Origin: Mesorhizobium sp. AR02 | Lineage (GTDB): Bacteria; Pseudomonadota; Alphaproteobacteria; Rhizobiales; Rhizobiaceae | Direction: 5' to 3' | Length of the DNA stretch: 64,000 nucleotides | Assembly: GCF_024746835.1 (NCBI RefSeq) | Contig: NZ_CP080531.1 | Coordinates: 4,794,001-4,858,000, forward strand | Shown: piece after piece, positions 1 to 64,000 of the stretch | How the letters are laid out: every line of letters begins with the position of its first letter | How positions within the stretch are numbered: position 1 is the first letter of the stretch | Program-made: the position numbers and the translations under genes | Notes under the pieces: generated by a model | What the model saw: only the letters and a program-made list of their open reading frames with translations | What the model was told of the DNA's origin: nothing | The model's database searches: none

Positions 1-141
1 ACGCTCGTCGGTCGCTTCCGGATAGAACAGCCAAGCCTTGCCGAAGGATAGGTCAGTCTCGTGCAGACGTTCGGGGTGCTTGTGCAGCAAGAAGCCGAGA
101 TCTGTGGCCGGACGATGCGTTGTGGCGACGGAAAGGAACAT
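1..141 (-). CDS. hen1: Hen1-type 3' terminal RNA ribose 2'-O-methyltransferase, N-terminal 47 residues (runs off the window)
   Basis: The reverse strand reads from an ATG at 139-141 to the window edge. It includes PATDLGFLLHKHPER and DLSFGKAWLFYPEATDER, which match the conserved start of bacterial Hen1 proteins. Bacterial Hen1 adds a 2'-O-methyl group to the 3' end of a cleaved RNA before the Pnkp partner repairs it, so that the repaired site resists renewed ribotoxin cleavage. Only the N-terminal domain is visible; the methyltransferase domain and any pnkp partner would lie left of position 1. The family call rests on motif recognition but the match is strong over all 47 residues. Confidence 0.85.
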   Translation of the reverse strand, partial: MFLSVATTHRPATDLGFLLHKHPERLHETDLSFGKAWLFYPEATDER

Positions 142-253
142 CTGCGACCGATAACGCAGACAAGCAGAATAACCAATGGCGTTGCGCGGCAATCTATCCA
201 ACGCAATACACCCATTTTCCATACGCAACCTGTCGCGCCGCTTGCCGAGCAAA

Positions 254-277
254 AGGCAGGCGCTGACGCGCCTGCCT
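254..277. repeat. Left copy of the 24-bp direct repeat flanking the IS1182-type element
   Basis: The 24 bases at 254-277 are identical to 1801-1824. The repeat is itself a palindrome (arms ggcaggcg / cgcctgcc around a 6-base loop). Removing the insertion and one copy restores a hairpin with A-run on the left and T-run on the right, which is a bidirectional intrinsic terminator. The element therefore duplicated, or inserted beside, a whole terminator stem-loop. Confidence 0.8.
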
Positions 278-1800
278 CAGACCGCTGACAAACCCCGTCG
301 ATTTTCGGCGGGGTTTTTCTTATGGGGTTGGTGGGTCAGGATTTTCGGCCGTCAGCAGCGTTTGTCAGGGTTGCCTGCCTCATGCGAGGCGGGGTTTTGG
401 CCTTGGGCTGAGGGCCAGGGCGATCTTCTTCATGTTCTGGGCTGCGGCGGCGATCAGACACTGGCAGGCTACCCTGGTGAGACTTCGGAACCGGGCATAG
501 CGGTGGCCGTGCAGTTGCTTGGCGTCGGCGAAGGAGCGCTCGACAGTTTCCTTGCGGCGGCGGTAGACGGCCTTGCCCCACGCCGTCAGCCGGTTGGCGT
601 CGGTGCGTTCCTTGGCATCGGCCCAGACGTGGCGGATGATGGTGCGCTGGGCCTTGGCATTGGTGGTGCAGGAAGCGAGCAGTGGACAGTCGCGGCAGAT
701 AGCGGGGGCGCTCTTGTAATGGCGGTAGCCATTGCGGTCGGTGGTCGCGTAGGCCAACAACTGGCCCTGTGGGCAGCGATAGCCATCGGTCTCGGGCTCA
801 TGGGTGAAGGATGACGGTCCCATCATGCCAGGCTTGGGCGGTGTTGGGCGGCGATAGCCGGTGACGCCGCGTATTGCGCGATCCTCCAGCCCTTTGGCGA
901 TGCCGGCCGTGGCATAGCCGGCGTCCAGCCCGACAGCGCCGACATCAAAGCCGAAGCGCTCCACCTGGCGGTCGAGCCGCGACAGGTAGACCGTAGAATC
1001 GTGGACGATCGCTGTCGTGTGCGTGTCGGTGATGATGGCGTGGGCCGCATCCACCGTGCGGTGGTCGAGATAGAAGAAGCCCTTCGGTTTGCCCTCGCGC
1101 ACCATGTAGCCGCTGTCGGGATCGGTGCGCGATACCTTCGTCTCCTTCACCGCGGGCTGGCGTTGCTTCTCCTTCAGCGGCTTCTGGCCGTGCAGCCCTC
1201 GTTCGGCGTCGATCGCACGATCGAGGTCGGCCCAATAGTCGGCCCGCGACTTGGCGATCATGGCAAGATCGTATTTGCCCTTGTTGGCGTTGGCCTTCAG
1301 ATGGGTGGAGTCGGTGTAAAGCACCGTGCCATCGACAAGGCCCGCTCGGATCGCCTGCTCGACGATACGGTCGAAGATCGCCTGCGACACGCTGGTGTCG
1401 TCGTAGCGTCGACGCCGGTTCTGCGACAGCGTCGAGGCGTCGAACACCTTGTCCGTCAGTTTCAGCCGCAAAAACCAACGATAGGCGACATTGACCTCGA
1501 TCTCGCGCACCAACTGCCGTTCCGAGCGAACTCCAAACAGGTAGCCGATGAACAGCGCCTTGAACATCAAGGTCGGATCGAGCGGCGGCCGGCCATTGTC
1601 CGGGCAATAGAGTGGCGCCGTCAGATCGTGGATGAAGGAGAAATCGATCACACGGTCGATCTTGCGCAACAGGTGATCAGCCGGAACCAGCTGATCCAGC
1701 GTTACCATCTCAAGCGCGGTCTGTTCAGGGGCGGGTCGCTTCAACATGACCCAGTGAATCAAAAACCCCCGGCAAATGCCAGGGGTTTGTCAGCAGTCTG
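278..1800 (-). mobile_element. IS1182-family insertion sequence, 1523 bp
   Basis: The ends are inverted repeats: cagaccgctgacaaacccc at 278-296 and, read on the opposite strand from 1800, cagactgctgacaaacccc (18 of 19 identical). One transposase gene occupies nearly the whole element. A 24-bp direct repeat flanks it (254-277, 1801-1824). Each end carries its own GC hairpin plus T-run (about 293-318 on the + strand; about 1761-1785 read on the - strand), which would insulate the transposase from neighbouring transcription. The element looks intact. Confidence 0.85.
380..1747 (-). CDS. IS1182-family transposase
   Basis: A 455-aa DDE transposase of full family length. The N-terminal part reads LVPADHLLRKIDRVIDF, typical of the IS1182/IS5-related N-terminal domain, followed by RPPLDPTLMFKALFIGYLFG and a catalytic core with YTDSTHLKANANKGKY, which carries the first Asp. 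The C-terminal part has a DDE_Tnp_1-type zinc cluster (CRDCPLLASC) and YRRRKETVERSFADAK with the catalytic Glu. I chose the ATG at 1745-1747; an in-frame TTG at 1760-1762 lies five codons upstream. No internal stop or frame break is visible, so the protein is probably active. Confidence 0.9.
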   Translation of the reverse strand: MLKRPAPEQTALEMVTLDQLVPADHLLRKIDRVIDFSFIHDLTAPLYCPDNGRPPLDPTLMFKALFIGYLFGVRSERQLVREIEVNVAYRWFLRLKLTDKVFDASTLSQNRRRRYDDTSVSQAIFDRIVEQAIRAGLVDGTVLYTDSTHLKANANKGKYDLAMIAKSRADYWADLDRAIDAERGLHGQKPLKEKQRQPAVKETKVSRTDPDSGYMVREGKPKGFFYLDHRTVDAAHAIITDTHTTAIVHDSTVYLSRLDRQVERFGFDVGAVGLDAGYATAGIAKGLEDRAIRGVTGYRRPTPPKPGMMGPSSFTHEPETDGYRCPQGQLLAYATTDRNGYRHYKSAPAICRDCPLLASCTTNAKAQRTIIRHVWADAKERTDANRLTAWGKAVYRRRKETVERSFADAKQLHGHRYARFRSLTRVACQCLIAAAAQNMKKIALALSPRPKPRLA

Positions 1801-1824
1801 AGGCAGGCGCTGACGCGCCTGCCT
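1801..1824. terminator. Right copy of the 24-bp palindrome; former azoR terminator separated from its T-run by the IS
   Basis: This stem-loop sits 33 bp beyond the azoR stop codon. Before the insertion it would have been followed, in the azoR direction, by a T-run derived from the A-run now at 251-254. The IS end now lies there instead. The next T-run in that direction belongs to the hairpin inside the IS end (about 1761-1785), which may serve as the replacement terminator. Confidence 0.6.
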
Positions 1825-1856
1825 TTTTCAATTCAGGTGGGGTGAGCGCGGCAGCC

Positions 1857-2489
1857 TCACGCGGCAGCAGCGACCTGCTGGCTGGCCACCACGGCGTCGA
1901 CCTTGGCGGTCGCCTTGGCGAGTGCGGCGGTCACCGCGTCAGGGCCCATGCCCACGCCTTCGATGCGGATGACGTCGACATCGGTCATGCCGAGGAAGCC
2001 GAGCACGCCGCGCAGATAGGGAATGGCGTGATCGAACTGCACGGCCGCACCTTCGGAATAGATGCCGCCCGAAGCCAGCACGATATAGACCTTCTTGCCG
2101 GTAACGAGGCCCTTGGGGCCGCTTTCGCCATAGGCAAAGCTCTTGCCGGAGCGGGCGACGTGATCGACCCACGACTTCAGCGTCGAGGAGATGTTGAAGT
2201 TGATGAAGCCGGTGGCGAGGATCACCGTGTCGGCGGCGAAGAGCTCGTCGAGCACGACGTCGGAGACGCCGACGACTTCAGCCTGGCGCGGGGTGCGGGC
2301 TTCGGCCGGCGTGTAGATGCCGGTCGAATAGTCGGCATCGATATGCGGCAGCGGGTTGGCGACGAGGTCACGCACGACGAGCGTGTTCGACGGATCGGCG
2401 GCGACGAGCTTTTCGGCGAATTCGGTGGCGATGCGGGTCGAGTGCGAGGCAGCGCCGCGCGGGCTCGAAGTTACAAGAAGAATGGACAT
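1857..2489 (-). CDS. azoR: FMN-dependent NADH-azoreductase
   Basis: A 210-aa flavodoxin-fold protein, the usual length of AzoR. It begins MSILLVTSSPRGAASHSTRI, where the SSPRG-S loop binds the FMN phosphate, and has TVILATGFINFNISSTLKSW and KVYIVLASGGIYSEG, matching the AzoR core. The family reduces azo bonds and quinones with NAD(P)H in the cytoplasm and probably protects against electrophilic or quinone stress. The divergent LysR gene at 2600 shares the 110-bp intergenic region, a common arrangement for substrate-inducible oxidoreductases. The IS1182 element ends 33 bp beyond its palindromic terminator. Confidence 0.9.
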   Translation of the reverse strand: MSILLVTSSPRGAASHSTRIATEFAEKLVAADPSNTLVVRDLVANPLPHIDADYSTGIYTPAEARTPRQAEVVGVSDVVLDELFAADTVILATGFINFNISSTLKSWVDHVARSGKSFAYGESGPKGLVTGKKVYIVLASGGIYSEGAAVQFDHAIPYLRGVLGFLGMTDVDVIRIEGVGMGPDAVTAALAKATAKVDAVVASQQVAAAA

Positions 2490-2599
2490 AGCGGGTCTCT
2501 CCAGTGGGATTTGAATTGTCCCGCCAGATATGGGGCTATCGACCCATTCGAAAAACTGGCATATTTTCTATACGATCCATCTATAATCTGGATAAGGTT
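2490..2599. promoter_or_regulatory. Divergent azoR / lysR promoter region
   Basis: This 110-bp AT-richer gap separates the two divergent starts. A TATAAT at 2582-2587 reads toward the LysR gene, with tggcat about 19 bp upstream as a poor -35. On the other strand TATAGA near 2570 could be a -10 for azoR. LysR regulators usually bind such gaps, but I could not single out one convincing T-N11-A site. Confidence 0.45.
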
Positions 2600-3559
2600 A
2601 TGCAGCCCAATCCGACACTCGACCAACTTCAGATATTCGTGACGGTTGCCGAAACCGGCAGCTTCTCGGCCGCCGGCCGCAAGCTCAACCGGGCGCAATC
2701 CGTCATCAGCTATGGCATCGCCAATCTCGAGGCGCAGCTTGGCCTAAAACTGTTCGAACGCGAAGGCACGCGCGAGCCGCAGCTGACCGAGATCGGTCGG
2801 GCGATGCTGGAGGACGCGCGGCGCATGATCGGCGTGCTGCAGCGCATCCGCTCGCGCGTCGACGGCCACCATCAGGGGCTGGAGGCCGAGGTCGCGCTGT
2901 CGGTCGACGCAGCGTTGCCCTCGCCGGTGCTGGTGCGGGTGCTGAAGGCGTTCGAGGCGCAGTTCCCCACCGTGATGCTGCGCCTGCATATCGGCACGCT
3001 CGGGCTAATCCCCGATCATGTCGTCAGCGGGCAGGCCGATCTCGGCATTGGCGGCTTGCTGGGCGAGGTCCACGACGTTCACCTTGTGCGCATCGGCTTC
3101 ATGTCGATCGTGCTGGCCGCCGCGCCCACCCACCCGCTGGCGTTGCTGCCGAAGCCGGTGGCGATCGAGGATGCGCGCGAGCACACCCAGCTTGTCGTCA
3201 CCGACCAGTCCGAACGCACCAAGGGACGCGACTTCGGTGTCTTCGCCTACCGAACCTGGCGGCTGACGGATGTGCGAACCAAGCATATTTTGATGCGCGA
3301 GGGGCTGGGCTGGGGCGGCTTGCCGCGCTGGCTGATCGCCGACGACCTGGCCAGCGGCCGGCTGGTGGAACTCGACCTCGAACCTTTTCGCGAGGTGAAG
3401 TCGCCGATGTTTGCCATGTATCGCAACGACAGCAGCCCGAAGCCGGCGGCGGCCTGGCTGATCGAACGGTTCAAGCGCGGGCTCGGCTGCTTCAACGAGT
3501 TCGAGCCGGGCGAGGTGCCTGAGGACGACCCGGAGACAATCCGTCAATCAGCGCCATGA
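2600..3559 (+). CDS. LysR-family transcriptional regulator, probable regulator of azoR
   Basis: A 319-aa protein with an N-terminal winged HTH at residues 4-63 (LDQLQIFVTVAETGSFSAAGR, then VISYGIANLEAQLGLKLFER) and a C-terminal substrate-binding domain, the standard LTTR layout. I chose the ATG at 2600 because the HTH starts four residues later, as usual in the family; the frame is open further upstream without homology. It is divergent from azoR, which suggests that it controls azoR and itself. Its 3' end overlaps the 3' end of the convergent TetR gene by 68 bp. Confidence 0.88.
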   Translation: MQPNPTLDQLQIFVTVAETGSFSAAGRKLNRAQSVISYGIANLEAQLGLKLFEREGTREPQLTEIGRAMLEDARRMIGVLQRIRSRVDGHHQGLEAEVALSVDAALPSPVLVRVLKAFEAQFPTVMLRLHIGTLGLIPDHVVSGQADLGIGGLLGEVHDVHLVRIGFMSIVLAAAPTHPLALLPKPVAIEDAREHTQLVVTDQSERTKGRDFGVFAYRTWRLTDVRTKHILMREGLGWGGLPRWLIADDLASGRLVELDLEPFREVKSPMFAMYRNDSSPKPAAAWLIERFKRGLGCFNEFEPGEVPEDDPETIRQSAP

Positions 3560-4118
3560 GAACGGCACGGTAATCCTCGGCCGGCGCGCCGGCCTCGATG
3601 GCGAGTGCGGCGCGGTCGAAGGCGGAGGCAAGCAGCGCGGTCAGTGCCTCCGCCGGCAATCTCGTCATCCTATTGGCCCGCATCGCCGCGACCAAGCCCT
3701 CGCGCAGTGACCGGTTGCCGTGGCGGTTGTCGATCGCATCCATGGCGGCGCGGCCAAGCACGGCCGGCCCGTCGAGCAGCAACAGCCGGGTGCGGCCGGG
3801 CACGCGCATGGCGGCGAGATAGGCGTCGGAGCCGGCGATGAGCGCATCGCGGGCTTCGAGCGAGGGTGGCGAAGCGCGGTCGATCTCTTGCGCCACCGCC
3901 TGGGCCTCCTGCTCGACCACGGCGGCAAACAGCGCCTGCTTGTCGGCAAAATGGTGATAGAGCGCGCCGCGCGTGACGCCGGCCGCAGTGACGATCTCCG
4001 GCGTGCCGGTCTCGGCATAGGATTTTTCGGTGAACAGTTTTCGCGCCGCCGCGATCAGGTCGGCGCGCGTCGCCTCGGTGCGGTCGCGGTTGGAGCGGCG
4101 CGCGGATTCCTGTTGCAT
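3492..4118 (-). CDS. TetR/AcrR-family transcriptional regulator
   Basis: A 208-aa TetR regulator. Residues about 15-62 form the HTH ([37 protein letters not shown]). The C-terminal part is a ligand-binding helical domain with [20 protein letters not shown], as in the TetR_C_33-like group. I chose the ATG at 4118 because it places the HTH near the N-terminus; the frame stays open upstream through the operator region. The gene is divergent from a VOC-family gene, and two palindromes at 4119-4163 lie between the starts, so it very probably represses both. Confidence 0.88.
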
Positions 4119-4163
4119 ACATGCAGCCTGTATGTTAATTCGATTTACATACAGACTGTATGT
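4119..4163. promoter_or_regulatory. Two tandem TetR operators
   Basis: The perfect palindrome acatacagactgtatgt lies at 4147-4163 and a one-mismatch copy, acatgcagcctgtatgt, at 4119-4135. Their centres are 28 bp apart, nearly three helical turns, so two repressor dimers could sit on roughly the same face. The proximal site abuts the tetR start codon and the distal one lies 21 bp before the VOC gene start. This is a textbook autoregulated divergent operator. Confidence 0.8.
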
Positions 4164-4184
4164 TATGTCCAGGGAGAAAGAAAG

Positions 4185-4610
4185 ATGAAGACCACGAGCT
4201 ATTACCCGGTGCTGATGACCGGCGACGTCGCCGGCACTGCGGCCTTCTACGTCAAGCATTTCGGCTTCCAGCCGCTGTTTGAAAGCGACTGGTACGTGCA
4301 TCTGCAATCGGTGGACAACAAACGCGTCAACCTCGGCATCGTCCAGGGCGACCACGAGACGATCCCGGAAGAGGGGCGGGGGCGCACGTCAGGCCTGCTG
4401 ATCAATTTCGAGGTCCGCGATCCCGACGCGGTCTATGAGCGGATACTTGCCGACGGCCTGCCGGTGCTGCGCACGCTGCGCGACGAACCCTTCGGCCAGC
4501 GCCATTTCATCACCAGGGATCCGAATGGCGTGCTGATCGATGTCATCAAGCCGATCCCGCCCGGCGAGGCGTTTCTGGCGCAGTATGCCGAGGGGGGTGC
4601 GGTGGCTTGA
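4185..4610 (+). CDS. VOC (glyoxalase/bleomycin-resistance) superfamily protein
   Basis: A 141-aa single-module VOC protein. It begins [20 protein letters not shown] with [10 protein letters not shown] and ends with a second beta-alpha-beta unit ([38 protein letters not shown]). The C-terminal [10 protein letters not shown] motif is typical of glyoxalase-like proteins, and conserved His and Glu/Asp positions suggest metal binding. The start follows agggagaaag at 4171-4180, a good ribosome binding site. The adjacent TetR operators suggest induction by the compound the regulator senses. The substrate cannot be deduced; resistance to or detoxification of a small electrophile is the usual role. 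Confidence 0.85.
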
Positions 4611-4738
4611 GGTCAATATTCGAAGCTGCGATGGCCGACGCGCCTCCCAAACCTGTCATGTCACCAAACCGTGTATATTAGCAATGTCTTGCTCATGGAT
4701 AAGGTGATTGTCTGCCTTGTCTAAAGGGAGGGAAAGCC

Positions 4739-4960
4739 ATGTTTAGAACAGTTTCTGTTGCAGGCCTTGCCGCCGTCGTCGGTCTCTTCGCCATCGGACC
4801 GGCGGATGCGAAAGGCGGTCACTCGATGCATACCGCGTCGCCTTGCGCATCCGACTATAAACGGCTGTGCTCAACGACACCTGTAGGCAAGGCTGCATCG
4901 TGCCTAAAGAAGCACATCAGCGAGTTGAGCCCTGCCTGCAAGGCAAAATACAAGAAGTAA
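4739..4960 (+). CDS. Small exported cysteine-rich-repeat protein
   Basis: A 73-aa protein with a signal peptide (MFRTVSVAGLAAVVGLFAIG, cleavage probably after PADA). The mature part has four cysteines in the order CASDYKRLC, then CLKKHISELSPAC. This matches the single-unit cysteine-rich repeat (the PF00839 type) that is frequent in small rhizobial periplasmic proteins of unknown function. A strong ribosome binding site (aaagggaggg) precedes the ATG. It stands alone between convergent or unrelated genes. Two disulfides in the periplasm are likely. Confidence 0.75.
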   Translation: MFRTVSVAGLAAVVGLFAIGPADAKGGHSMHTASPCASDYKRLCSTTPVGKAASCLKKHISELSPACKAKYKK

Positions 4961-4999
4961 CCCGTCAACCAGAAGCAGGGTATTCCGCCGCTTCGAGCC

Positions 5000-5947
5000 T
5001 CAGCTTCGCGCCACCGGCGTCACCGTCACCTGGCTGACGCCGGTGCGCCGCACCACCGTGCAAAGCGTCTCGCGGCCGATGCGTTCGGCGTCGAGCATGC
5101 GCACGAGGTCGTCGACGCCGGTGACTGGGCGGCCGTCGATGGCCGCGATGATGTCGCCTTCCCTGAGACCGGCCTTGGCCGCCGGGCCATCCTTCTCGAC
5201 GCTGCGCAGTCGCACGGCCGTGCTGGTCGATACTTGCGACAGGAGTGCGGCCCGGCGCGGCAGATTGGTGGTGTCGGCCGACACACCGATGAAGGCGCGG
5301 CGGACGCGGCCGAAGCGGATGATTTCCGAAATGACGAAATTGGCGGTGTTGGAGGCGACCGCGAAGGCAATGCCTTGCGCGCCATGGATCATGGCGGTGT
5401 TGACGCCGATGACCTCGCCGGCCGACGACACCAGCGGACCGCCGGAATTGCCGGGGTTGAGTGCCGCATCGGTCTGGATGACGTCGTCGATCAGCCGGCC
5501 GGTCGAGGCGCGCATGGAGCGGCCGAGCGCGGAGACAACACCTGATGTGACCGTCCATTCGAAGCCGAGCGGGTTGCCGATGGCGATGGCGATCTGGCCA
5601 CGCCGCAGCCGCTTGGAATCGCCCAGCGGCGCGACATCGGCAAAGCTGCCGTCGGCGCGCACCAGCGCGATGTCGGTGTCGGGATCGCGGCCGAGCACGC
5701 GGCCCTCGCTGGAAGCACCGTCCGGCATCGAGACGCGCACCGTCCTGGCGTCGCCGACGACATGGAAATTGGTGACGACCAGCCCGTCCGGGGCGATGAC
5801 GAAGCCGGAACCATGGCCGCCCTGGCCGCCAATGCGCTCGATGCGGCAGACGGCCGGGCCGATGCGGTCGACCGCGTCCGCCACCGTCGTCGAATAGGCA
5901 TCGAGCAACGTCTCGTCAGATTGGAACTTTTGGGCGGCAAGGGCCAT
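5000..5947 (-). CDS. HtrA/DegP-like trypsin-family serine protease with one PDZ domain
   Basis: A 315-aa S1C protease. The catalytic triad is visible: His in VVTNFHVVGD, Asp in GRDPDTDIALV and Ser in NPGNSGGPLVS. A single PDZ domain follows (residues about 220-310, with DGPAAKAGLREGDIIAAIDG). The ATG at 5947 was chosen because the homology starts directly after it. I see no clear signal peptide, which is unusual for HtrA-type proteases and suggests a cytoplasmic location or an unrecognised export signal. It is divergent from an HtrA-like gene at 6174 that has lost all three catalytic residues. Confidence 0.88.
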   Translation of the reverse strand: MALAAQKFQSDETLLDAYSTTVADAVDRIGPAVCRIERIGGQGGHGSGFVIAPDGLVVTNFHVVGDARTVRVSMPDGASSEGRVLGRDPDTDIALVRADGSFADVAPLGDSKRLRRGQIAIAIGNPLGFEWTVTSGVVSALGRSMRASTGRLIDDVIQTDAALNPGNSGGPLVSSAGEVIGVNTAMIHGAQGIAFAVASNTANFVISEIIRFGRVRRAFIGVSADTTNLPRRAALLSQVSTSTAVRLRSVEKDGPAAKAGLREGDIIAAIDGRPVTGVDDLVRMLDAERIGRETLCTVVRRTGVSQVTVTPVARS

Positions 5948-6173
5948 GGTCGGGCTCCGTGTTTTCAGGCGTAACGATGACTTTTCTCTTGTGCGTGTCG
6001 TTATCCCAAAACCGCTGAGCACTTTTGGGCAACACGCACTATATGTGCGGAGCGGCTGGAACCGCCGCGACCTGACCAGATGGCCAGTCAAACCAGCAAC
6101 TAGCCGTCAGGCGAGTACCTCCGGGCACGCTGCCGAGCGATATCTGGGGCATGAGAAAACCCAGGAGATATTC

Positions 6174-7046
6174 ATGAGCGACTTCAATCTGAATGCATTT
6201 TCGCAGGCGATCGCCGATCTCGCCGCCAAGGCGGCGCCGGCAACGGCAAGCTTCGCCACGCATCACCATCGCACGGCAAGCGCCTTCCATTGGGGTGACG
6301 GCTATTTCGTCACCGCCGAGGAGGCTGTCGAGGCCGGCGAGGAGATCGAACTGACGCTGGCTTCGGGCGAGACGGCAAAGGCCGAACTGGTCGGCCGCGA
6401 TCCGTCGACGGGTGTTGCGCTGCTGAAGCCCGCGGATGCGGCTACCGTGCCTGTCCTTGCCAAGGCCGATGCCGTTCGGCCGGGCAACATCGCCATTGCC
6501 ATCGGCAACAGCCAGGGCTCGGCGCTGGCGGTGTCGGGCTCGGTCGGCGAAGTCGGCCCGGCCTGGCGCTCGATGCGCGGTGGCACCATCGACCGGCGAA
6601 TCAATCTGGCCGTCGGCGCGGGCGGCCGCTTCGAGGGTGGCCCGGTGCTGGACGCCAAGGGCGCGCTGATCGGCATGCTGTTGTTCGGGCCGCGTGGCCG
6701 TGCGCTGGTCATGCCTTACGAGACGATCGAGCGGGCGGTGGCGACACTGCGCGAAAAGGGCCATGTCGCGCGCGGCTATCTCGGCGCCGGCCTGCATCCG
6801 GTGCGTGACCGCGACGCACGTGGCGCGATGGTGATGAGCCTCGACGACAATGGCCCGGCCAAGGCTGCCGGCCTGTCGCTGGGCGACATCATCGTGGCGT
6901 GGAACGGCGAGGCCGTGCACGGCCCGCGCGACCTGATCCGCCGGCTCGGGCCTGACAGCGCCGGGGTTTCTGTAACCCTTGGCGTGGTGCGTGGCGGCGA
7001 ACAGCGCGACGTGACATTGACCATCGGCGAAAAGCCGCTGAGCTGA
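6174..7046 (+). CDS. HtrA-like pseudoprotease with PDZ domain
   Basis: A 290-aa protein that aligns along its length with the active neighbour at 5000-5947. The His position is Glu (YFVTAEEAVE against LVVTNFHVVG), the Asp position is Gly (GRDPSTGVALL against GRDPDTDIALV) and the Ser position is Glu (GRFEGGPVLD against GNSGGPLVS). The fold, including IAIAIGNSQGSALAVSGSVG and the PDZ domain (GPAKAAGLSLGDIIVAWNGE), is intact, so this is a conserved non-catalytic member and not a decayed gene. It may scaffold or titrate substrates of the active protease. The LuxR-type gene starts 6 bp downstream and is probably cotranscribed. Confidence 0.8.
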   Translation: MSDFNLNAFSQAIADLAAKAAPATASFATHHHRTASAFHWGDGYFVTAEEAVEAGEEIELTLASGETAKAELVGRDPSTGVALLKPADAATVPVLAKADAVRPGNIAIAIGNSQGSALAVSGSVGEVGPAWRSMRGGTIDRRINLAVGAGGRFEGGPVLDAKGALIGMLLFGPRGRALVMPYETIERAVATLREKGHVARGYLGAGLHPVRDRDARGAMVMSLDDNGPAKAAGLSLGDIIVAWNGEAVHGPRDLIRRLGPDSAGVSVTLGVVRGGEQRDVTLTIGEKPLS

Positions 7047-7052
7047 GGATTG

Positions 7053-7688
7053 ATGGAAACGCTCGCCGGCGATCGGATCATGAGCAACAGTGCCGCCTCG
7101 CGGCGGCTGGTGGTGCTGATTGCGCTTGGCGATGCCGCGCGCGCCGAGCGCCTGGCAGCCACGCTTGCCGCCAGTGATGACCTGTTGCCGGTGGTGGCCG
7201 GCGGCGGCAGGGCCGACGTCGCCATTATCGACGACAGGAGCGGCGATGCCGTGCCGGCCTCCGTGCCGCGGGTGCTGCTGTCGGGACGCGCCGGCGGCGA
7301 GCGGCCGGTCGGCGAGGTGTTTGCCATAATGCCCGCGAGCGCGGACGATCTGCTGATCGCCGCGGCGGCGAGGCTGGCGGCGGCCGGCTATCGCGTCACG
7401 GGCGAGGGCAGAAGCGGGCGCCACGAGGATTTCCATGCCGGCGAAAGCGAGCCGTTCGAGGACGAAGTCTTGGACGAGCATGCCGTGCGCCCAATGCTGT
7501 CGCCGCGCGAGGCGGAAGTGCTGGCACTGCTGGCCGAAGGCGCGCCCAACAAGGTGATCGCACGGCGGCTGAACATTTCCGTCCATACGGCGAAGTTCCA
7601 TGTCGCCGCGATCCTGATCAAGCTGGGCGCCGCCAATCGCACGGACGCCATTGCGATCGCGATGCGGCAGGGGCTGGTGCTGGTTTAG
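7053..7688 (+). CDS. LuxR-type response regulator with degenerate N-terminal domain
   Basis: A 211-aa protein. Residues about 10-110 resemble a shortened receiver domain (RLVVLIALGDAARAERLAAT, ADVAIIDD) without a clear phospho-acceptor arrangement. The C-terminal 65 residues are a LuxR/GerE HTH (LSPREAEVLALLAEG, NISVHTAKFHVAAILIKLGA). I chose the ATG at 7053, preceded by gagg; a TTG at 7050 and an ATG at 7080 are alternatives. It lies 6 bp after the pseudoprotease gene, so the two are probably functionally linked. Confidence 0.85.
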   Translation: METLAGDRIMSNSAASRRLVVLIALGDAARAERLAATLAASDDLLPVVAGGGRADVAIIDDRSGDAVPASVPRVLLSGRAGGERPVGEVFAIMPASADDLLIAAAARLAAAGYRVTGEGRSGRHEDFHAGESEPFEDEVLDEHAVRPMLSPREAEVLALLAEGAPNKVIARRLNISVHTAKFHVAAILIKLGAANRTDAIAIAMRQGLVLV

Positions 7689-7719
7689 GAAAGCTTGGGT
7701 TCTCGCCCCCGCAAAGCGG

Positions 7720-9027
7720 CTACGGAATGCACACATCTCTGAGTTCCCAGCCTTTTGCGATGGCACGGAAGTATTCGAGGCCGTGTCGGAAGGTGATGGG
7801 ACCAGGTGGTTTGGAGGAGGGATAGCCATTCCAGCCGCCAAGGCGGGCAATGATCCAGGCGGCCCATGCGAGACTGTGCCTTGGGTGCGGGTTGTTTTGC
7901 AAGGCAGTGCGACCTTGATAGCTGGCATCGAGGCTGTCGAGCACGGCGATGTCGGAAGTGCTGAAGGCATTGGCGGCGTGTTCGCCACCAATGCCTTCGC
8001 GGGCCTGGACGAGTTGCAGGATAACCGCCGCAGCCTTGGTGGCGATGGCGGCGAGCTTGACCAACACCTCGGCGCTGGCGAGTTGGCTGTCCTCGAGGCG
8101 CAGGCCATGCGTCTTCATCAGACGGAACAACTGCTCGATGGTCCAGCGCCGCCTGTACCAGTCGACGATCTGCCAGGCGGCGGCGACGTCGCTGATCTCA
8201 TGGGTGGTGAGCAGACGCCAGTGCACTGGCTCGGCCGCGGCTGGAGGACCAAGTTCGACGACTTCGACAAGGTTCAGCGTCACGGTCTTCGGCAAATCCC
8301 TGGCGCCGGGATTGTCGGGACGGCACACCTCGACCTTGCTGAAGCGCAGGCTCACCTGGGTGCTGCGTGCCGCCCGCTTGTGCGTGGCCAACAACTCAAG
8401 CCTGCGCGCGGCCACGAACGGCAGCGCTGCCGTCACGCTCGACAAAGTACCGCCGCCCGCTACGGCACGATCGTGCATCACACGCGTCAAAAGGTGGACA
8501 TTGCCGCCGGGCAGTGTCGCCCATTCGGCATAGATGTCGCTCTCGCGGTCGGCCACGATCGTAACAGTGGCGGCTTTGGCCAGCACGCTTCTGGCCTGAA
8601 GGGCCGTGTCGATCCAGCGGCGCGATTCCTTGTCCTTGAGCGAGCGCTTGGCGTGCGGTGTCTCGACCCGGCCCTTGCGCGTGTAGACGCTGCCGGCCAC
8701 CAGCCCCAGACAACCGCCGCTCACCGCATCGATGGCCACCATCGCATGCACCAGCACGCCGCGCCCACCACCTTTGCCGATCTCACCCAGGCCGCGTCGC
8801 CGCTCGGGCGTGGTGGCAAAGGTGATCTCGCTGGTGTCCTGGATCGCCAACACATGCCGCTCGGCGGCCGCAGACACCGTCTGTTCGCTCCAGCCTTGGA
8901 TCAACCGCTCGATCGTCACCTTGTCATTGGCCAGCAGGCGATGGAACCCGACCTCCTGCGCCCGCCGGCCCTCGCCAAGCCGGCGCAGGCAGATATCTTG
9001 GCGCGCAACCATGCGGTCGAGCAGCAT
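7720..9027 (-). CDS. IS4-family transposase, N-terminus probably in another frame
   Basis: A 435-aa DDE transposase with AIQDTSEITFATT (first Asp), TIVADRESDIYAEWATLP (second Asp) and the YREK-like signature WYRRRWTIEQLFRLMKTHG. The usual IS4 N-terminus with an FGDLRLDKR segment is present just upstream in a different frame (start about 9089), and a -1 shift at the A/G-run near 9029-9040 would join it to this frame. Either a base was lost or a frameshift is used. The catalytic core is intact. Confidence 0.85.
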   Translation of the reverse strand: MLLDRMVARQDICLRRLGEGRRAQEVGFHRLLANDKVTIERLIQGWSEQTVSAAAERHVLAIQDTSEITFATTPERRRGLGEIGKGGGRGVLVHAMVAIDAVSGGCLGLVAGSVYTRKGRVETPHAKRSLKDKESRRWIDTALQARSVLAKAATVTIVADRESDIYAEWATLPGGNVHLLTRVMHDRAVAGGGTLSSVTAALPFVAARRLELLATHKRAARSTQVSLRFSKVEVCRPDNPGARDLPKTVTLNLVEVVELGPPAAAEPVHWRLLTTHEISDVAAAWQIVDWYRRRWTIEQLFRLMKTHGLRLEDSQLASAEVLVKLAAIATKAAAVILQLVQAREGIGGEHAANAFSTSDIAVLDSLDASYQGRTALQNNPHPRHSLAWAAWIIARLGGWNGYPSSKPPGPITFRHGLEYFRAIAKGWELRDVCIP

Positions 9028-9211
9028 CGCCCCCTTTTGTCGAGGCGCAAATCCCCGAAACGGCCCAGCGACGGTTGCTCAACAAGCATGCGACACCTCG
9101 AATCAAGCAAAGTGCCTGATACAGAATCACGCCGAAAGCCGAGACCGCCAGCCCTCCTCAAGCCGAGAGTCAATCCGCCGCACCCCACTCCTAGATGTGT
9201 GCATTCCGTAG
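7720..9211 (-). mobile_element. IS4-family insertion sequence, 1492 bp
   Basis: The termini are perfect 19-bp inverted repeats: ctacggaatgcacacatct at 7720-7738 and its complement at 9193-9211. The 10-bp target duplication cgcaaagcgg is present on both sides (7710-7719 and 9212-9221), the size expected for IS4. The stop codon of the transposase lies inside the left inverted repeat. The exact duplication suggests a fairly recent insertion. The target is one arm of a large intergenic palindrome (see 9212-9392). Confidence 0.92.
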
Positions 9212-9392
9212 CGCAAAGCGGGGGAGAGGTGGCCGCGCAGCGGACGGAGAGGGGGCAGCGCCAGCGAGCGAAATTGGCTGCCTTCAGAGTACATTGAAAA
9301 AGTAGCGCAGGGTCGCGTGTAATCCCCCTCTCCGTCTCGGCTTCGCCGAGCCACCTCTCCCCCACATCCGTGGGGGCGAGGAACCCAAGTTC
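9212..9392. repeat. RIME-like palindromic intergenic repeat, left arm cut by the IS4 element
   Basis: The arm at about 7696-7719 continued at 9212-9265 (cgcaaagcgggggagaggtg then cggacggagaggggg) is an imperfect inverted copy of 9326-9392 (ccccctctccgtctcggctt through gggggcgaggaaccc). Each arm is about 60 bp with nested small hairpins, and about 60 bp lie between them. Such mosaic palindromes are common between rhizobial genes. The rest of the gap to the SDR gene (9393-9498) shows only a ribosome binding site, ggagg, at its end. Confidence 0.7.
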
Positions 9393-9498
9393 TGCCAGAC
9401 CCTCCCCAACGTCACTATGGTTTCCTGGCGCAAGCTCTTGTATCCGGCAGCGGCGCGGGCAAGGATTGCGTTAAAGAGACAATTTACGCGGAGGAAAA

Positions 9499-10365
9499 AT
9501 GTCGCTCAAGGGAAAGACGCTGTTCATCTCCGGCGGGTCGCGCGGCATTGGGCTGGCGATCGCGCTGCGCGCTGCGCGTGACGGCGCCAATGTGACGATC
9601 GCCGCCAAGACCGCCGAGCCGCATCCGAAGCTGCCGGGCACGATCTACACCGCCGCTGAAGAGATCGAGCAGGCGGGCGGCAAGGCCTTGCCTGTGCTGT
9701 GCGACATCCGTGAGGAGGCGCAGGTCGCCGAGGCGGTCGCTAGAACCGTCGAGAAATTCGGCGGCATCGATATCTGCGTCAACAATGCCAGCGCCATCCA
9801 GCTCACGGGCACGCTGGAGACCGACATGAAGCGCTATGACCTGATGCACCAGATCAACACGCGCGGCACCTTCCTGGTGTCCAAAATGTGCATTCCGCAC
9901 CTGAAGTTAGCCGACAATCCTCACATCCTGAATCTGGCGCCGCCGCTCGACATGAAGGCCAAATGGTTCAAGAACCATGTCGCCTACACCATGGCCAAGT
10001 TCGGCATGTCGATGTGCACGCTGGGGATGAGCGCCGAGTTCGCCAAGGATGGTATCGCGGTCAATTCGCTGTGGCCGATCTCGACCATCGACACGGCGGC
10101 GGTGCGCAACCTTCTGGGCGGTGCGACGGTGGCGGCGATGAGCCGGTCGCCCGACATCATGGCCGATGCCGCGCATGCCATCTTCATGCGGCCCTCGCGC
10201 GAGACATCAGGCAATTTCTACATCGACGAGGAGGTGCTGCGTGCCGAGGGCGTCAGAGACTTTTCGGTCTACTCGCCAGGTGCGACAGGGCCTCTAGCCG
10301 GCGACTTCTTTGTGCCGGACGAGGTGTTTGCCAATTCCGATACGAAGATCAGGCAAACGTTCTAG
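9499..10365 (+). CDS. Short-chain dehydrogenase/reductase (HSDL2-like)
   Basis: A 288-aa Rossmann-fold oxidoreductase. It has the cofactor loop SGGSRGIGLAIAL (TGxxxGIG type), VNNASAIQL (NNAG variant), and YTMAKFG as the YxxxK active site with upstream LNLAPPL instead of the usual Ser-containing strand. The C-terminal extension with YIDEEVLRAEGV places it near the HSDL2-type group. The family uses NAD(P)H and the substrate is probably a hydroxy- or keto-acyl compound, which cannot be fixed from sequence. The ATG at 9499 follows a good ggagg. It is monocistronic. Confidence 0.85.
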   Translation: MSLKGKTLFISGGSRGIGLAIALRAARDGANVTIAAKTAEPHPKLPGTIYTAAEEIEQAGGKALPVLCDIREEAQVAEAVARTVEKFGGIDICVNNASAIQLTGTLETDMKRYDLMHQINTRGTFLVSKMCIPHLKLADNPHILNLAPPLDMKAKWFKNHVAYTMAKFGMSMCTLGMSAEFAKDGIAVNSLWPISTIDTAAVRNLLGGATVAAMSRSPDIMADAAHAIFMRPSRETSGNFYIDEEVLRAEGVRDFSVYSPGATGPLAGDFFVPDEVFANSDTKIRQTF

Positions 10366-10407
10366 CGTTTCGGGAAGGCCCGCATATTGGCCGCGTTGTC
10401 GACTGCA

Positions 10408-10790
10408 TCATTTGCGAAATGCAATCCAGGCGCCCCAGAACAGGCTTGAGAAAAAGCGCTGCGGCCTAGTGGAGCCTGCCGCCGAAAGCAAGTCGAACAC
10501 GGCGTCTTCCGATTGCGGCGGATCGGCGCCTTGCAGGATCTTGCCGAGTTTTGCCTCGATGTCGGCTGGGGTTGCCCCATTCATGCGCCAGCGCTGAGCC
10601 CAGGCCGCCATCATCAGCGGTTGCGACGCATAGGCATAGTGATTGCCGGCAAGGATCAGCGGCGCATTCTTCTTCAAACGCGCGGCAATGTCGCCAAGGA
10701 TGGCCTGCTTGGCTTCATGACCAGGCAAATGGTGCAGCACACCGATCAGTGTTGCGGCATCGAATGGCTGGTCTGACGCAATTCCTGTGG
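10408..10790 (-). pseudogene. Remnant of a class I SAM-dependent methyltransferase
   Basis: The reverse strand retains about 125 residues of a methyltransferase C-terminal half: FDAATLIGVLHHLPGHEAKQ (post-motif II), then LKKNAPLILAGNHYAYASQP and a tail ending FFSSLFWGAWIAFRK. The glycine-rich SAM-binding motif I and everything before it are absent; upstream of about 10790 the frame reads unrelated sequence up to 10911. This is a truncated gene without an obvious start, so a functional product is unlikely. Confidence 0.65.
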
Positions 10791-10875
10791 GAAAACCGCA
10801 CACACTTTTCCTGGAATTTCTCTGGTCGGTGATCAGGCCGTATTTCAGCCACGCCGACGCTTTTGGCAAGATAGC

Positions 10876-10908
10876 AAAAAAGCCCCGCCGGAGAGGGCCG
10901 GCGGGGCT
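10876..10908 (-). terminator. Intrinsic terminator
   Basis: An 11-bp perfect GC stem (agccccgccgg / ccggcggggct) with a 6-base loop is followed, reading the - strand, by a run of six T. It would end transcription coming from the OmpA gene or from a small RNA in 10909-11114. Confidence 0.8.
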
Positions 10909-11114
10909 CAATGCATCCCGCTGGAGTCGGGATGGGGCAGGGAACGCCCAGACCAGAATCTGGGGTGTGTGCGCCCGCGATTCAATGAGCCGGCTCTAAT
11001 GCCGGTACAAATCTTGTTGACCCGGGGCATGTGGTCCGCACTCCGTCCCATCCCGGTTGACCGGGATGGGCTTTGCTTGCCGACTTGATTCCAGAAGCCA
11101 CTTCAAGCCTCTGG
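10876..11114 (-). ncRNA. Candidate structured RNA or structured 3' UTR downstream of the OmpA gene
   Basis: Between the OmpA-gene stop (11124) and the methyltransferase remnant, the - strand holds six successive hairpins: 11091-11114, 11047-11070 (10-bp perfect stem), about 10990-11005, 10947-10964, 10914-10934 and the terminator 10881-10908, which is followed by six T. Such a run in a gene-free stretch suggests either an independent small RNA or a long structured 3' UTR. I do not recognise it as 6S, SRP, RNase P or tmRNA. No promoter was identified with confidence. Confidence 0.4.
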
Positions 11115-11123
11115 AAAGCCAAG

Positions 11124-13364
11124 TCAATTGTTGCTGGCGACGGGCGCCACCAGCGACGTGATGCGGCGGATGGCGACACGCCGGTTCTCGCGGTTGGGTG
11201 CCTGCGTGTTGATCTTCAGATACTCTTCGCCATAGCCCTGCGTCGTCAGGTTTTCCGGCGGGATGCCGAAGGCATTGGTCAGCGCTTCGGCAACCGCTTC
11301 GGCGCGACGGTCCGACAAAGCCAGATTGGCCTCCGGCTTGCCGACGGCATCGGTATGGCCTTCGATCAGGAAGGTCTCGGCCGGGTTCTTCTTCAGCAGT
11401 TTCTCCATGGCATTGGCGACGCCCTCGAGCTTCTGCACCTCGGTGTCGGAGATCGATGATGAGCCGAATTCGAAGTTCAGCGTGTCGAGGTCGACGCGGC
11501 GTGCGATGTCGCGTACGCGGGCCGAACGCTTGACCTCGTCGATCGAATAGAGGCGCTGGACCCTCTCCACCGGCGGCTGGTCGAGGAAGGTGTAGTAGTC
11601 GTCGGGACTCTGCACATCCTCCGAATTCAGGATGTAGTCGCGGCGTGGGATGGTCAGCCGCATCGGCGGCAGGTCGTCGCCGGGATCGCGCCAGTCGCCC
11701 TCATCCTGATAGTTCCGCTCGTCGACATAGCTCAGCACATATTCGCGCCCGTCCGGCGTGATGCGCGAACGCTGGATGACATCGCCGTAGCGGTTGCGGA
11801 TGGTGACGATCTGCACGCCATTGTCGCGCTCGACCGTCTCGCGTGTACGGCCTTGTGGGAGGTCCTCGTAGTAGACGTCCTTGGCACCGCGATTCATGCG
11901 CGAGCCCTCATTGCTCTGGACGATCGTCTGGCCGCCGAGCTGAATGATGACGCGGTCGCCGATCTCCTTGAGGACGTCGACACCCTTGGGGCGACGGCGG
12001 TCACGGATGTTCTCGTCGGGCGCACGGTCGAGGCGCTTGCCCTTTTCCTCTGTCACCGGGACGATCTTTTCGGGCTTGATTTGCTGCTGCGCGGCCTTGT
12101 CGTCGGTGGGCGGCGGACCCTGGTCGACCGGAGCGACCACCGGCTTCTGGCCCTGGTCGCCGCCTTGCTGGGCGTTCTGGCCACCATTCTGCTGCTCGCC
12201 GTTCTGGCCGGCCTTGTCGCCATGCTTGCGGCCGCCAGCCTTGCGCTCGGCGTCCTTCTGGCTGTCAAGGAGAGGGGCAGCGTTCTTATCGGCGGGTGCT
12301 TCGCCCTGTACGGGATTTTCGCCTTGGACAGGCGCGGCCTTGCCGCCATTGGCCGGCTGTTCGCCGGTTGCAGGTTTCTCGCCATTGGCCGGTTGCTCGC
12401 CCGTCACGGGTTGCTTGCCGGTCTGCGGCTGCTCACCATTGACCGGTTGCTTGCCGGTGGCAGGTTGCTCGCCGTTCGCGGGCTGTTCGGCCACCGGTTT
12501 CTTGCCATGCTTCTTTGTCTTGTCCTGGGGCTGCTCGCCCTGGATCGCCGGCTGTTCGCCGGCAGGTGCCGGTTCAACCTTCGGCGTCGTTGCTTCGCCG
12601 GCCGGAGCTTCCTTCGGCGTGGGGGCGGCTTCCGGCGTCACCGCCGGGGCAGCAGGCGCCTCCTTCTGCTGGTCCTGCTTGTGTTTCTTGCCCGGCTTGA
12701 CTGGTTGGTTGTCGTTGGCGGGCTGTGTCTCACCAGCGGGAGCCTGCTCGGTGGGGGTTTCGGTCTGCTGCTGCTGGTCGCGCTTCTTCTTGCGCGGCTG
12801 CTGCTGGTCGGCCGCGGGAGCGGCCTCGCCGGCCGGTGCCTGCTCGGTCTGCAGCTGCTGGTCGCGCTTCTTCTTGCGCGGCTGCTGCTGGTCGGTTGCG
12901 GGGGCGGCCTCGCCGGCGGGTGCCTGCTCGATCTGCTGCTGCTGATCGCGCTTCTTCTTGCGCGGTTGCTGTTCCGGCTGCGCCTGCTGGTCGGCGGGGG
13001 CTTGTTCGGTCTGCTGTTGCTGATCACGCTTCTTGCGTGGCTTCTGCTCGCCCTGCGCAGGTTGCTCGGCTGGCGCCTGTTCGGTCTGCTGCTGCTGGTC
13101 ACGCTTCTTGCGCGGCTGCTGCTCACCTTGCGCCGGCTGCTCCGCCTGGGCGGGCTGCTCCTGCTTTTTCTTCCCTTGCTTCTGCGCGCAGGCTTCGGCC
13201 GATTCGCCCTCGGCGCAAGCGGCTTGCGCCAAAGTGAACGGGGCTGACGTGCGCTGGGCCGGGCCGAATGCGGCATTGCCTTGCAGCGGGTACGCGCCCA
13301 ACGGCGCGGATGCCATCAACAGGCCAAGTGCGGTGCCTGCCAGAATCCGTGGTTGGCGTTTCAT
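11124..13364 (-). CDS. OmpA-family outer-membrane/peptidoglycan-associated protein with long repeat-rich N-terminal region
   Basis: A 746-aa exported protein. A signal peptide (MKRQPRILAGTALGLLMASA) is followed by about 400 low-complexity residues: first repeats built on QPRKKRDQQQQTEQAPA, then Gly-Glu-Gln-Pro repeats such as GEQPATGKQPVNG. A folded middle region follows (DRVIIQLGGQTIVQSN) and a C-terminal OmpA domain with NFEFGSSSISDTEV and IEGHTDAVGKPEANLALSDR, which binds peptidoglycan. The ATG at 13364 starts directly at the signal peptide. The Pro/Gln/Lys-rich region probably spans the periplasm or the cell surface; its length is likely to vary between strains. It is monocistronic. Confidence 0.85.
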   Translation of the reverse strand: MKRQPRILAGTALGLLMASAPLGAYPLQGNAAFGPAQRTSAPFTLAQAACAEGESAEACAQKQGKKKQEQPAQAEQPAQGEQQPRKKRDQQQQTEQAPAEQPAQGEQKPRKKRDQQQQTEQAPADQQAQPEQQPRKKKRDQQQQIEQAPAGEAAPATDQQQPRKKKRDQQLQTEQAPAGEAAPAADQQQPRKKKRDQQQQTETPTEQAPAGETQPANDNQPVKPGKKHKQDQQKEAPAAPAVTPEAAPTPKEAPAGEATTPKVEPAPAGEQPAIQGEQPQDKTKKHGKKPVAEQPANGEQPATGKQPVNGEQPQTGKQPVTGEQPANGEKPATGEQPANGGKAAPVQGENPVQGEAPADKNAAPLLDSQKDAERKAGGRKHGDKAGQNGEQQNGGQNAQQGGDQGQKPVVAPVDQGPPPTDDKAAQQQIKPEKIVPVTEEKGKRLDRAPDENIRDRRRPKGVDVLKEIGDRVIIQLGGQTIVQSNEGSRMNRGAKDVYYEDLPQGRTRETVERDNGVQIVTIRNRYGDVIQRSRITPDGREYVLSYVDERNYQDEGDWRDPGDDLPPMRLTIPRRDYILNSEDVQSPDDYYTFLDQPPVERVQRLYSIDEVKRSARVRDIARRVDLDTLNFEFGSSSISDTEVQKLEGVANAMEKLLKKNPAETFLIEGHTDAVGKPEANLALSDRRAEAVAEALTNAFGIPPENLTTQGYGEEYLKINTQAPNRENRRVAIRRITSLVAPVASNN

Positions 13365-13561
13365 CGAAAACTCTCCTTGTGGGGTCCCATCCTTGCCGAA
13401 ACCGTTCTTAGCCCGATTGGTTCCAGTTTGGTTGGGATAGATGCCGTACGGGGCGATTGGTCGGCCTTTTGAAGGCAACTTCGTGTCATTCGGCCGGCCT
13501 AAGGTCCCATTCAGTCACTGCCGCGCTTGACCTCGGCGGCAGCCAGGGCCACATCCCCAGG

Positions 13562-14008
13562 ATGGAAACGCCATTCTGGAAAACAAAGACGCTGGAAGCA
13601 ATGAGCCCGGCCGAATGGGAATCGCTTTGCGACGGCTGCGGCAAATGCTGTCTGTCGAAGCTCGAGGACGAGGATACCGGCGAGATCTACTGGACCAGCG
13701 TCGGCTGCCGGTTGTTCGACGCACAAACCTGCCGCTGCTCCGACTACGCCAACCGGCTGGCGCGCGTCCCCGATTGCGTCGGGCTGACGCCGCAGAATGT
13801 GCGTACCATCAGCTGGCTGCCCAGCACCTGCGCCTACCGGCTGGTGGCCGAGGGCCGCGACCTCTATTGGTGGCATCGGCTGGTGTCGGGCAGCGCCGAG
13901 ACCGTGCATGAGGCCGGCATCTCGATGCGCGGCCGGGTCAAGGCGAGCGAGACCGAGCTGGCCGAGCCTGAGGACTATTTTGACTATATGCTGGACGACG
14001 AGCCGTAA
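13562..14008 (+). CDS. YcgN-family cysteine cluster protein (UPF0260)
   Basis: A 148-aa protein with the family pattern [20 protein letters not shown], then [19 protein letters not shown], then [12 protein letters not shown]. The eight or more conserved cysteines presumably bind a metal or iron-sulfur cluster. The family is widespread in Proteobacteria and its function is unknown. The ATG at 13562 begins a few residues before the conserved FWKTKTLE region. It is transcribed away from the divergent OmpA gene, with about 200 bp between the starts. Confidence 0.9.
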
Positions 14009-14213
14009 GGCTCGTGCCCGCACAGTTCCGGAACAAGGAACCGGGGCAAGATTTTTGGGGACGCATTGCTCGAAACCTGGCGAAGATTTCCTTTTCCCGC
14101 CACATGAACCGCAGATGAACGGCGAGTTCGTAAATAGTTCAGACAGGCTGATGCATTCTCCCATCATCGGTTTCACGAGGACGGGCGCAAGCCCGCAACA
14201 AGGAGAGAGAACC

Positions 14214-14594
14214 ATGTACAACACGATCAAGACGGCGACCCTCTCGGCCCTGGTCGGCCTCGGCACGCTGGCGGCCATTCCTGCCCATGCCGACAGCCTC
14301 TATCTCGGCTTCGGCAACAACCAGGATCCGCGCTTCGGCGTCTATGCTGGTGATGACGGCTATCGCCACCGCCGCGACGAACGCCGCGACGACTGGCGAG
14401 ACGGGCGTGGTGATGGTTGGCGCCGCGGCTGCTCGCCGGACCGCGCCCTCGACAAGGCCGAGCGCATGGGGCTGTATCGCGCCCGCATTGTCGACGTTAG
14501 CCGCCGCACGGTGAAGGTCATGGGCCGCCAGGACGGCGACCGCGTCGTTATCGTGTTCGCCAACGAGCGCGGTTGCCCGGTCATCTATCGCTGA
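14214..14594 (+). CDS. Small exported protein of unknown function
   Basis: A 126-aa protein with a signal peptide (MYNTIKTATLSALVGLGTLA, cleavage probably after AHA). The mature part has an Arg/Asp-rich low-complexity stretch (RHRRDERRDDWRDGRGDG) and a C-terminal folded region with two cysteines (RRGCSPDRALDKAERMGLYR, then ERGCPVIYR) that may form a disulfide. Similar proteins are common in rhizobia and are annotated only as hypothetical. A strong ribosome binding site (aaggagagaga) precedes the ATG. Confidence 0.75.
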   Translation: MYNTIKTATLSALVGLGTLAAIPAHADSLYLGFGNNQDPRFGVYAGDDGYRHRRDERRDDWRDGRGDGWRRGCSPDRALDKAERMGLYRARIVDVSRRTVKVMGRQDGDRVVIVFANERGCPVIYR

Positions 14595-14616
14595 GGCTGA
14601 AGATCAGTAGCGGCAT

Positions 14617-14759
14617 CATCTTCAACGAAGATGAACCTGGAGACATGACCCCTAGGAGGGTCAGTCTGGAGACACGACCTCCTTCGAAGGTCGGCAGCGG
14701 CATGATCCTCTGCGAGGATCAGCCGGGACTAGCGGAGCCCCTGTCCCATCGGATGGGTG
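14617..14759 (+). ncRNA. Array of evenly spaced hairpins, candidate sRNA or 3' UTR
   Basis: Four short stem-loops lie at 14617-14633, 14646-14663, 14675-14693 and 14703-14721, with centres 28 to 30 nt apart, and a fifth at 14745-14757. The stems differ in sequence but share linkers such as cctggaga/gtctggaga and agcggca, so the array looks like diverged tandem units. Loops and linkers contain GGA or CCUU. A strong terminator follows at 14767. It may be an sRNA or the 3' UTR of the gene ending at 14594. Confidence 0.4.
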
Positions 14760-14766
14760 CGGCTCG

Positions 14767-14801
14767 AAAAAACCCCGCGGGAGCGATCCCGCGGGGTTTT
14801 T
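14767..14801. terminator. Bidirectional intrinsic terminator
   Basis: A GC-rich stem (ccccgcggg / cccgcgggg) is flanked by an A-run on the left and a T-run on the right, so it can end transcripts from both the exported-protein gene and the convergent SIMPL-domain gene. Confidence 0.85.
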
Positions 14802-14864
14802 CATGCGCGGCATTTGCCGTTGGCGTGGCCGAGCGATGCTCGACCACGCGTCATCCGAGCTTGC

Positions 14865-15578
14865 TTACTTCAGCTCAAACGTAACGGTGACCTGGACGTT
14901 GTAGGCGTTCTCGCCGGCTTGCGTCGGCACGGCCGCACCCGCGGCGGCGTCGAAGGCCTTGGCGTTGATCGCCATCGGCGGCGGGGCGATGTTCTGGTCG
15001 GAGATCTCCAGCACCCGGCCGATGCTGACGCCGGCAGCTTCAGCAAGCGTCTTGGCCTTGGCGATCGCATTGGCCACCGCTTTCTTGCGCGCCGCGTCGA
15101 TGGTTGCCGCTGGGTTGTCATTGGTGAAGGAGATGCCGCCACCCTGGTTGACACCGAGCGACACGGCCTTGTCGAGGATCTCGCCGGTCTTGTCGATGTC
15201 GCGCACGCGCACCGCAAGCGTGTTGGTCACCTGGTAGGCGACAAGCTCGGCCTCCTGGCTGCCATCAGGCTTGTTGGTGTAGTTGTAACGCGGGTTGATC
15301 TGGATGCCCGCGGTCTGCAGGTCGCGATCCTTGATGCCGGCCGCCTTCATCGCCGCGATCACGGCGGCCATGGCGTCGTTGTTGGCGTCGAGTGCCGCAC
15401 GCGCCGTCTTGGCTTCGCGCATCACGCTCAGCGACAGCAATGCCAGGTCGGGAGGGGTGGTCGCTTCGCCTTCACCCGAAACAATGATGCGGGCGGGCGT
15501 CGGCGAATCGGCGGCTCCAGCCATCGCCGGAAAAGCGATTGCAGCGGCGAGCGCGAGAGGCAAAAGGTATCTGGTCAT
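14865..15578 (-). CDS. Periplasmic SIMPL-domain (DUF541) protein
   Basis: A 237-aa exported protein with a signal peptide (MTRYLLPLALAAAIAFPAMA, cleavage after AGA). The mature part is a SIMPL domain: ARIIVSGEGEATTPPDLALL at its start, AYQVTNTLAVRVRDIDKTG in the middle and the DAARKKAVANAIAKAKTLAE helix typical of the family. Members include the mammalian SIMPL protein and Brucella BP26-type periplasmic antigens. The C-terminal strand ends YNVQVTVTFELK. It is monocistronic and convergent with the preceding gene across a shared terminator. Confidence 0.88.
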   Translation of the reverse strand: MTRYLLPLALAAAIAFPAMAGAADSPTPARIIVSGEGEATTPPDLALLSLSVMREAKTARAALDANNDAMAAVIAAMKAAGIKDRDLQTAGIQINPRYNYTNKPDGSQEAELVAYQVTNTLAVRVRDIDKTGEILDKAVSLGVNQGGGISFTNDNPAATIDAARKKAVANAIAKAKTLAEAAGVSIGRVLEISDQNIAPPPMAINAKAFDAAAGAAVPTQAGENAYNVQVTVTFELK

Positions 15579-15712
15579 GAAAATCTCCTTGGTCTGCGAT
15601 CCAGTCGCAAAGGTCGCGTAGAGCGCGATTATGGGTTGATTTGGGCGATCCGCGAAAGCCTGTCGGGAAAGCCTTGTGCCGCGATGCGAAAAACATTAAT
15701 CCAGCCCGCGTG

Positions 15713-15788
15713 GGGCCTGTAGCTCAATGGTTAGAGCCGGCGGCTCATAACCGCTTGGTTGGGGGTTCGAGTCCCTCCGGGCCCACCA
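15713..15788 (+). tRNA. tRNA-Ile2 with CAU anticodon (lysidine type)
   Basis: A 76-nt cloverleaf with encoded CCA. The acceptor stem is gggcctg / cgggccc, the anticodon CAT lies at 15746-15748 in the loop ctcataa, and the T arm has ggttcgagtcc. The D arm and variable loop (gcttggtt) resemble E. coli ileX more than elongator tRNA-Met, so I read it as the isoleucine AUA-decoding tRNA that needs TilS. Its 3' end is the attachment site of the island that follows. Confidence 0.85.
15764..15788 (+). repeat. attL, 3' end of tRNA-Ile2
   Basis: These 25 bases match 27899-27923 at 23 positions, and the last 17 (tccctccgggcccacca) are identical. The tRNA is kept intact on this side, as is usual for integrases that target tRNA 3' ends. 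Confidence 0.88.
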
Positions 15789-15852
15789 TCGTCGTCTAGA
15801 CCCCTTGAAAATCCTACAAACTGCTGTTTCCAAAGCGCTTTCTGCCCTGTAT

Positions 15853-15875
15853 GGTTCCAACATCGGCTCCAACAT
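15853..15875 (+). repeat. Left copy of a 23-bp island-end repeat, putative integrase arm site
   Basis: The 23 bases at 15853-15875 recur exactly at 27835-27857 in the same orientation. Each contains two copies of ccaacat 12 bp apart. The position, 65 bp inside attL, suits an arm-type integrase binding site. Confidence 0.6.
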
Positions 15876-15889
15876 TTGGGTGGTTTTGG

Positions 15890-17560
15890 GTGGCAAAAGT
15901 CGCTGGTCTGATACGAAAGAAGAGCGCCTATTTTTACGTGCGCAGAATACCCGAAGAGGTCCGTTCGCTCTTGGGCGGCAAGCAACAGATAACCCGCAGC
16001 CTGAACACCACGGACTTTCGTGTCGCTTCCGACAGGGCGAGGAGGATGGCAGCGGAAACGGACAAGATTTTCGCGGATGCGCGTCTAGGCAAAGCGCCAA
16101 GCGCGGCGGCAAGCCGTGGCGTCACGCGCGAACAGCTTTTCGATGCCGCCCGGCTGCACCTCTACAATCTTGAGCGCCGGACAACGGATTGGGGACACAC
16201 CAGCCCGGAAGCCGCGAAGGAAATCATCCAAGCGGATTTGGCGAACATCGGTTCGCCGCACGAAGAGGTCTGGGCAAGCGCTGTCCAGCCGGTAACCGCA
16301 AAGGTGATCAAAGAGCTTGGCTTAGAGCTTGATCGTGGTGACCGCCTATGGTTCGAGTTCGCGTCCCTCATCCGCCGTGCGGAGCAAGAGCACCTGGAAC
16401 GGGAGCTAAGCCGCATCAACGGGACCATAGGAGCCACGGCGACGGACGCGCTATTCTCCAACACATTCGCGCACAATCCCCCACCGAAATTGTCCCTGCC
16501 ATCCGGGCTGTCACTCGGCCAAGTCATCACCCGATTTGAGAAGGACCCGACGCGGGGTCACCTTACCGAAAGCGCGGGCAAGAAATACATTCTGCCGTTT
16601 GCTGTCCTTCGTGAGGTCGTTGGCGAAGACAAGTCGATTGGCGAGATTGCTCGCACGGATTGTGCAGCCTGCCATGAACTCTTAGCCTCGCTGCCTCGCA
16701 ACTATAACAAGCTGACTGAATTTCGGGGGAAGGGGCTTAGGGAACTGGCCGAACTGGCGAAATCGAGTGGTACCACGCTCCTCTCGCAAGGCACGGTGCA
16801 GGTCTACGCTCATCATCTGTCGGCGTTTTTCAACTACGCCGTTCAGAAAGGCATCATCGAACATAATCCGGCCTCCCGGTTGATGTCCGGACAGCCGAAA
16901 GAGGGATCGTCCCGGCTGACCTTCAACAACAATGAACTGAAAGGCTTACTGGCGGAGTTGCCCGGCTGGGCCGGCAATCGACGTGGTGGGAGGTTCTGGG
17001 CACCGTTGGTCGGACTGTTTTCTGGGATGCGCCTTGGCGAAGTCTTGTGGCTTCACACTGACGACTTCCAAACGGTTGATGGCATTGAAGCTATCGTCCT
17101 GCGCCGGACGGATGACCGAAGCCTGAAAACCCGTGGTGCGGCTCGTGTCGTTCCTATTCATGCCGAGCTAAAGCGGCTCGGGTTCATGAAGTTGGTTGAA
17201 GATCGAAAGCGTACCGGCGGAAGGCTGTTCATCGATCTGCCGGGAGACGATCAACAGCATTGCGTCGATATGTTTCAGAAGCGGTTCAGCTATATGCTGA
17301 AACAGAAAGTAGGGGTGCGGGCGGGCGTTTCCTATCACTCCCTCCGGCACAATTTCTGCGACGGACTACGCAACGCGGGTAGTCCAATTGACGTGACGCG
17401 AGCACTCGGTGGCTGGGCACGAAGCGGCGGCATCGAAGAGCGCTACGGGCAGGGCTCGCGGCCTGCGGTTCTCAGCCAATGGATGGACAAGGTGACGTAT
17501 CCAGACCTTGATCTCAGCCACTTTCACGTGGCGAGACCGGATCAGCCGGAAGTATCTTGA
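15890..17560 (+). CDS. Tyrosine site-specific integrase of the island
   Basis: A protein of about 556 aa. Residues near the start (AGLIRKKSAYFYVRRIPEEV) resemble the DUF6538-type arm-binding head, the middle forms a SAM-like core-binding domain, and the catalytic domain has Arg in FSGMRLGEVLWLH, His and Arg in YHSLRHNFCDGL and the nucleophile Tyr in GGIEERYGQGS. I chose the GTG at 15890 because homology begins there and the repeat at 15853-15875 looks like an arm site; an in-frame ATG at 15851 is possible. It probably integrates the island at tRNA-Ile2. No excisionase gene is recognisable. Confidence 0.85.
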   Translation: MAKVAGLIRKKSAYFYVRRIPEEVRSLLGGKQQITRSLNTTDFRVASDRARRMAAETDKIFADARLGKAPSAAASRGVTREQLFDAARLHLYNLERRTTDWGHTSPEAAKEIIQADLANIGSPHEEVWASAVQPVTAKVIKELGLELDRGDRLWFEFASLIRRAEQEHLERELSRINGTIGATATDALFSNTFAHNPPPKLSLPSGLSLGQVITRFEKDPTRGHLTESAGKKYILPFAVLREVVGEDKSIGEIARTDCAACHELLASLPRNYNKLTEFRGKGLRELAELAKSSGTTLLSQGTVQVYAHHLSAFFNYAVQKGIIEHNPASRLMSGQPKEGSSRLTFNNNELKGLLAELPGWAGNRRGGRFWAPLVGLFSGMRLGEVLWLHTDDFQTVDGIEAIVLRRTDDRSLKTRGAARVVPIHAELKRLGFMKLVEDRKRTGGRLFIDLPGDDQQHCVDMFQKRFSYMLKQKVGVRAGVSYHSLRHNFCDGLRNAGSPIDVTRALGGWARSGGIEERYGQGSRPAVLSQWMDKVTYPDLDLSHFHVARPDQPEVS

Positions 17561-17563
17561 AAC

Positions 17564-17581
17564 TTTGCAACCGGGTGCAAA
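17564..17581. repeat. Left copy of an 18-bp palindromic motif repeated near the island end
   Basis: tttgcaaccgggtgcaaa lies just after the integrase stop codon. A copy with one change, tttgcaaccggatgcaaa, lies at 27804-27821. The ends tttgca / tgcaaa form a dyad, which suggests a protein binding site. Confidence 0.5.
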
Positions 17582-17633
17582 CTCTGTGAGCCTCTTTGAA
17601 CCAACCGGCCTACCAGATTGGAAGTGGCCTTGC

Positions 17634-18038
17634 ATGGCTGTCTACAACGGCTTCACTCACGAAGAGCGAGTTCGCGGCTGGCAACTCATCCACTTCGGCA
17701 TCGATAACGGCTGGCTGGCAAAGCCCGAGCGATGCTCGATCACGGGTTCCTCGGAAAACCTGCAGATGCACTGCGAGGACTATTACTCCCCATGGTCGCC
17801 CTATCCGGTCAGCCGGCCAATCCACATGGCCTTGCATCGCCGGTTCCGTGAACCCGGTCCTTGGAGCCGGATCGTGGAAAGGTGCGCTGTGACAGGTGAC
17901 GAGTGGTTTTGTACCCTCGCCCTGAAGCAAATTGACTTAGCCGCAACGCTACGCGCCCAGTACGGGGCTCACATCGTCGACGTTTTCAGGAGGGTCCCCT
18001 TTCCTCCGAACAATATTGCCGCCGTCCAGCGTGCCTAG
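17634..18038 (+). CDS. Small HNH-like protein of unknown function
   Basis: A 134-aa protein. CSITG, LQMHCEDYYSPW, YPVSRPIHMALHRRF and a second cysteine segment (ERCAVTGDEWF) recall the Cys/His layout of HNH-type zinc folds, but the two CxxC pairs of a classical HNH nuclease are not present. I chose the ATG at 17634 because ggaag lies 8 nt upstream; an in-frame GTG at 17586 is an alternative. It lies between the integrase and the regulatory gene of the island. The role is unknown. Confidence 0.55.
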   Translation: MAVYNGFTHEERVRGWQLIHFGIDNGWLAKPERCSITGSSENLQMHCEDYYSPWSPYPVSRPIHMALHRRFREPGPWSRIVERCAVTGDEWFCTLALKQIDLAATLRAQYGAHIVDVFRRVPFPPNNIAAVQRA

Positions 18039-18146
18039 CACAGCCCGCCACGACCCTGTCGCCAGCCGTGGGGTCGGTAGGCAAATAGTTTGTGCCTGCT
18101 AAAAGTCACAAGGGTCGAGGAAATTTATGTCGTGCCGCTGGCAGCA

Positions 18147-18389
18147 TCAATCCGGGCTGTCTTGGAGATCGCGCACCAGCGCAACCACATCCAAATCAAT
18201 GATTTTGGCGATGGCCATGAGTTCAACGAGATCAACTCGGCGCTCGCCACTTTCGATATTTGCAACGAACGGCTGATGCCTGCCAAGAACTTTGGCGACC
18301 TCGGCCTGCGATAGCCCTTTTGTCCGCCGCTGACTTGCCAGCGCCGCTGCAATCATTCTGTGGCGTTCGGAGTGAACCGACTTCGGCAT
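18147..18389 (-). CDS. XRE-family transcriptional regulator
   Basis: An 80-aa Cro/CI-type HTH protein: ALASQRRTKGLSQAEVAKVL then GRHQPFVANIESGERRVDLV, covering one helix-turn-helix domain and little else. The conserved Q and S/E positions are present. A perfect-arm palindrome at 18420-18438 lies 31 bp upstream of its start and is a likely operator. It may control its own gene, the divergent small membrane gene at 18503 or, at a distance, the island's defence operon. Confidence 0.85.
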   Translation of the reverse strand: MPKSVHSERHRMIAAALASQRRTKGLSQAEVAKVLGRHQPFVANIESGERRVDLVELMAIAKIIDLDVVALVRDLQDSPD

Positions 18390-18419
18390 TGAACAATTGA
18401 CCAGTGATCAACTCGCCGG

Positions 18420-18438
18420 TAATCCGATATCTGGATTA
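18420..18438. promoter_or_regulatory. Putative XRE operator
   Basis: taatccgatatctggatta has perfect 6-bp arms (taatcc / ggatta) around a 7-bp spacer. It is in the AT-rich gap between the divergent XRE and membrane-protein genes. Confidence 0.5.
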
Positions 18439-18502
18439 TCCAAAAATTAGATATTTCTGAGCGGCGCTACCGCTGTCGCGGCAAGCAATTGTAGGGGGAG
18501 AA

Positions 18503-18778
18503 ATGAACCGAGCACTCGTCAGCACACTGTCTGCCATCAATGCCATCTTGGCGGTCGCCATCATTCTTATTTTCGGCATCCTCGGGAATGCCTTCCTCGG
18601 GCAGGGCGGAGGCGTCGAGCTAGGCCTTATCATCGGCTTTGTGGTAGCCGCGATACTATGCGGCGGTCTGGCTGCGCTCTGTCTGATCGAGAAGCATCTG
18701 CGGGTGCTGGCCGACGATCTACGTCAGCAACGCAAGAAAATCACCAGTCCTGTTCGCACGGAGCCATCAATTAGGTAA
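18503..18778 (+). CDS. Small two-helix membrane protein
   Basis: A 91-aa protein with two hydrophobic segments (about residues 12-32, AILAVAIILIFGILGNAF, and 40-63, LGLIIGFVVAAILCGGLAAL) and a basic cytoplasmic tail (EKHLRVLADDLRQQRKK). A good ribosome binding site (aggggga) precedes the ATG. It resembles many small membrane proteins of mobile elements. A role in the defence module is conceivable because it is adjacent to it, but nothing in the sequence proves this. Confidence 0.6.
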   Translation: MNRALVSTLSAINAILAVAIILIFGILGNAFLGQGGGVELGLIIGFVVAAILCGGLAALCLIEKHLRVLADDLRQQRKKITSPVRTEPSIR

Positions 18779-18839
18779 AATCCGTCAACTGGACCGAACC
18801 TAGCCATGAACTTATGAGGGTAGGACGCCACAGAAGAAC

Positions 18840-19703
18840 TCAGTAGCCGCCTACCGGCCTCGCAATTGAGCGAACAGCCTTCAGAATGGACGAGAGTTCC
18901 TTCGCTGCTCCGCCCTTCACGATAACACCGCATTCAAACGACCGGTCCAGTGCCGATGCCATGAAGTTGCTCGAGCCGATATAAAATAGCTCCTCGTCGG
19001 CGAGAACGACCTTCGCGTGAAATGTCTCCCGCCCGGACGGCAGTGTTGACGGCAGTGCGTACTCGTAAACCAAGACGCCTATCCGTCTGAAGTCGTCTGC
19101 GCGCCGGAGAAAGGCCGCGCCACACTGTGGTTCGCTGAGGGGGCGGCACACCAAATGACGGCGAACGCCAGGCCCGCAGATCGAGAATAGCTCCACTAGG
19201 AGGTCGGCGCCCTGGTTGTCGATGAAGGGGGCAAGGACGACGAAATCACGCTTCGCTGCACGCGCAAGGCGGAAGAAGGCGTCGCTTGTCTGGAACATGA
19301 CCGGCGACAGTGCGTGTAAATTATCAATGGCTTTGCGAAGGTGGCTCTTTTCACCGGGCTCGGTAAGAACCAGTTCGACAACGTTGCGATCCTGGTGAGT
19401 GCGCAAATACGCCGCGATACCCTTCAGATTAGCGGCCAGATTTCGCAAAGTCTGTGGAGCTGCGGTGAGCTTCGTGGAAAAGTGTACCTGCGTAGCAAGG
19501 CCCCCCTCCAAAAGAGAACGACGTGCGATAGCCACATGTTCAGCGGAGACTTCGCCGACGCGTGACGAAAGCGCGACATCGGAACCGCCTAGTCCATCAG
19601 GGACCTCAGCCAGATATGCCAGAATCCGCGAGGCTTGGCGGGCCAACGGCGCAAGACCGTAAAGAAGCGCATTGATATCAGCTTCATTGTCTTGATCTGG
19701 CAT
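18840..19703 (-). CDS. drmC: DISARM-type DrmC, phospholipase D-like protein
   Basis: A 287-aa protein. The C-terminal third carries one PLD/HKD motif: HAKVVLADEELFYIGSSN, followed by FMASALDRSFECGVIV. The N-terminal part is helical (LALLYG-like start, VGEVSAEHVAIARRSLLEGG). DrmC proteins of DISARM have this length and single HKD motif; the family is presumed to be a nuclease and is dispensable in some systems. It is the last gene of the operon, and its start overlaps the drmB end by 20 bp, indicating translational coupling. Confidence 0.8.
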   Translation of the reverse strand: MPDQDNEADINALLYGLAPLARQASRILAYLAEVPDGLGGSDVALSSRVGEVSAEHVAIARRSLLEGGLATQVHFSTKLTAAPQTLRNLAANLKGIAAYLRTHQDRNVVELVLTEPGEKSHLRKAIDNLHALSPVMFQTSDAFFRLARAAKRDFVVLAPFIDNQGADLLVELFSICGPGVRRHLVCRPLSEPQCGAAFLRRADDFRRIGVLVYEYALPSTLPSGRETFHAKVVLADEELFYIGSSNFMASALDRSFECGVIVKGGAAKELSSILKAVRSIARPVGGY

Positions 19704-21921
19704 GGTCTAACGCGAGCTGAAGGTAGCCTCTGATCTGCTCTTCCCCGACGATGAAATCCGGCCTGCCGCGTCCGATCAGTGTCGAACGGCTCAGATATTT
19801 ATTGGCTGTGAGGCAGATAACTTCGGGGATCATAATGCAATCCGGGCAAGCGCCGCCCTTCGTCATACAAAGATTTCCGAGGTTGCATCCCAAGGATGTC
19901 GGATAATTCCTGAGGTAGGATAGAAACGCCTCGTGGTGATTGCGCCACAACGCTGACAAGTCGCCAAGGTCGAGCGTCATTCCGTTACGGTAGACCACGA
20001 AACCCAGATCGCACGGGAACAGATACTCACCAATCGACCCCAGATCGAGACCTGAAAACTGCTGGATGCCCTGCATGATGTAGTGAGAATAGGAATGCAG
20101 CAGTGCGTAAGTCATTGTGTAAATCGTGGCATCCGACTGGCGGTCATGCTCCTCTAGATAGCCACTCATTACCTGAGCTGAGCCCAGCATGGCAGCGGCA
20201 AAGTTATCCGGGTGCTCCGTAAGAAGCCCAATATCAACACACCCCAACGAGGCTTGGGAAAGCCATGCTCGAACCAAAGCTTCGTCCAGCTTAAAATAGA
20301 AAGCTTCGTTCGATTGCTCCAAAACGTAAACCGGATGCCGCGCTTCCTGTGCTACCCGAACTCTCGGAAACAGGTTCAGGCGCACCGGCATCATTCTGCC
20401 GTGCTTATGGATTTTGGGACCGTTTCCGACACGTGAGAATCCATAGCTAAACTTGCAGAGATCGAACTTGCTTATTAGCCCGGCGCGTTCAACGCCCAGA
20501 AATCTCTTGGCCTCCTCGGCTGTCGATATCATCGTCGTACGTTGCGGTGAATTGGGTGTCGCAAGCCATTCGTCGGGGTTGGTGAAGTCGACATAGCTTG
20601 CACGGCCCCCGATGATCCTGCCGCGCAGTTTGGTTCTGGAGAGCGCCTCGTGCTCGACGAGGAGTCTGAAGGGATCATATTTGCCCGTCCATTCGTGCCT
20701 CTCCTGAAGCTTTGCCAGGATGTGCGCCGGCAAAGCGCTATTGCGCTTAAGCCAACCAGCTTTTTGCCAATTGGAAAGCCGCTCGGCTTTCATTTTGGTC
20801 ATTAAATTGGCGACGACCGTGTTTTGATTGTCGGTGGCGAGTTGCAGCCCCTGCAATATTTCATCAAACTCTCTTGCCTCGACCGCCCGGTCCTTGGACA
20901 ACAGTTGCGCTACGACCTCCGCATCGCTGAGCGGCGGTCCCTCCAGCCCAACAATTTGTTCGATTACGCCGGCAAGAAGGTGAGCTTGTCCGGGTTCCAG
21001 AGCTTCGATCCCAGAATTCTCCGGAAAGGTAATGAAGGTGTCGGATTTGACGAAATAGGCCGATGATGCGGCGTAGTTGATTTTCTCCATCGACGCTTCG
21101 CCCACGATATTTCCACCCGGTCCAATCGTGGCTGCGATCCGGCTAAGCGTCTCGTCGCATTTCTCAATCCAGGGGTCAGGGTGCTTCGTTCCACAATTCG
21201 CGCAGGAGAAGGACCAATTCGAAAGGGCGACCTGGTCCTTGTTGAGCACGAACTGGCGAGTTCCGCATTTTCCGCAAAGCGCATATCTTTTGATTGGCCG
21301 CCGCGAGGCCTGATCATAGACCGTCATGTTCGGGCTGGCGGCCTTCCACGATCCCGACCAGTGAGCAAAAATCACATCGAGCTGACCCCATGAGCAGCGC
21401 GTCGGATCGTTCGGCCGCTTGGGGTGTGCGCAAGCCTGACTGAGGTCCGAGAGGCGCTTTCCCATCTGATTGGGATTATCCGTCGCTTCAATCAACCCGC
21501 ACTCACTGCATATCAATGTCGTTGGGCGCGGCAGATATCCCATCCGGTCCGGACGGAAATAGGCAAACACCTCCGGCCGGAAGCCGTATTGTGTTCGAGA
21601 TGTATCCAGCAACGACACATCAATGCAGAAATCGGCAAAAGGAGGTGGGATGTTGGTTTCGTTTTGGCGGCACGCGATGGCCTTATCGAACCATGCGCGC
21701 GCCGCTTCATCGATACGCATTTCAATCTGAACCCGCGTCGTCGGATCAAGCCGGGCCGGCGTGGCATTGGGCGACGGCATTGCCTGGCACGCGCCCGCAG
21801 CGCCTTCGAAGGTGAAGTGCTGCCCTGGTGCGTAGCTCATGGCAATCTGAGCTTGCGAACGAGTCATGGACGGGCCTTTGGCGTCCACCTCGTCGTTCGG
21901 CTGGCTAGGTTGTCTTGCCAT
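19684..21921 (-). CDS. drmB: DISARM-type DrmB (DUF1998 protein)
   Basis: A 745-aa protein. The N-terminal segment (MTRSQAQIAMSYAPGQHFTF) resembles the 'YGPG' start of DrmB. Several zinc-type clusters follow: CSECGLIEATDNPN, CGKCGTRQFVLNKD and CANCGTKHPD. The C-terminal DUF1998 module has LGCNLGNLCMTKGGACPDCI with its four cysteines. DrmB works with DrmA; in published DISARM the DrmAB complex loads on DNA ends and blocks phage DNA. I take the ATG at 21921, 6 bp after the drmA stop; an ATG at 21867 is an alternative. This is the most diagnostic gene of the operon. Confidence 0.82.
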   Translation of the reverse strand: MARQPSQPNDEVDAKGPSMTRSQAQIAMSYAPGQHFTFEGAAGACQAMPSPNATPARLDPTTRVQIEMRIDEAARAWFDKAIACRQNETNIPPPFADFCIDVSLLDTSRTQYGFRPEVFAYFRPDRMGYLPRPTTLICSECGLIEATDNPNQMGKRLSDLSQACAHPKRPNDPTRCSWGQLDVIFAHWSGSWKAASPNMTVYDQASRRPIKRYALCGKCGTRQFVLNKDQVALSNWSFSCANCGTKHPDPWIEKCDETLSRIAATIGPGGNIVGEASMEKINYAASSAYFVKSDTFITFPENSGIEALEPGQAHLLAGVIEQIVGLEGPPLSDAEVVAQLLSKDRAVEAREFDEILQGLQLATDNQNTVVANLMTKMKAERLSNWQKAGWLKRNSALPAHILAKLQERHEWTGKYDPFRLLVEHEALSRTKLRGRIIGGRASYVDFTNPDEWLATPNSPQRTTMISTAEEAKRFLGVERAGLISKFDLCKFSYGFSRVGNGPKIHKHGRMMPVRLNLFPRVRVAQEARHPVYVLEQSNEAFYFKLDEALVRAWLSQASLGCVDIGLLTEHPDNFAAAMLGSAQVMSGYLEEHDRQSDATIYTMTYALLHSYSHYIMQGIQQFSGLDLGSIGEYLFPCDLGFVVYRNGMTLDLGDLSALWRNHHEAFLSYLRNYPTSLGCNLGNLCMTKGGACPDCIMIPEVICLTANKYLSRSTLIGRGRPDFIVGEEQIRGYLQLALDHARSRQ

Positions 21922-21927
21922 AAACGC

Positions 21928-24325
21928 CTACTCCCCGGCTTCTCCGGCCGTCCAACTGTTGTTTCCCCGCATGAGCGCGGACATCACACGGCCAAGATCG
22001 CTTAGACGGATGCGGTCTGAACCCGTTCCAAAGCCGCCTTCAATCAAGCCAGCCTCGCTGACATCTCGCAGGCTCGTCATTGGTCGTGATAACGGCGCCC
22101 CGGGCTGCCTGAAGAACATATCGAGCGTCTCGGTCTTCCAGTTGGACTGTTCCATTGCCGTCGTGGCCCGATCAAAGAGATCGTGGATACGCTGCTTGTA
22201 GAAGTCCTTATTAACGGGAGATGTCGCGTGATAGAGGCCGATGCCATCAACCACAAAATCGCGGAGCTCGTTCAGAAGGTTGATATGATCCGTCCTCGAT
22301 CGTTCGCCGATTTCTCCCACGTTGTCGGGCTCAGCGAGCGCTGCCTTATCCGCCGCCGACCCCGCATGGTTCATGTTCCGGATATAGTCTACGCCGCACA
22401 GCTTGAGCTGTAGGAACGATGCAAGTGTTCGCATGATCGCGTTCTCGGCCCAACGCTCGACCGGGGCTGCGTCGATCATGCGCTCGAGAAAGCGGTGGAA
22501 TATGTCGTGTATCTCAACGATGTACCGGTCGCGACGTTGCTGCGGCGTCGGTATCAGAATGCTCGTGCCGACATGTGCGCGTCCGACACGCGACGACGCC
22601 TGAATATACTCAGCGATGTCTGGCGGCTGTCCGGCAAAAAACATCATGTTGAATTCGTCGACGTCGACACCGTGCGAGATCGCTGACGTCGCAATTACGC
22701 CACGGAGAGCGTTCTGCAAGGCACCGACACTGAAAGGCGTTCCAACAGGGGGCTTGTACGCTGCCTCTGTAACGATTGAGCCGATCAAACCCGCATCGAT
22801 TGCACCGGTAATCAAAGCCGTGCGAACACCTGGGATATCATCGATGCCGGAGAGCCGGTGGTCCCGTCGAATTACGTCCTGGAGCGCAGCCTTGACGTTG
22901 TCGCCGCCTTTCTTGTTGGTGACATAAAGCAGAGCGATGCGGTTAAGGTCGACCACATATGCGATGTGAGCGTGATCAATGTTCTTGTCGAGCAGACAGT
23001 CGCGATGGCCTTGCCAAAAAATGTCTGAAGGAAGGGCATCTGCCAGTGCGCTACGCACGGCCCAACGTGCGTGCTCATCACCGTCGATGAATGTCTTTAG
23101 AAGCTGAGTGATTGTCAGATGAAATGCTGACAGGACCGCAACGGTTGCGGCCGTGTGTGTCCGCCCATTCGTCATTAGCGATACGTAGCGCCGTCGTGTC
23201 GGTGTTCGGTGCTCTACATTAGCGCTGCCATCACGTGCTGAATCACCACTTTGCGGGCGCTGCAACCTTGCATAAAAGCTCTCGTACAAATCCGGTCCCG
23301 GCTGGGGGAACAGGCGAACCTGCCGCTGATAGATTTGATCGATTTGGCGAGCCGGTTCCGAGACAGTAGCCGAGGCTGCGATGATCCTCGGTGGGCGGGC
23401 CGTACCATGTTCGGTGACCACTTGGTCGCCAAGGAGTGGCGCCAACATTCGAAGTGCGTGATGGAACGTCGTTTCAAACAGACCCGAGAATGTGCCCAGG
23501 GACTCGTCCAGTAAGTGGGCCTCGTCTTGGATTTCTAAAAGCGGGTAGGGATCAAAGAGGAGCTTCTTGCCGTTCGAATAGAACGGAAAGACCGCCTCAC
23601 AGCCATGGAGCTCAGGCCCTTTTCGAAATTGTTCGCGAGTGTAGGGAGAAACGAACCGGCCTGACTCAACATGGTGCCACGCAGGATAGCCAAACATGCC
23701 AAGAACCCGAACAAGGGTACGAGCACTCTGTCCGATCAATGCAAGCTTATCGACCGTCCCCAGGAGAATGGCAGGTGCATGCGCGTAAATATCCGAATCC
23801 ATAATGTGGATTGGCAGAGGTGACGGCTTGCCGTCATTGGGGTTTCGGAGGTTCCACTCGCACTCCTTGTTGAAGCAACAATGTGCTAGGCGCTCTTCTT
23901 GCGCGGGCCCTTCGTGAAAACGTCGAAGGCCAATCGTCGAGAAACGCTTACCCTCCACGCCGACGAAACTTCCGGTGCAATATGGGCAGGTTGCCAGCCG
24001 ACGCCATTTCTTTAAATAGACGGCATAGTCCCCGTGGCGGACCGCCATTTCGTCCCAGTCTTTGCTCAGTGACGGTATTTCCGAGACGCCACGGGCATTT
24101 CGGTTATTGGGCGTGTTGCCACCTCCGACCCAAAAGCCGATCTCGAAGCCATTGCCCTTGAAATTCAAGCCCTTCTTTTTCCAGGTCCATCTGACCTGAT
24201 ACGCAGCCGCCAATACCTGCGCGAGGCGCTGCGCTTGTTGGCTCGTAAGAAGGCGCAAGGGATATCGAACAAGCGCACTTATCCCGCGCTCCTTCCCCCG
24301 CAGCCTGTCAAACGCGAGGCAAAAA
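21928..24325 (-). CDS. drmA: DISARM-type DrmA helicase, C-terminal part (after the frame change)
   Basis: About 799 residues that continue the helicase begun in the neighbouring frame. Motifs in order: FDRLRGKERGISALVRYPLR (motif Ia region), LLEIQDEAHLLDESLGTFSG (Walker B DEAH), IIAASATVSEPARQ (motif III), GVIATSAISHGVDVDEFNMM (motif V) and EYIQASSRVGRAHVG (motif VI). These fit the DrmA/DUF1998-associated superfamily 2 helicases. The true coding start is not in this frame: the protein joins the upstream frame at the T-run 24321-24325. The stop lies 6 bp before drmB. Confidence 0.78.
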
Positions 24326-26366
24326 CCAACAACCCAAAGAAGCTTTCCGATTTTCCGCCGCCAGTCGAGAAATAGAGGAGCGTCGCCTCGCGGTCGTCGG
24401 CGGACGTTTGGGCTGGCGAACCCTTCCATGTATCGACGCGCGAAACCACGGCAGCAATTTGGGAAAGGATGAATGCCACCTGGAACAGGCGCCATCCCGT
24501 GACACTCTTGCTTTTTCTTCCCCAGAACTCGCCGAAGGTCTGGTTTGTGAAACGCCACGCAGTGAGTGGCATTACCTCGGGATCATCGTAGGCTTTTCCG
24601 CTCGATTGCGCCTGAAAGGCTTTCTCAAGGATAGCCAGTCCACGCGCGATGGCTTCGCGTTCCGCTCGCCATCCGCGCAAATCGACTTCTTCGAACTGCT
24701 GCTTCTCACGGGCATAGTCTTGGGCATCGGCGACGGGATCGAGGGACTGTGCGTAAGGTCGCGATGCCACGACAGAAGCGAGCCAATCGTCAAAGGCTTT
24801 CAGCAGGCTCCTGAGGACATCAAGGCCACCGTCGTCTGAACCGAGAGCGGTAAAGTCGGGCCCCGGCGTGATGTCAAATTGCCGAACAAGGGGCTGGCAG
24901 TAGACCGGCAGCGATGTGGTCTCGAGGATACGCGCATTCACCAGTCCCCGCCGACGAACGCCGCAGTTGATCCCAAGGGCATCATAGGAGAGAAACTGGT
25001 TGTAACGGTATGACGCTGCAATCCGCTCAAGACGGATGGGACGGTGCAAATCGGGATCGAATTCGGCCGATATTTCGACCTGGAACAGCGTCGCATCAGA
25101 CTCGCGCGCCGCTGCCTGCTTTGCATCAATGAGATCAGATTCGTTCGCCAGAATGATCCGGACCGTCCGTTCATCCGGATGAAGGGGATCTTCCAGATTT
25201 TCATATTCCAGTACGGGTAGAATATGCGGCCTAGCAATTCGACGATTGGTCCGCAGCATGGCCAATGTTTGGTCCCACGCGACAACCTCTGCCGGGACGA
25301 TGGTTCGGCTGTGCATAGCTCTGCCAGCAGGAAACCCCCAAAGCAGCCCGCCGGTCTCGGCGTTGTCGTCAGCCTCCCACGCATCAATTGCGCTCTCCAC
25401 GCGCCGCTGCATCTGGGCGTTGAATTCCGCAATGGATCGCTCGACGGCTTCGCGACTTAATGAGAGGTCGATACGGAAGGAACCGAGCTCGAGCGGAAGA
25501 CGCAGCCACTTTTGTGGAATGTGCTCTCGCTCAATTAGCACATCTGGAGGTGCATCGGTTGCCCCGGGTCCAACCTTGAACTCAAAGGCTTTCAGTGTGT
25601 CGCTATCTGCCGTAGCCGGGCCTCGCGCTTCGGCATTGATCGCGTCGATTGCAGCATCAGGCGCGGTATCGGAATGCTCATCGGATGAGTTCGCCCCACC
25701 CGACTCAGGATCGTCGTTGACAGCAGGATCGTCTGTGCCGGGTGCCTCATCCTCTTCCGAGAGGATAGAAACGAGCACGTCTTCGCGTCCCGGTGAATCT
25801 AGGACCGCAGGCGCAATTCCAAGTTCGAGTAGCGCGGCATTTTCCGCGTCCTTCGTCACGCGATTTTTGATGTCCAGCCATACAGGGCTGTTGCGACCAT
25901 CAGCGCCTAGTATGGCTTTGTTATCTTCCTCTGCCCGGCGGAGCGCTTCACGCCGATGCCTGAGAATGATAGAGCGGGCATTTTTGGCTAACCTGAAAAC
26001 CACGTTCGATGAGGTCAGGTCCTGCGACGTCGGCAGCATGCGAAGATAGATACACGCGCGCAAGGCAACTGTTATGGCCTTGTCCTTCCGGTCTGCTATC
26101 TGAAACGTCAATCCCGCTGTGCCAATGTGGGCCGGAGACGTCACGTCATCTTTCTCTTCATAGGTTGCGGCAGTCTCCGAAGGACGCCTACGTGGCAACA
26201 AATGCTGCGTGTGGATGACTTTTGAGGGTTTGTCGCGATAAATTATGCGGCCGGTAGGGCCTGCGCCTCGCAAGCGATCGTAGACGGTATGCAAGATTGC
26301 GGAGGCCACCGCCTCTTTTGTCGTGTGGGATATGTCGTTGCTGTTTGGGTAGAGAAGCTGCGTCAT
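24279..26366 (-). CDS. drmA: DISARM-type DrmA helicase, N-terminal part with Walker A
   Basis: A 695-aa open frame. Residues about 1-200 are a family-specific N-terminal region (DLTSSNVVFRLAKNARSIIL), residues about 205-250 an acidic Ser/Asp/Glu linker, and the end carries Walker A (LLYFSTGGGKSESFFGLLVF). Fifteen codons later the frame ends at 24279, whereas helicase motif Ia continues in the -1 frame. One extra T in the run at 24321-24325 would join the two into a protein of about 1480 aa. The start overlaps the end of the preceding gene by four bases (ATGA), so the operon is translationally coupled. Confidence 0.78.
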   Translation of the reverse strand: MTQLLYPNSNDISHTTKEAVASAILHTVYDRLRGAGPTGRIIYRDKPSKVIHTQHLLPRRRPSETAATYEEKDDVTSPAHIGTAGLTFQIADRKDKAITVALRACIYLRMLPTSQDLTSSNVVFRLAKNARSIILRHRREALRRAEEDNKAILGADGRNSPVWLDIKNRVTKDAENAALLELGIAPAVLDSPGREDVLVSILSEEDEAPGTDDPAVNDDPESGGANSSDEHSDTAPDAAIDAINAEARGPATADSDTLKAFEFKVGPGATDAPPDVLIEREHIPQKWLRLPLELGSFRIDLSLSREAVERSIAEFNAQMQRRVESAIDAWEADDNAETGGLLWGFPAGRAMHSRTIVPAEVVAWDQTLAMLRTNRRIARPHILPVLEYENLEDPLHPDERTVRIILANESDLIDAKQAAARESDATLFQVEISAEFDPDLHRPIRLERIAASYRYNQFLSYDALGINCGVRRRGLVNARILETTSLPVYCQPLVRQFDITPGPDFTALGSDDGGLDVLRSLLKAFDDWLASVVASRPYAQSLDPVADAQDYAREKQQFEEVDLRGWRAEREAIARGLAILEKAFQAQSSGKAYDDPEVMPLTAWRFTNQTFGEFWGRKSKSVTGWRLFQVAFILSQIAAVVSRVDTWKGSPAQTSADDREATLLYFSTGGGKSESFFGLLVFASRLTGCGGRSAG

Positions 26367-27679
26367 CGGGCGACCGCCTCAAGGCGAATGGCGTTGGCAC
26401 TGGTGGTGGATGCAGGCTCGAGGTCTTTGAAGAGTACCGGATAGACACTGGCGATAGCCTCACGACGCACGGCCCGTAATTTCTCGAATGAAGTATTGGG
26501 GCCTCTCATCAAGCTATCGGCATCGAGAAGGAGCCTATCGAAGAGTCCACGATTGGTATGTCCGTCGCGACGAAGATCACTGCGTACGATGCGGAGAGCA
26601 TCAGCAAGCGGCCGAGCCAAAATCCCGGCGCCCATAAGGCGTAAAAACGCTTCAATATGGATGGGATCAATCGCCGCGTGTGGCGTGTCGACCTCTGACC
26701 GTTCAGCCGCTTGCAACCAGTATTCAACCGCCGCTTTGCTGATGGGAGGCAAGCCGGGGTTTTGCGCAAACAGCATCCCATGAATACGCTGTCCAAGCAT
26801 TTTGGACCCATACTGCTTGGATAGGTCTTCAATGCCCTTTTTCACGGTTGCTTTGTACTGATCGACCAGCGCTTGTTCGAGCGTCCGGCCTTTCTCGTTC
26901 TTTTCGCGCAATGCCGCTTCGATCTCTTCACGGATGATGTCCGACATCACGAACACGGCGTCGTCGATATCAATGGCGCGGGCCTCGCGAGGAGCCAGTT
27001 GATGAGTGACCGGATCAAGGACGTAGAACTGCGATCTTGGCCCTGCGGGAATTTTGCCGTAGCCATCGAGAAGCAGGTAGCCTTGGCCGACGAAGGGCAG
27101 GGCCGCACGGGACCGATCCGCGTCCAAGCCAAGGGCGGCTGACAGCCGGCCCATATCCTTGGCGACCCAAGGCAATGCCTTCAGAAGCAGCTCGGTTCGG
27201 TCGCTGTAAGCTGCGTATTCCGGACCCTGAAGTGCCGCGCTAAGCGTACGGTTCAGGGTCAGCGCGTCATGCCCGGCAACGACAAGCCGGAATTCGGCTG
27301 GACAGTAGCTATCGCCAACATACGCGCGGGCGCCGAGGATCGCCGAGGCTGCCCAGACCACTGTTGTCGGCAGTCGACGCTCGAGTTCAGCGGGATAATT
27401 ACCAGGCGTCGTCACGCGTAATTCAGGGACGCCCGCCTTGAACGTGCCGGGCTCCGTCAGAAAATCCACCAGGAGGTCGTTGGCCAGTTGCGCGTCCTCG
27501 GGATGGCGCAGCACGACAAGCACGTCATTGCTCTGGCTAATCTCCGTCAAGGCGCGCTTGAGATAGCGCATCAGCGGGGTGTCAACGCGAAGCGTTGCCG
27601 CCAGCGCCAATCCCTCGGCGAGATCCGATTGAATGGCGTCGCGCCGTGGTCCCGCATGTCCCTCACCAATCAGCGCCAT
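26363..27679 (-). CDS. First gene of the DISARM-type operon, unknown family (possibly DrmE-like)
   Basis: A 438-aa soluble protein with no motif I can name. It has an alpha/beta segment (SNDVLVVLRHPEDAQLANDL, LPTTVVWAASAILGARAYVG) that resembles the second RecA-like lobe of a helicase without its catalytic motifs, then a long helical C-terminal half. It overlaps drmA by 4 bp, so it belongs to the operon. In class 2 DISARM the accessory gene drmE occupies a comparable place; similarity to the C-terminal part of DrmE is my guess and needs a profile search. It may replace the missing methyltransferase as the system's specificity factor. Confidence 0.6.
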   Translation of the reverse strand: MALIGEGHAGPRRDAIQSDLAEGLALAATLRVDTPLMRYLKRALTEISQSNDVLVVLRHPEDAQLANDLLVDFLTEPGTFKAGVPELRVTTPGNYPAELERRLPTTVVWAASAILGARAYVGDSYCPAEFRLVVAGHDALTLNRTLSAALQGPEYAAYSDRTELLLKALPWVAKDMGRLSAALGLDADRSRAALPFVGQGYLLLDGYGKIPAGPRSQFYVLDPVTHQLAPREARAIDIDDAVFVMSDIIREEIEAALREKNEKGRTLEQALVDQYKATVKKGIEDLSKQYGSKMLGQRIHGMLFAQNPGLPPISKAAVEYWLQAAERSEVDTPHAAIDPIHIEAFLRLMGAGILARPLADALRIVRSDLRRDGHTNRGLFDRLLLDADSLMRGPNTSFEKLRAVRREAIASVYPVLFKDLEPASTTSANAIRLEAVAR

Positions 27680-27803
27680 AGCCTTATTGTGGTGAGGATC
27701 AAAGGAATGACGCTCGCGCTTTATGCGGTGGTAAGCATCGCGCGTGTCAGTGTAGGGAGCCAGAATGGCATCCGCTCCGGAAGCCAGCGAGCCTCAACAT
27801 TTT

Positions 27804-27821
27804 TTTGCAACCGGATGCAAA
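27804..27821. repeat. Right copy of the 18-bp palindromic island motif
   Basis: tttgcaaccggatgcaaa, one base different from 17564-17581. It lies 14 bp before the right copy of the 23-bp end repeat and about 125 bp upstream of the start of the defence operon. Confidence 0.5.
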
Positions 27822-27834
27822 ACACAAGGTAGGC

Positions 27835-27857
27835 GGTTCCAACATCGGCTCCAACAT
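27835..27857 (+). repeat. Right copy of the 23-bp island-end repeat
   Basis: Identical to 15853-15875 and in the same orientation, 42 bp inside attR. Together with the left copy it suggests arm-type sites for the integrase. Confidence 0.6.
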
Positions 27858-27898
27858 AGCTATTTATGTTGTTGAAATTACTGGATAAAATTAGTGAT

Positions 27899-27923
27899 GG
27901 TTCGTTTCCCTCCGGGCCCACCA
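27899..27923 (+). repeat. attR, copy of the tRNA-Ile2 3' end
   Basis: 23 of 25 bases match the tRNA end at 15764-15788, including the final 17. The two changes (ag to tt) are expected if the incoming element supplied this part. The following 27924-28151 shows no gene. Confidence 0.85.
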
Positions 27924-28151
27924 ACTTGTTACAAATCAGCGGCTTACGCTTAGTTCTTTGAGTTTGAATTGAGCGTTATCGGGTAAGTCTCTGCCTTTTG
28001 AGTGAACTGGTTTTGGGCCTGTTCGTCAATTTTCTCCGTTTTTTTATGGCACCCGTCACACGTAGCTCAACACTCCTCGCTTCGAAAGACCCTTCAGCGC
28101 TGCGTGCGGTAATCGGCGGCAACGACGTGCAATTGGGCGGGTTCTGATCGT

Positions 28152-28253
28152 CTTCCACTCGCTCCAGTTGCTGATTTGGATCACGAGGGCGTCGGCTGCG
28201 GGATAGACATGGACGAACTGCCCGTAGATTTCCGACCGCCGTAAAATCGGTCC
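28152..28253 (-). pseudogene. Remnant of a beta-lactamase-fold serine hydrolase
   Basis: Thirty-four residues on the reverse strand (SEIYGQFVHVYPAADALVIQ then ISNWSEWK) match the C-terminal 'GIFGQ-I-V-P-D-VIV-SNW' segment of class C beta-lactamase-like esterases. Neither the SxxK nor the YxN motif is present, and the frame on either side is unrelated. It is a decayed fragment. Confidence 0.5.
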
Positions 28254-28380
28254 TGGGCCGCCAGCGCAACCACCATTGGCATTGATAGTCGAGCGGACAG
28301 CCTGGATTGAATGATGGGATCTGCTCTGGTGCTCTCGTCCTCGTTGGGGAAGCGGCTGGGGCACTATTGTCAAGCGTCGG

Positions 28381-28836
28381 TTACTTCTCCTGGTTCGAGC
28401 GAAGGCCGAAAAACTCAGCGGCTAGGCGTGGCTGCGGCTTGAGCATCTCAATACCGGAAACGATGGCACAGTCACGTCCGGCAGCTGCTGCGAGCAGTGG
28501 CGTGATTGCCGGATTGACGATCACTTCCGCGACGGTTGCGGTTGGCTCGAGAGCCGCGATGTTGAGGGGCAGAGTCCCGCCTTCCTGCATTCCGAGCGTG
28601 GTCGCGTTTACAATCAGGTCCACTCCGGCTGCGACGTCTGGCGCTTCAGCCTCGCAGACTTGCGTTTTGCAGGACAGAATGGAGGCCTGAATGTCTGCGG
28701 CGAGAGCCACCGCTCGATCGGCACTTCGGTTCGCAAGGATCAACTCGCCCAATCCAGCATCAGCCAAGAGAAGGCGATGGCCGCGTGCCACGCCGCCGGC
28801 GCCGATGACGAGCGATCCGACGCCCTCAACCACCAC
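28381..28836 (-). pseudogene. C-terminal remnant of a shikimate dehydrogenase-like gene
   Basis: About 151 residues of the NADP-binding domain: SLVIGAGGVARGHRLLLADA (glycine-rich loop), ELILANRSADRAVALA and VDLIVNATTLGMQEGG, ending in SGIEMLKPQPRLAAEFFGL. The N-terminal catalytic domain, with the substrate-binding Lys and Asp, is missing; upstream the sequence passes directly into a patatin fragment in another frame. The remaining part is too short to be an enzyme. Confidence 0.7.
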
Positions 28837-28840
28837 GCCG

Positions 28841-28981
28841 TTGCAGCGGCGTGTTCGAGACAAGGCCGCCGTCCCAGTAGAATTCGCCGTCGATCTCGAC
28901 GGCGGGGAAGCCAGGCGGAAGCGATCCGCTGCGGTCGCCATCATCGCCAGCAAGTCGCAGGGTGTCGACGAACAGCGACAT
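28841..28981 (-). pseudogene. Remnant of a patatin-like phospholipase
   Basis: The reverse strand reads GSLPPGFPAVEIDGEFYWDG then GLVSNTPLQ, which is the DGG/DGA catalytic-Asp segment of RssA-type patatins. The Ser-containing GxSxG region is absent. It abuts the shikimate dehydrogenase remnant, so at least one deletion joined the two. Confidence 0.65.
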
Positions 28982-29022
28982 TGGCGAAAGTGTAGAATTT
29001 CGGGCGAGCAGGAATCCGAACC

Positions 29023-29421
29023 TCAATGCCAGCCTCCTATTCCCCCGGGCAGGATGTGGCTCGCTTCAACGCGCCAGGAGACCCAGATTGTGGCGCCGGG
29101 AGTCAGGTTCAGCTGCACCAGTTCGTCGTGGCTTTTCTGCGCCTTGAGTTCCAGGCCTTTGTCGCCTTCGAGATGGATGACGGCGGTGGCGCCAACAAAT
29201 TCCTCGCCAACCACGGAGGCTCGCATCGTGTTGCTGGTGCTCGGCTGGCTATTGCTCAGCTGCACCCGGTCGCCCGAGACAACGAAGGTCGCCTTGTCGC
29301 CCTGCGCAAGCACCTTGGCCGGGTTCGGCGCGACGTCAAACTGTCCAGCCGACGTGGCGATCCCGACGGCATTGATGGTGATCTCAGACACCTTGCCGGC
29401 GAAGACGTTCGAAGAGCCCAA
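29023..29421 (-). pseudogene. TOBE-domain end of an ABC transporter ATPase, truncated
   Basis: A 132-aa frame that starts MGSSNVFAGKVSEITINAVG and reads like the C-terminal TOBE domain of a PotA/FbpC-type ATPase (GDKATFVVSGDRVQLSN, VGATAVIHLEGDKGLELKAQ). No nucleotide-binding domain precedes it; upstream sequence belongs to another remnant on the opposite strand. The 3' end appears natural, so only the 5' part of the gene was lost. Confidence 0.6.
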
Positions 29422-29462
29422 GAATTCCGCGACGAAGCGCGGCTATCTCCCGAAAGGTCTCA

Positions 29463-29600
29463 GATGGCAATTACCGCAGTCGAAGCGAATCGCTGATCGC
29501 ATTCTCCAACTATCATTATCACCGCAACCGTCTGATCACGTTCCCCTCGCTGGCCATCGACGATCACGCGGTACGCCTGCACCGGGTGATGCGCTCCAGG
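29463..29600 (+). pseudogene. Remnant of a superfamily 1 helicase (DUF4011/DUF3320 type)
   Basis: The + strand reads YRSRSESLIAFSNYHYHRNR then LITFPSLAIDDHAVRLHRV, which matches the 'WHYRSRHESLI-FSN-YY--L-TFPS' segment of large SF1 helicase/nuclease proteins. Only about 46 residues are left. Fragments of such large helicases often derive from defence islands. Confidence 0.55.
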
Positions 29601-29622
29601 GTCGGCACCGCCAAGCGGCAAA

Positions 29623-30693
29623 TCAAGCCGGGAGGCGCCACATTCGCACTCTACCTGTACCACGCAGTTCCGTTTCCGCGAGTGGGTCACAAGCAAAATT
29701 TGGCCCAAGCAGTCTGCGGGTTGCATCCGAAATACGGATCTCATCGGGCTCCGCGGACGTTTGAATACGTGCGGCGAGATTAACGGTCTCGCCCCACAGG
29801 TCGTAGGCAAACCGCCTTTTGCCTATGACGCCCGCGACGATTGGTCCTGAGTGAATTCCAATTCTGAGCCTTAGCCGTTCTCCTGCGAAGCGTTCGTGCT
29901 GAACCGCCTCCCGCAGTTCAAGTGCATAGCGCGCGAGGGCTTCTGCATGATCGGATCGCGCGGCGGGCAGGCCAGCGACCACCATCACACAGTCGCCGAT
30001 TGTCTTGATCTTTTCGCAGCCGTATTGGTCCGACAGCCGATCCGCCGCCTTGAAGAAGTAATTTAGAATAGCGAGCGTCGTCACGGCTCCGACGCTCCGC
30101 GCTCTTTCCGTAAAACCGACGATGTCGGCAAAAAGCACACTCACCTCTGCGTGGTTGTCGGCAATTTGTTCGTCTGACTTTAACCGCTCCGCGATCGACG
30201 CCGGAAGAATGTTGAGGAGCAGGGTTTCGGCGCGCTGGTATTCACGCTGCAATCCCTCTTGGCTCTCCCTCAACGCCTCGTTCATCGATTGTAATTTCTC
30301 GTTGAGTTGACGCTCCCTCTCTTGCAGGAGCGTCATTTCATAAGCCTTCTGTTGAAGCCGCTGCTTATTGTCGCGTTCGGCAGTGGCGTCGAGAAAGAGC
30401 AGCCACACGCAGGCGTTGTCAGCAAAAAGATGAAGGTCCGCGACACGCCCGCTGGGCAGTTCGACCATGGCCATATGATATGGAAGCTCCGGGGAAGGCA
30501 GCAAACCTTCCATGAATTCAAGCTGATCGGCAACAGGCTGACCAATGCGAAGCGATGAGAGCCCGTAATGTTTAACGTTACCGCCCTTCGCAGCTACGCA
30601 AAGCTGGGCGTTAATTTTCAGATATGCGATAGAGTGCTCGTTGTAAAAAAAATTATAAATCCAGCTTCCGACTTCTTTTGGCAATCTGTGCAT
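29623..30693 (-). CDS. Class III adenylate cyclase of the small-GTPase operon
   Basis: A 356-aa protein. Residues 1-115 resemble a PAS-like sensor domain, 115-165 a coiled coil (RERQLNEKLQSMNEALRESQ), and 175-350 a class III cyclase domain. Metal-binding Asp residues are in VLFADIVGFTERA and KTIGDCVMVV, the ATP-specifying Lys and Asp in EKIKTIGD and FAYDLWGETVN, and the transition-state Asn and Arg in ETVNLAARI. All catalytic residues are present, so it should make cAMP. It starts 3 bp after the GTPase stop and is the last gene of the operon, so its output may depend on the GTPase. Confidence 0.88.
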   Translation of the reverse strand: MHRLPKEVGSWIYNFFYNEHSIAYLKINAQLCVAAKGGNVKHYGLSSLRIGQPVADQLEFMEGLLPSPELPYHMAMVELPSGRVADLHLFADNACVWLLFLDATAERDNKQRLQQKAYEMTLLQERERQLNEKLQSMNEALRESQEGLQREYQRAETLLLNILPASIAERLKSDEQIADNHAEVSVLFADIVGFTERARSVGAVTTLAILNYFFKAADRLSDQYGCEKIKTIGDCVMVVAGLPAARSDHAEALARYALELREAVQHERFAGERLRLRIGIHSGPIVAGVIGKRRFAYDLWGETVNLAARIQTSAEPDEIRISDATRRLLGPNFACDPLAETELRGTGRVRMWRLPA

Positions 30694-30696
30694 GGT

Positions 30697-31191
30697 CTAT
30701 TTGGTAACCATCGAAGCAAGTTGACGAAACGCATCATCAACATGTTCACCCGAAAGCGCACTTGTTAGATAGATTTGCCATCCAAGTTGCCTCAGCTCGT
30801 TGATATCACCGTCCGATATTGCCCACCGATCGGCAAGATCGGATTTGTTGAACAGCAATACAAAAGGCATAGTGCCGAATTCGGCCTCGACCCGCTCGCG
30901 CAGCGTGAGCGCCGCGGCAAGAGTAGCGGCGCGGGTTCCATCGACAACAAGCACGAGCCCGGTCGCACCTCGCACATGGCTGACGCGGAATGAGCCGATA
31001 TCGTCTTCGCCGGCCAAATCCCACAAAATCAGATCCACGGTTTTGTCCGGGAATGCGACACTCTTCTTGTCGATTTTCACTCCCACCGTGGTCAAGTAGG
31101 TCTCTGAAAAGATGCTTTGCACAAACCTGCGAACCAGACTCGTCTTTCCGACACCGAACCCGCCCAACATGCAGATCTTCTTTTGCAACAT
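30697..31191 (-). CDS. Rab/Roc-like small GTPase
   Basis: A 164-aa Ras-superfamily GTPase, close to the minimum size. G1 is GGFGVGKTSLVRRF, switch I has YLTTVGVKI, G3 is LWDLAGEDD, G4 is FNKSDL and G5 is TSALSG. The Ras catalytic Gln (DTAGQE) is Glu here (DLAGED), so hydrolysis may need a partner. I chose the ATG at 31191, preceded by ggag; a GTG at 31203 overlaps the stop of the upstream gene by one base. Bacterial Rab-like GTPases control polarity or envelope processes in some phyla. The neighbours suggest that this one links a membrane-to-peptidoglycan protein to a cyclase. Confidence 0.88.
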   Translation of the reverse strand: MLQKKICMLGGFGVGKTSLVRRFVQSIFSETYLTTVGVKIDKKSVAFPDKTVDLILWDLAGEDDIGSFRVSHVRGATGLVLVVDGTRAATLAAALTLRERVEAEFGTMPFVLLFNKSDLADRWAISDGDINELRQLGWQIYLTSALSGEHVDDAFRQLASMVTK

Positions 31192-31202
31192 CTCGAGCTC
31201 CA

Positions 31203-34200
31203 CTAGTCCAGGTTTACCGTAATCGAAACCCGGCGATTGGTGGAGCTCCCGGTTTGACTATTTTCAGGCACCAGCGGCTCAAAGGTGCCCGCGCCCCGGA
31301 CCTGCAGGAGTTCCGGAGCGACGCCGCGCTTGTTGAGAAGTGCACGAACTGTCTCGGCGCGGGCGGAGCTGATAGACGCGTTGGCTGTCTCACGGCCCGT
31401 GGCGTCCGAATGGCCGGTCAACATGAACCGCGCTGTTACGCCTGACTTACGGGCATTTTCGGCGAATTCCTTTATTTGATCCGCCAATCTGTCGAGAACC
31501 GGCGTCTGCTCTGGTCCCGGTACAACTTTGCCGGAATAGAAGAAAATATCGGTCGCCTGGATGGCCTCTCGCAAATCATTAAGTTCTGCAAGGTTCAGCT
31601 CATGCAGCTGCGAGACATCCAGAACCACTCCGTCCGCCGAAAGTTGTTCGGCAGCGGCCCGCGCCCGATTGATCCAGTTGGCAGGAGCCTCACCCACGAC
31701 AACGATGCGACCCTGGATGATCGAAAGCAGAACCGATTTCGGCGGGGTCAGCGAAGCCTCCAGCCGCTTCACCACGAACTTCGGATCAAGGCTCTGATAG
31801 AATTGCCACTGTGAATGAACGCGGGCAGGATCAACCTCCGTTCCGTGCAGCAGAGCTTGCGGGTCGGCGGCTAGCGGGTCTCTCAGGCCCGAAATGTAGA
31901 AATGTCCGCCCCTCTGCGTTTGCTGGGCGACGATGATTCCCGGTTGGGCCTCAAGTCGCGACACATAATACTGCCAATGCTCCGCCGCGCGCGCTTCGGG
32001 GCTCACATCGCGAACCTTGGAGATGTCGAATTCCGGCCCGCCTGCCGAAAGCTGTCGGGCCGCCGCGCGCGCCTGATCTATCCAGGTGTCGGGAGCCTCA
32101 CCCTCGGCAACGATGCGATCATTGACGATCGAAAGTCGCACTGTATCCGGCGGATATAGCGACGCGGTCAGCCGCTTCAACACGAACTGCGGCTCAAGGC
32201 TTTGATAGAATTGCCACTGCGAATGAACGCGGGCGGGATCGACCTGCGTTCCAGACAACAGCGACTGCGGGTCGGCGCCAAGCGGGTCTCTCAGGCCGGC
32301 AATATAGAATTGGCCGTCGCGTATCTTTTGCTCCGCAACGATGATGCCCGGCTGGGTCCCCAGTCGCGACACATAGGCCTGCCAGCGATCCGCCTCGCGT
32401 TCCTCGGAGCTTACATCACGGACCCTGGAGATATCGAATACCGGCCCGCCTGCCGAAAGCTGCTGGGCGGCGGCCTGCGCCCGGTTGATCCACGTGGCAG
32501 GAGCCTCGCCTTCGGCAACGATGCGATCATTGACGATCGAAAGTCGTACTGTATCCGGCGGAGCCAGCGACGCCGTCAGCCGCTTCAACACGAACTCCGG
32601 CTCAAGGCTCTGATAGAACCGCCACTGCGAATGAACCCGGGCGGGATCGACCTGCGTTCCCGACAGCAGCGACTGCGGGTCGGCGGCAAGCGGGTCTCTC
32701 AGGCCGGCAATATAGAATTGGCCGTCGCGTATCTTCTGTTCTGCAACGATGATGCCCGGCTGGGTCCCCAGTCGAGACACATAGGCCTGCCAGCGATCTG
32801 CCTCGCGTTCTTCGAGGCTTACATCACGGACCCTGGAGATATCGAATACCGGCCCGCCTGCCGAAAGCTGCTGGGCGGCGGCTTGGGCCCGGCTGATCCA
32901 AGCGGCACTCGCCTCACCTTCGGCGACGATGCGATCCTTGACGATCGAAAGTCGCACTGTATCCGGCGGAACCAGCGACGCGGTTAGCCGCTTCAACACG
33001 AACTCCGGCTCAAGGCTCTGATAGAATTTCCACTGCGAATGAACGCGGGCAGGATCAACCTCCGTTCCGTGCAGCAGAGCTTGCGGGTCGGCGGCAAGCG
33101 GGTCTCTCAGGCCGGCAATATAGAATTGGCCATAGCTTACCTTTTGTTCCGCAACGATGATGCCCGGCTGGGTCTCCAGTTGCGACACATAGGCCTGCCA
33201 GCGCTGCCCGGATTGCCAGGAAAGAAGGAACCAGCCGCCCGCCGGAACCAAAAGCAGCAGGGCTGCAACCACTACCAGCCACGGAAACCCCTGGTTTGAT
33301 TCCTCCTGCTTCAGCTCAACGCACGTCTGCAATTGTGCCTCTACGCCGGCCAACTGCGAACTGTCGCCGTCAAACTCCCCTAAAGCCTGTGAGCATTCCT
33401 CATGGATGCGAAGCAATACATCGCGAACTATTTCATGTAATTCCTCTGGTGGATTTCCTCGGATCACCGAAACCAAGGTCGCAAACTGTCCAACTTCTGA
33501 CCAGAGACGAAGGTCACCAAGACGGATAGTGTCCAGACTGCTCTGTTCTTTTTCGTTAAATGAGTCTTTCACAAAATCTTGAATTGCACTAAGCATCGAA
33601 GAAATAAGCTGAGGATCCTCGCTCGTTGCGTTGTCGGCAGCTACATGCGATATCAAAAGTCCAGAAGTTCGGCTAATGAGAAAGACATGTTCTACGCGAT
33701 ATACAAGAGAATGCTTAAGAACAACTTCAGAAAAGCTAGCGCCGGTTCTCCAAGATTCAAATCTCCACTTGAGCCCGTGCCAGGTAAATATATGTCGTAA
33801 AGTTTCATTCAGCGACTGAAAGGTCTGGTCGATCTTTTCCCCGATCGACTTGCGAATTGCCGGCAGAAACACCGGGTATAATATATCCGTCAGCGTGCGC
33901 GGGCTCTTCTGGATCGACCGTTGCACAGCCCTTTCGACAGCTGGCGCAAGGGCTTCGCCGAGTTGCGCATGAGGCGCTCGTGCGGCCGCACTGGGAAGAA
34001 CGTCGCCCACGGCTGCCGCGAGCTGCTCCGGTTCGTCCAGCAGATGCGTAACTCGTGAAAGCTCTGAAATTTCGCGGCTGACCAGCAACTGGCGCAGCGT
34101 TTCCATGCGAGGATCGGCGCTTGGAACTCCGTCGAAACGCGCACGGTAGTCCGGATCAACATTCCGGGCAACTTCGATCAAAAGACGAGCCAGAGCCTCG

Positions 34201-34268
34201 CGATCAATCTCTGTATCGTTCGAGGCTGTTCTTTGCGGAAGGCTGATTGGGTCGACGGTCGACGTCAA
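31203..34268 (-). CDS. Inner-membrane to peptidoglycan protein: longin-like region, four tandem repeats, OmpA domain
   Basis: A 1021-aa protein. Residues about 1-340 are cytoplasmic; the part around SLVYRVEHVFLISRTSGLLI and AIQDFVKDSF resembles longin/roadblock folds that bind small GTPases. One membrane helix follows (PWLVVVAALLLLVPAGGWFL). The periplasmic part has four 136-aa repeats that begin RWQAYVSRL, each with FYIAGLRDPLAADPQ and a BON-like half (PPDTVRLSIVNDRIVAEGEA). The C-terminus is an OmpA domain (RFMLTGHSDATGRETANASI, SSTNRRVSITVNLD) that should bind peptidoglycan. It starts 7 bp after the coiled-coil gene. I infer that it carries envelope information to the GTPase. Confidence 0.85.
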   Translation of the reverse strand: MTSTVDPISLPQRTASNDTEIDREALARLLIEVARNVDPDYRARFDGVPSADPRMETLRQLLVSREISELSRVTHLLDEPEQLAAAVGDVLPSAAARAPHAQLGEALAPAVERAVQRSIQKSPRTLTDILYPVFLPAIRKSIGEKIDQTFQSLNETLRHIFTWHGLKWRFESWRTGASFSEVVLKHSLVYRVEHVFLISRTSGLLISHVAADNATSEDPQLISSMLSAIQDFVKDSFNEKEQSSLDTIRLGDLRLWSEVGQFATLVSVIRGNPPEELHEIVRDVLLRIHEECSQALGEFDGDSSQLAGVEAQLQTCVELKQEESNQGFPWLVVVAALLLLVPAGGWFLLSWQSGQRWQAYVSQLETQPGIIVAEQKVSYGQFYIAGLRDPLAADPQALLHGTEVDPARVHSQWKFYQSLEPEFVLKRLTASLVPPDTVRLSIVKDRIVAEGEASAAWISRAQAAAQQLSAGGPVFDISRVRDVSLEEREADRWQAYVSRLGTQPGIIVAEQKIRDGQFYIAGLRDPLAADPQSLLSGTQVDPARVHSQWRFYQSLEPEFVLKRLTASLAPPDTVRLSIVNDRIVAEGEAPATWINRAQAAAQQLSAGGPVFDISRVRDVSSEEREADRWQAYVSRLGTQPGIIVAEQKIRDGQFYIAGLRDPLGADPQSLLSGTQVDPARVHSQWQFYQSLEPQFVLKRLTASLYPPDTVRLSIVNDRIVAEGEAPDTWIDQARAAARQLSAGGPEFDISKVRDVSPEARAAEHWQYYVSRLEAQPGIIVAQQTQRGGHFYISGLRDPLAADPQALLHGTEVDPARVHSQWQFYQSLDPKFVVKRLEASLTPPKSVLLSIIQGRIVVVGEAPANWINRARAAAEQLSADGVVLDVSQLHELNLAELNDLREAIQATDIFFYSGKVVPGPEQTPVLDRLADQIKEFAENARKSGVTARFMLTGHSDATGRETANASISSARAETVRALLNKRGVAPELLQVRGAGTFEPLVPENSQTGSSTNRRVSITVNLD
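31574..33205 (-). repeat. Four 408-bp in-frame tandem repeats in the OmpA-family gene
   Basis: The motif gaatgaac recurs at 31813, 32221, 32629 and 33037, exactly 408 bp apart, and long stretches around it are nearly identical. The two central copies are the most alike, so recent duplication or gene conversion is likely. Copy number may vary between strains. Confidence 0.85.
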
Positions 34269-34275
34269 GGTCCCA

Positions 34276-34965
34276 TCAACTCGCTTTCCAACTACGGTCC
34301 GAGTTGCTCTTGCTGCCGACAGGATCCTGATTCAGGCATTTTGCAACCTCGACAAACAGGCCAGCCAAAAGATTTCGGTCGGTCTTGACATTGCTGAGAT
34401 CGGCAAACATTTTCTCTATCAGCATCTGAACGCCTTCATTCTTCTGCTTGATTTCCTCACGCAGTAAATGATCGTTTCGATTTATCCGGTCCGAAACGTC
34501 GCGCTCAAGCGCGCTCAATTGATCCGACAACGCGCGCACCTGCTTTTCAAGTGCCTGGTTTTGCTCGCGCAGATTCCGATCAATCTCCTTGTCGGCGTCG
34601 GCTCGTGAATCTTTTTCGTTCCGCAATTGCCCCGCAAGCGAATCGACCTGCTTCTTTGCATTTGACTCGTACATGTCGAGATTGCGCTTGGCCTCGGATT
34701 CGACATCCTTGAAGCGCTGTAAGACCCGTTCTTCGAGCTTGGAGAAGCGGCGGTCATAGTCCTGCATCTGGTTGCCGAACAGCAGATCACGTATCTTGTC
34801 GACACCTACAGCGTCGCCGGAGCCCCCGTTTTCGCGAGCCTGGACCCCCATGAAGTTCAGACCGTTTCCTTCTGCGTTACCTATCAGATTTCCGTCCGCC
34901 TTCTTTTCTGAAGAAACGGAATTCGAAGATTCCTTTGCCATGCTTTTGCCCTTCCGTTTGAACAT
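34276..34965 (-). CDS. Coiled-coil protein, first gene of the small-GTPase operon
   Basis: A 229-aa soluble protein. Residues about 1-60 are Ser/Asn/Gly-rich and probably unstructured. Residues about 70-190 form a charged coiled coil (SKLEERVLQRFKDVESEAKR, EIDRNLREQNQALEKQVRAL). The C-terminal part (LLAGLFVEVAKCLN) is helical. I take the ATG at 34965; an ATG at 34941 is an alternative. No family is recognised. Its place 7 bp before the membrane-protein gene suggests a scaffold or effector of the GTPase. Confidence 0.75.
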   Translation of the reverse strand: MFKRKGKSMAKESSNSVSSEKKADGNLIGNAEGNGLNFMGVQARENGGSGDAVGVDKIRDLLFGNQMQDYDRRFSKLEERVLQRFKDVESEAKRNLDMYESNAKKQVDSLAGQLRNEKDSRADADKEIDRNLREQNQALEKQVRALSDQLSALERDVSDRINRNDHLLREEIKQKNEGVQMLIEKMFADLSNVKTDRNLLAGLFVEVAKCLNQDPVGSKSNSDRSWKAS

Positions 34966-35098
34966 CCGCCGCAGTGCAAAACCCCATATATAAGAAAGTC
35001 AGCATGTCAGCAAAATACCCGGCTCGCAAGCCGGTATCGTCTTGACTTGAGCCGATTCGTGAGGCAGCCGCGCGCTGAGTCGCCGACGCAGCAATGGA

Positions 35099-35389
35099 AA
35101 TTGGGAGCGACGCCATTTCAAGAGCGGCAGCCGCGGCTGGTCGGGGGTCAAAGGCGGTAAGCGTGGCCGTCGAGGCAGTGACGCCCCGCAATCTCTGCGC
35201 TCACGGCATCCCCGCAAGGCGATCAACCGAACAACGACGGCGGCAGGGCGCAGTTTCGCGTTCAAGGAAGGCGATCCGATCAAGCTCGATAAGAACCGCT
35301 TCACCAACTACACGACAACGCCGCGGGTGTTTGCGCGCGCACTCGCGGATGGCGTGAGGAGCCTTCCAGACGTCAAGAAGGGGTCGTAG
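35099..35389 (+). other. Unrecognised open-frame remnant upstream of the GTPase operon
   Basis: This gap between the operon start and the channel gene has an open + frame ending TAG at 35387-35389. It reads SFAFKEGDPIKLDKNRFTNY then TTTPRVFARALADGVRSLPD. The last 60 residues look protein-like, but there is no plausible start and I know no family. It may be the tail of a lost gene. The operon promoter probably lies in 34966-35090, where I see no clear consensus. Confidence 0.3.
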
Positions 35390-35405
35390 CGCCGCTGGGG
35401 CGGCC

Positions 35406-36497
35406 TCAGGGCTCCAAGTCGGTAGACGGACTGTTGCGTTGTGCCGCGCCGCGCCGCTCGAGCGCGGTCTTGCGGATGATTTCCGCGATCTCCGGGCTGC
35501 TGCCGCACAGCATCTGGAAATCCGCCGAGTGCAGCGACAGGAGTGAGACCACCGTTGCGGCGCTGACGGTCGCCGACCGCGGTTCGCCGTTGATCAGCGC
35601 CATCTCGCCGAAGAAGGCGCCAGGGCCAAGCTCCACCGGATTCGGCGTCGCGACGCTGACGCGCCCCTCCACGACGAAGAACATCTGATCACCGGCCTCG
35701 CCAATGCGGCAGATCACGGCGCCGGCCGGCACCGTGCGAGCTCTTAACGCGCGCACGATCTCGACCAGCACGGCCGGGCCGAGCTTCTGAAACAACGGCA
35801 CGGCGGCGACCAATTGCCAATTGCGGACGAAATCCCCGCGACGGACTTCTTGATAGAAGCCCGTGGCAAGAATGCCGGCCCAGAGCCCGAAGATACCGAT
35901 GCCACTCATCATGACCGCCCCGGCAAGGACGCGGCCGGCGAAGCTTTGCGGGATAGTGTCGCCATAACCGGTCGTGGAAAGCGTGACCACCGCCCACCAC
36001 ATTGCCTGGGGGATGCTGCCGAACTTTTCCGGTTGGATGTCGCGCTCGATGACATAGGCCGCGAGCGCGACAGCGAACAGAACGACGCCGAAAAGCGTGG
36101 TGACGCCGATCAGATTGCGCGCTTCATTGGCCAGGACCCTGCCCAGCACCGGGAAGAACGTCGAGTCGCGCAGCGGTTTCAGCAGCCAGACAGCACAGTA
36201 GAGGCCCCGGTCGGGCGTGCCGACGAGCAGAAATGCGGCGAGTGGAACCAAGACCGCGAGCACATCGATGGCGATTTTGGGCGTCCTGTCCCGAAGGTCT
36301 CCCGTCCGGCGCTTGAGCAGCGTCGCGCCCAGTTGCAGGAGATAGGCGCCCCAGATGACAGCGAGCAGGGCAGCCAGAGCCAGTCTGCTTCGTCCGGACA
36401 TGTCCGGTATCGTGAGCGCTGCCATCGCCAGAAGCCCAGGCGCAGCCAGCACCGCGTTGAGCGGCGCGTAAATTCTTAAGAAAGGCATTACCGACAT
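35406..36497 (-). CDS. mloK1: Cyclic-nucleotide-gated K+ channel, MloK1 ortholog
   Basis: A 363-aa protein with six membrane helices (S1-S6), the selectivity filter in VVTLSTTGYGDTIPQSF, a short linker (FYQEVRRGDFVRNWQL) and a C-terminal cyclic-nucleotide-binding domain with the phosphate-binding FFGEMALINGEPRSATV including the key Arg. The sequence is nearly identical, as I recall it, to the Mesorhizobium loti channel MlotiK1, whose structure is known and which opens on cAMP. Its physiological role is unclear. Its position beside an adenylate cyclase operon suggests a local cAMP source. It has its own orientation-matched transcription unit. Confidence 0.92.
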   Translation of the reverse strand: MSVMPFLRIYAPLNAVLAAPGLLAMAALTIPDMSGRSRLALAALLAVIWGAYLLQLGATLLKRRTGDLRDRTPKIAIDVLAVLVPLAAFLLVGTPDRGLYCAVWLLKPLRDSTFFPVLGRVLANEARNLIGVTTLFGVVLFAVALAAYVIERDIQPEKFGSIPQAMWWAVVTLSTTGYGDTIPQSFAGRVLAGAVMMSGIGIFGLWAGILATGFYQEVRRGDFVRNWQLVAAVPLFQKLGPAVLVEIVRALRARTVPAGAVICRIGEAGDQMFFVVEGRVSVATPNPVELGPGAFFGEMALINGEPRSATVSAATVVSLLSLHSADFQMLCGSSPEIAEIIRKTALERRGAAQRNSPSTDLEP

Positions 36498-36777
36498 TCT
36501 ATGCCCACGCTACGCCCACGAGCGGCTATACCCTCCAAAATAGGATGCCTTCAAGGCAAGCGTAAAGGTGCTTACTGTCGCTGCGATGTGAATCACCAAC
36601 GGTGAACTCGGATGTCCGGGATTGCTTCGTGACCGGACGTGAACAGACAGGCCACAACCGACGAGAATGACCCGATCCGGACAATAGCGACGGAAAACTG
36701 AAATATCGGAACGTCGCTTCACTCGAGCCCGATCCACACGAAGCCGTCCTGCTTTCGAACAGGTCGGTCGAGCGCTG

Positions 36778-37035
36778 TCGTGGGCAGTGTGGGGCGGTGG
36801 CACCTACAAGTTCAGCGAGAAGACCTCGTTCAACATTCAGATCTCGTATGACGAGCGGAAGAACCTCGGCGTCGCTGCGAACATCGCCTTTGACGTCGTT
36901 CCGGGCTTCACGGTCACGGCCGAAGTCGATTACCTCAATGCAGGCAAGTACGACGACGCCGACTTCTCCAACTGGACCGGCGCCGACAAGAAGAGCAGCG
37001 TCGGCGGTATCCTCCGCTTCCAGCGCTCGTTCTAA
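36778..37035 (+). pseudogene. C-terminal remnant of an Omp2/RopA-type porin
   Basis: About 85 residues match the end of rhizobial 16-strand porins: VWGGGTYKFSEKTSFNIQIS, VAANIAFDVVPGFTVTAEVD and the final strand GGILRFQRSF with the C-terminal Phe. Everything before this is missing; 36498-36777 shows nothing coding. The following terminator at 37061 is intact. A GTG at 36787 could start a short product, but a porin fragment is not functional. Confidence 0.8.
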
Positions 37036-37060
37036 GGGCTGGTTCCTTAGAGCTGAATTC

Positions 37061-37098
37061 CAGCCCAGGCGCGCAAACGCCCGGGCTGTTTTTGTTTT
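37061..37098 (+). terminator. Intrinsic terminator of the former porin gene
   Basis: An 11-bp stem with one mismatch (cagcccaggcg / cgcccgggctg), a 6-base loop and a T-rich tail (tttttgtttt). Confidence 0.8.
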
Positions 37099-37665
37099 GT
37101 GACTGGGTCAAGGCCAACAGAAGGATGGGGGTATCGGTAGCTGAATAGGGTCCGTGGTTGGTTTCGTGGGATCCGCTGATGGGCGGATGAGATCACAATC
37201 GCGTGATTCAAATCTCTTGAAAGGACGCTTCCGAGCGGATAGGGCTGATCTATCCACTCCGGCGGTGTGGCAATTGATGACGAACGAAGCGATTCAAGAG
37301 GGTGAACCCTCTGATCATTTTTCGATGTTTTCTTCTCAGACTTCCAAGATACGATACAGTTATAGCAAGATCAGAGAAGTAATGTCGTTCAGGACCTGTC
37401 GGCGGAGATAGGATAGTGCGGCCGCTTGGGGTGGATGCCGGTGATCTTGGACCGTTCATTTCCAGTCCCAAACCCCGCCCGAAGCCCTGAGCTTGGTGAA
37501 CGGGCCTTTGGGCCGCCGGCCTTCCGGATCCCTGACCGCAGAGGCTTCAAATTTACGGCCGAAAACGTCACCATGTTCCTGTTGCAGGCAAAGGGCAAGC
37601 CATAATGTTCTCTGATTGTTCCTCAGCTTGGCCAAAATCACAGCTTCGGGCCGATTAGGCCAAAT
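37099..37665. other. Gene-free stretch
   Basis: About 570 bp between the porin remnant and the phosphatase gene. I see only short frames without recognisable similarity and no terminal inverted repeats or tRNA-like structure. The promoter of the next gene probably lies near 37610-37665. Confidence 0.4.
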
Positions 37666-38268
37666 ATGGTCAAACGCCTACTCTTCGCAATGCGTCACGG
37701 AGAAACCCGGTGGAATACCGAGGGGCGCTTTCAGGGCCGCAGCGACCATTCCTTGGCGGTTCCCGGGCGGCGGCAGGCCACGGAAAATGGCGGCAGGCTG
37801 AAGGCTCATTTCGAACGTCTCGGCGTGAAACCTGCCCGGATCGCGGCCTATACGTCGCCGCTCAAGCGGGCGCGGGAGACGATTGCCATGGCGGCTTTGG
37901 AAGTGGGGATTGCCGAAAGCCAGGTCAACATCGACGTTCGTCTCGCGGAAGCCTCGTTCGGCCGCTGGGAGGGGATGACCACGCTGGAGGTAAAGGAGCG
38001 TTTTCCCGCCGAGCGCCGCCGACGCAAGGCGGACCGCTGGAATTTCGACTCCCATGATGGTGACAGCTACGCCGATCTGGCGCGTTTAATGGAAAGCTTC
38101 CTGGCCGATCTCGATCCGGGGCAGCCGGTACTCGTCGTGTCGCATACCGGGAACATAAGGGTAATGGCCTTCATGCTCGCCGGCCTGACACAGGACGAGG
38201 CGATGGCGCTTGCCGTCCCCCATGACGCGGTGCTTCAGTTGGACGGGCGCCAATTCACATGGATTTGA
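37666..38268 (+). CDS. Histidine phosphatase (phosphoglycerate mutase-like)
   Basis: A 200-aa protein with the catalytic RHGE motif (LLFAMRHGETRWNTEGRFQG), the second Arg/Glu region (YTSPLKRARETI, EASFGRWEGMT) and the second catalytic His in VLVVSHTGNIRVMAF. This fits the broad branch-1 histidine phosphatases (CobC/GpmB-like). The substrate cannot be predicted. It stands alone, with gene-free sequence on both sides. Confidence 0.88.
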   Translation: MVKRLLFAMRHGETRWNTEGRFQGRSDHSLAVPGRRQATENGGRLKAHFERLGVKPARIAAYTSPLKRARETIAMAALEVGIAESQVNIDVRLAEASFGRWEGMTTLEVKERFPAERRRRKADRWNFDSHDGDSYADLARLMESFLADLDPGQPVLVVSHTGNIRVMAFMLAGLTQDEAMALAVPHDAVLQLDGRQFTWI

Positions 38269-38849
38269 ATTTGCGAATGCATTTGCCCTGAAGCTCGATC
38301 GTCAGGATGGCAAGCGCCTTGCACAGGAAGCGTTTGGCCGCCGGAACTCGATCCCTCCTGGATGTATCGCCGGAAATACCGTCAGATTTTCCCGCTGATC
38401 CTTTGTCGCCAGCAGCCAATCAGAACCTATCTTCTGAAAATCAACAGCTTACCGACAACCGAGGTCCAATTGATGATGTGGCGTCGATAGTCAACAAGCC
38501 GCAGATAATCCTATGCCTTTCCACGCTAAAATAGCCCTTTCGCCGAATTTCGCAGGTCGTTACCCTACTCCCGGCGCTACTTTCAGCCACGCTGTCACGC
38601 GGCGGCTCGAATAGCCTGACCTCGAAGTGATTAATGAGCTTGGACGACATTGTCGAAAGTCGTATAGCGGACGACGATCAGCCTGAAGACACAATCAGGA
38701 GAGCGTCATCCTTGGACCCTCCTGGGTAATACAAATTGAAAATTGCGGCCTCATGTTTCAAAAGAGGTTGGTAGACCCTGCGAGGACGGTTTCGAAGCCT
38801 GCGGGGTCACCCACGGTCCTCAAGGCGAGAATTCTAAAAGACGTTCAAA
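38269..38849. other. Gene-free stretch before the glycan cluster
   Basis: About 580 bp of lower GC content with only short, non-conserved frames. It probably holds the promoter of the three-gene glycosyltransferase operon. I see no clear operator, riboswitch or repeat. Confidence 0.4.
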
Positions 38850-40064
38850 ATGACCCAGCACGTACACAATGCTCGAATTCTCATGTACAGCCACGACACG
38901 TTCGGGCTCGGCCACTTGCAGCGCTGCCGGACGATCGCGCATTCGCTGGTCGAGGATTTCCGCGGACTTCAGGTGCTTATCATCTCGGGTGCGACCATCG
39001 CTGGCGCCTTCGACTACCGCGCCCGTGTCGACTTCGTGAAGATCCCCAGCGTCATCAAGCTGCGCAACGGCGAATACACCTCGCTGGAAAAGGATATCGA
39101 TCTGCATGAGACGCTAAGGATGCGCCAGTCAATCATCCGCCACACAGCCGAGACCTTCAGGCCGGATATCTTCATCGTCGACAAGGAACCACTCGGCCTG
39201 CGCGGCGAGATCGAGGACACGCTGTCCTACCTCAAGACGCGGGGCACCACGCTCGTGCTTGGCCTGCGCGAGGTGATGGACGCGCCGCATCTGCTCGAAG
39301 CAGAGTGGGCACGTAGGGATGTGATGCGCAAGATAGGCCTGTTCTACGACAAGGTCTGGGCCTATGGCCCGCCGGATTTCTACGATCCGTTGACCGGCCT
39401 GGATGTGCCGCCGGCAGTCAGGGCAAAGATGAAGTTCGTCGGTTTCCTGCAACGCAGCCTGCAGAAGAACGAGTTGCCCGGCCACCGGCCCGAGGGCGAC
39501 TATATCCTCGTTACCACCGGTGGTGGCGGTGACGGCGCCGAACTGATCCACGACGTCATCGATGCCTATCAGCAGGATCCGCAATTGCAGCATAGGGCGC
39601 TGATCGTGCTTGGGCCTTACATGCCGGCGCGCAAGCGCAACAAGCTGCTCAGGAAGGGGTCCAAGATCCCCTATATCAAGATCATCGAGTTCGACAACCG
39701 CATGGAAGACCTGATTGCCGGCGCCAAGGCGGTGGTGGCGATGGGCGGTTATAACACCTATTGCGAGATACTGTCTTTCGACAAGCCGGCGCTGATCGTG
39801 CCGCGCGTCAAGCCCCGCGAGGAACAACTGATCCGCGCGCGGCGCGCAGCTGAACTAGGCCTCATCGAGATGCTTTTGCCGGAGGAAGCCGAGGATTCCC
39901 AGCGGTTTGCCGATGCACTGAAGGTTCTGCCGGACCGGCCTCGCCCATCGCAGAGCAATCCGCATCTAACGCTGGAAGGGCTGCCTCATATTTCCGAAAT
40001 CGTTGCAGAACTGCTCGACCGGCGGGCCGGTCATCACCTTTCGGTCATTGAAGGCATGAACTGA
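38850..40064 (+). CDS. MurG-like predicted glycosyltransferase (COG4671 type)
   Basis: A 404-aa GT-B-fold protein. The N-terminal lobe starts ARILMYSHDTFGLGHLQRCR, the glycine-His motif of the COG4671 group, and the C-terminal lobe has ILVTTGGGGDGAELIHDVID and AVVAMGGYNTYCEILSFDKP, the nucleotide-sugar site of GT28-type enzymes. It probably transfers a sugar from a nucleotide donor in the cytoplasm. The next gene starts two bases after its stop, so the three glycosyltransferase genes form an operon. Confidence 0.85.
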   Translation: MTQHVHNARILMYSHDTFGLGHLQRCRTIAHSLVEDFRGLQVLIISGATIAGAFDYRARVDFVKIPSVIKLRNGEYTSLEKDIDLHETLRMRQSIIRHTAETFRPDIFIVDKEPLGLRGEIEDTLSYLKTRGTTLVLGLREVMDAPHLLEAEWARRDVMRKIGLFYDKVWAYGPPDFYDPLTGLDVPPAVRAKMKFVGFLQRSLQKNELPGHRPEGDYILVTTGGGGDGAELIHDVIDAYQQDPQLQHRALIVLGPYMPARKRNKLLRKGSKIPYIKIIEFDNRMEDLIAGAKAVVAMGGYNTYCEILSFDKPALIVPRVKPREEQLIRARRAAELGLIEMLLPEEAEDSQRFADALKVLPDRPRPSQSNPHLTLEGLPHISEIVAELLDRRAGHHLSVIEGMN

Positions 40065-40065
40065 G

Positions 40066-41310
40066 TTGCAACATCGCAAGATCGTCGTGGTTCTGAAGGG
40101 CTATCCGCGGCTGTCGGAAACCTTCATCGCTCAGGAACTGCTCGGTCTGGAGCGTGCGGGGTTCGACCTGATACTCGTCGCGCTCAGGCGGCCGACCGAC
40201 GCAAGACGCCACCCCGTGCATGACGAGATCAAAGCGCCCGTCCATTATCTGCCGGAATATCTGCATGAAGAGCCGTTGCGCGTGGTTCGCTCGCTGTTTG
40301 CTTGTCTGCTGCGGCCGGGCTTCTGGCGCGCTCTCGGATCGCTGGCGGCCGATATCCCCCGCGACTTTACGCGCAATCGCGTGCGCCGCTTCGGGCAAGC
40401 GCTCGTGCTGGCCGCCGAATGGCCGGAAGACGCGGGTTGGCTGCATGCACATTTCGCGCACACGCCGGCATCGGTGACGCGCTATGCCAGCCAGCTTCGT
40501 GGCCTGCCCTGGAGCTGCTCGGCCCATGCCAAGGACATCTGGACTTCGGCGGACTGGGATCTGGTTGGCAAGCTTGCCTCGGCGCGCTGGACGGTCACTT
40601 GCACGAAAGTCGGTTTCGACCGTCTGAAAAAACTCGCTAACGGCAACTCGTCTGTGCATCTGAGCTATCATGGGCTCGACCTTGATCGCTTCGGCAGTTT
40701 CGGCGAGACGCGGAAACGGCATGACGGCTCGGCGCAGGACGAACCGGTTGTCGTTCTGAGTGTCGGGCGCGCCGTTGAAAAGAAAGGTTACGATACCTTG
40801 CTGGAGGCCCTTGCCCTCTTGCCGGGTGATTTGGCGTGGCGTTTCGAGCATATCGGCGGCGGCGAGGAACTGGAAGGGCTCAAGGCACTGGCGCGAAAGC
40901 TCGGACTGGATGGTCGCGTCTCTTGGAAAGGCGCGCTTGCGCAGGAGGAGGTGCTTGAGCACTACCGCTGCGCCGACATCTTCGCCCTAGCCTGCAGGAT
41001 CACCGCAAATGGCGACCGGGACGGTCTGCCGAATGTTCTGGTGGAGGCGGCCAGCCAGCGGCTTGCCTGCTTGTCGACGGATATTTCCGGCGTGCCGGAG
41101 CTTCTATCGCCGGATGAAACCGGGCTGCTGGTTCCCACGGAAAACCCGATTGCCCTGGCACAGGCGCTGGAGCGCCTGATCCGTGATCCCGTGCTGCGCG
41201 CCCGCCTCGGCGACGCCGCAGAGCGGCGCGTGCGCGGCAATTTCGATCATGTGGCAAGCATTGGACAGCTCAAGGACCTGTTCGAGCGGGAGTGGCGGGC
41301 CGCCGAATGA
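40066..41310 (+). CDS. GT4-family glycosyltransferase
   Basis: A 414-aa GT-B protein. The start KIVVVLKGYPRLSETFIAQE is typical of colanic-acid WcaL-like enzymes. The donor lobe has VLSVGRAVEKKGYDTLLEAL and the E-x7-E region in GLPNVLVEAASQRLACLST with GVPELLSPDETGLLV. It starts with TTG at 40066, immediately after the previous stop. A retaining transfer to a lipid-linked or polymer acceptor is likely. The 3' end overlaps the next gene by 4 bp (ATGA). Confidence 0.88.
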   Translation: MQHRKIVVVLKGYPRLSETFIAQELLGLERAGFDLILVALRRPTDARRHPVHDEIKAPVHYLPEYLHEEPLRVVRSLFACLLRPGFWRALGSLAADIPRDFTRNRVRRFGQALVLAAEWPEDAGWLHAHFAHTPASVTRYASQLRGLPWSCSAHAKDIWTSADWDLVGKLASARWTVTCTKVGFDRLKKLANGNSSVHLSYHGLDLDRFGSFGETRKRHDGSAQDEPVVVLSVGRAVEKKGYDTLLEALALLPGDLAWRFEHIGGGEELEGLKALARKLGLDGRVSWKGALAQEEVLEHYRCADIFALACRITANGDRDGLPNVLVEAASQRLACLSTDISGVPELLSPDETGLLVPTENPIALAQALERLIRDPVLRARLGDAAERRVRGNFDHVASIGQLKDLFEREWRAAE

Positions 41311-42458
41311 AGCGGCTGCGCGCTTTCTTCTATGTCCAGCACCTGCTCGGCATCGGCCATCTCGCGCGCGCCAGCCGCATTGCGGCTGCTCTGGCCGATG
41401 ACGGGTTTGACGTAACCGTCGTGACCGGCGGAGCGCCGATCGCGGGGTTTCCGGGACCGGGTGTAAAATCTGTAACTTTGCCGCCTGTCACCTCCGGAGA
41501 TGAAGGATTTTCCGGGCTTGTCGACCTGCAGGGCAAACCCATCGACGATGATTTCAAGAAATCGCGCTCCGAGATGTTGCTGCAGGCATTTCGGGATTGC
41601 AGGCCTGATATCGTCATTGTCGAGGCGTTTCCCTTTGGGCGCCGGCAGATGCGTTTCGAACTCTTGCCGCTGATCGAGGCCATCGAAGCGACGTCGCCCA
41701 GACCGCTTTTGGCGACGTCCGTGCGCGACATCCTTCAGGAGCGCGTCAAGCCGGGCCGAAACGAGGAAACGGTCGATCTCGTCAACAGGCATTTCGACCT
41801 TGTCATGGTCCATGGCGATCCGGCTTTCGCAACCATCGACAAGACATTTCCACCGGCCGGGGCGATCAGGGCCGAGGTCGCCTACACAGGGCTCGTTGCC
41901 GCACCGCGGGCGCCCGCGGCCTCCGAGCGCTTCGACGTTCTGGTGTCGGTTGGCGGCGGGGCTGCGGGAAAGAGCCTTGTCCGGTCCACCATCGCAGCGG
42001 CGCGCAATGCCGACAACGCCTGGAAATGGTGTCTGATCACCGGCCCGAACCTGCCGAAAGACGAGTTTGACGCGATTGCAGGCGATGCCACCCCGGGCCT
42101 GTCCATCTTCCGGTTCCGCGAGGATTTCGCCAGCCTGCTGGCTGGCGCCCGGCTGTCGGTCTCGCAGGCGGGCTACAACACGGTCTGCGATATCCTGCGC
42201 GCGGGGTGTCGCTCGCTGCTCGTTCCCTTTGCAGCCAGCGGGGAAACCGAACAGACGGTTCGCGCCCTGATGCTCGAAGAGCTCGGTCTTGCAACGGTAC
42301 TGACGGAAAAGGACCTGACGCCTGAAGGTCTGGCGCAAGCGGTTAAACAGGCGCTTGCGAGGCCGGCGCCAACCTCGCATAGTCTCGATCTGGAAGGCGC
42401 GCGTCGCTCGGCGCAGATTCTGCGCGACCGGTATCGAACCTGGTCCCCGAGATCCTGA
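41307..42458 (+). CDS. Second MurG-like predicted glycosyltransferase (COG4671 type)
   Basis: A 383-aa protein paralogous to the one at 38850: RAFFYVQHLLGIGHLARASR at the start, FDVLVSVGGGAAGKSLVRST in the middle and LSVSQAGYNTVCDILRAGCR as nucleotide-sugar site. I chose the ATG at 41307, which overlaps the upstream stop (ATGA); a GTG at 41292 is in frame. Two COG4671 enzymes with a GT4 enzyme between them suggest successive sugar additions to one glycan. Confidence 0.87.
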   Translation: MKRLRAFFYVQHLLGIGHLARASRIAAALADDGFDVTVVTGGAPIAGFPGPGVKSVTLPPVTSGDEGFSGLVDLQGKPIDDDFKKSRSEMLLQAFRDCRPDIVIVEAFPFGRRQMRFELLPLIEAIEATSPRPLLATSVRDILQERVKPGRNEETVDLVNRHFDLVMVHGDPAFATIDKTFPPAGAIRAEVAYTGLVAAPRAPAASERFDVLVSVGGGAAGKSLVRSTIAAARNADNAWKWCLITGPNLPKDEFDAIAGDATPGLSIFRFREDFASLLAGARLSVSQAGYNTVCDILRAGCRSLLVPFAASGETEQTVRALMLEELGLATVLTEKDLTPEGLAQAVKQALARPAPTSHSLDLEGARRSAQILRDRYRTWSPRS

Positions 42459-42495
42459 CGTAGGCCGCGTCTGGGTTCGATTCGCGCAACGCGCT

Positions 42496-43203
42496 TCAAA
42501 CAGTTCCAATGAGCATGAAGCGCGTGTATTTTTTTGTCGGCAGTTCGCCGGAGAAGCTGATCTCCCGCAGCGCCGCCATGGCTTCGAAGGCTGCAAGTGA
42601 AGGCACGCAGTTGATGTGCGTCGGCTCGCTGAAATAATCGTTCGATTGCAGCAGCACATTCGTGCCTCGCGGAAGCAGGGCAAGCCAGGCGCTGAGATCG
42701 GCTATGTGTTCGCAGCTCGTATTGACCACCAGGTCGGGCCGCCCGGCCGCATAGTCTAGTGCGTACATATCTTCCGTCAGCGCCCGGAAGCGGTCGCCGG
42801 CTTCCCGGTTGAGGGTCCGTGCGACCGGCCCGACTTCGGGATCGATGTCGATGCTGTCGATCGCCGCGATGTCGAAACGGGCGTCGTTGAAAAGCATTGC
42901 CGGCAATACGCCGTACCATCCGCCCAGAACCCATATGCGCCCGAACCGGCCGCCGTCGCTTTCGAACAGCTTGTCGAGCGCCCACATCTTGCAGGCGACC
43001 TGCTTGTGGTTGAAGGCGTTGGCGATATCGGCCGTCGGATGCTTGGCGATGACGCGCGCCAGCCCGGCCACGAGAGGGTGGTTGACATAGGCAGCAATTC
43101 CCCGTGTGAGGTCCAGGGCTTGCTCGTGCCCGTCCATGCCGGCATTGCGTGGTTGCGTGACATCCATCATATTCGTCTTGTAGGGTGGGATTTCGGGCGA
43201 CAC
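42496..43203 (-). CDS. SAM-dependent methyltransferase-like protein
   Basis: A 235-aa protein with a Rossmann methyltransferase pattern: RIWVLGGWYGVLPAMLFNDA (motif I), IDSIDIDPEVGPVARTLN (acidic loop) and DLVVNTSCEHIADLSAWLAL (motif IV region). The start is a GTG at 43203 with aagggg upstream; an ATG at 43170 is an alternative. It is convergent with the glycosyltransferase operon and divergent from the ABC gene. It may methylate the glycan or its lipid carrier. Confidence 0.75.
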   Translation of the reverse strand: MSPEIPPYKTNMMDVTQPRNAGMDGHEQALDLTRGIAAYVNHPLVAGLARVIAKHPTADIANAFNHKQVACKMWALDKLFESDGGRFGRIWVLGGWYGVLPAMLFNDARFDIAAIDSIDIDPEVGPVARTLNREAGDRFRALTEDMYALDYAAGRPDLVVNTSCEHIADLSAWLALLPRGTNVLLQSNDYFSEPTHINCVPSLAAFEAMAALREISFSGELPTKKYTRFMLIGTV

Positions 43204-43244
43204 AACGCAATCTTGCCCCTTGCAAGGCTGTTTGATCCGCGGAC

Positions 43245-43415
43245 ATGATTATGCTGTTAGCCGCTTCGCCGTTGCCCGGAGAGAGCCGGTTGCATCTGTC
43301 CGGACCGTTGGTGTCCTGCATGCATTGCGGCTTCGAGTTTGTCGTTGGCGACGAAGACATTGCCGATACGCCCTTCGCCGGCAGGTGCCTTTGCATCCTG
43401 CATCCTGCCAACTGA
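43245..43415 (+). CDS. Possible 56-aa zinc-ribbon-like protein
   Basis: A short open frame with ATG at 43245 (or 43251) reads LVSCMHCGFEFVVGDEDIAD then GRCLCILHPAN, with a CxxC and a CxC pair that could bind zinc. It ends 17 bp before the start of the ABC-protein gene on the same strand. No strong ribosome binding site precedes it. The spaced cysteine pairs and the location support a real gene, but the evidence is thin. Confidence 0.4.
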   Translation: MIMLLAASPLPGESRLHLSGPLVSCMHCGFEFVVGDEDIADTPFAGRCLCILHPAN

Positions 43416-43432
43416 AGGACCTACAGTCGCAT

Positions 43433-46147
43433 ATGGAACCCAGCCTAGCCCGCTATATCTGGAAGCACACCAGGAAGCAGCAGATCTGGATATTGATGAT
43501 CGTCTTGCTTTCGATGATCCCGTACTTCATGTCCTTCGACCTGCCGAAGCTGATCGTCAACGGCCCGATCCAGGGCAAGGGGTTCGAGCAACCGGGCGCG
43601 ACACTGCCATTCATGCGGCTGCACTATAATCTGCCGTTCATTGGCGAGGTCCAGTTCTTCTCCGGTTTTCAACTCGACCGGACGGCGACGCTGCTTGCCC
43701 TGAGCCTCGTGTTCCTCTTGCTGGTCGTCATCAACGGCCTGTTCAAACTCTACATCAACACCTACAAGGGCCGCCTCGGCGAACGCATGCTGCGGCGTAT
43801 CCGCTTCGATCTGGTCGATCGTGTGCTGCGGTTTCCGCCGATTTACTTCAAGCGGGTGAAATCGGCCGAAGTGGCGACCATGGTGAAGGACGAGGTGGAG
43901 CCGCTGGGCGGCTTCATCGGCGATGCATTCCTGCAGCCGGTGCTGCTCGGCGGCCAGGCGCTGACAGCCATGTTGTTCATCATGGTCCAGAACGTCTGGC
44001 TCGGAACGATAGCGCTCGTGATCGTGGCGATCCAGATCGTGCTCATCCCGCGAATGCGGCGGCGGCTGATCGTGCTCGGGCGCCAACGGCAATTGACGGC
44101 GCGCGCGCTTTCGGGCCGGGTTGGCGAAATCGTCGACGGCATCGGCGCGGTTCACGTCCACGACACGTCAAACTACGAGCGCGCCGACATAGCTGCCCGG
44201 CTCGGGCTCATCTTCAAGATCCGCTTCGATCTTTACCAATGGAAGTTCATGGTAAAGTTCCTCAACAATTTTCTCGCGCAGCTCACGCCCTTTCTGTTCT
44301 ACATGATCGGCGGGTATCTGGTCATCGGGGGCCGGCTGGACGTCGGCCAGCTCGTGGCCGTGATCGGCGCCTACAAGGACCTGCCCGGACCGATGAAGGA
44401 ACTGATCGACTGGGATCAGGATCGGCAGGATGTCCAGGTCAAATATCAGCAGGTCGTTGAACAGTTCACCGTCGAGGATATCATAGCGCCGGGAATCGGG
44501 GCACTGACGATCGACGATCCTGGTCCGATGACAAACCCGCTGTCGGCGGTCGGTCTGTCCATAGCAGACGATGGCGGTGCAATGCTCCTCAACCGTATCT
44601 CCATGCAGGTCACGCCGGGTGAGACGGTGGCGCTGGTCAGCACCTCAACAGGTGGAGCGGAGGCGCTGGCAGAAGCCTTCGCGCGGCTGAACTGGCCGGA
44701 AAGCGGAAAGGTCGCTTCGGGCGCCGATGACCTGCTTGAACTCCCCGAAGCAGTGACCGGCCGGCGGATGTCCTACGCCTCGTCGGATGTTTTCCTGTTC
44801 CACGCAAGCCTGCGCGATAACCTGCTCTACGGGCTGAAGCATGCGCCGCTGACATCGGTGACTTATGACGGCGCCGCGGCAGACCAGCAGCGCTGGAACA
44901 TCGACGAGGCGCGCCGGTCGGGCAATCCGGATTTCGATACCCATAGCGACTGGATCGACTATGCTTCCGCCGGTGCTACCGGCCCGCACGACCTCTTTGA
45001 AGCGGTGCGCCGGGTGCTCGACGCGGTGCTTCTGTCGCGCGACATTCTGGATCTTGGCTTGCGCTCTTCGGCCGACCTCACGCGTCACACGAAACTTGCC
45101 GGGCGGATCGTCGAACTGCGTGCAGCGCTGCGAACCCGGCTGGAACAGGAAGGGCTGCGCGAACTGGTGGTTCCTTTCGAGCCGGGCGCTTACAACACCG
45201 AAGCGACGATCGGCCAGAACCTGCTCTTCGGCGCTGCCGCCGGCCCCGAACTGGCCGACAAGGCACTGGCGGCCAATCCCTATTTTGCTTCTGTGCTGAA
45301 GCAAGCCGGCCTCGACCGCACGCTCTACGAAATGGGCATGGAGATCGCCGAACAGGCGATCGAGCTGTTTGCAGACCTGCCGCCCGATCACCAGTTCTTC
45401 CAGCAGCTCGCCTTCATGAGCGCCGAGGAGATACCCGCCTACGAGACCTTGCTGCAGCGGCTCAAGAACCGTCCCTACGAGGTGGTTTCGGAGGCCGACC
45501 GGGCCATGATCATCACCTTGAGCTTTGCCTATATCGAGCCCCGGCACCGCTTCGGTCTGCTGAGCGACGAGTTGATGAGCAAGATCGTCGCCGCACGCAA
45601 CCAGTTTTATGAAAACCTGCCGTCCGAGCTGCAGGGTGCGATCGAACGGTATGATCCTGCCAAATACATTGCCGCGGCCACCGTCATGGACAATGTCCTG
45701 TTCGGGCGTGTGGGCAACAACCATCCCGACGCGCCGGACCGCATACGCTCCATCGTCTATGACATTCTTGACGAGCTGGGACTTTATGCCGAGCTTCTGG
45801 ATGTCGGCCTGGACTTCAACGTCGGCGCCGGCGGCAGGCGGCTGACCGGTGGACAGCGACAGAAGCTCGATGTTGCCCGGGCCCTGCTCAAGCGTCCCGA
45901 TTTTCTCATTCTCAACCGACCGCTGTCGGCGCTCGACCAGCGCATTCAGGACAAGGTGCTGCGAAACGTGCTCGAGGAAGCCAGACGCGACGACCATGCG
46001 CCGGCAATTGTGTGGGTCGTGACGAGTCCGGCAATGGCGATGATGTTCGATCGCGTTATCGTCTTTGACTCAGGCCAATTGGTGGAGGACGGTACGCACG
46101 AGACACTTTTGGCAGGGAACGGTATCTTCAAGGAACTTCTGTCATAG
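43433..46147 (+). CDS. ABC-exporter-like protein with degenerate ATPase and a large insertion
   Basis: A 904-aa protein. Residues about 15-330 are an ABC exporter membrane domain (IWILMIVLLSMIPYFMSFDL, then helices to about 320). From about 390 an ABC ATPase domain follows, but Walker A reads LVSTSTGGAEALAE (no Lys), the Q-loop region is MSYASSDVFLFHASLRDNLL (no Gln), Walker B is FLILNRPLSALD (Glu lost) and the H-loop is VVTSPAM (no His). The signature LTGGQRQKLDVARALL remains. About 330 extra residues separate Q-loop and signature and repeat the NLLFG-type motif (about 597, 755). Hydrolysis is unlikely. The cNMP-binding-fold gene follows closely. Confidence 0.82.
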   Translation: MEPSLARYIWKHTRKQQIWILMIVLLSMIPYFMSFDLPKLIVNGPIQGKGFEQPGATLPFMRLHYNLPFIGEVQFFSGFQLDRTATLLALSLVFLLLVVINGLFKLYINTYKGRLGERMLRRIRFDLVDRVLRFPPIYFKRVKSAEVATMVKDEVEPLGGFIGDAFLQPVLLGGQALTAMLFIMVQNVWLGTIALVIVAIQIVLIPRMRRRLIVLGRQRQLTARALSGRVGEIVDGIGAVHVHDTSNYERADIAARLGLIFKIRFDLYQWKFMVKFLNNFLAQLTPFLFYMIGGYLVIGGRLDVGQLVAVIGAYKDLPGPMKELIDWDQDRQDVQVKYQQVVEQFTVEDIIAPGIGALTIDDPGPMTNPLSAVGLSIADDGGAMLLNRISMQVTPGETVALVSTSTGGAEALAEAFARLNWPESGKVASGADDLLELPEAVTGRRMSYASSDVFLFHASLRDNLLYGLKHAPLTSVTYDGAAADQQRWNIDEARRSGNPDFDTHSDWIDYASAGATGPHDLFEAVRRVLDAVLLSRDILDLGLRSSADLTRHTKLAGRIVELRAALRTRLEQEGLRELVVPFEPGAYNTEATIGQNLLFGAAAGPELADKALAANPYFASVLKQAGLDRTLYEMGMEIAEQAIELFADLPPDHQFFQQLAFMSAEEIPAYETLLQRLKNRPYEVVSEADRAMIITLSFAYIEPRHRFGLLSDELMSKIVAARNQFYENLPSELQGAIERYDPAKYIAAATVMDNVLFGRVGNNHPDAPDRIRSIVYDILDELGLYAELLDVGLDFNVGAGGRRLTGGQRQKLDVARALLKRPDFLILNRPLSALDQRIQDKVLRNVLEEARRDDHAPAIVWVVTSPAMAMMFDRVIVFDSGQLVEDGTHETLLAGNGIFKELLS

Positions 46148-46181
46148 TCTGGCAGACGCGAATTTAGGAAGGTTTGCGACA

Positions 46182-46631
46182 ATGCTGCTCAAGGATGAAG
46201 TTGGAATGCTGCAACGCGTTCCCTTGTTCTCTGGCATCGAGCCGGCAAAGCTCAAGCTGCTCGCGTTCACATCCGATCGCGTGAGCTACAGCGCCGGCCA
46301 GATCCTCTTCCGGCAGGGCGACGAGGCAGACGCCGCCTATGTCATCCTTTCGGGCAGGGCGGATATTCTGGTCGATTCCGACAGCGGGCCGATAAAAGTT
46401 GCCGAACTGCTGCCAAATTCGATCGTCGGCGAGATCGCCATATTGTGCAACAGCTCCCGCACTGCCACCGTCAGAGCGGCAAGTGATCTGGAGGCCTTGA
46501 GAATCCGCAAGGATCATTTCCTGAGGCTTATGAAGGAGTTCCCGGAAATGACCATCGAGATATTGCGGGTTCTTGCCGATCGGCTAAGCCATACGACCGC
46601 GGATCTGATCGACGCACGAACCACCGCCTAG
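46182..46631 (+). CDS. Stand-alone cyclic-nucleotide-binding-fold protein
   Basis: A 149-aa protein that is one cNMP-binding domain: LQRVPLFSGIEPAKLKLLAF, GQILFRQGDEADAAYVILSG and the phosphate cassette region NSIVGEIAILCNSSRTATVR. The cassette has GEIAIL and Arg in SSRTATV, so cAMP binding is plausible. A C-terminal helix (EILRVLADRLSHTTADLI) may dimerise or contact a partner. It lies 34 bp after the degenerate ABC gene and 23 bp before the metallohydrolase gene, so all three are probably cotranscribed; aggaagg precedes the ATG. Confidence 0.87.
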   Translation: MLLKDEVGMLQRVPLFSGIEPAKLKLLAFTSDRVSYSAGQILFRQGDEADAAYVILSGRADILVDSDSGPIKVAELLPNSIVGEIAILCNSSRTATVRAASDLEALRIRKDHFLRLMKEFPEMTIEILRVLADRLSHTTADLIDARTTA

Positions 46632-46654
46632 AGCTACGATGGGCGAAAAGTAGC

Positions 46655-47509
46655 ATGGACGACGATTTTTTCCAGGTCAGATTTTGGGGCGTGCGCGGCA
46701 GCATAGCGGTATCCGGGCCAGAATTCGTTCGCTATGGCGGCAACACAAACTGCATCGAGATGCGATGCGGCAAGCATACGCTTCTGTTCGACGCTGGCTC
46801 GGGCCTGCGGCCTGCCGGCAGGGCGTTTCAGGCGGCAGATGTGACCGATTTCGACCTGTTTTTCACCCATTGCCATTACGATCACATCATCGGGCTGCCG
46901 GCTTTTGCGCCGATCTTTGACCCAAGCGTCAAGCTTACGGTTTGGTCCGGGCATCTTGCAGGACGCATGACGACCCGGCAGATGATCGATGAGTTCATAC
47001 GGCCGCCGTGGTTTCCGGTGAAAATGGACGTCTGCAAGGCAAAGCTCGACTGCCGCGATTTCGTGTCCGGAGACGTGCTTCGGCCGCGCGAAGGGGTGGT
47101 GGTTCGGACCGGCAGTCTAACCCATCCGGGCGGCTGCATAGGCTACCGGGTCGAATGGGGCGGTCGCGTCGTGGCGGTGATCACAGACACCGAGCACGAG
47201 CCGGACACACTCGATCAGTCGGTGCTCGGCCTGATTAGAGATGCCGACCTCGTCATCTACGATTGCACCTACACCGAGAAGGAAATGGAACGCCGTCGCG
47301 GGAACGGGCACTCGACATGGCAACAGGGCGTCAAACTCTGTGAGGCGGCCGGTGCGCGGGGGCTCGCGCTGTTTCACCACGATCCGACACGCACCGACGA
47401 GCAACTGGATGCGATGGAGAAACTGGCCAAGGACAGGTTTGCCGGCGCTTTTGCGGCGCGGGATGGCCAAACGCTCCAACTCCCGGTCTCATTGCACAAA
47501 AAGCGCTGA
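46655..47509 (+). CDS. Metallo-beta-lactamase-fold hydrolase (RNase Z/PhnP-like)
   Basis: A 284-aa protein. It has WGVRGSIAVSGPEFVRYGGN at the start, as in RNase Z-like and cAMP-phosphodiesterase-like MBL proteins, the metal motif FFTHCHYDHIIGLPAF, VAVITDTEHEPDTL with the bridging Asp, and FHHDPTRTDEQLD with a late His. Such proteins hydrolyse phosphodiesters. Its position after a cNMP-binding protein makes cyclic-nucleotide or glycan-phosphate turnover conceivable, though this is inference. Confidence 0.85.
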   Translation: MDDDFFQVRFWGVRGSIAVSGPEFVRYGGNTNCIEMRCGKHTLLFDAGSGLRPAGRAFQAADVTDFDLFFTHCHYDHIIGLPAFAPIFDPSVKLTVWSGHLAGRMTTRQMIDEFIRPPWFPVKMDVCKAKLDCRDFVSGDVLRPREGVVVRTGSLTHPGGCIGYRVEWGGRVVAVITDTEHEPDTLDQSVLGLIRDADLVIYDCTYTEKEMERRRGNGHSTWQQGVKLCEAAGARGLALFHHDPTRTDEQLDAMEKLAKDRFAGAFAARDGQTLQLPVSLHKKR

Positions 47510-47531
47510 GCTATTTTTCCTCTCCTTGTTT

Positions 47532-47580
47532 GAGCATGATCTTATCCGAAAATCGGATGCCACTTTTCGGGATCATGCTC
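47532..47580. repeat. Rhizobial palindromic element (49 bp)
   Basis: gagcatgatc at the left and gatcatgctc at the right form perfect 10-bp ends, with tccgaaaatcgga and acttttcggg inside. This palindrome is a familiar dispersed repeat in Rhizobiales. It overlaps the last codons of the deacetylase gene and may act as a terminator for both convergent genes. Confidence 0.7.
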
Positions 47581-48334
47581 CAGCGACGCTGCGCCCAATC
47601 AATGTCCGGATCGGAAGCCATGCGCAGGCTTCGGTCCGCGCGGTGACTGCGAACAGCCGTTCGAGGAAAAGCCAGGCCGATTCATCATGGACGAGATGAT
47701 GGGTGAGCAGGCCGACCGGTTCGCCGCCGTCGAATGCTTGCTGCAATTGCGCGATGATGGCCTGAACCAACAGGCCATGGTCGCGGCAGCCGCGCGTGCC
47801 ATGCCAATCCATGATGTCGACATTGCTGTTGATGACCGCCAGGGAAGCCGGCTTCGGCGGCCCGAAGACCGACAATGCCGCAAACCCTATCGATCCAAGG
47901 TCGGATACCATGCCGGCGTCGATCCTGTTCCAGGGCGGCACCAGCATCGGAACAGCACGTGTGCCGTGCAGTCCGGCTATGTGCGACAGTCCGCGAGCCA
48001 GCTCATCGAGCACCGCCTCGCGTGGCCGATGCACGCCGAGCTCCTGCTTTTTCTGGTCCCCGGGTGCATGATTTCGGTGCGCCCAGCCATGGATGGCGAC
48101 CGTGGCCTGCGGTGCTTCGTCAAGCCGGACGACAAGCTTCTCGTCGGTCTGGGACGGAATGACGGCCAGAGTGACCGGAACCGCGAATTCACCGGTGAGG
48201 TCGAGCAACCGATCAAGCGCCGGCGTCGGATCCACGGCGTCGTCGTCGCGTAGCCAGAACTCCGCCTTGCAGCCCGCCCGTTGCCGGCGCGCCAGTTCTT
48301 CCACCAAGGGCTGCCAGATCGGATCGGTTGTCAT
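47573..48334 (-). CDS. Polysaccharide deacetylase-family protein
   Basis: A 253-aa NodB-fold protein. KAEFWLRDDDAVDPTPALDR has the metal- and catalytic-Asp pair, TVAIHGWAHRNHAP carries the H-xxx-H metal site, and VGLLTHHLVHDESAWLFLER the late His. No signal peptide is visible, so it may act in the cytoplasm on a precursor sugar. It overlaps the preceding glycosyltransferase gene by 4 bp (ATGA), so the pair acts together, perhaps deacetylating and extending the same glycan. Confidence 0.85.
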   Translation of the reverse strand: MTTDPIWQPLVEELARRQRAGCKAEFWLRDDDAVDPTPALDRLLDLTGEFAVPVTLAVIPSQTDEKLVVRLDEAPQATVAIHGWAHRNHAPGDQKKQELGVHRPREAVLDELARGLSHIAGLHGTRAVPMLVPPWNRIDAGMVSDLGSIGFAALSVFGPPKPASLAVINSNVDIMDWHGTRGCRDHGLLVQAIIAQLQQAFDGGEPVGLLTHHLVHDESAWLFLERLFAVTARTEACAWLPIRTLIGRSVAGA

Positions 48335-49419
48335 GAGACCGGAATCTTCTTGAAAAGGTCGGCCAGACGCGCCGCCGCGCCACCGAGGGAACGTTCTTCG
48401 AGGACGAAACGCCTGGCTTCTGCGGCCATCATGGTTCTTTCGTTGTTACGGGTCAGAAGCCTTTCAATGGCGAAAGCGAACGCCGCGACATCGCCCGGCG
48501 GGGTGAGAAACCCGGTCTGGCCATCCCGCACGACCTCCGGCACGCCGGCGATGTCCTGAGCCACCACCGGAAGGCCGGCGGCCTGTGCTTCAAGATAGGC
48601 AACGCCATAGGCCTCGCCGTAACCCGGCCAGACGTAGATTCCCCCGCTGTAAAGAACATCCGGCACGGCGGCCGGCTCGATCGCGCCAAGCCATTCGATA
48701 CGGTCGGCGGGCAAGCCGGCGAATTGCGCTTTGACCTCGTCACGGGCAGGCCCGTCCCCGACGACCGACATGGTCCAGGGCAGGTGGTCGATCGAGCCGA
48801 GGGCTTGCGCCAGCATGCGATAGCTTTCGACTTTGTCGCCCGGGCGCATCATGGCGACGGTAACGAGGCGCGTCGGACAACTCCGTGACGGCATGTCGCG
48901 GAATGCCGATGTGTCGATGAAGGGCGAAAGCATATCGAAAACGGCCTGGGGAATCGCATCTGTCAGCCCCTGGCGATCCCTTTGGGTGAAGCAGATGTTC
49001 AGCGCCGCCTTTTCGATGGCTCGCGCCACCAACGCCTGGCTATCGGCCCACAAGCCGGCGTTGCGTCGCCTCGAATAGGAGGCTTCCGCTGTCACATAGG
49101 GAACAGCAAAGGCCGACGCCAGTTCGGGTCCGATCAGGTCGGGCGCCTTGTAATAGGGATGGTAGGTGAACCAGAGATCGGGCTTGCCCTGACGGTGCCA
49201 AAGCCTTGTCAGCCGCGCGGCTTCGTCCGCGGCCTCGATCTTGAGCGCATCGAAACTTTTCGGCTCCGGCTGGCGTAGATAGAAGCGCAACTCAGATGCC
49301 AGTTCGACGCTATGCCCTCCGTGCTCCAGCGCCTTGACCAGCATCCGTGCCATCTGGCGGTCGCCGGAGACGACGGGATGATTGGGTGACTTCAGCGGCG
49401 CGTAGAAGGCAATTCGCAT
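48331..49419 (-). CDS. GT4-family glycosyltransferase paired with the deacetylase
   Basis: A 362-aa GT-B protein. The start MRIAFYAPLKSPNHPVVSGD is typical of GT4, and the donor lobe has VGDGPARDEVKAQFAGL, VWPGYGEAYGVAYLEAQAAG (the E-x7-E region) and GVPEVVRDGQTGFLTPPGD. It is the first gene of the two-gene unit with the deacetylase and is divergent from the DUF3095 gene, with 74 bp between the starts. Confidence 0.88.
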   Translation of the reverse strand: MRIAFYAPLKSPNHPVVSGDRQMARMLVKALEHGGHSVELASELRFYLRQPEPKSFDALKIEAADEAARLTRLWHRQGKPDLWFTYHPYYKAPDLIGPELASAFAVPYVTAEASYSRRRNAGLWADSQALVARAIEKAALNICFTQRDRQGLTDAIPQAVFDMLSPFIDTSAFRDMPSRSCPTRLVTVAMMRPGDKVESYRMLAQALGSIDHLPWTMSVVGDGPARDEVKAQFAGLPADRIEWLGAIEPAAVPDVLYSGGIYVWPGYGEAYGVAYLEAQAAGLPVVAQDIAGVPEVVRDGQTGFLTPPGDVAAFAFAIERLLTRNNERTMMAAEARRFVLEERSLGGAAARLADLFKKIPVS

Positions 49420-49493
49420 CGCGCGACCCTATCATCGGAAAGCCTGCGCAAGTCAATTTCGAAGCACGATCGACTTCACCTTCAAGCGTTGGA

Positions 49494-50675
49494 ATGTGCT
49501 ATCTAATGCTCATGGAAACAGCTGTCGCGTCCGACCCGTTTGTCGGTTCCTTGCCAGTCTTCGCAAAGTTCGAAAGCGTTGCCGATATCGACAATTATCG
49601 GCCTCTGCCCGATGGCTGGGCGCTGGCCACCGCCGACATTGTCGGCTCGACCAAGGCGATCGAGGCGGGGCGCTATAAAACCGTCAATATGGCCGGCGCC
49701 AGCGTCATTTCGGCGCTGCTCAATGCGCTGGGCCGGCAAGATCTTCCCTATGTCTTCGGCGGCGACGGCGCACTCGTGGCGTTTCCCGGCTCGGCGCTTG
49801 AGATCGCCCGCAACGCGCTGGCTTCTGTCCAGAGATGGGTGGCGGACGAACTGGACCTGACCTTGCGTGCGGCAATCGTGCCGATAAAGGACATAAGAGC
49901 GCAAGGCTTCGATGTTCGCGTGGCGAGGTTCCAGGCCTCCGAAGCGGCCTTCTATGCCATGTTCGCCGGCGGTGGCGGCAGTTGGGCGGAAGCCGAGATG
50001 AAAGCCGGGCGCTACCGCATCGACCCTGCGCCGGCCGGCGCGCGGCCGGATCTGACCGGCCTCTCCTGCCGCTGGAACCCGATCGAAGCCCGGCACGGCG
50101 AAATCGTCTCGATCATAGCCATACCGGGGGCTTCGCGAGACTTGCGCGGTTTTCAGTTTCTGGCGTCCGACATCATCGCCCTTGCCGGCAGGCAGGAGCG
50201 TGATGGCCACCCGGTGCCGGTGGACGGGCCGGCCTACAGTCTGTTGCCCGCCGGCCTCGATGTTGAGGCGCGGGCCACGGCGCCGCCAGGGCGGCGGTGG
50301 CGGGTGAAGCTGTGGGTGATGTTCCTGATGACGCTTACGGCTGTCACCGATAGATTTGGCTGGACGATCGGCCGTTTCGATCCGAAGGTCTACAAACGCG
50401 AGGTGGCCAGCAATTCGGATTTCCGCAAGTTCGACGACGGCTTGAAGATGACCATCGATGTTGACGCGGATGTCTTACACCGGATCGAGAACCGGCTGAA
50501 ACAGGCGGAAGAGGCGGGCATTTGCAGCTATGGCCTGCACCGCCAGAAGTCGGCCTTGATGACCTGCCTCGTCATCTCGCCGCTGCAGCCCGATCATGTT
50601 CATTTCATCGATGGCGCCGACGGCGGCTATGCGATGGCTGCCGCAAGCCTGAAAGCGAAGGCGCCGGTCCAATGA
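49494..50675 (+). CDS. DUF3095 nucleotidyl-cyclase-like protein
   Basis: A 393-aa protein. The N-terminal half is a cyclase-like fold: WALATADIVGSTKAIEAGRY (metal Asp) and DLPYVFGGDGALVAFPGS (GGDGA in the second metal position). The C-terminal half (DPKVYKREVASNSDFRKFDD) is specific to the DUF3095 family. Catalysis is unproven in this family. The start is uncertain: ATGs at 49494, 49506 and 49512 are in frame. It joins three canonical class III cyclases in this window. Confidence 0.82.
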   Translation: MCYLMLMETAVASDPFVGSLPVFAKFESVADIDNYRPLPDGWALATADIVGSTKAIEAGRYKTVNMAGASVISALLNALGRQDLPYVFGGDGALVAFPGSALEIARNALASVQRWVADELDLTLRAAIVPIKDIRAQGFDVRVARFQASEAAFYAMFAGGGGSWAEAEMKAGRYRIDPAPAGARPDLTGLSCRWNPIEARHGEIVSIIAIPGASRDLRGFQFLASDIIALAGRQERDGHPVPVDGPAYSLLPAGLDVEARATAPPGRRWRVKLWVMFLMTLTAVTDRFGWTIGRFDPKVYKREVASNSDFRKFDDGLKMTIDVDADVLHRIENRLKQAEEAGICSYGLHRQKSALMTCLVISPLQPDHVHFIDGADGGYAMAAASLKAKAPVQ

Positions 50676-50787
50676 CGGCTTGCGGAAATCGATTTTCGGC
50701 AATATGCCTCGGCCATGGTTCTTTGGGACCCGGTGAGCCCCGCCATGGGCGCGGGTAGTCTGTCCGAATTGACGGGAAAGCAGTTTT

Positions 50788-52131
50788 TTGGACGCCTCAC
50801 GATCGACATATGACAGTCTTCTGAACCGGATTTCGACGCGCGTCGCACAGGTCGGCGTGATCGGACTGGGCTATGTCGGGTTGCCGCTGGCGGTTGCGAT
50901 CGCACACGCCGGCTTCCAGGTTTCCGGCTTCGACATCGAAGCCCAGAAGGTCGAGAGCCTGAACAACGGCCAATCCTACATTGAGGCGGTGACGTCGACA
51001 GCCCTTGCCAGCCAGGTGGCGAGCGGACGGTTCCGCGCCACCGCGGACTTTGCCGAACTGGCCGTCTGCGATGTCATCATCATCTGCGTTCCGACACCGC
51101 TGACGAAACACCGTGAGCCAGACCTCTCCTTTGTCAGGAACACGGCAGGCACCATCGCGAAGCATCTGCGTCTCGGCCAGCTGATCGTGCTGGAATCGAC
51201 CACCTATCCCGGCACCACTGACGACGTGGTCAAGCCCATACTGGAAGAAACCGGCTTGCAGTCGAAGATAGACTTCTTCCTCGGCTTCTCGCCCGAACGC
51301 GAGGATCCCGGCAACCGCAGCTTTGTAGTCGCGACGATCCCCAAGGTTGTGGCAGGCGACGGCATTGAAGCGGCGACGCTCGTGCAGGCTTTCTACCAGA
51401 ACGTGGTCGAGACCGTCGTTCCGGTTTCCACCACGGCGACCGCCGAGGCGGTCAAGCTGACGGAAAACATCTTCCGCTCGGTCAATATAGCCCTCGTCAA
51501 CGAGTTGAAGGTCGTGCTCGGTGCGATGGGCATCGACATCTGGGAGGTGATCGAGGCGGCAAAGACCAAGCCCTTCGGCTATATGCCTTTCTATCCTGGC
51601 CCGGGACTTGGCGGGCACTGCGTCCCGATCGATCCCTTCTATCTGACGTGGAAGGCGCGCGAATACGAACTGCCGACCCGCTTCATCGAGCTGGCGGCGG
51701 AGATCAACACGGCCATGCCGCGTCATGTGGTCGATGAACTGGCGAAGGCACTGGACCGGCGCTGCGGCAAAGCGCTCAGCCGCTCGCGCATTCTCATCAT
51801 CGGGCTAGCCTATAAGAAGAATGTGCCCGACATCCGCGAAAGCCCCTCACTGCGGCTCATTGAACTCATCGAGGAATGGGGCGGCAAGGCGGAATTCCAC
51901 GATCCGCATGTTACCGAGATCCCGACCACACGGGAGCATATGGCGATCAAGGGGCGTTGCTCGGTCGAATTGACCGAGGCGGCCTTAAAGGATTTCGATG
52001 CTGTCGTCGTTGCAACCGACCACGACGCGATCGACTATCAGACGATCGCTGATCACGCCCTTCTGATCGTCGACACACGCAATGTTTTTGGCCGCCTCGG
52101 GCTGGCCCGAGAGACGGTGGTGAAGGCCTGA
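50788..52131 (+). CDS. UDP-sugar 6-dehydrogenase (WbpA/UDP-GlcNAc dehydrogenase type)
   Basis: A 447-aa enzyme with the NAD loop GVIGLGYVGLPLAVAIAHAG, the second-domain motif AEAVKLTENIFRSVNIALVN (Lys and Asn), the catalytic Cys in GPGLGGHCVPIDPFYLTWKA and the UDP-binding C-terminal domain (LAYKKNVPDIRESPSLRLIE). It oxidises C6 of a UDP-hexose or UDP-HexNAc to the uronic acid. The start is TTG at 50788 after gggaaag. It supplies an acidic sugar, probably for the glycan made by the nearby glycosyltransferases. Confidence 0.9.
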   Translation: MDASRSTYDSLLNRISTRVAQVGVIGLGYVGLPLAVAIAHAGFQVSGFDIEAQKVESLNNGQSYIEAVTSTALASQVASGRFRATADFAELAVCDVIIICVPTPLTKHREPDLSFVRNTAGTIAKHLRLGQLIVLESTTYPGTTDDVVKPILEETGLQSKIDFFLGFSPEREDPGNRSFVVATIPKVVAGDGIEAATLVQAFYQNVVETVVPVSTTATAEAVKLTENIFRSVNIALVNELKVVLGAMGIDIWEVIEAAKTKPFGYMPFYPGPGLGGHCVPIDPFYLTWKAREYELPTRFIELAAEINTAMPRHVVDELAKALDRRCGKALSRSRILIIGLAYKKNVPDIRESPSLRLIELIEEWGGKAEFHDPHVTEIPTTREHMAIKGRCSVELTEAALKDFDAVVVATDHDAIDYQTIADHALLIVDTRNVFGRLGLARETVVKA

Positions 52132-52334
52132 CGGCGTCTGAGCCGGCGAATTTTTTGCCCGATGTCAGGATCGTGATTGCACTTCGCCGGCAGCCTCGCC
52201 ACATAATGATAAATGCAGTTGCGCTCGCTCCTTGGCTGCAAGGACAGTCATCGCCGCTTTTGCCGCCGAAGCCAGCCTCGTTGACTTCGGGGGCTTATCT
52301 TTGGATCGTTGGCGGACTGAGTTATGGCGGATCA

Positions 52335-53696
52335 ATGGACGGGTTTCGAGACAGCATGAACACAGCGCAAGCAGAAATTTCCACCATTCTCATGGATAAG
52401 GTTGCCGATTGGCTGACCCAATCGGCGCTGGCGGGCAACGACCTGGAAACATTGATAAAAGGCTTTTGCGAACGGCTGGCTGCCGCCGGCCTGCCACTGA
52501 AGCGGGTGCATTTGAGCTTTTCGATGCTGCATCCGCTTTATGACGCGCTTGGCTTCACCTGGTTTCGCGGCCAAGGCCTGGAAGTGGAGGGCTTCCGCAA
52601 CGAGGGCGGCGTGCAGTCCGACAGGTTCCTGACCAGCCCATACTACCATCTGCTTAGCAACAAGCTCGACCATCTGCGGCGCCGGTTCGAGCCGTCGGTG
52701 CCGTTGGAGTTTCCTGTTTTCGAGGAACTCAAGCTTATGGGCGTCACCGATTACATGGCTTTCGTCCATCCCTTCAGCGGCAACACCAGTCAGGGCATGA
52801 TGGGGTCTTGGTCCACCGACAGTGCTGCAGGCTTCAGCGACAGCATGATTGCGGCGCTGCTGCGAATCCAGAACCATCTCGCTATCGCAACCAAGATGGC
52901 GGTGCTCACCAAGCTCGCCGACAACATGATGACCACTTATCTCGGCGGCGACGCCGGCAGGCGCGTGCTGGACGGCCAGATCAAGCGCGGCGAGGGCGAC
53001 ACGATCCGGGCCGCACTGGTCATGGGCGATATGCGCGGGTCGACTAGGCTTGCCGAAACCTCTGGCCGCGAAATCTATATCGATACGCTGAACCAGTTTT
53101 TCGATGCCATTGCTGCACCTTTCAATCGCAGAGGCGGGCAGATCATGAGTTTCCTGGGGGATGGCTTCATCGCCGTCTACCCTTGCGAAAGGCACCGCTC
53201 GCAGTCCGAGATCGCCTGCCAGGCTGCTCTTGCGGCAGCGCACAAGGCCACCGCGCGCATGATGGATCTCAATCTGCGCAGAAAGGAGCGGGGGCTGGGC
53301 GACATACAATTTGGTATCGGCCTGCATGTGGGTAATGTGATGTTCGGCAATGTCGGGCTTACCGACCGGCTCACATTCTCTGTCTTCGGCTCGGCCGTAA
53401 ACGAGGTCCAGCGCCTACAGACCCTGACCAAGAAATATCCGCACAGCGTTCTCGCCAGCGAAGACTTCGCCAGCTACTGCGGCGCCAGCAGCTGGTTGAC
53501 GCTCGGCAAGGAGGAACTGCGGGGCATCAAGCACAAGCTGACGGTGCTTGCACCCGATCTGTCGGGTGCTCTCGCACTCGATGAAGACGCTGCGCTGGAG
53601 CCGGCCCACGACCGAAGATCGGACGCCGAGCAGGTCATGCTGCTTCATCGCGATACCGCGCGGATATCGGCGGGCGACCCGGCGAAGCTCCAGTAA
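52335..53696 (+). CDS. Divergent class III nucleotidyl cyclase
   Basis: A 453-aa protein. Residues about 1-210 form an unassigned N-terminal region (LPLKRVHLSFSMLHPLYDAL) similar to sensor regions of adenylate cyclases. Residues about 230-400 are the cyclase domain: ALVMGDMRGSTRLAE (metal Asp), IMSFLGDGFIAVYP (second Asp) and TFSVFGSAVNEVQRLQTL (Asn and Arg). The substrate Lys expected before FLGD is replaced (IMSF), so substrate choice is uncertain. I chose the ATG at 52335; the frame is open further upstream. It precedes the peptide-transporter genes. Confidence 0.82.
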   Translation: MDGFRDSMNTAQAEISTILMDKVADWLTQSALAGNDLETLIKGFCERLAAAGLPLKRVHLSFSMLHPLYDALGFTWFRGQGLEVEGFRNEGGVQSDRFLTSPYYHLLSNKLDHLRRRFEPSVPLEFPVFEELKLMGVTDYMAFVHPFSGNTSQGMMGSWSTDSAAGFSDSMIAALLRIQNHLAIATKMAVLTKLADNMMTTYLGGDAGRRVLDGQIKRGEGDTIRAALVMGDMRGSTRLAETSGREIYIDTLNQFFDAIAAPFNRRGGQIMSFLGDGFIAVYPCERHRSQSEIACQAALAAAHKATARMMDLNLRRKERGLGDIQFGIGLHVGNVMFGNVGLTDRLTFSVFGSAVNEVQRLQTLTKKYPHSVLASEDFASYCGASSWLTLGKEELRGIKHKLTVLAPDLSGALALDEDAALEPAHDRRSDAEQVMLLHRDTARISAGDPAKLQ

Positions 53697-53840
53697 CCGC
53701 CACGATCCGGTCCGAACGCCATTGGTAGGCAGTCCGGTTCGTCGGTTCCGCCACTGGCGACCGTTTCGAATCCAAGTTGCTCTAAGCTGGCAATGCGCTA
53801 GTCTCGGTTTCTGGACTGCCAGAGTGGGGCTGGTGTGAGA

Positions 53841-55736
53841 ATGAATTCGGGTTTTGATCTGCTGCGGATCGAGGATGTTGGCATCTCTTTTGCCATTATC
53901 GGGGGGCCGTTGCATGCCGTCAGGCGCGCAAGTCTTCGCGTGCTGCCCGGCAAGGTTACCGCGCTTGTGGGCGAGTCAGGTTCCGGAAAATCGGTTCTCA
54001 GCCAGGCCGTGATGGGCATTTTGCCGAACACAGCCCATGTTCGCGGCCGTATCCTGTTTTCCGATCCTGAAAAGCCCGGCACGACGCAGGATATCCTGCA
54101 GATGCCGCGTGATGGACCCGAAATCCGGGCGCTGAGAGGCAGCCGCATTGGCAAGATCTTTCAGGAGCCGATGACATCACTGTCACCGCTGCACACGATC
54201 GGCAACCAGGTCAGCGAATCCCTGCAGATTCATACGCCCATGGCTCGGGCGGAGCGCAAGGCACAGACCGAGGAAATGCTCAGCCTTGTCGGCTTTCCCA
54301 ATCCCAAGCGCGCCTACGACATGTATCCGTTTGAACTTTCGGGAGGATTGCGTCAACGCGCCATGATCGCCATGGCTCTCATCTGCCGGCCCGCTTTGCT
54401 GATCGCCGATGAGCCGACGACAGCGTTGGACGTCACCATCCAGGCGCAAATCCTGCAATTGCTGCGCGGGCTTCAGACCAAGCTGAACATGGCGATGCTG
54501 CTGATCACGCACGACCTCGGCGTTGTCGCCAATGTCGCCGACGAGGTGGTGGTCATGTACCATGGCGAGATCATGGAAGCGGGACCTGTGGAGGCAATAT
54601 TCCGCCGGCCGGGCCACCCTTACCTGAAGGGCCTGATGGCAGCCGTCCCGCATTTCGACCTGAAGCCCGGCGAAAGGCTAAAGGCGCTCCGCGAGGTGCC
54701 GGTGAATGTCGAGAACCTGCTCGGCAAGCAGACGGCGCCGGCATCGAAGGGGCCGGACGACATCCTGCTGTCGGTCAGGGATCTGAAAAAGGTCTTCACC
54801 ATCCGCAAGTCCGGATGGTTTGGCGGGGATCATCAAACGTCTGTTCGCGCCGTGGACGGCGTGAGCTTCGATATCAGGCGGGGTGAGTGCCTGGGTCTGG
54901 TCGGCGAAAGCGGCTCCGGCAAAACCACCGTCAGCAAGATGCTGATGCGGGCTGTCACCCCTAGCGGCGGCTCCGTGGTCTTCAACGGCCGCGACAGATC
55001 AATCGACGTCCTAGAGGCCGAGGGAGACACCCTGCGCATGCTGCGCGCGAAAATCCAGATGGTCTTCCAGGATCCGGTTTCGTCGCTTTCACCTCGCATG
55101 ACGGTGGAGAACATCTTGAGCGAGCCGCTGGAAATCCATCAACGCGGCAATGCCGCGTCCCGACTCGCCACGGTCAAGAGCCTGATGCAGGCAATCGGGC
55201 TCGATCCGCGCTTCATCAAGCGTTATCCGCACAGCTTCTCGGGCGGGCAGCGTCAGCGTATCGGCATCGCGCGCGCGTTGGCGCTAGGGCCTGAACTCCT
55301 GATCTGCGACGAGCCGGTTTCGGCGCTCGATGTCTCTGTCCAGGCGCAGATCCTGAACCTTCTGAAGGACCTGCAGAAAGAACTAGGCCTGACCTACCTG
55401 TTCATATCCCACAATCTGGCGGTGGTGGACTACATGGCAGACCGCATCGCGGTGATGTGCGGCGGGCGTATCGTCGAGCTTGCGCCGCGCGAAATCCTGC
55501 TGAGGAAGCCGATCCACCCCTACACGCGCTCACTGGTCGCCGCGGTACCTTTCCCCGATCTCGACAGGCCGATGGATTTCAAGACGCTGAAGCTCAGCGG
55601 CGCTTCCGACACCAGCGCATGGGGACCGCAATTCCGCGATGAGGGCGACGAGGATATGCTGTCGCCGCTCGATCTTGGCGGCGGCCACCTCGTGCTGGCC
55701 CGACGTTCGGCCGATGTCAGCGAGCTACGCCATTGA
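53841..55736 (+). CDS. Peptide-type ABC importer, fused double ATPase (OppD-OppF)
   Basis: A 631-aa protein with two complete ABC domains: Walker [15 protein letters not shown] and [14 protein letters not shown], signatures [17 protein letters not shown] and [15 protein letters not shown], Walker [14 protein letters not shown] and [13 protein letters not shown]. Each domain ends with the Opp/Dpp extension ([30 protein letters not shown]). One protein therefore energises the transporter. A GTG at 53835 is in frame; I chose the ATG at 53841. The substrate-binding gene overlaps its stop. Confidence 0.9.
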
Positions 55737-57631
55737 TCCGCCGGCGCACCCTCCTTGGCGTCATGGCTTCGGCATTTCTGCCGGGCACGGTGCGCGCCGG
55801 CGATCTGGAGCCGGAATTTCTTCAACCGCGGTTGAAGGCCAGGGCTCTGCCGGCACTCGCCGAACGCCTGCCCAAGAGCCCGCGCGCGTTGAATCTCGCT
55901 GCGATGGGCCGGCAGCCCGGCCAGTATGGCGGCACGCTGCGCACGATCATCGGCAGCCAGAAAGATATCCGGATGATGACGATCTACGGGTATGCTCGGC
56001 TGGTCGGCTATGACGAAAAGCTCAAGATGCAACCCGACATTCTGGAAAGTTTCGATGTAGCGAATGATCGCGTCTTCACTTTCAAGATACGGGAAGGACA
56101 TAAATGGTCCGACGGTAGCCTGCTGACGCCGGAGGATTTTCGCTATTGTTGGGAAGATGTCTGGCTGAACGATGAGCTTTCGGAAGGCGGGCTCGCCCCG
56201 GCCCTCCTGGCGGACGGCAAGCCGCCTCGCTTCGAGATCGTCGATCCGTTGACGGTCCGCTATAGTTGGGATGCGCCCAATCCCGACTTCCTGCCAAAGC
56301 TCGCCGCTGCTTCGCCGCTACCGCTTGTTCTGCCGGCCGCCTATCTCAAGCAGTTCCACAAGAAATATCAGGATCCATTCCGGCTCGCCGGCCTGATGAA
56401 GGAGTACCGGGCCAAGAAATGGACGCTCTTGCATATCCGCATGTCGCGGCAGTATCGCCCGGAGAACCCGGATCTGCCGACGCTCGATCCCTGGCAGAAT
56501 CGGACCAAGCCGCCGGCTGAGCAGTTCGTCTTCGAGCGCAACCCGTTCTTTCATCGAATAGACGAGAATGGCCGGCAACTGCCCTATGTTGACCGGATTG
56601 TCATGAGTGTCAGCTCGTCGGCGATCATTTCCGCCAAGACCGGCGCGGGCGAGAGCGACCTGCAATGCATGGGAATTGACTTCACCGACTACTCCTTCCT
56701 GAAGGACGCGGAGAAGCGCTACCCGGTGAAGATGCATCTCTGGAAACGCACACAGGGCTCGCGGCTGGCGCTGCTGCCCAATCTGAATTGTGCCGACCAG
56801 GTGTGGCGTGACCTCTTCCGTGACGTGCGCGTGCGCCGCGCACTTTCGCTCGCTGTGGACAGGCGCGAGATCAACATGGCCGTGTTCTACGGATTGGCGC
56901 AGGAAAGTGCCGATACAGTCCTGCCGGAGAGCCCGCTCTACCGGCCGGAATTCGCGAAAGCCTGGGTCGCCCATGATCCCGACCAGGCCAATGCGCTGCT
57001 CGACGAGGTCGGGCTTCAGAGGCGTGACGATGACGGCTTGCGGATACTTCCCGACGGACGCCCGGCGCAGGTCATCGTGGAAACGGCCGGCGAAAGTACC
57101 CTGGAAACCGACGCGCTCGAACTCATCACCGATCACTGGCGCAAGATCGGCATTGCCCTGTTCATCCGGACTTCGCAGCGAGACATCTTCCGCAGCCGCG
57201 CGCTTGGCGGCGAGATCATGATGTCGATGTGGTCGGGCATCGACAACGGCGTGCCGACCGCCGACATGAACCCGTACCAGTTGGCCCCCACCATCGACGA
57301 CCAACTGCAATGGCCGCTCTGGGGTGCTCACTACTTGTCTCATGGCACGGTCGGTGAAGCGCCCGATCTTCCGCCCGTGGTCGAGCTGATGGCTTTGCTC
57401 AAGCGCTGGAACGCATCAACCGAAGCCGCGGAGCGCGCCGAAATCTGGAATTCAATGCTATCGGTCTACACCGATCAGGTGTTTTCGATCGGCACGGTGA
57501 ACGCAACATATCAGCCGGTTCTGGCGTCCTCTCGGCTGCGCAACCTGCCTGACAAGGCGCTCTACGGCTACGACCCGACTGCCTATTTCGGTGTCTATAT
57601 GCCGGATACATTCTGGCTTGGAGAGACCTGA
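55733..57631 (+). CDS. Periplasmic substrate-binding protein of the peptide-type ABC importer
   Basis: A 632-aa SBP_bac_5 protein. The N-terminus ([20 protein letters not shown]) has a twin-Arg-type signal peptide. KIREGHKWSDGSLLTPEDF is the family signature, and FRDVRVRRALSLAVDRREIN lies in the second lobe. The start is TTG at 55733, overlapping the ATPase stop. The large size is typical of oligopeptide or complex-substrate binders. The ligand is unknown; cell-wall peptide, opine or glycan fragment are all possible. Confidence 0.88.
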   Translation: MIRRRTLLGVMASAFLPGTVRAGDLEPEFLQPRLKARALPALAERLPKSPRALNLAAMGRQPGQYGGTLRTIIGSQKDIRMMTIYGYARLVGYDEKLKMQPDILESFDVANDRVFTFKIREGHKWSDGSLLTPEDFRYCWEDVWLNDELSEGGLAPALLADGKPPRFEIVDPLTVRYSWDAPNPDFLPKLAAASPLPLVLPAAYLKQFHKKYQDPFRLAGLMKEYRAKKWTLLHIRMSRQYRPENPDLPTLDPWQNRTKPPAEQFVFERNPFFHRIDENGRQLPYVDRIVMSVSSSAIISAKTGAGESDLQCMGIDFTDYSFLKDAEKRYPVKMHLWKRTQGSRLALLPNLNCADQVWRDLFRDVRVRRALSLAVDRREINMAVFYGLAQESADTVLPESPLYRPEFAKAWVAHDPDQANALLDEVGLQRRDDDGLRILPDGRPAQVIVETAGESTLETDALELITDHWRKIGIALFIRTSQRDIFRSRALGGEIMMSMWSGIDNGVPTADMNPYQLAPTIDDQLQWPLWGAHYLSHGTVGEAPDLPPVVELMALLKRWNASTEAAERAEIWNSMLSVYTDQVFSIGTVNATYQPVLASSRLRNLPDKALYGYDPTAYFGVYMPDTFWLGET

Positions 57632-57633
57632 GC

Positions 57634-58632
57634 GTGCTTCGATATATTGTCTGGCGCATCGCCGTGATGGTTCCAACGCTGCTGATCATATCGGCGCTGG
57701 TGTTCACGATCATCGAACTTCCGCCAGGCGACTATTTCGACAGCTATGTTGCCGAGCTTCGGGCTCAGGGCGAAGCGGTGGATTCCGATCGCATCCAGAT
57801 GATGCGCAAGGAATATGGTTTCGACCAGCCGCCGGTCATTCGCTACTTCTACTGGGTCGGCGGGATGCTGCACGGCGATTTCGGCTATTCCTTCGAATAT
57901 GAGCTGCCGGTTCGCGACGTCGTCGGGGACCGAATGTGGCTGACCGTGCTGGTTTCCTTCGTCACGATCATCGTCACCTGGCTCATCGCCTTTCCGATCG
58001 GCATGTACTCCGCCACGCACCAATACAGCTGGGGCGACTACGGCCTGACGTTCTTGGGCCTTCTCGGCCTTGCCATTCCGAACTTCATGCTGGCCCTGAT
58101 CCTGATGTATTTCGCCAACATCTGGTTCGGCACGTCCATCGGCCATCTTATGGACCAGCAATATCTCGGCGAGCCTATGAGCTGGGACAAGGCGAAGTCG
58201 ATCCTCGCCCATCTCTGGATTCCGGTCTTGATCATCGGCACCGGGGGCACGGCAAGCATGATCCGGCGGCTGCGCGCCAATCTGCTCGACGAGCTACACA
58301 AACAATATGTCGTGACCGCGCGCGCCAAAGGCCTTCATCCCTTCAAGGCGCTGGTCAAATATCCGCTGCGCATGGCGCTCAATTTCTTTATTTCCGACAT
58401 CGGCTCTATCCTGCCGGCCATCATCTCCGGCGCCGAAATCACCGCGATCGTGCTGTCTTTGGAAACGACCGGGCCGATGCTGATCAGGGCACTGCAAAGC
58501 CAGGACATGTATCTGGCAGGGTCGTTCCTGATGTTCCTCGCCTTCCTGACGGTCATCGGTGTGCTGATTTCCGACCTGGCGCTGGCGCTGCTTGATCCAC
58601 GAATTCGTTTGCAGGGCGGCAGCACCAAATGA
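57634..58632 (+). CDS. Peptide-type ABC importer permease (OppB-like)
   Basis: A 332-aa membrane protein starting with GTG at 57634, two bases after the binding-protein stop. The N-terminus LRYIVWRIAVMVPTLLIISA is typical of OppB, and the cytoplasmic EAA loop reads YVVTARAKGLHPFKALVKYP. A longer periplasmic loop than usual occurs between helices (around DQQYLGEPMSWDKAKSILAH). Six helices are visible. It overlaps the second permease by 4 bp (ATGA). Confidence 0.9.
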   Translation: MLRYIVWRIAVMVPTLLIISALVFTIIELPPGDYFDSYVAELRAQGEAVDSDRIQMMRKEYGFDQPPVIRYFYWVGGMLHGDFGYSFEYELPVRDVVGDRMWLTVLVSFVTIIVTWLIAFPIGMYSATHQYSWGDYGLTFLGLLGLAIPNFMLALILMYFANIWFGTSIGHLMDQQYLGEPMSWDKAKSILAHLWIPVLIIGTGGTASMIRRLRANLLDELHKQYVVTARAKGLHPFKALVKYPLRMALNFFISDIGSILPAIISGAEITAIVLSLETTGPMLIRALQSQDMYLAGSFLMFLAFLTVIGVLISDLALALLDPRIRLQGGSTK

Positions 58633-59810
58633 ACACGCAATCGCCGCTGCCCGCTCCGGGTGCTCCACTGCAACACTACATTTCCGTCGCGCCCTTTGAC
58701 CTGCAGTCGGTCGAGGCGATGACGCCGGAGCAATCGAAGGTCTATCAGGCGTCGCAGTTGCGGCTGATGTGGTGGAAATTCCGAAAGCACCGGCTTGCCG
58801 TCGTATCCGGCATATTCCTGGCAGCGCTTTATTTCGGGATACTGATCTGCGAGTTCCTGGCGCCCTACAATCTGCACACGCGCAACATGGACTACATCTA
58901 TTCGCCGCCGCAGCGGGTGCACCTGTTCCACAACGGCCAGCTCGTCGGGCCGTTCGTCTATGGCCGCCACATGACGCTGGATATGGACACGCTCAAGCGA
59001 AACTACATCGAGAAACAGGATGATGTTCAGCGGATTCGTTTCTTCTGCAAGGGCGACGGTTACCGGTTCTGGGGACTGATCGAAGGTGACAGGCATCTTG
59101 TCTGCCCTGCCGAAAACGGCCAGCTCTTTCTGGCCGGCACCGACAGGCTAGGGCGCGATGTGCTCTCGCGCATCATCTATGGCGCACGCATCTCACTGAC
59201 AATCGGCCTCGTCGGCATCAGTTTCAGCTTTGTGCTCGGCATCGTCATCGGCGGACTGGCGGGCTATCACGGCGGTATCTTCGACCTGATCGTTCAACGG
59301 ATAATCGAAGTTCTGCAATCGATCCCCAGCATTCCGCTGTGGCTGGCTCTGGCGGCGATCATGCCGATAACCTGGAGCCCGATCCTGATCTATTTCGGCA
59401 TCACCGTCATTCTCGGGCTAATCCACTGGACCGGACTGGCGCGGGCCGTGCGTTCAAAGCTTCTAGCCTTGCGCGAGGAGGATTACGTTCTGGCCGCGCA
59501 ATTGATGGGTGCCAGCAGCAGCCGCATCATCGGGCGTCACCTCATTCCTGGCTTCATGTCGCATCTGATCGCGACGGCGACGATCTCCATACCCGGCATG
59601 ATCCTGGGCGAGACGGCGCTGAGCTTCCTCGGACTCGGCCTGAGGGCACCGACAACCAGCTGGGGCATCCTGCTCACCGAGGCACGCAGCGTCAGCGTGA
59701 TCGCCTTCTATCCATGGCTGCTTTTGCCGATGCTCCCCGTCATTTTCGTCATCATGGCGTTCAACTTCTTCGGCGACGGGTTGCGGGACGCCGCGGACCC
59801 CTATAAGTGA
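58629..59810 (+). CDS. Peptide-type ABC importer permease (OppC-like)
   Basis: A 393-aa membrane protein. After a soluble N-terminal segment the first helix is LAVVSGIFLAALYFGILICE, followed by a long periplasmic insert (about residues 78-165) with HLFHNGQLVGPFVYGRHMTL. FLAGTDRLGRDVLSRIIYGA and the EAA loop YVLAAQLMGASSSRIIGRHL are classical OppC. It completes the importer: ATPase, binding protein and both permeases in one operon. Confidence 0.9.
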   Translation: MNTQSPLPAPGAPLQHYISVAPFDLQSVEAMTPEQSKVYQASQLRLMWWKFRKHRLAVVSGIFLAALYFGILICEFLAPYNLHTRNMDYIYSPPQRVHLFHNGQLVGPFVYGRHMTLDMDTLKRNYIEKQDDVQRIRFFCKGDGYRFWGLIEGDRHLVCPAENGQLFLAGTDRLGRDVLSRIIYGARISLTIGLVGISFSFVLGIVIGGLAGYHGGIFDLIVQRIIEVLQSIPSIPLWLALAAIMPITWSPILIYFGITVILGLIHWTGLARAVRSKLLALREEDYVLAAQLMGASSSRIIGRHLIPGFMSHLIATATISIPGMILGETALSFLGLGLRAPTTSWGILLTEARSVSVIAFYPWLLLPMLPVIFVIMAFNFFGDGLRDAADPYK

Positions 59811-60021
59811 GATCGCCATTCCTCCACGCCGGGGCGCCGGACCCACCCGGTATGATCCTAGTCGGCAGCCTTGTTCGACTGTCGCAGTGTTCATGGTTCG
59901 CCTCTATATGGGGCGAGACGCGATCGGGGTTAAACACGTCGCCCTCGGGTTTCACCCGTGAACCGTTCTGGTCGTGGGGCATTGCCGATCTCTTGAGCTG
60001 GTTCGGGACACACAAACGCAT

Positions 60022-60501
60022 ATGACTCGCCTCGATAATTTCATCAGCAGGATGACCTCACAGCGCGACATTCTCAATCAAATCTGCCCCGAGGTGGCGA
60101 AGATGGAGGGGCCTGTCCTCGAGCTCGGCCTCGGCAATGGCCGGACGTTCCACCATCTGCGCGAGCGCCTGCCTGGACGCCGGATCGTGGTGTTCGACCG
60201 CGAAGTTGGCGCACACGCCAGCTCAATTCCCGAAGCTGAAAACATCGTGCTCGGCGACATACGCGAGACGGCAATCAGGTTCATCGGCATCGACGCCGCT
60301 CTTGTCCATGCCGACATCGGCACCGGCTATGAAGATCGCGATGCAGTGATCTCCACCTGGCTTCCGGATCTGATTGCGCGCCTGCTTCGCATCGGCGGCT
60401 TCGCGGTCAGCGGCACGCCGCTCGATCACCCGCTGTTGCAACGCCTCCCGCCGCCGCCTTCGGTGCCCCTCGGTCGTTATTTTATCAGCAGGCGCGTGTG
60501 A
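60022..60501 (+). CDS. Small class I SAM-dependent methyltransferase
   Basis: A 159-aa protein with EGPVLELGLGNGRTFHHLRE (motif I), GRRIVVFDREVGAHASSIPE (motif II region) and ALVHADIGTGYEDRDAVIST. It is shorter than most methyltransferases and close to the minimal Rossmann core. It starts 211 bp after the importer operon (59811-60021 holds nothing recognisable) and is convergent with the cyclase gene at 60533, 31 bp apart. The substrate is unknown. Confidence 0.8.
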   Translation: MTRLDNFISRMTSQRDILNQICPEVAKMEGPVLELGLGNGRTFHHLRERLPGRRIVVFDREVGAHASSIPEAENIVLGDIRETAIRFIGIDAALVHADIGTGYEDRDAVISTWLPDLIARLLRIGGFAVSGTPLDHPLLQRLPPPPSVPLGRYFISRRV

Positions 60502-60532
60502 GGGTGGAGACGGGTCTTCAGGGACCCAGTCT

Positions 60533-61948
60533 TCAAGGGATCGTATATACTGCTATCTCCCGCTCAATGCCGCGCAGCGAGACCTCGTGGGGCACGGGCG
60601 TCAGCGCGTTCCTGCGCAACAGAGCGGCGGTGAGATTGTCTTCGACCACCGCACGGGTGGCGAAGATCGCCTGTGCGTTGGCAAGGTTCTGGACCCGCGA
60701 AGCAATGTTGACCGTCTGGCCGAAATAGTCCTGTCGCTCGTTCATGGAAACGGCGATGCAGGGGCCGGCATGGACTCCGATCTTGAGCAGCAGATCCTCG
60801 CGCCCGCCCTTGTCGTTGAGTGCACGCATGGCATCGCGCATCCTGAGCGCCGCAGCAATCGCACGATCAGGCGTCGCGAAGGTCGCCATCACCGCATCAC
60901 CGATCGTCTTCACCACCGCGCCTGCCTCCGCCGCGACGATCTCGTGCAGAACCTGGAAATGCGCGCGCACAAGATCGAAGGCTGAAAGGTCGCCCACCCG
61001 CTCGTAAAGCGCGGTCGATCCGCGCAGGTCGGTGAACAGGAAAGTCAGGCTGGTGATCTTCAGGCGCTGGTTGATATCGAGCGTATCCGTGCGATAGAGA
61101 TCGCGGAACGTCTGGTTGGTGAGCAAGCGCTTGGCGGTGAGGAAGGGCCGGCGTTTGCCGAGGAAATCATGCAATACCTGGCCGGCGATGAAGACCGTCG
61201 GCAGCACGCGGGTGTCGGTCCTGTTTTCCAGCGAAATGCGCAACGGGCCGGGTTGCATCTCCAGCGTCTGGTTCTGGACATGGTCGCGGTCGAAGACCAA
61301 AGAGAGGCTTCGGCGCTCCTTTGTTGGATCGCCCTTCACGTCGATGAACTGCGCTGAATGGGTGACCGGCTCGAAGATAATGATGAATTCGGACGGAAGC
61401 TGTATGGGCAGAACCGCCTTTTCACCGGGCGCAAGCTCGATATCCTCCAGCGAGAACGCTTCGATCGTTTTCGCGAAATCCTCGTCCGGCAGATCGACGC
61501 CGGACGCCCAGTAGATCTGGCGGAAATATTCCACCATCGGCAGTTCGTGTGGATTGTGGGCGGCAATCCTGCGCACGCGGGGACTGACGGTGAATGTCAC
61601 CTCGACCATCTCGTCGAGGGTCGGCGAATAGCCCTCGGCGCACAGCGCGCAGGTGTATTCGTCCTTCTGCAGGGTTTTCAGCGTGGCGTTGGTGTCGAGT
61701 ACGCCGCCACAGCCGGGGCACAGAACATTCCAGGAAATGTCGAAGATGCCCACCCGCGCCGCATGGAGAAAGGCGCTTATGGCGCTCTCCTCGTCGAGGC
61801 CATGCTTGCTGGCGAAGGCTGGCGCATTGATGCGGCAAAGTTCGCGGTCATTGCCCTCCGCGATGGTTCGCTTGATCGCGTCGATTGCCCGTGGATCGAC
61901 ATCGGTCGATTGCCGCAGAAGCGAGAACAGATCCTGAGCTTCGTTCAT
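60533..61948 (-). CDS. Class III adenylate/guanylate cyclase with DUF5939 region
   Basis: A 471-aa protein. Residues about 1-270 are the DUF5939-type region, including a zinc ribbon (NVLCPGCGGVLDTNATLK, YTCALCAEG). Residues about 290-450 are the cyclase: LTFLFTDLRGSTALYERVGD (metal Asp), AVVKTIGDAVMATF (substrate Lys and second Asp) and RQDYFGQTVNIASRVQNLAN (Asn and Arg). All catalytic residues are present. The N-terminal region is probably the sensor or partner-binding part. It is monocistronic. Confidence 0.88.
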   Translation of the reverse strand: MNEAQDLFSLLRQSTDVDPRAIDAIKRTIAEGNDRELCRINAPAFASKHGLDEESAISAFLHAARVGIFDISWNVLCPGCGGVLDTNATLKTLQKDEYTCALCAEGYSPTLDEMVEVTFTVSPRVRRIAAHNPHELPMVEYFRQIYWASGVDLPDEDFAKTIEAFSLEDIELAPGEKAVLPIQLPSEFIIIFEPVTHSAQFIDVKGDPTKERRSLSLVFDRDHVQNQTLEMQPGPLRISLENRTDTRVLPTVFIAGQVLHDFLGKRRPFLTAKRLLTNQTFRDLYRTDTLDINQRLKITSLTFLFTDLRGSTALYERVGDLSAFDLVRAHFQVLHEIVAAEAGAVVKTIGDAVMATFATPDRAIAAALRMRDAMRALNDKGGREDLLLKIGVHAGPCIAVSMNERQDYFGQTVNIASRVQNLANAQAIFATRAVVEDNLTAALLRRNALTPVPHEVSLRGIEREIAVYTIP

Positions 61949-62139
61949 CGTGCAGGCTCCGGAAAATGCGCCTCCCGAGGCGAGTTGACCGGACCGCTCC
62001 TTGGTCCGAGTGATTCATTTTACGTCGAAACGGATCGTACGGCCATTCGAATAGACAAGCCTGGTGACAGCTCGATTTCCATCCGACCGCAAGCGGCACT
62101 ATGATGGTCCACGGGTATTCACCTTTTGGGGCCCTTTCC

Positions 62140-62961
62140 ATGCAGACGTCCGACAACCCGCCATTTCCAGCAGCCCTGCGCGTTTTCTCCGCTGGGGTCA
62201 TCATCGTCCTGATCGTGGGCGCCGGCCTGTTTTTCGCGCCGGCGCTGGTCAAGCCGCGCTGGCCCTGGCCCGTCACGCCATTCAGTGCCCGTTTCCTCGG
62301 CGGCTTCTACACCGCCGAAATGGCGGTGATGGCGGCGCTCTTGTTCTGGAATCGCTGGTCGCCCGGCAGGCTGGTGCTCGTCATGGCCTTCATCTTCACC
62401 GTCATCGTGTCGGCGGTTTCGTTGATCAATCTCGGCTATTTCAACTTCGAACGAAAAGCGGCCTGGCTCTGGTTCCTGGTCTATCTAGCCTCGGCCGCGG
62501 TATCTGGGCTGTTCCTGTGGTGGGCCAGGGCCCGTCCTTCGGCAAAAGGCGTGACCCTAAACCCCGCATGGCGCGGCTATATGTTGGCGGAAACGGCGAT
62601 CCTTGGGCTCTACGGCGTCGGCATGTTGCTGTTTCCCCAGGTGGTTAGCAGCAACTGGCCATGGCCGGTCGATCCCTTCCACGGCCAGGTCTACAGCGCC
62701 ATCTTCCTCGCCGGCGCCGGCGGCACATACCTCGTCTGGAGAAGTGCGCCGCGCGAGGAACTGCTGGTGCTCGGCCTGGCGCAATTTCTGGTCGGCCTGC
62801 TTGCCATCCTTGGCCTGGTCATCACCGACGCAGCGGTGCACCGGATCGACTGGACGGCGACTAAAACATTGTGCTGGCTCGCCCTTTTCGGCTGGATCGC
62901 CGTCAGCGGCATCTTCAAACTCTACGCCGCTTCCCGCCATTTCAGCTCGCAAACGGTATAA
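62140..62961 (+). CDS. Eight-helix membrane protein with internal duplication
   Basis: A 273-aa integral membrane protein with about eight hydrophobic segments. The halves repeat: FFAPALVKPRWPWPVTPFSA in the first and LFPQVVSSNWPWPVDPFHGQ in the second, each followed by a helix with a Gly/Tyr/Ala face. No family is known to me; the repeated WPWPV-PF motif might be a substrate or lipid site. I chose the ATG at 62140 because ggggcc lies ahead; ATGs at 62101 and 62104 are in frame. Confidence 0.7.
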   Translation: MQTSDNPPFPAALRVFSAGVIIVLIVGAGLFFAPALVKPRWPWPVTPFSARFLGGFYTAEMAVMAALLFWNRWSPGRLVLVMAFIFTVIVSAVSLINLGYFNFERKAAWLWFLVYLASAAVSGLFLWWARARPSAKGVTLNPAWRGYMLAETAILGLYGVGMLLFPQVVSSNWPWPVDPFHGQVYSAIFLAGAGGTYLVWRSAPREELLVLGLAQFLVGLLAILGLVITDAAVHRIDWTATKTLCWLALFGWIAVSGIFKLYAASRHFSSQTV

Positions 62962-63038
62962 TAAGGTGCAGAGACGGCTGGATTTTCAGGTGACGTCCGG
63001 TGCATCGTGCCGAGCCGATTGCCTTCGCCGGGAACGCC

Positions 63039-63557
63039 ATGACCAGCACGACCTCCGCTGAGAAAATCCAGCCGCAGCTCCGCGCCGTAAGGCCGAGCGA
63101 TGCGGAGGCGCTTTGCGCCATCTTCAACATGCCGGGCTTCCGCTGGGGTACGCTCAGGATGCCTTTCGAGATGGTGGAGCAGGTGGAGCGGCGCATCGCC
63201 AAGTCCGGCCAGGAAACCACCTGGATCGTTGCCGAGTTGGACGGCAAGGTCGTCGGCCATGGCAACCTTGTTGTGCAGGGCTCGCCGCGCCGTTCGCATA
63301 TCGGCGAGATCAATATCGGCCTTGACGATGCCTTTGTCGGCAAGGGCATCGGCTCTGCCATACTTGGCGCGCTGCTTGACGTGGCCGACAACTGGCGCGC
63401 CCTGAAGCGGGTCGAATTGACCGTCTATGCCGACAACGAACCGGCGGTCCGTCTCTACACAAGCCACGGCTTCGAGGTCGAAGGCCGGCATGTTAAGGCC
63501 GGTTTTACCGACGGGCAGTACCACGACCTCCTGAGCATGGCCCGGCTGCGGTTCTGA
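63039..63557 (+). CDS. GNAT-family N-acetyltransferase
   Basis: A 172-aa GNAT protein: QLRAVRPSDAEALCAIFNMP at the start, INIGLDDAFVGKGIGSAILG as motif A (V-x-x-x-x-G-x-G-x-G/A binding acetyl-CoA) and VELTVYADNEPAVRLYTSHG then FEVEGRHVKAGF at the end, as in SpeG/RimI-like enzymes. I chose the ATG at 63039; a GTG at 63000 is in frame. The acceptor is unknown. Confidence 0.87.
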   Translation: MTSTTSAEKIQPQLRAVRPSDAEALCAIFNMPGFRWGTLRMPFEMVEQVERRIAKSGQETTWIVAELDGKVVGHGNLVVQGSPRRSHIGEINIGLDDAFVGKGIGSAILGALLDVADNWRALKRVELTVYADNEPAVRLYTSHGFEVEGRHVKAGFTDGQYHDLLSMARLRF

Positions 63558-63607
63558 GATCCGCTGTCTCCCTTGGCGTTTGCACCGCAAGCGGCTAGAC
63601 GGGACCA

Positions 63608-64000
63608 ATGACCGCCGTCTTTGACCCAACCCCTACGCCTCCGGCAGAAATTCTGGCTGTGCTGTCGCGGCTCTGCCCGGAAGTCGTGCGTGACATCGAG
63701 CAGAACTGGAATGCACCGGTTTCCGATTACGCCCGCCATCTGTGGCGGCCGGTGGCAAGGCCTGCATCGGGCCCGGCGATCGCTGCCCGCTCGGTCCTGC
63801 GCGAAGTCCTGCAGCAGCGCCTCGGTATGATCATGCTGCCTGAGGAGATCGGCAAGGCGCTCGACGAGTTCGAGCACAGACCGGTGATTCAGTCCGGCCT
63901 GCACTGCCTGCTTCTTATGGACCGGATCACCTTCGATGCCCTCCTGCTTGCCTGGCTCGGCGCGGTCGAAATCGGGCTGTCGGCCTTCTTCTGCTTCATG
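63608..64000 (+). CDS. Unrecognised protein, N-terminal 131 residues (runs off the window)
   Basis: An open frame from the ATG at 63608 to the window edge. It reads MTAVFDPTPTPPAEILAVLS then LCPEVVRDIEQNWNAPVSDY, with a later hydrophobic segment (LLLAWLGAVEIGLSAFFCFM). Codon use and the lack of stops support a real gene. I recognise no family and the C-terminal part is not in the window. Confidence 0.6.
   Translation, partial: MTAVFDPTPTPPAEILAVLSRLCPEVVRDIEQNWNAPVSDYARHLWRPVARPASGPAIAARSVLREVLQQRLGMIMLPEEIGKALDEFEHRPVIQSGLHCLLLMDRITFDALLLAWLGAVEIGLSAFFCFM

What the first reader, a model, noticed from the sequence alone, without database searches (positions are those of the whole stretch)
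29623..34965. Four-gene operon joins a Rab/Roc-like GTPase, a longin-like/OmpA spanning protein, a coiled-coil protein and an adenylate cyclase
The genes are tightly spaced on one strand (gaps of 7, about 11 and 3 bp). The layout suggests a signalling chain: the OmpA domain touches peptidoglycan, repeats cross the periplasm, a longin-like cytoplasmic region meets a small GTPase, and a cyclase gives the output. I know of no described system with this composition. The functional chain is inference; the gene order and domains are read from sequence.
Basis: partly seen in the sequence, partly recalled or inferred. Interest (0 to 1): 0.85.

Follow-up and report, generated by a model that had tools for sequence, protein, structure and literature searches.

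The report
Bacterial Rab-like switch controlling adenylate cyclase
Four neighbouring genes appear to build a signalling switch, a bacterial cousin of the Rab GTPases tied to the cell wall and wired to an enzyme that makes cAMP; the gene set was already known from a 2014 genome survey, but here one partner looks like a eukaryotic-type longin docking domain and a well-studied cAMP-gated potassium channel gene lies next door.

The parts
34276..34965 (-). Coiled-coil-type cytoplasmic protein (229 aa), first gene of the set
   Evidence: ORF; a family HMM built from 15 members (window, 13 of the fetched regions and the Nostoc plasmid locus) finds it upstream of the GTPase in 55 of 80 named loci, none of which was used to build it, and in 32 of 34 unnamed regions, 13 of which were
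31203..34268 (-). Membrane protein (1021 aa): helical N-terminus, longin domain, one TM helix, four BON-like repeats, OmpA domain
33303..33704 (-). Longin domain (residues 189-322)
33213..33278 (-). Transmembrane segment (about residues 331-352)
   Evidence: hydrophobic stretch read by eye from the sequence, inside the long helix of the model (residues 330-366)
31612..33135 (-). Four repeats with a 136-aa period, BON-like, periplasmic by inference
   Evidence: four copies at 408-nt spacing, 77-80% identical to the reference copy; family profile A4 matches OsmY 4.7e-6, OmpATb 1e-4, DolP 4e-4 in this part; no Pfam BON match for the window protein itself
31233..31514 (-). OmpA-type domain (residues 919-1012), taken as peptidoglycan-binding from its family
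   Evidence: PF00691 6.5e-11
30697..31203 (-). Rup small GTPase (164-168 aa); G3 motif DLAGED lacks the catalytic Gln
   Evidence: Ras 1.6e-27; nearest solved chains Rab-23 1.4e-23, then Rab-6 (best 60 of 590 shown); alignment A1
29623..30693 (-). Class III nucleotide cyclase with N-terminal PAS-like domain (residues 22-102) and long helix (104-162)
30349..30351 (-). Codon of the invariant Gln (Q115) of the output protein
   Evidence: Gln in 103 of 103 rows of the HMM alignment of output N-termini, 103 different sequences
35406..36497 (-). MloK1-type cyclic-nucleotide-gated K+ channel, proposed effector
   Evidence: E 9.4e-214 to PDB chain 2zd9_A (Mll3241) over residues 1-353; adjacency in relatives

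Best explanation
This is a Group 1 Rup system with an adenylate cyclase as output. Most likely working: the OmpA domain holds the membrane protein to the cell wall, and the BON-like repeats span the periplasm and report envelope state through a single TM helix. The cytoplasmic longin domain then loads or places the Rup GTPase (GEF, GAP or docking platform). Rup-GTP binds the PAS-like domain and Gln helix of the cyclase and switches it on; the invariant Gln may complete the GTPase active site, so that the output also ends the signal. The cAMP made acts on the MloK1 K+ channel encoded next door and perhaps on other cAMP receptors. Shown here: gene order, domains, longin and PAS-like folds of predicted models, invariant Gln, output swapping, channel adjacency. 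Inferred: every interaction, the sensed stimulus, nucleotide exchange, cAMP as product, the channel as target. The in-trans Gln was proposed in the 2014 paper.
Against: No interaction or activity was tested. In 45 of the 54 genomes with both genes the channel is not within 5 kb (in 29 of these the two are on different contigs); 26 genomes have the GTPase without the channel and 5 the reverse. Two of the seven loci with Gln in G3 (L140, L141) also keep the output Gln, so cis and trans Gln do not simply replace each other. In 31 of 116 loci no output was recognised by the profile beside the GTPase; in three of these (L091, L138, L181) a kinase or sigma-54 protein is there all the same. The output profile was built from 13 outputs of five kinds, so their matches are partly by construction. 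No sequence-level match to longin chains was found; the case is fold only.
Confidence: 0.55

Rival explanations
1. The Rup set is a polarity or motility switch, as MglA is in Myxococcus: the GTPase marks a place on the envelope through the wall-bound longin protein, and the output only reports it.
Against: Outputs are enzymes and regulators of several signalling kinds. The GTPase keeps the G3 Asp; the abstract of PMC3000849 (start seen) gives MglA a Thr78 in place of a highly conserved residue, which I recall to be that Asp. Motility genes beside the set were not sought.
Confidence: 0.2
2. It is an anti-phage cyclic-nucleotide system of the Pycsar type, with the channel as effector, in a defence island beside DISARM.
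For: DISARM-like genes at 18840-26366, and PycC models match the cyclase (5.5e-15); a nucleotide-gated membrane protein is adjacent.
Against: The PycC match is what any class III cyclase may give. The same switch carries HK, GGDEF, HD-GYP, SpoIIE and sigma-54 outputs elsewhere, which fits general signalling. The channel matches MloK1 over nearly its whole length.
Confidence: 0.08
3. The channel link is accidental: both genes ride on the same variable regions, and the cyclase serves other cAMP targets.
For: In most genomes with both genes they are apart; on plasmid pWSM1497 no channel is annotated beside the set; other class III cyclases lie nearby.
Against: The nine close cases lie on both sides of the set, always same strand, with match ends as near as 68 bp; co-occurrence in the genus is strong though not corrected for kinship.
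Confidence: 0.35

Closest known systems
Group 1 Rup GTPase neighbourhood (Wuichet and Søgaard-Andersen 2014, PMC4316618; sections 16 and 18 and passages of others read)
   Same: rup GTPase without G3 Gln, coiled-coil protein, domain-TM-OmpA protein, output with an invariant Gln in its N-terminal region; a Mesorhizobium loti member is named
   Different: The text names GGDEF/EAL fusions or histidine kinases as typical outputs; here the output is a class III cyclase. The unknown domain is predicted to be a longin fold; four BON-like repeats; MloK1 gene adjacent. The supplementary table was not seen, so the cyclase may be listed there.
Longin modules of eukaryotic Rab regulators (TRAPP, Mon1-Ccz1, Fuzzy-Inturned)
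   Same: longin fold encoded beside a Rab-like GTPase
   Different: here membrane-anchored, joined to an OmpA domain and paired with an enzyme output; GEF activity not tested. Zhang and others 2012 (PMC3521125, passages read) derive longin domains from prokaryotic MglB-like domains.
MglA/MglB and actinobacterial conservons
   Same: small GTPase, a profilin-like partner domain and a signalling output
   Different: Rup-type G3 motif; the partner domain sits inside the membrane protein; different output coupling
MloK1 (Mll3241), cyclic-nucleotide-gated K+ channel of Mesorhizobium loti
   Same: the neighbouring gene is this channel or its ortholog
   Different: No link to a Rup set was seen in the listings or the passages; the 2004 JGP paper was not held.
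OmpATb/ArfA (Rv0899)
   Same: BON and OmpA in one membrane protein (order recalled); BON match of the family profile 1e-4
   Different: no longin domain and a different neighbourhood, both recalled

Membership tests
Group 1 Rup system | single-domain Ras-superfamily GTPase of 150-240 aa | tested here: met
   164-168 aa, Ras 1.6e-27
Group 1 Rup system | G3 motif without the catalytic Gln | tested here: met
   DLAGED; Gln at this place in 7 of 116 loci, 1 unreadable
Group 1 Rup system | coiled-coil protein, domain-TM-OmpA protein and output gene beside rup | tested here: met
   the coil itself was not computed
Group 1 Rup system | output protein with an invariant Gln in its N-terminal region | tested here: met
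   Q115; 103 of 103 aligned rows, rows found with the same profile. That it is the same Gln as in the paper's logo is inference; the figure was not seen.
Group 1 Rup system | place in the Group 1 clade of a GTPase tree | not tested
   no tree was built; the paper names a M. loti Group 1 member
Longin domain | longin fold | tested here: met
Longin domain | binds a small GTPase | not testable with these tools
   no complex prediction offered
MglA/MglB | Thr in place of the G3 Asp | tested here: not met
   Asp62 present; that Thr78 of MglA stands at the G3 Asp is partly recalled (abstract start is cut off)
Class III adenylyl cyclase | two metal Asp, transition-state Asn/Arg, Lys-Asp purine pair | tested here: met
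   D190, D234, N305, R309 invariant in 23 rows; K230 and D298 in the window; residue roles recalled
Pycsar | dedicated cyclase plus effector, makes cCMP or cUMP | tested here: inconclusive
   PycC match 5.5e-15; product not known

The most novel reading that the evidence does not exclude
Group 1 Rup systems are bacterial counterparts of the Rab-longin module: a wall-anchored longin protein controls a Rab-like GTPase that plugs into exchangeable enzymes through one PAS-Gln adaptor, the adaptor acting as effector and GAP at once. In Mesorhizobium this makes a five-gene electrical circuit in which envelope state sets cAMP and cAMP opens MloK1, giving that channel a physiological input.
Probability: 0.3. 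Interest if true: 0.87.

Novelty: new variant of a known kind. Interest (0 to 1): 0.66.

Why it matters
Rup GTPases had no experimentally characterised member in 2014, and I saw no later experiment in the listings. A predicted longin domain in the partner protein gives a candidate regulator and puts a Rab-longin pairing in many bacterial phyla, which bears on how eukaryotic Rab control arose. The Gln-bearing N-terminus on seven kinds of output makes the coupling testable with one kind of assay. The channel link offers a cyclase and a possible stimulus for MloK1.

Tried and rejected
Undescribed system: rejected after reading PMC4316618. Phage-borne: one scan of viral contigs with the single window GTPase, which reaches close relatives only, gave 3 pattern matches and no confirmed relative. 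Plasmid-borne only: 4 plasmid records match, while the window's copy is on a 7.5-Mb contig. A second Rup GTPase in this genome: none found with the window's own GTPase or a diverged one. Cyclic-nucleotide-binding proteins as general companions of cyclase outputs: only 2 of 24 cyclase-output loci had one in the fetched stretch, one of them MloK1 (L102), so the channel link is a Mesorhizobium matter. Some gamma loci first looked as if they had no output; reading the next gene showed GGDEF-EAL, HD-GYP and kinase outputs. Promoter scan: 1 site found, 2.5 expected, uninformative. Papers holding longin and OmpA: 15, judged from titles and abstract starts to be about other matters. The OmpA gene's repeats have no Pfam BON match of their own, so the BON reading rests on the family profile and a weak fold match to DolP (rank 34).

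Rows left out before counts: region L093 (no GTPase on its short contig) from the 35 fetched; L079 from the GTPase profile (wrong frame in A1); L079 and the diverged Hyphomicrobiales rows from A2; 6 of the 66 references (L090, L091, L123, L155, L183, L184) from A4, to which the window and L068 were added; 8 of the 42 proteins were used in A5.

Full report
Observation. The window lies in an 8.9-Mb genome of four contigs; its GTPase's nearest named relatives are mostly Mesorhizobium. The four ORFs are present as described, all on the minus strand, in the order coiled-coil, OmpA protein, GTPase, cyclase. Domain matches are strong for three of the four. The GTPase most likely starts at the ATG at 31191, since nearly all of its closest relatives have 163-164 aa.

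Already described. Sections 16 and 18 and passages of PMC4316618 describe Group 1 Rup GTPases: a rup gene beside a coiled-coil protein, a protein with a domain of unknown function often followed by a TM helix and OmpA domain, and an output protein, typically a c-di-GMP enzyme or histidine kinase, with an invariant Gln in its N-terminal region; the GTPase lacks the G3 Gln, which the authors suggest is supplied in trans. The paper names a Mesorhizobium loti member. Its text does not hold the word longin, and 'cyclase' begins a word once. Its supplementary table and figures were not seen. I saw no later experimental paper in the listings.

Conservation. Close relatives of the OmpA protein (E below 1e-200) occur in 23 of the 37 genus genomes, the window's own included. 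Their open frames fall into two size groups, 1017-1042 and 887-896 aa, apart from two broken over frames or contigs (G025, G028), which points to varying repeat number. In the genus draw of 146 genomes the GTPase occurs in 80 at E 1e-30; in 398 genomes of the phylum in 49 at E 1e-10. Thirty-five regions were fetched, chosen because the GTPase or the OmpA protein matched there; 34 held a GTPase. Of these 34, 33 have the OmpA protein within 3.5 kb upstream, 32 the coiled-coil gene within 6.5 kb upstream, 24 a recognised output within 3.5 kb downstream, and 22 all. Of these 80, 65 have the OmpA protein, 55 the coiled-coil gene, 59 a recognised output and 42 all; contig ends cut some loci.

Outputs. 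In 116 loci (34 + 80 + two plasmid loci) the first recognised output was HK 42, class III cyclase 24, GGDEF 6, GGDEF-EAL 4, HD-GYP 2, SpoIIE 1, unassigned 6, none 31 (classes by small in-house profiles). Ten proteins were checked with Pfam: seven agreed, and L172, L173 (unassigned) and L181 (none) proved to be sigma-54 AAA+ proteins. The profile of the output N-terminus was built from 13 outputs of five kinds (cyclase, HK, HD-GYP, GGDEF-EAL, SpoIIE), so those kinds match partly by construction; plain GGDEF and sigma-54 outputs were found without having been put in. Independently, a search with the window cyclase's N-terminus alone found seven SpoIIE-type proteins at 41-46% identity and a histidine kinase at 37%. 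In the HMM alignment one column is Gln in 103 of 103 rows, all different sequences, Q115 of the window cyclase; Q111 is Gln in 93 of 103. Many rows are close relatives.

GTPase. The G3 motif is DLAGED, with Glu in the Gln place. Across 116 loci the residue was Gln in 7, unreadable in 1. All seven are cyanobacterial; a downstream output was recognised in 2 of these 7 against 49 of the other 63 cyanobacterial loci (p 0.014, kinship not corrected). L122 has an output upstream of the set instead. This fits the in-trans Gln weakly; L140 and L141 have both. The nearest solved chains are Rab-23 and Rab-6. The G3 Asp is present.

Channel. The gene 440 bp upstream on the same strand is the MloK1 K+ channel or its ortholog (9.4e-214 to 2zd9_A), a cyclic-nucleotide-modulated channel that changes conformation with cAMP (PMC5034309, abstract and passages). 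In 146 Mesorhizobium genomes 54 have both channel (E 1e-60) and GTPase (E 1e-30), 5 the channel only, 26 the GTPase only, 61 neither (p 2.9e-14, kinship not corrected). The two lie on one contig in 25 of the 54 and within 5 kb, same strand, in 9: upstream of the set in the window and G480, downstream in G328, G461, G466, G490, G497, G504 and G509. Bases between tblastn match ends are about 415 in G480 (L190) and, downstream, 184, 275, 185, 147, 68, 68 and 69 (L186-L189, L191-L193); true gaps differ by a few bases. Three more lie 11-19 kb away, one on the other strand. In many relatives the channel match runs over one stop codon near its end, which probably reflects a longer ending in the window. 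G328 and G461 have GTPases 97-98% identical to the window's but the channel on the other side, so adjacency seems to have outlived a rearrangement.

Reading. The system is a Group 1 Rup set with an adenylyl cyclase output. The longin domain is the natural candidate for the GTPase regulator, the PAS-Gln helix for the coupling piece, MloK1 for one effector. All interactions are inferred.

Noticed in passing
window 18840-26366: DISARM-like genes (DrmA, DrmB and DrmC models); DrmA matches lie in two ORFs that overlap.
   Followed up: no
window 26363-27679: 438-aa protein next to the DISARM-like genes without a Pfam match at E 1 or a PADLOC match at E 0.1.
   Followed up: no
window 28381-28953: 190-aa ORF with a weak shikimate dehydrogenase-type match (6.7e-5, below Pfam's cut-off), perhaps a gene remnant.
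   Followed up: no
L083-L087, L091, L092, L094, L095: A diverged set in the same order of bacteria: coiled-coil, longin-OmpA-type protein and GTPase (G3 DTDGD in six of the nine). A histidine kinase follows in L084 and L091; no output was recognised in the other seven.
   Followed up: partly
L096 (G027): A second Rup set in one Mesorhizobium genome with a SpoIIE-type output in place of the cyclase.
   Followed up: partly
G000 contig C2, 23-38 kb from the set; L104: Four other class III cyclase genes lie 23-38 kb from the set's own, of 7 in the genome; plasmid pWSM1497 also has cyclase genes just after its set.
   Followed up: no
L143, L145, L148, L157, L158, L163, L167, L175: Cyanobacterial Rup loci with two outputs in tandem, kinase then class III cyclase, both matched by the output N-terminus profile.
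   Followed up: no
L122, L126, L140, L141, L151, L161, L169: Rup GTPases that do carry Gln in the G3 motif, against the 2014 rule; five of the seven have no recognised downstream output.
   Followed up: partly
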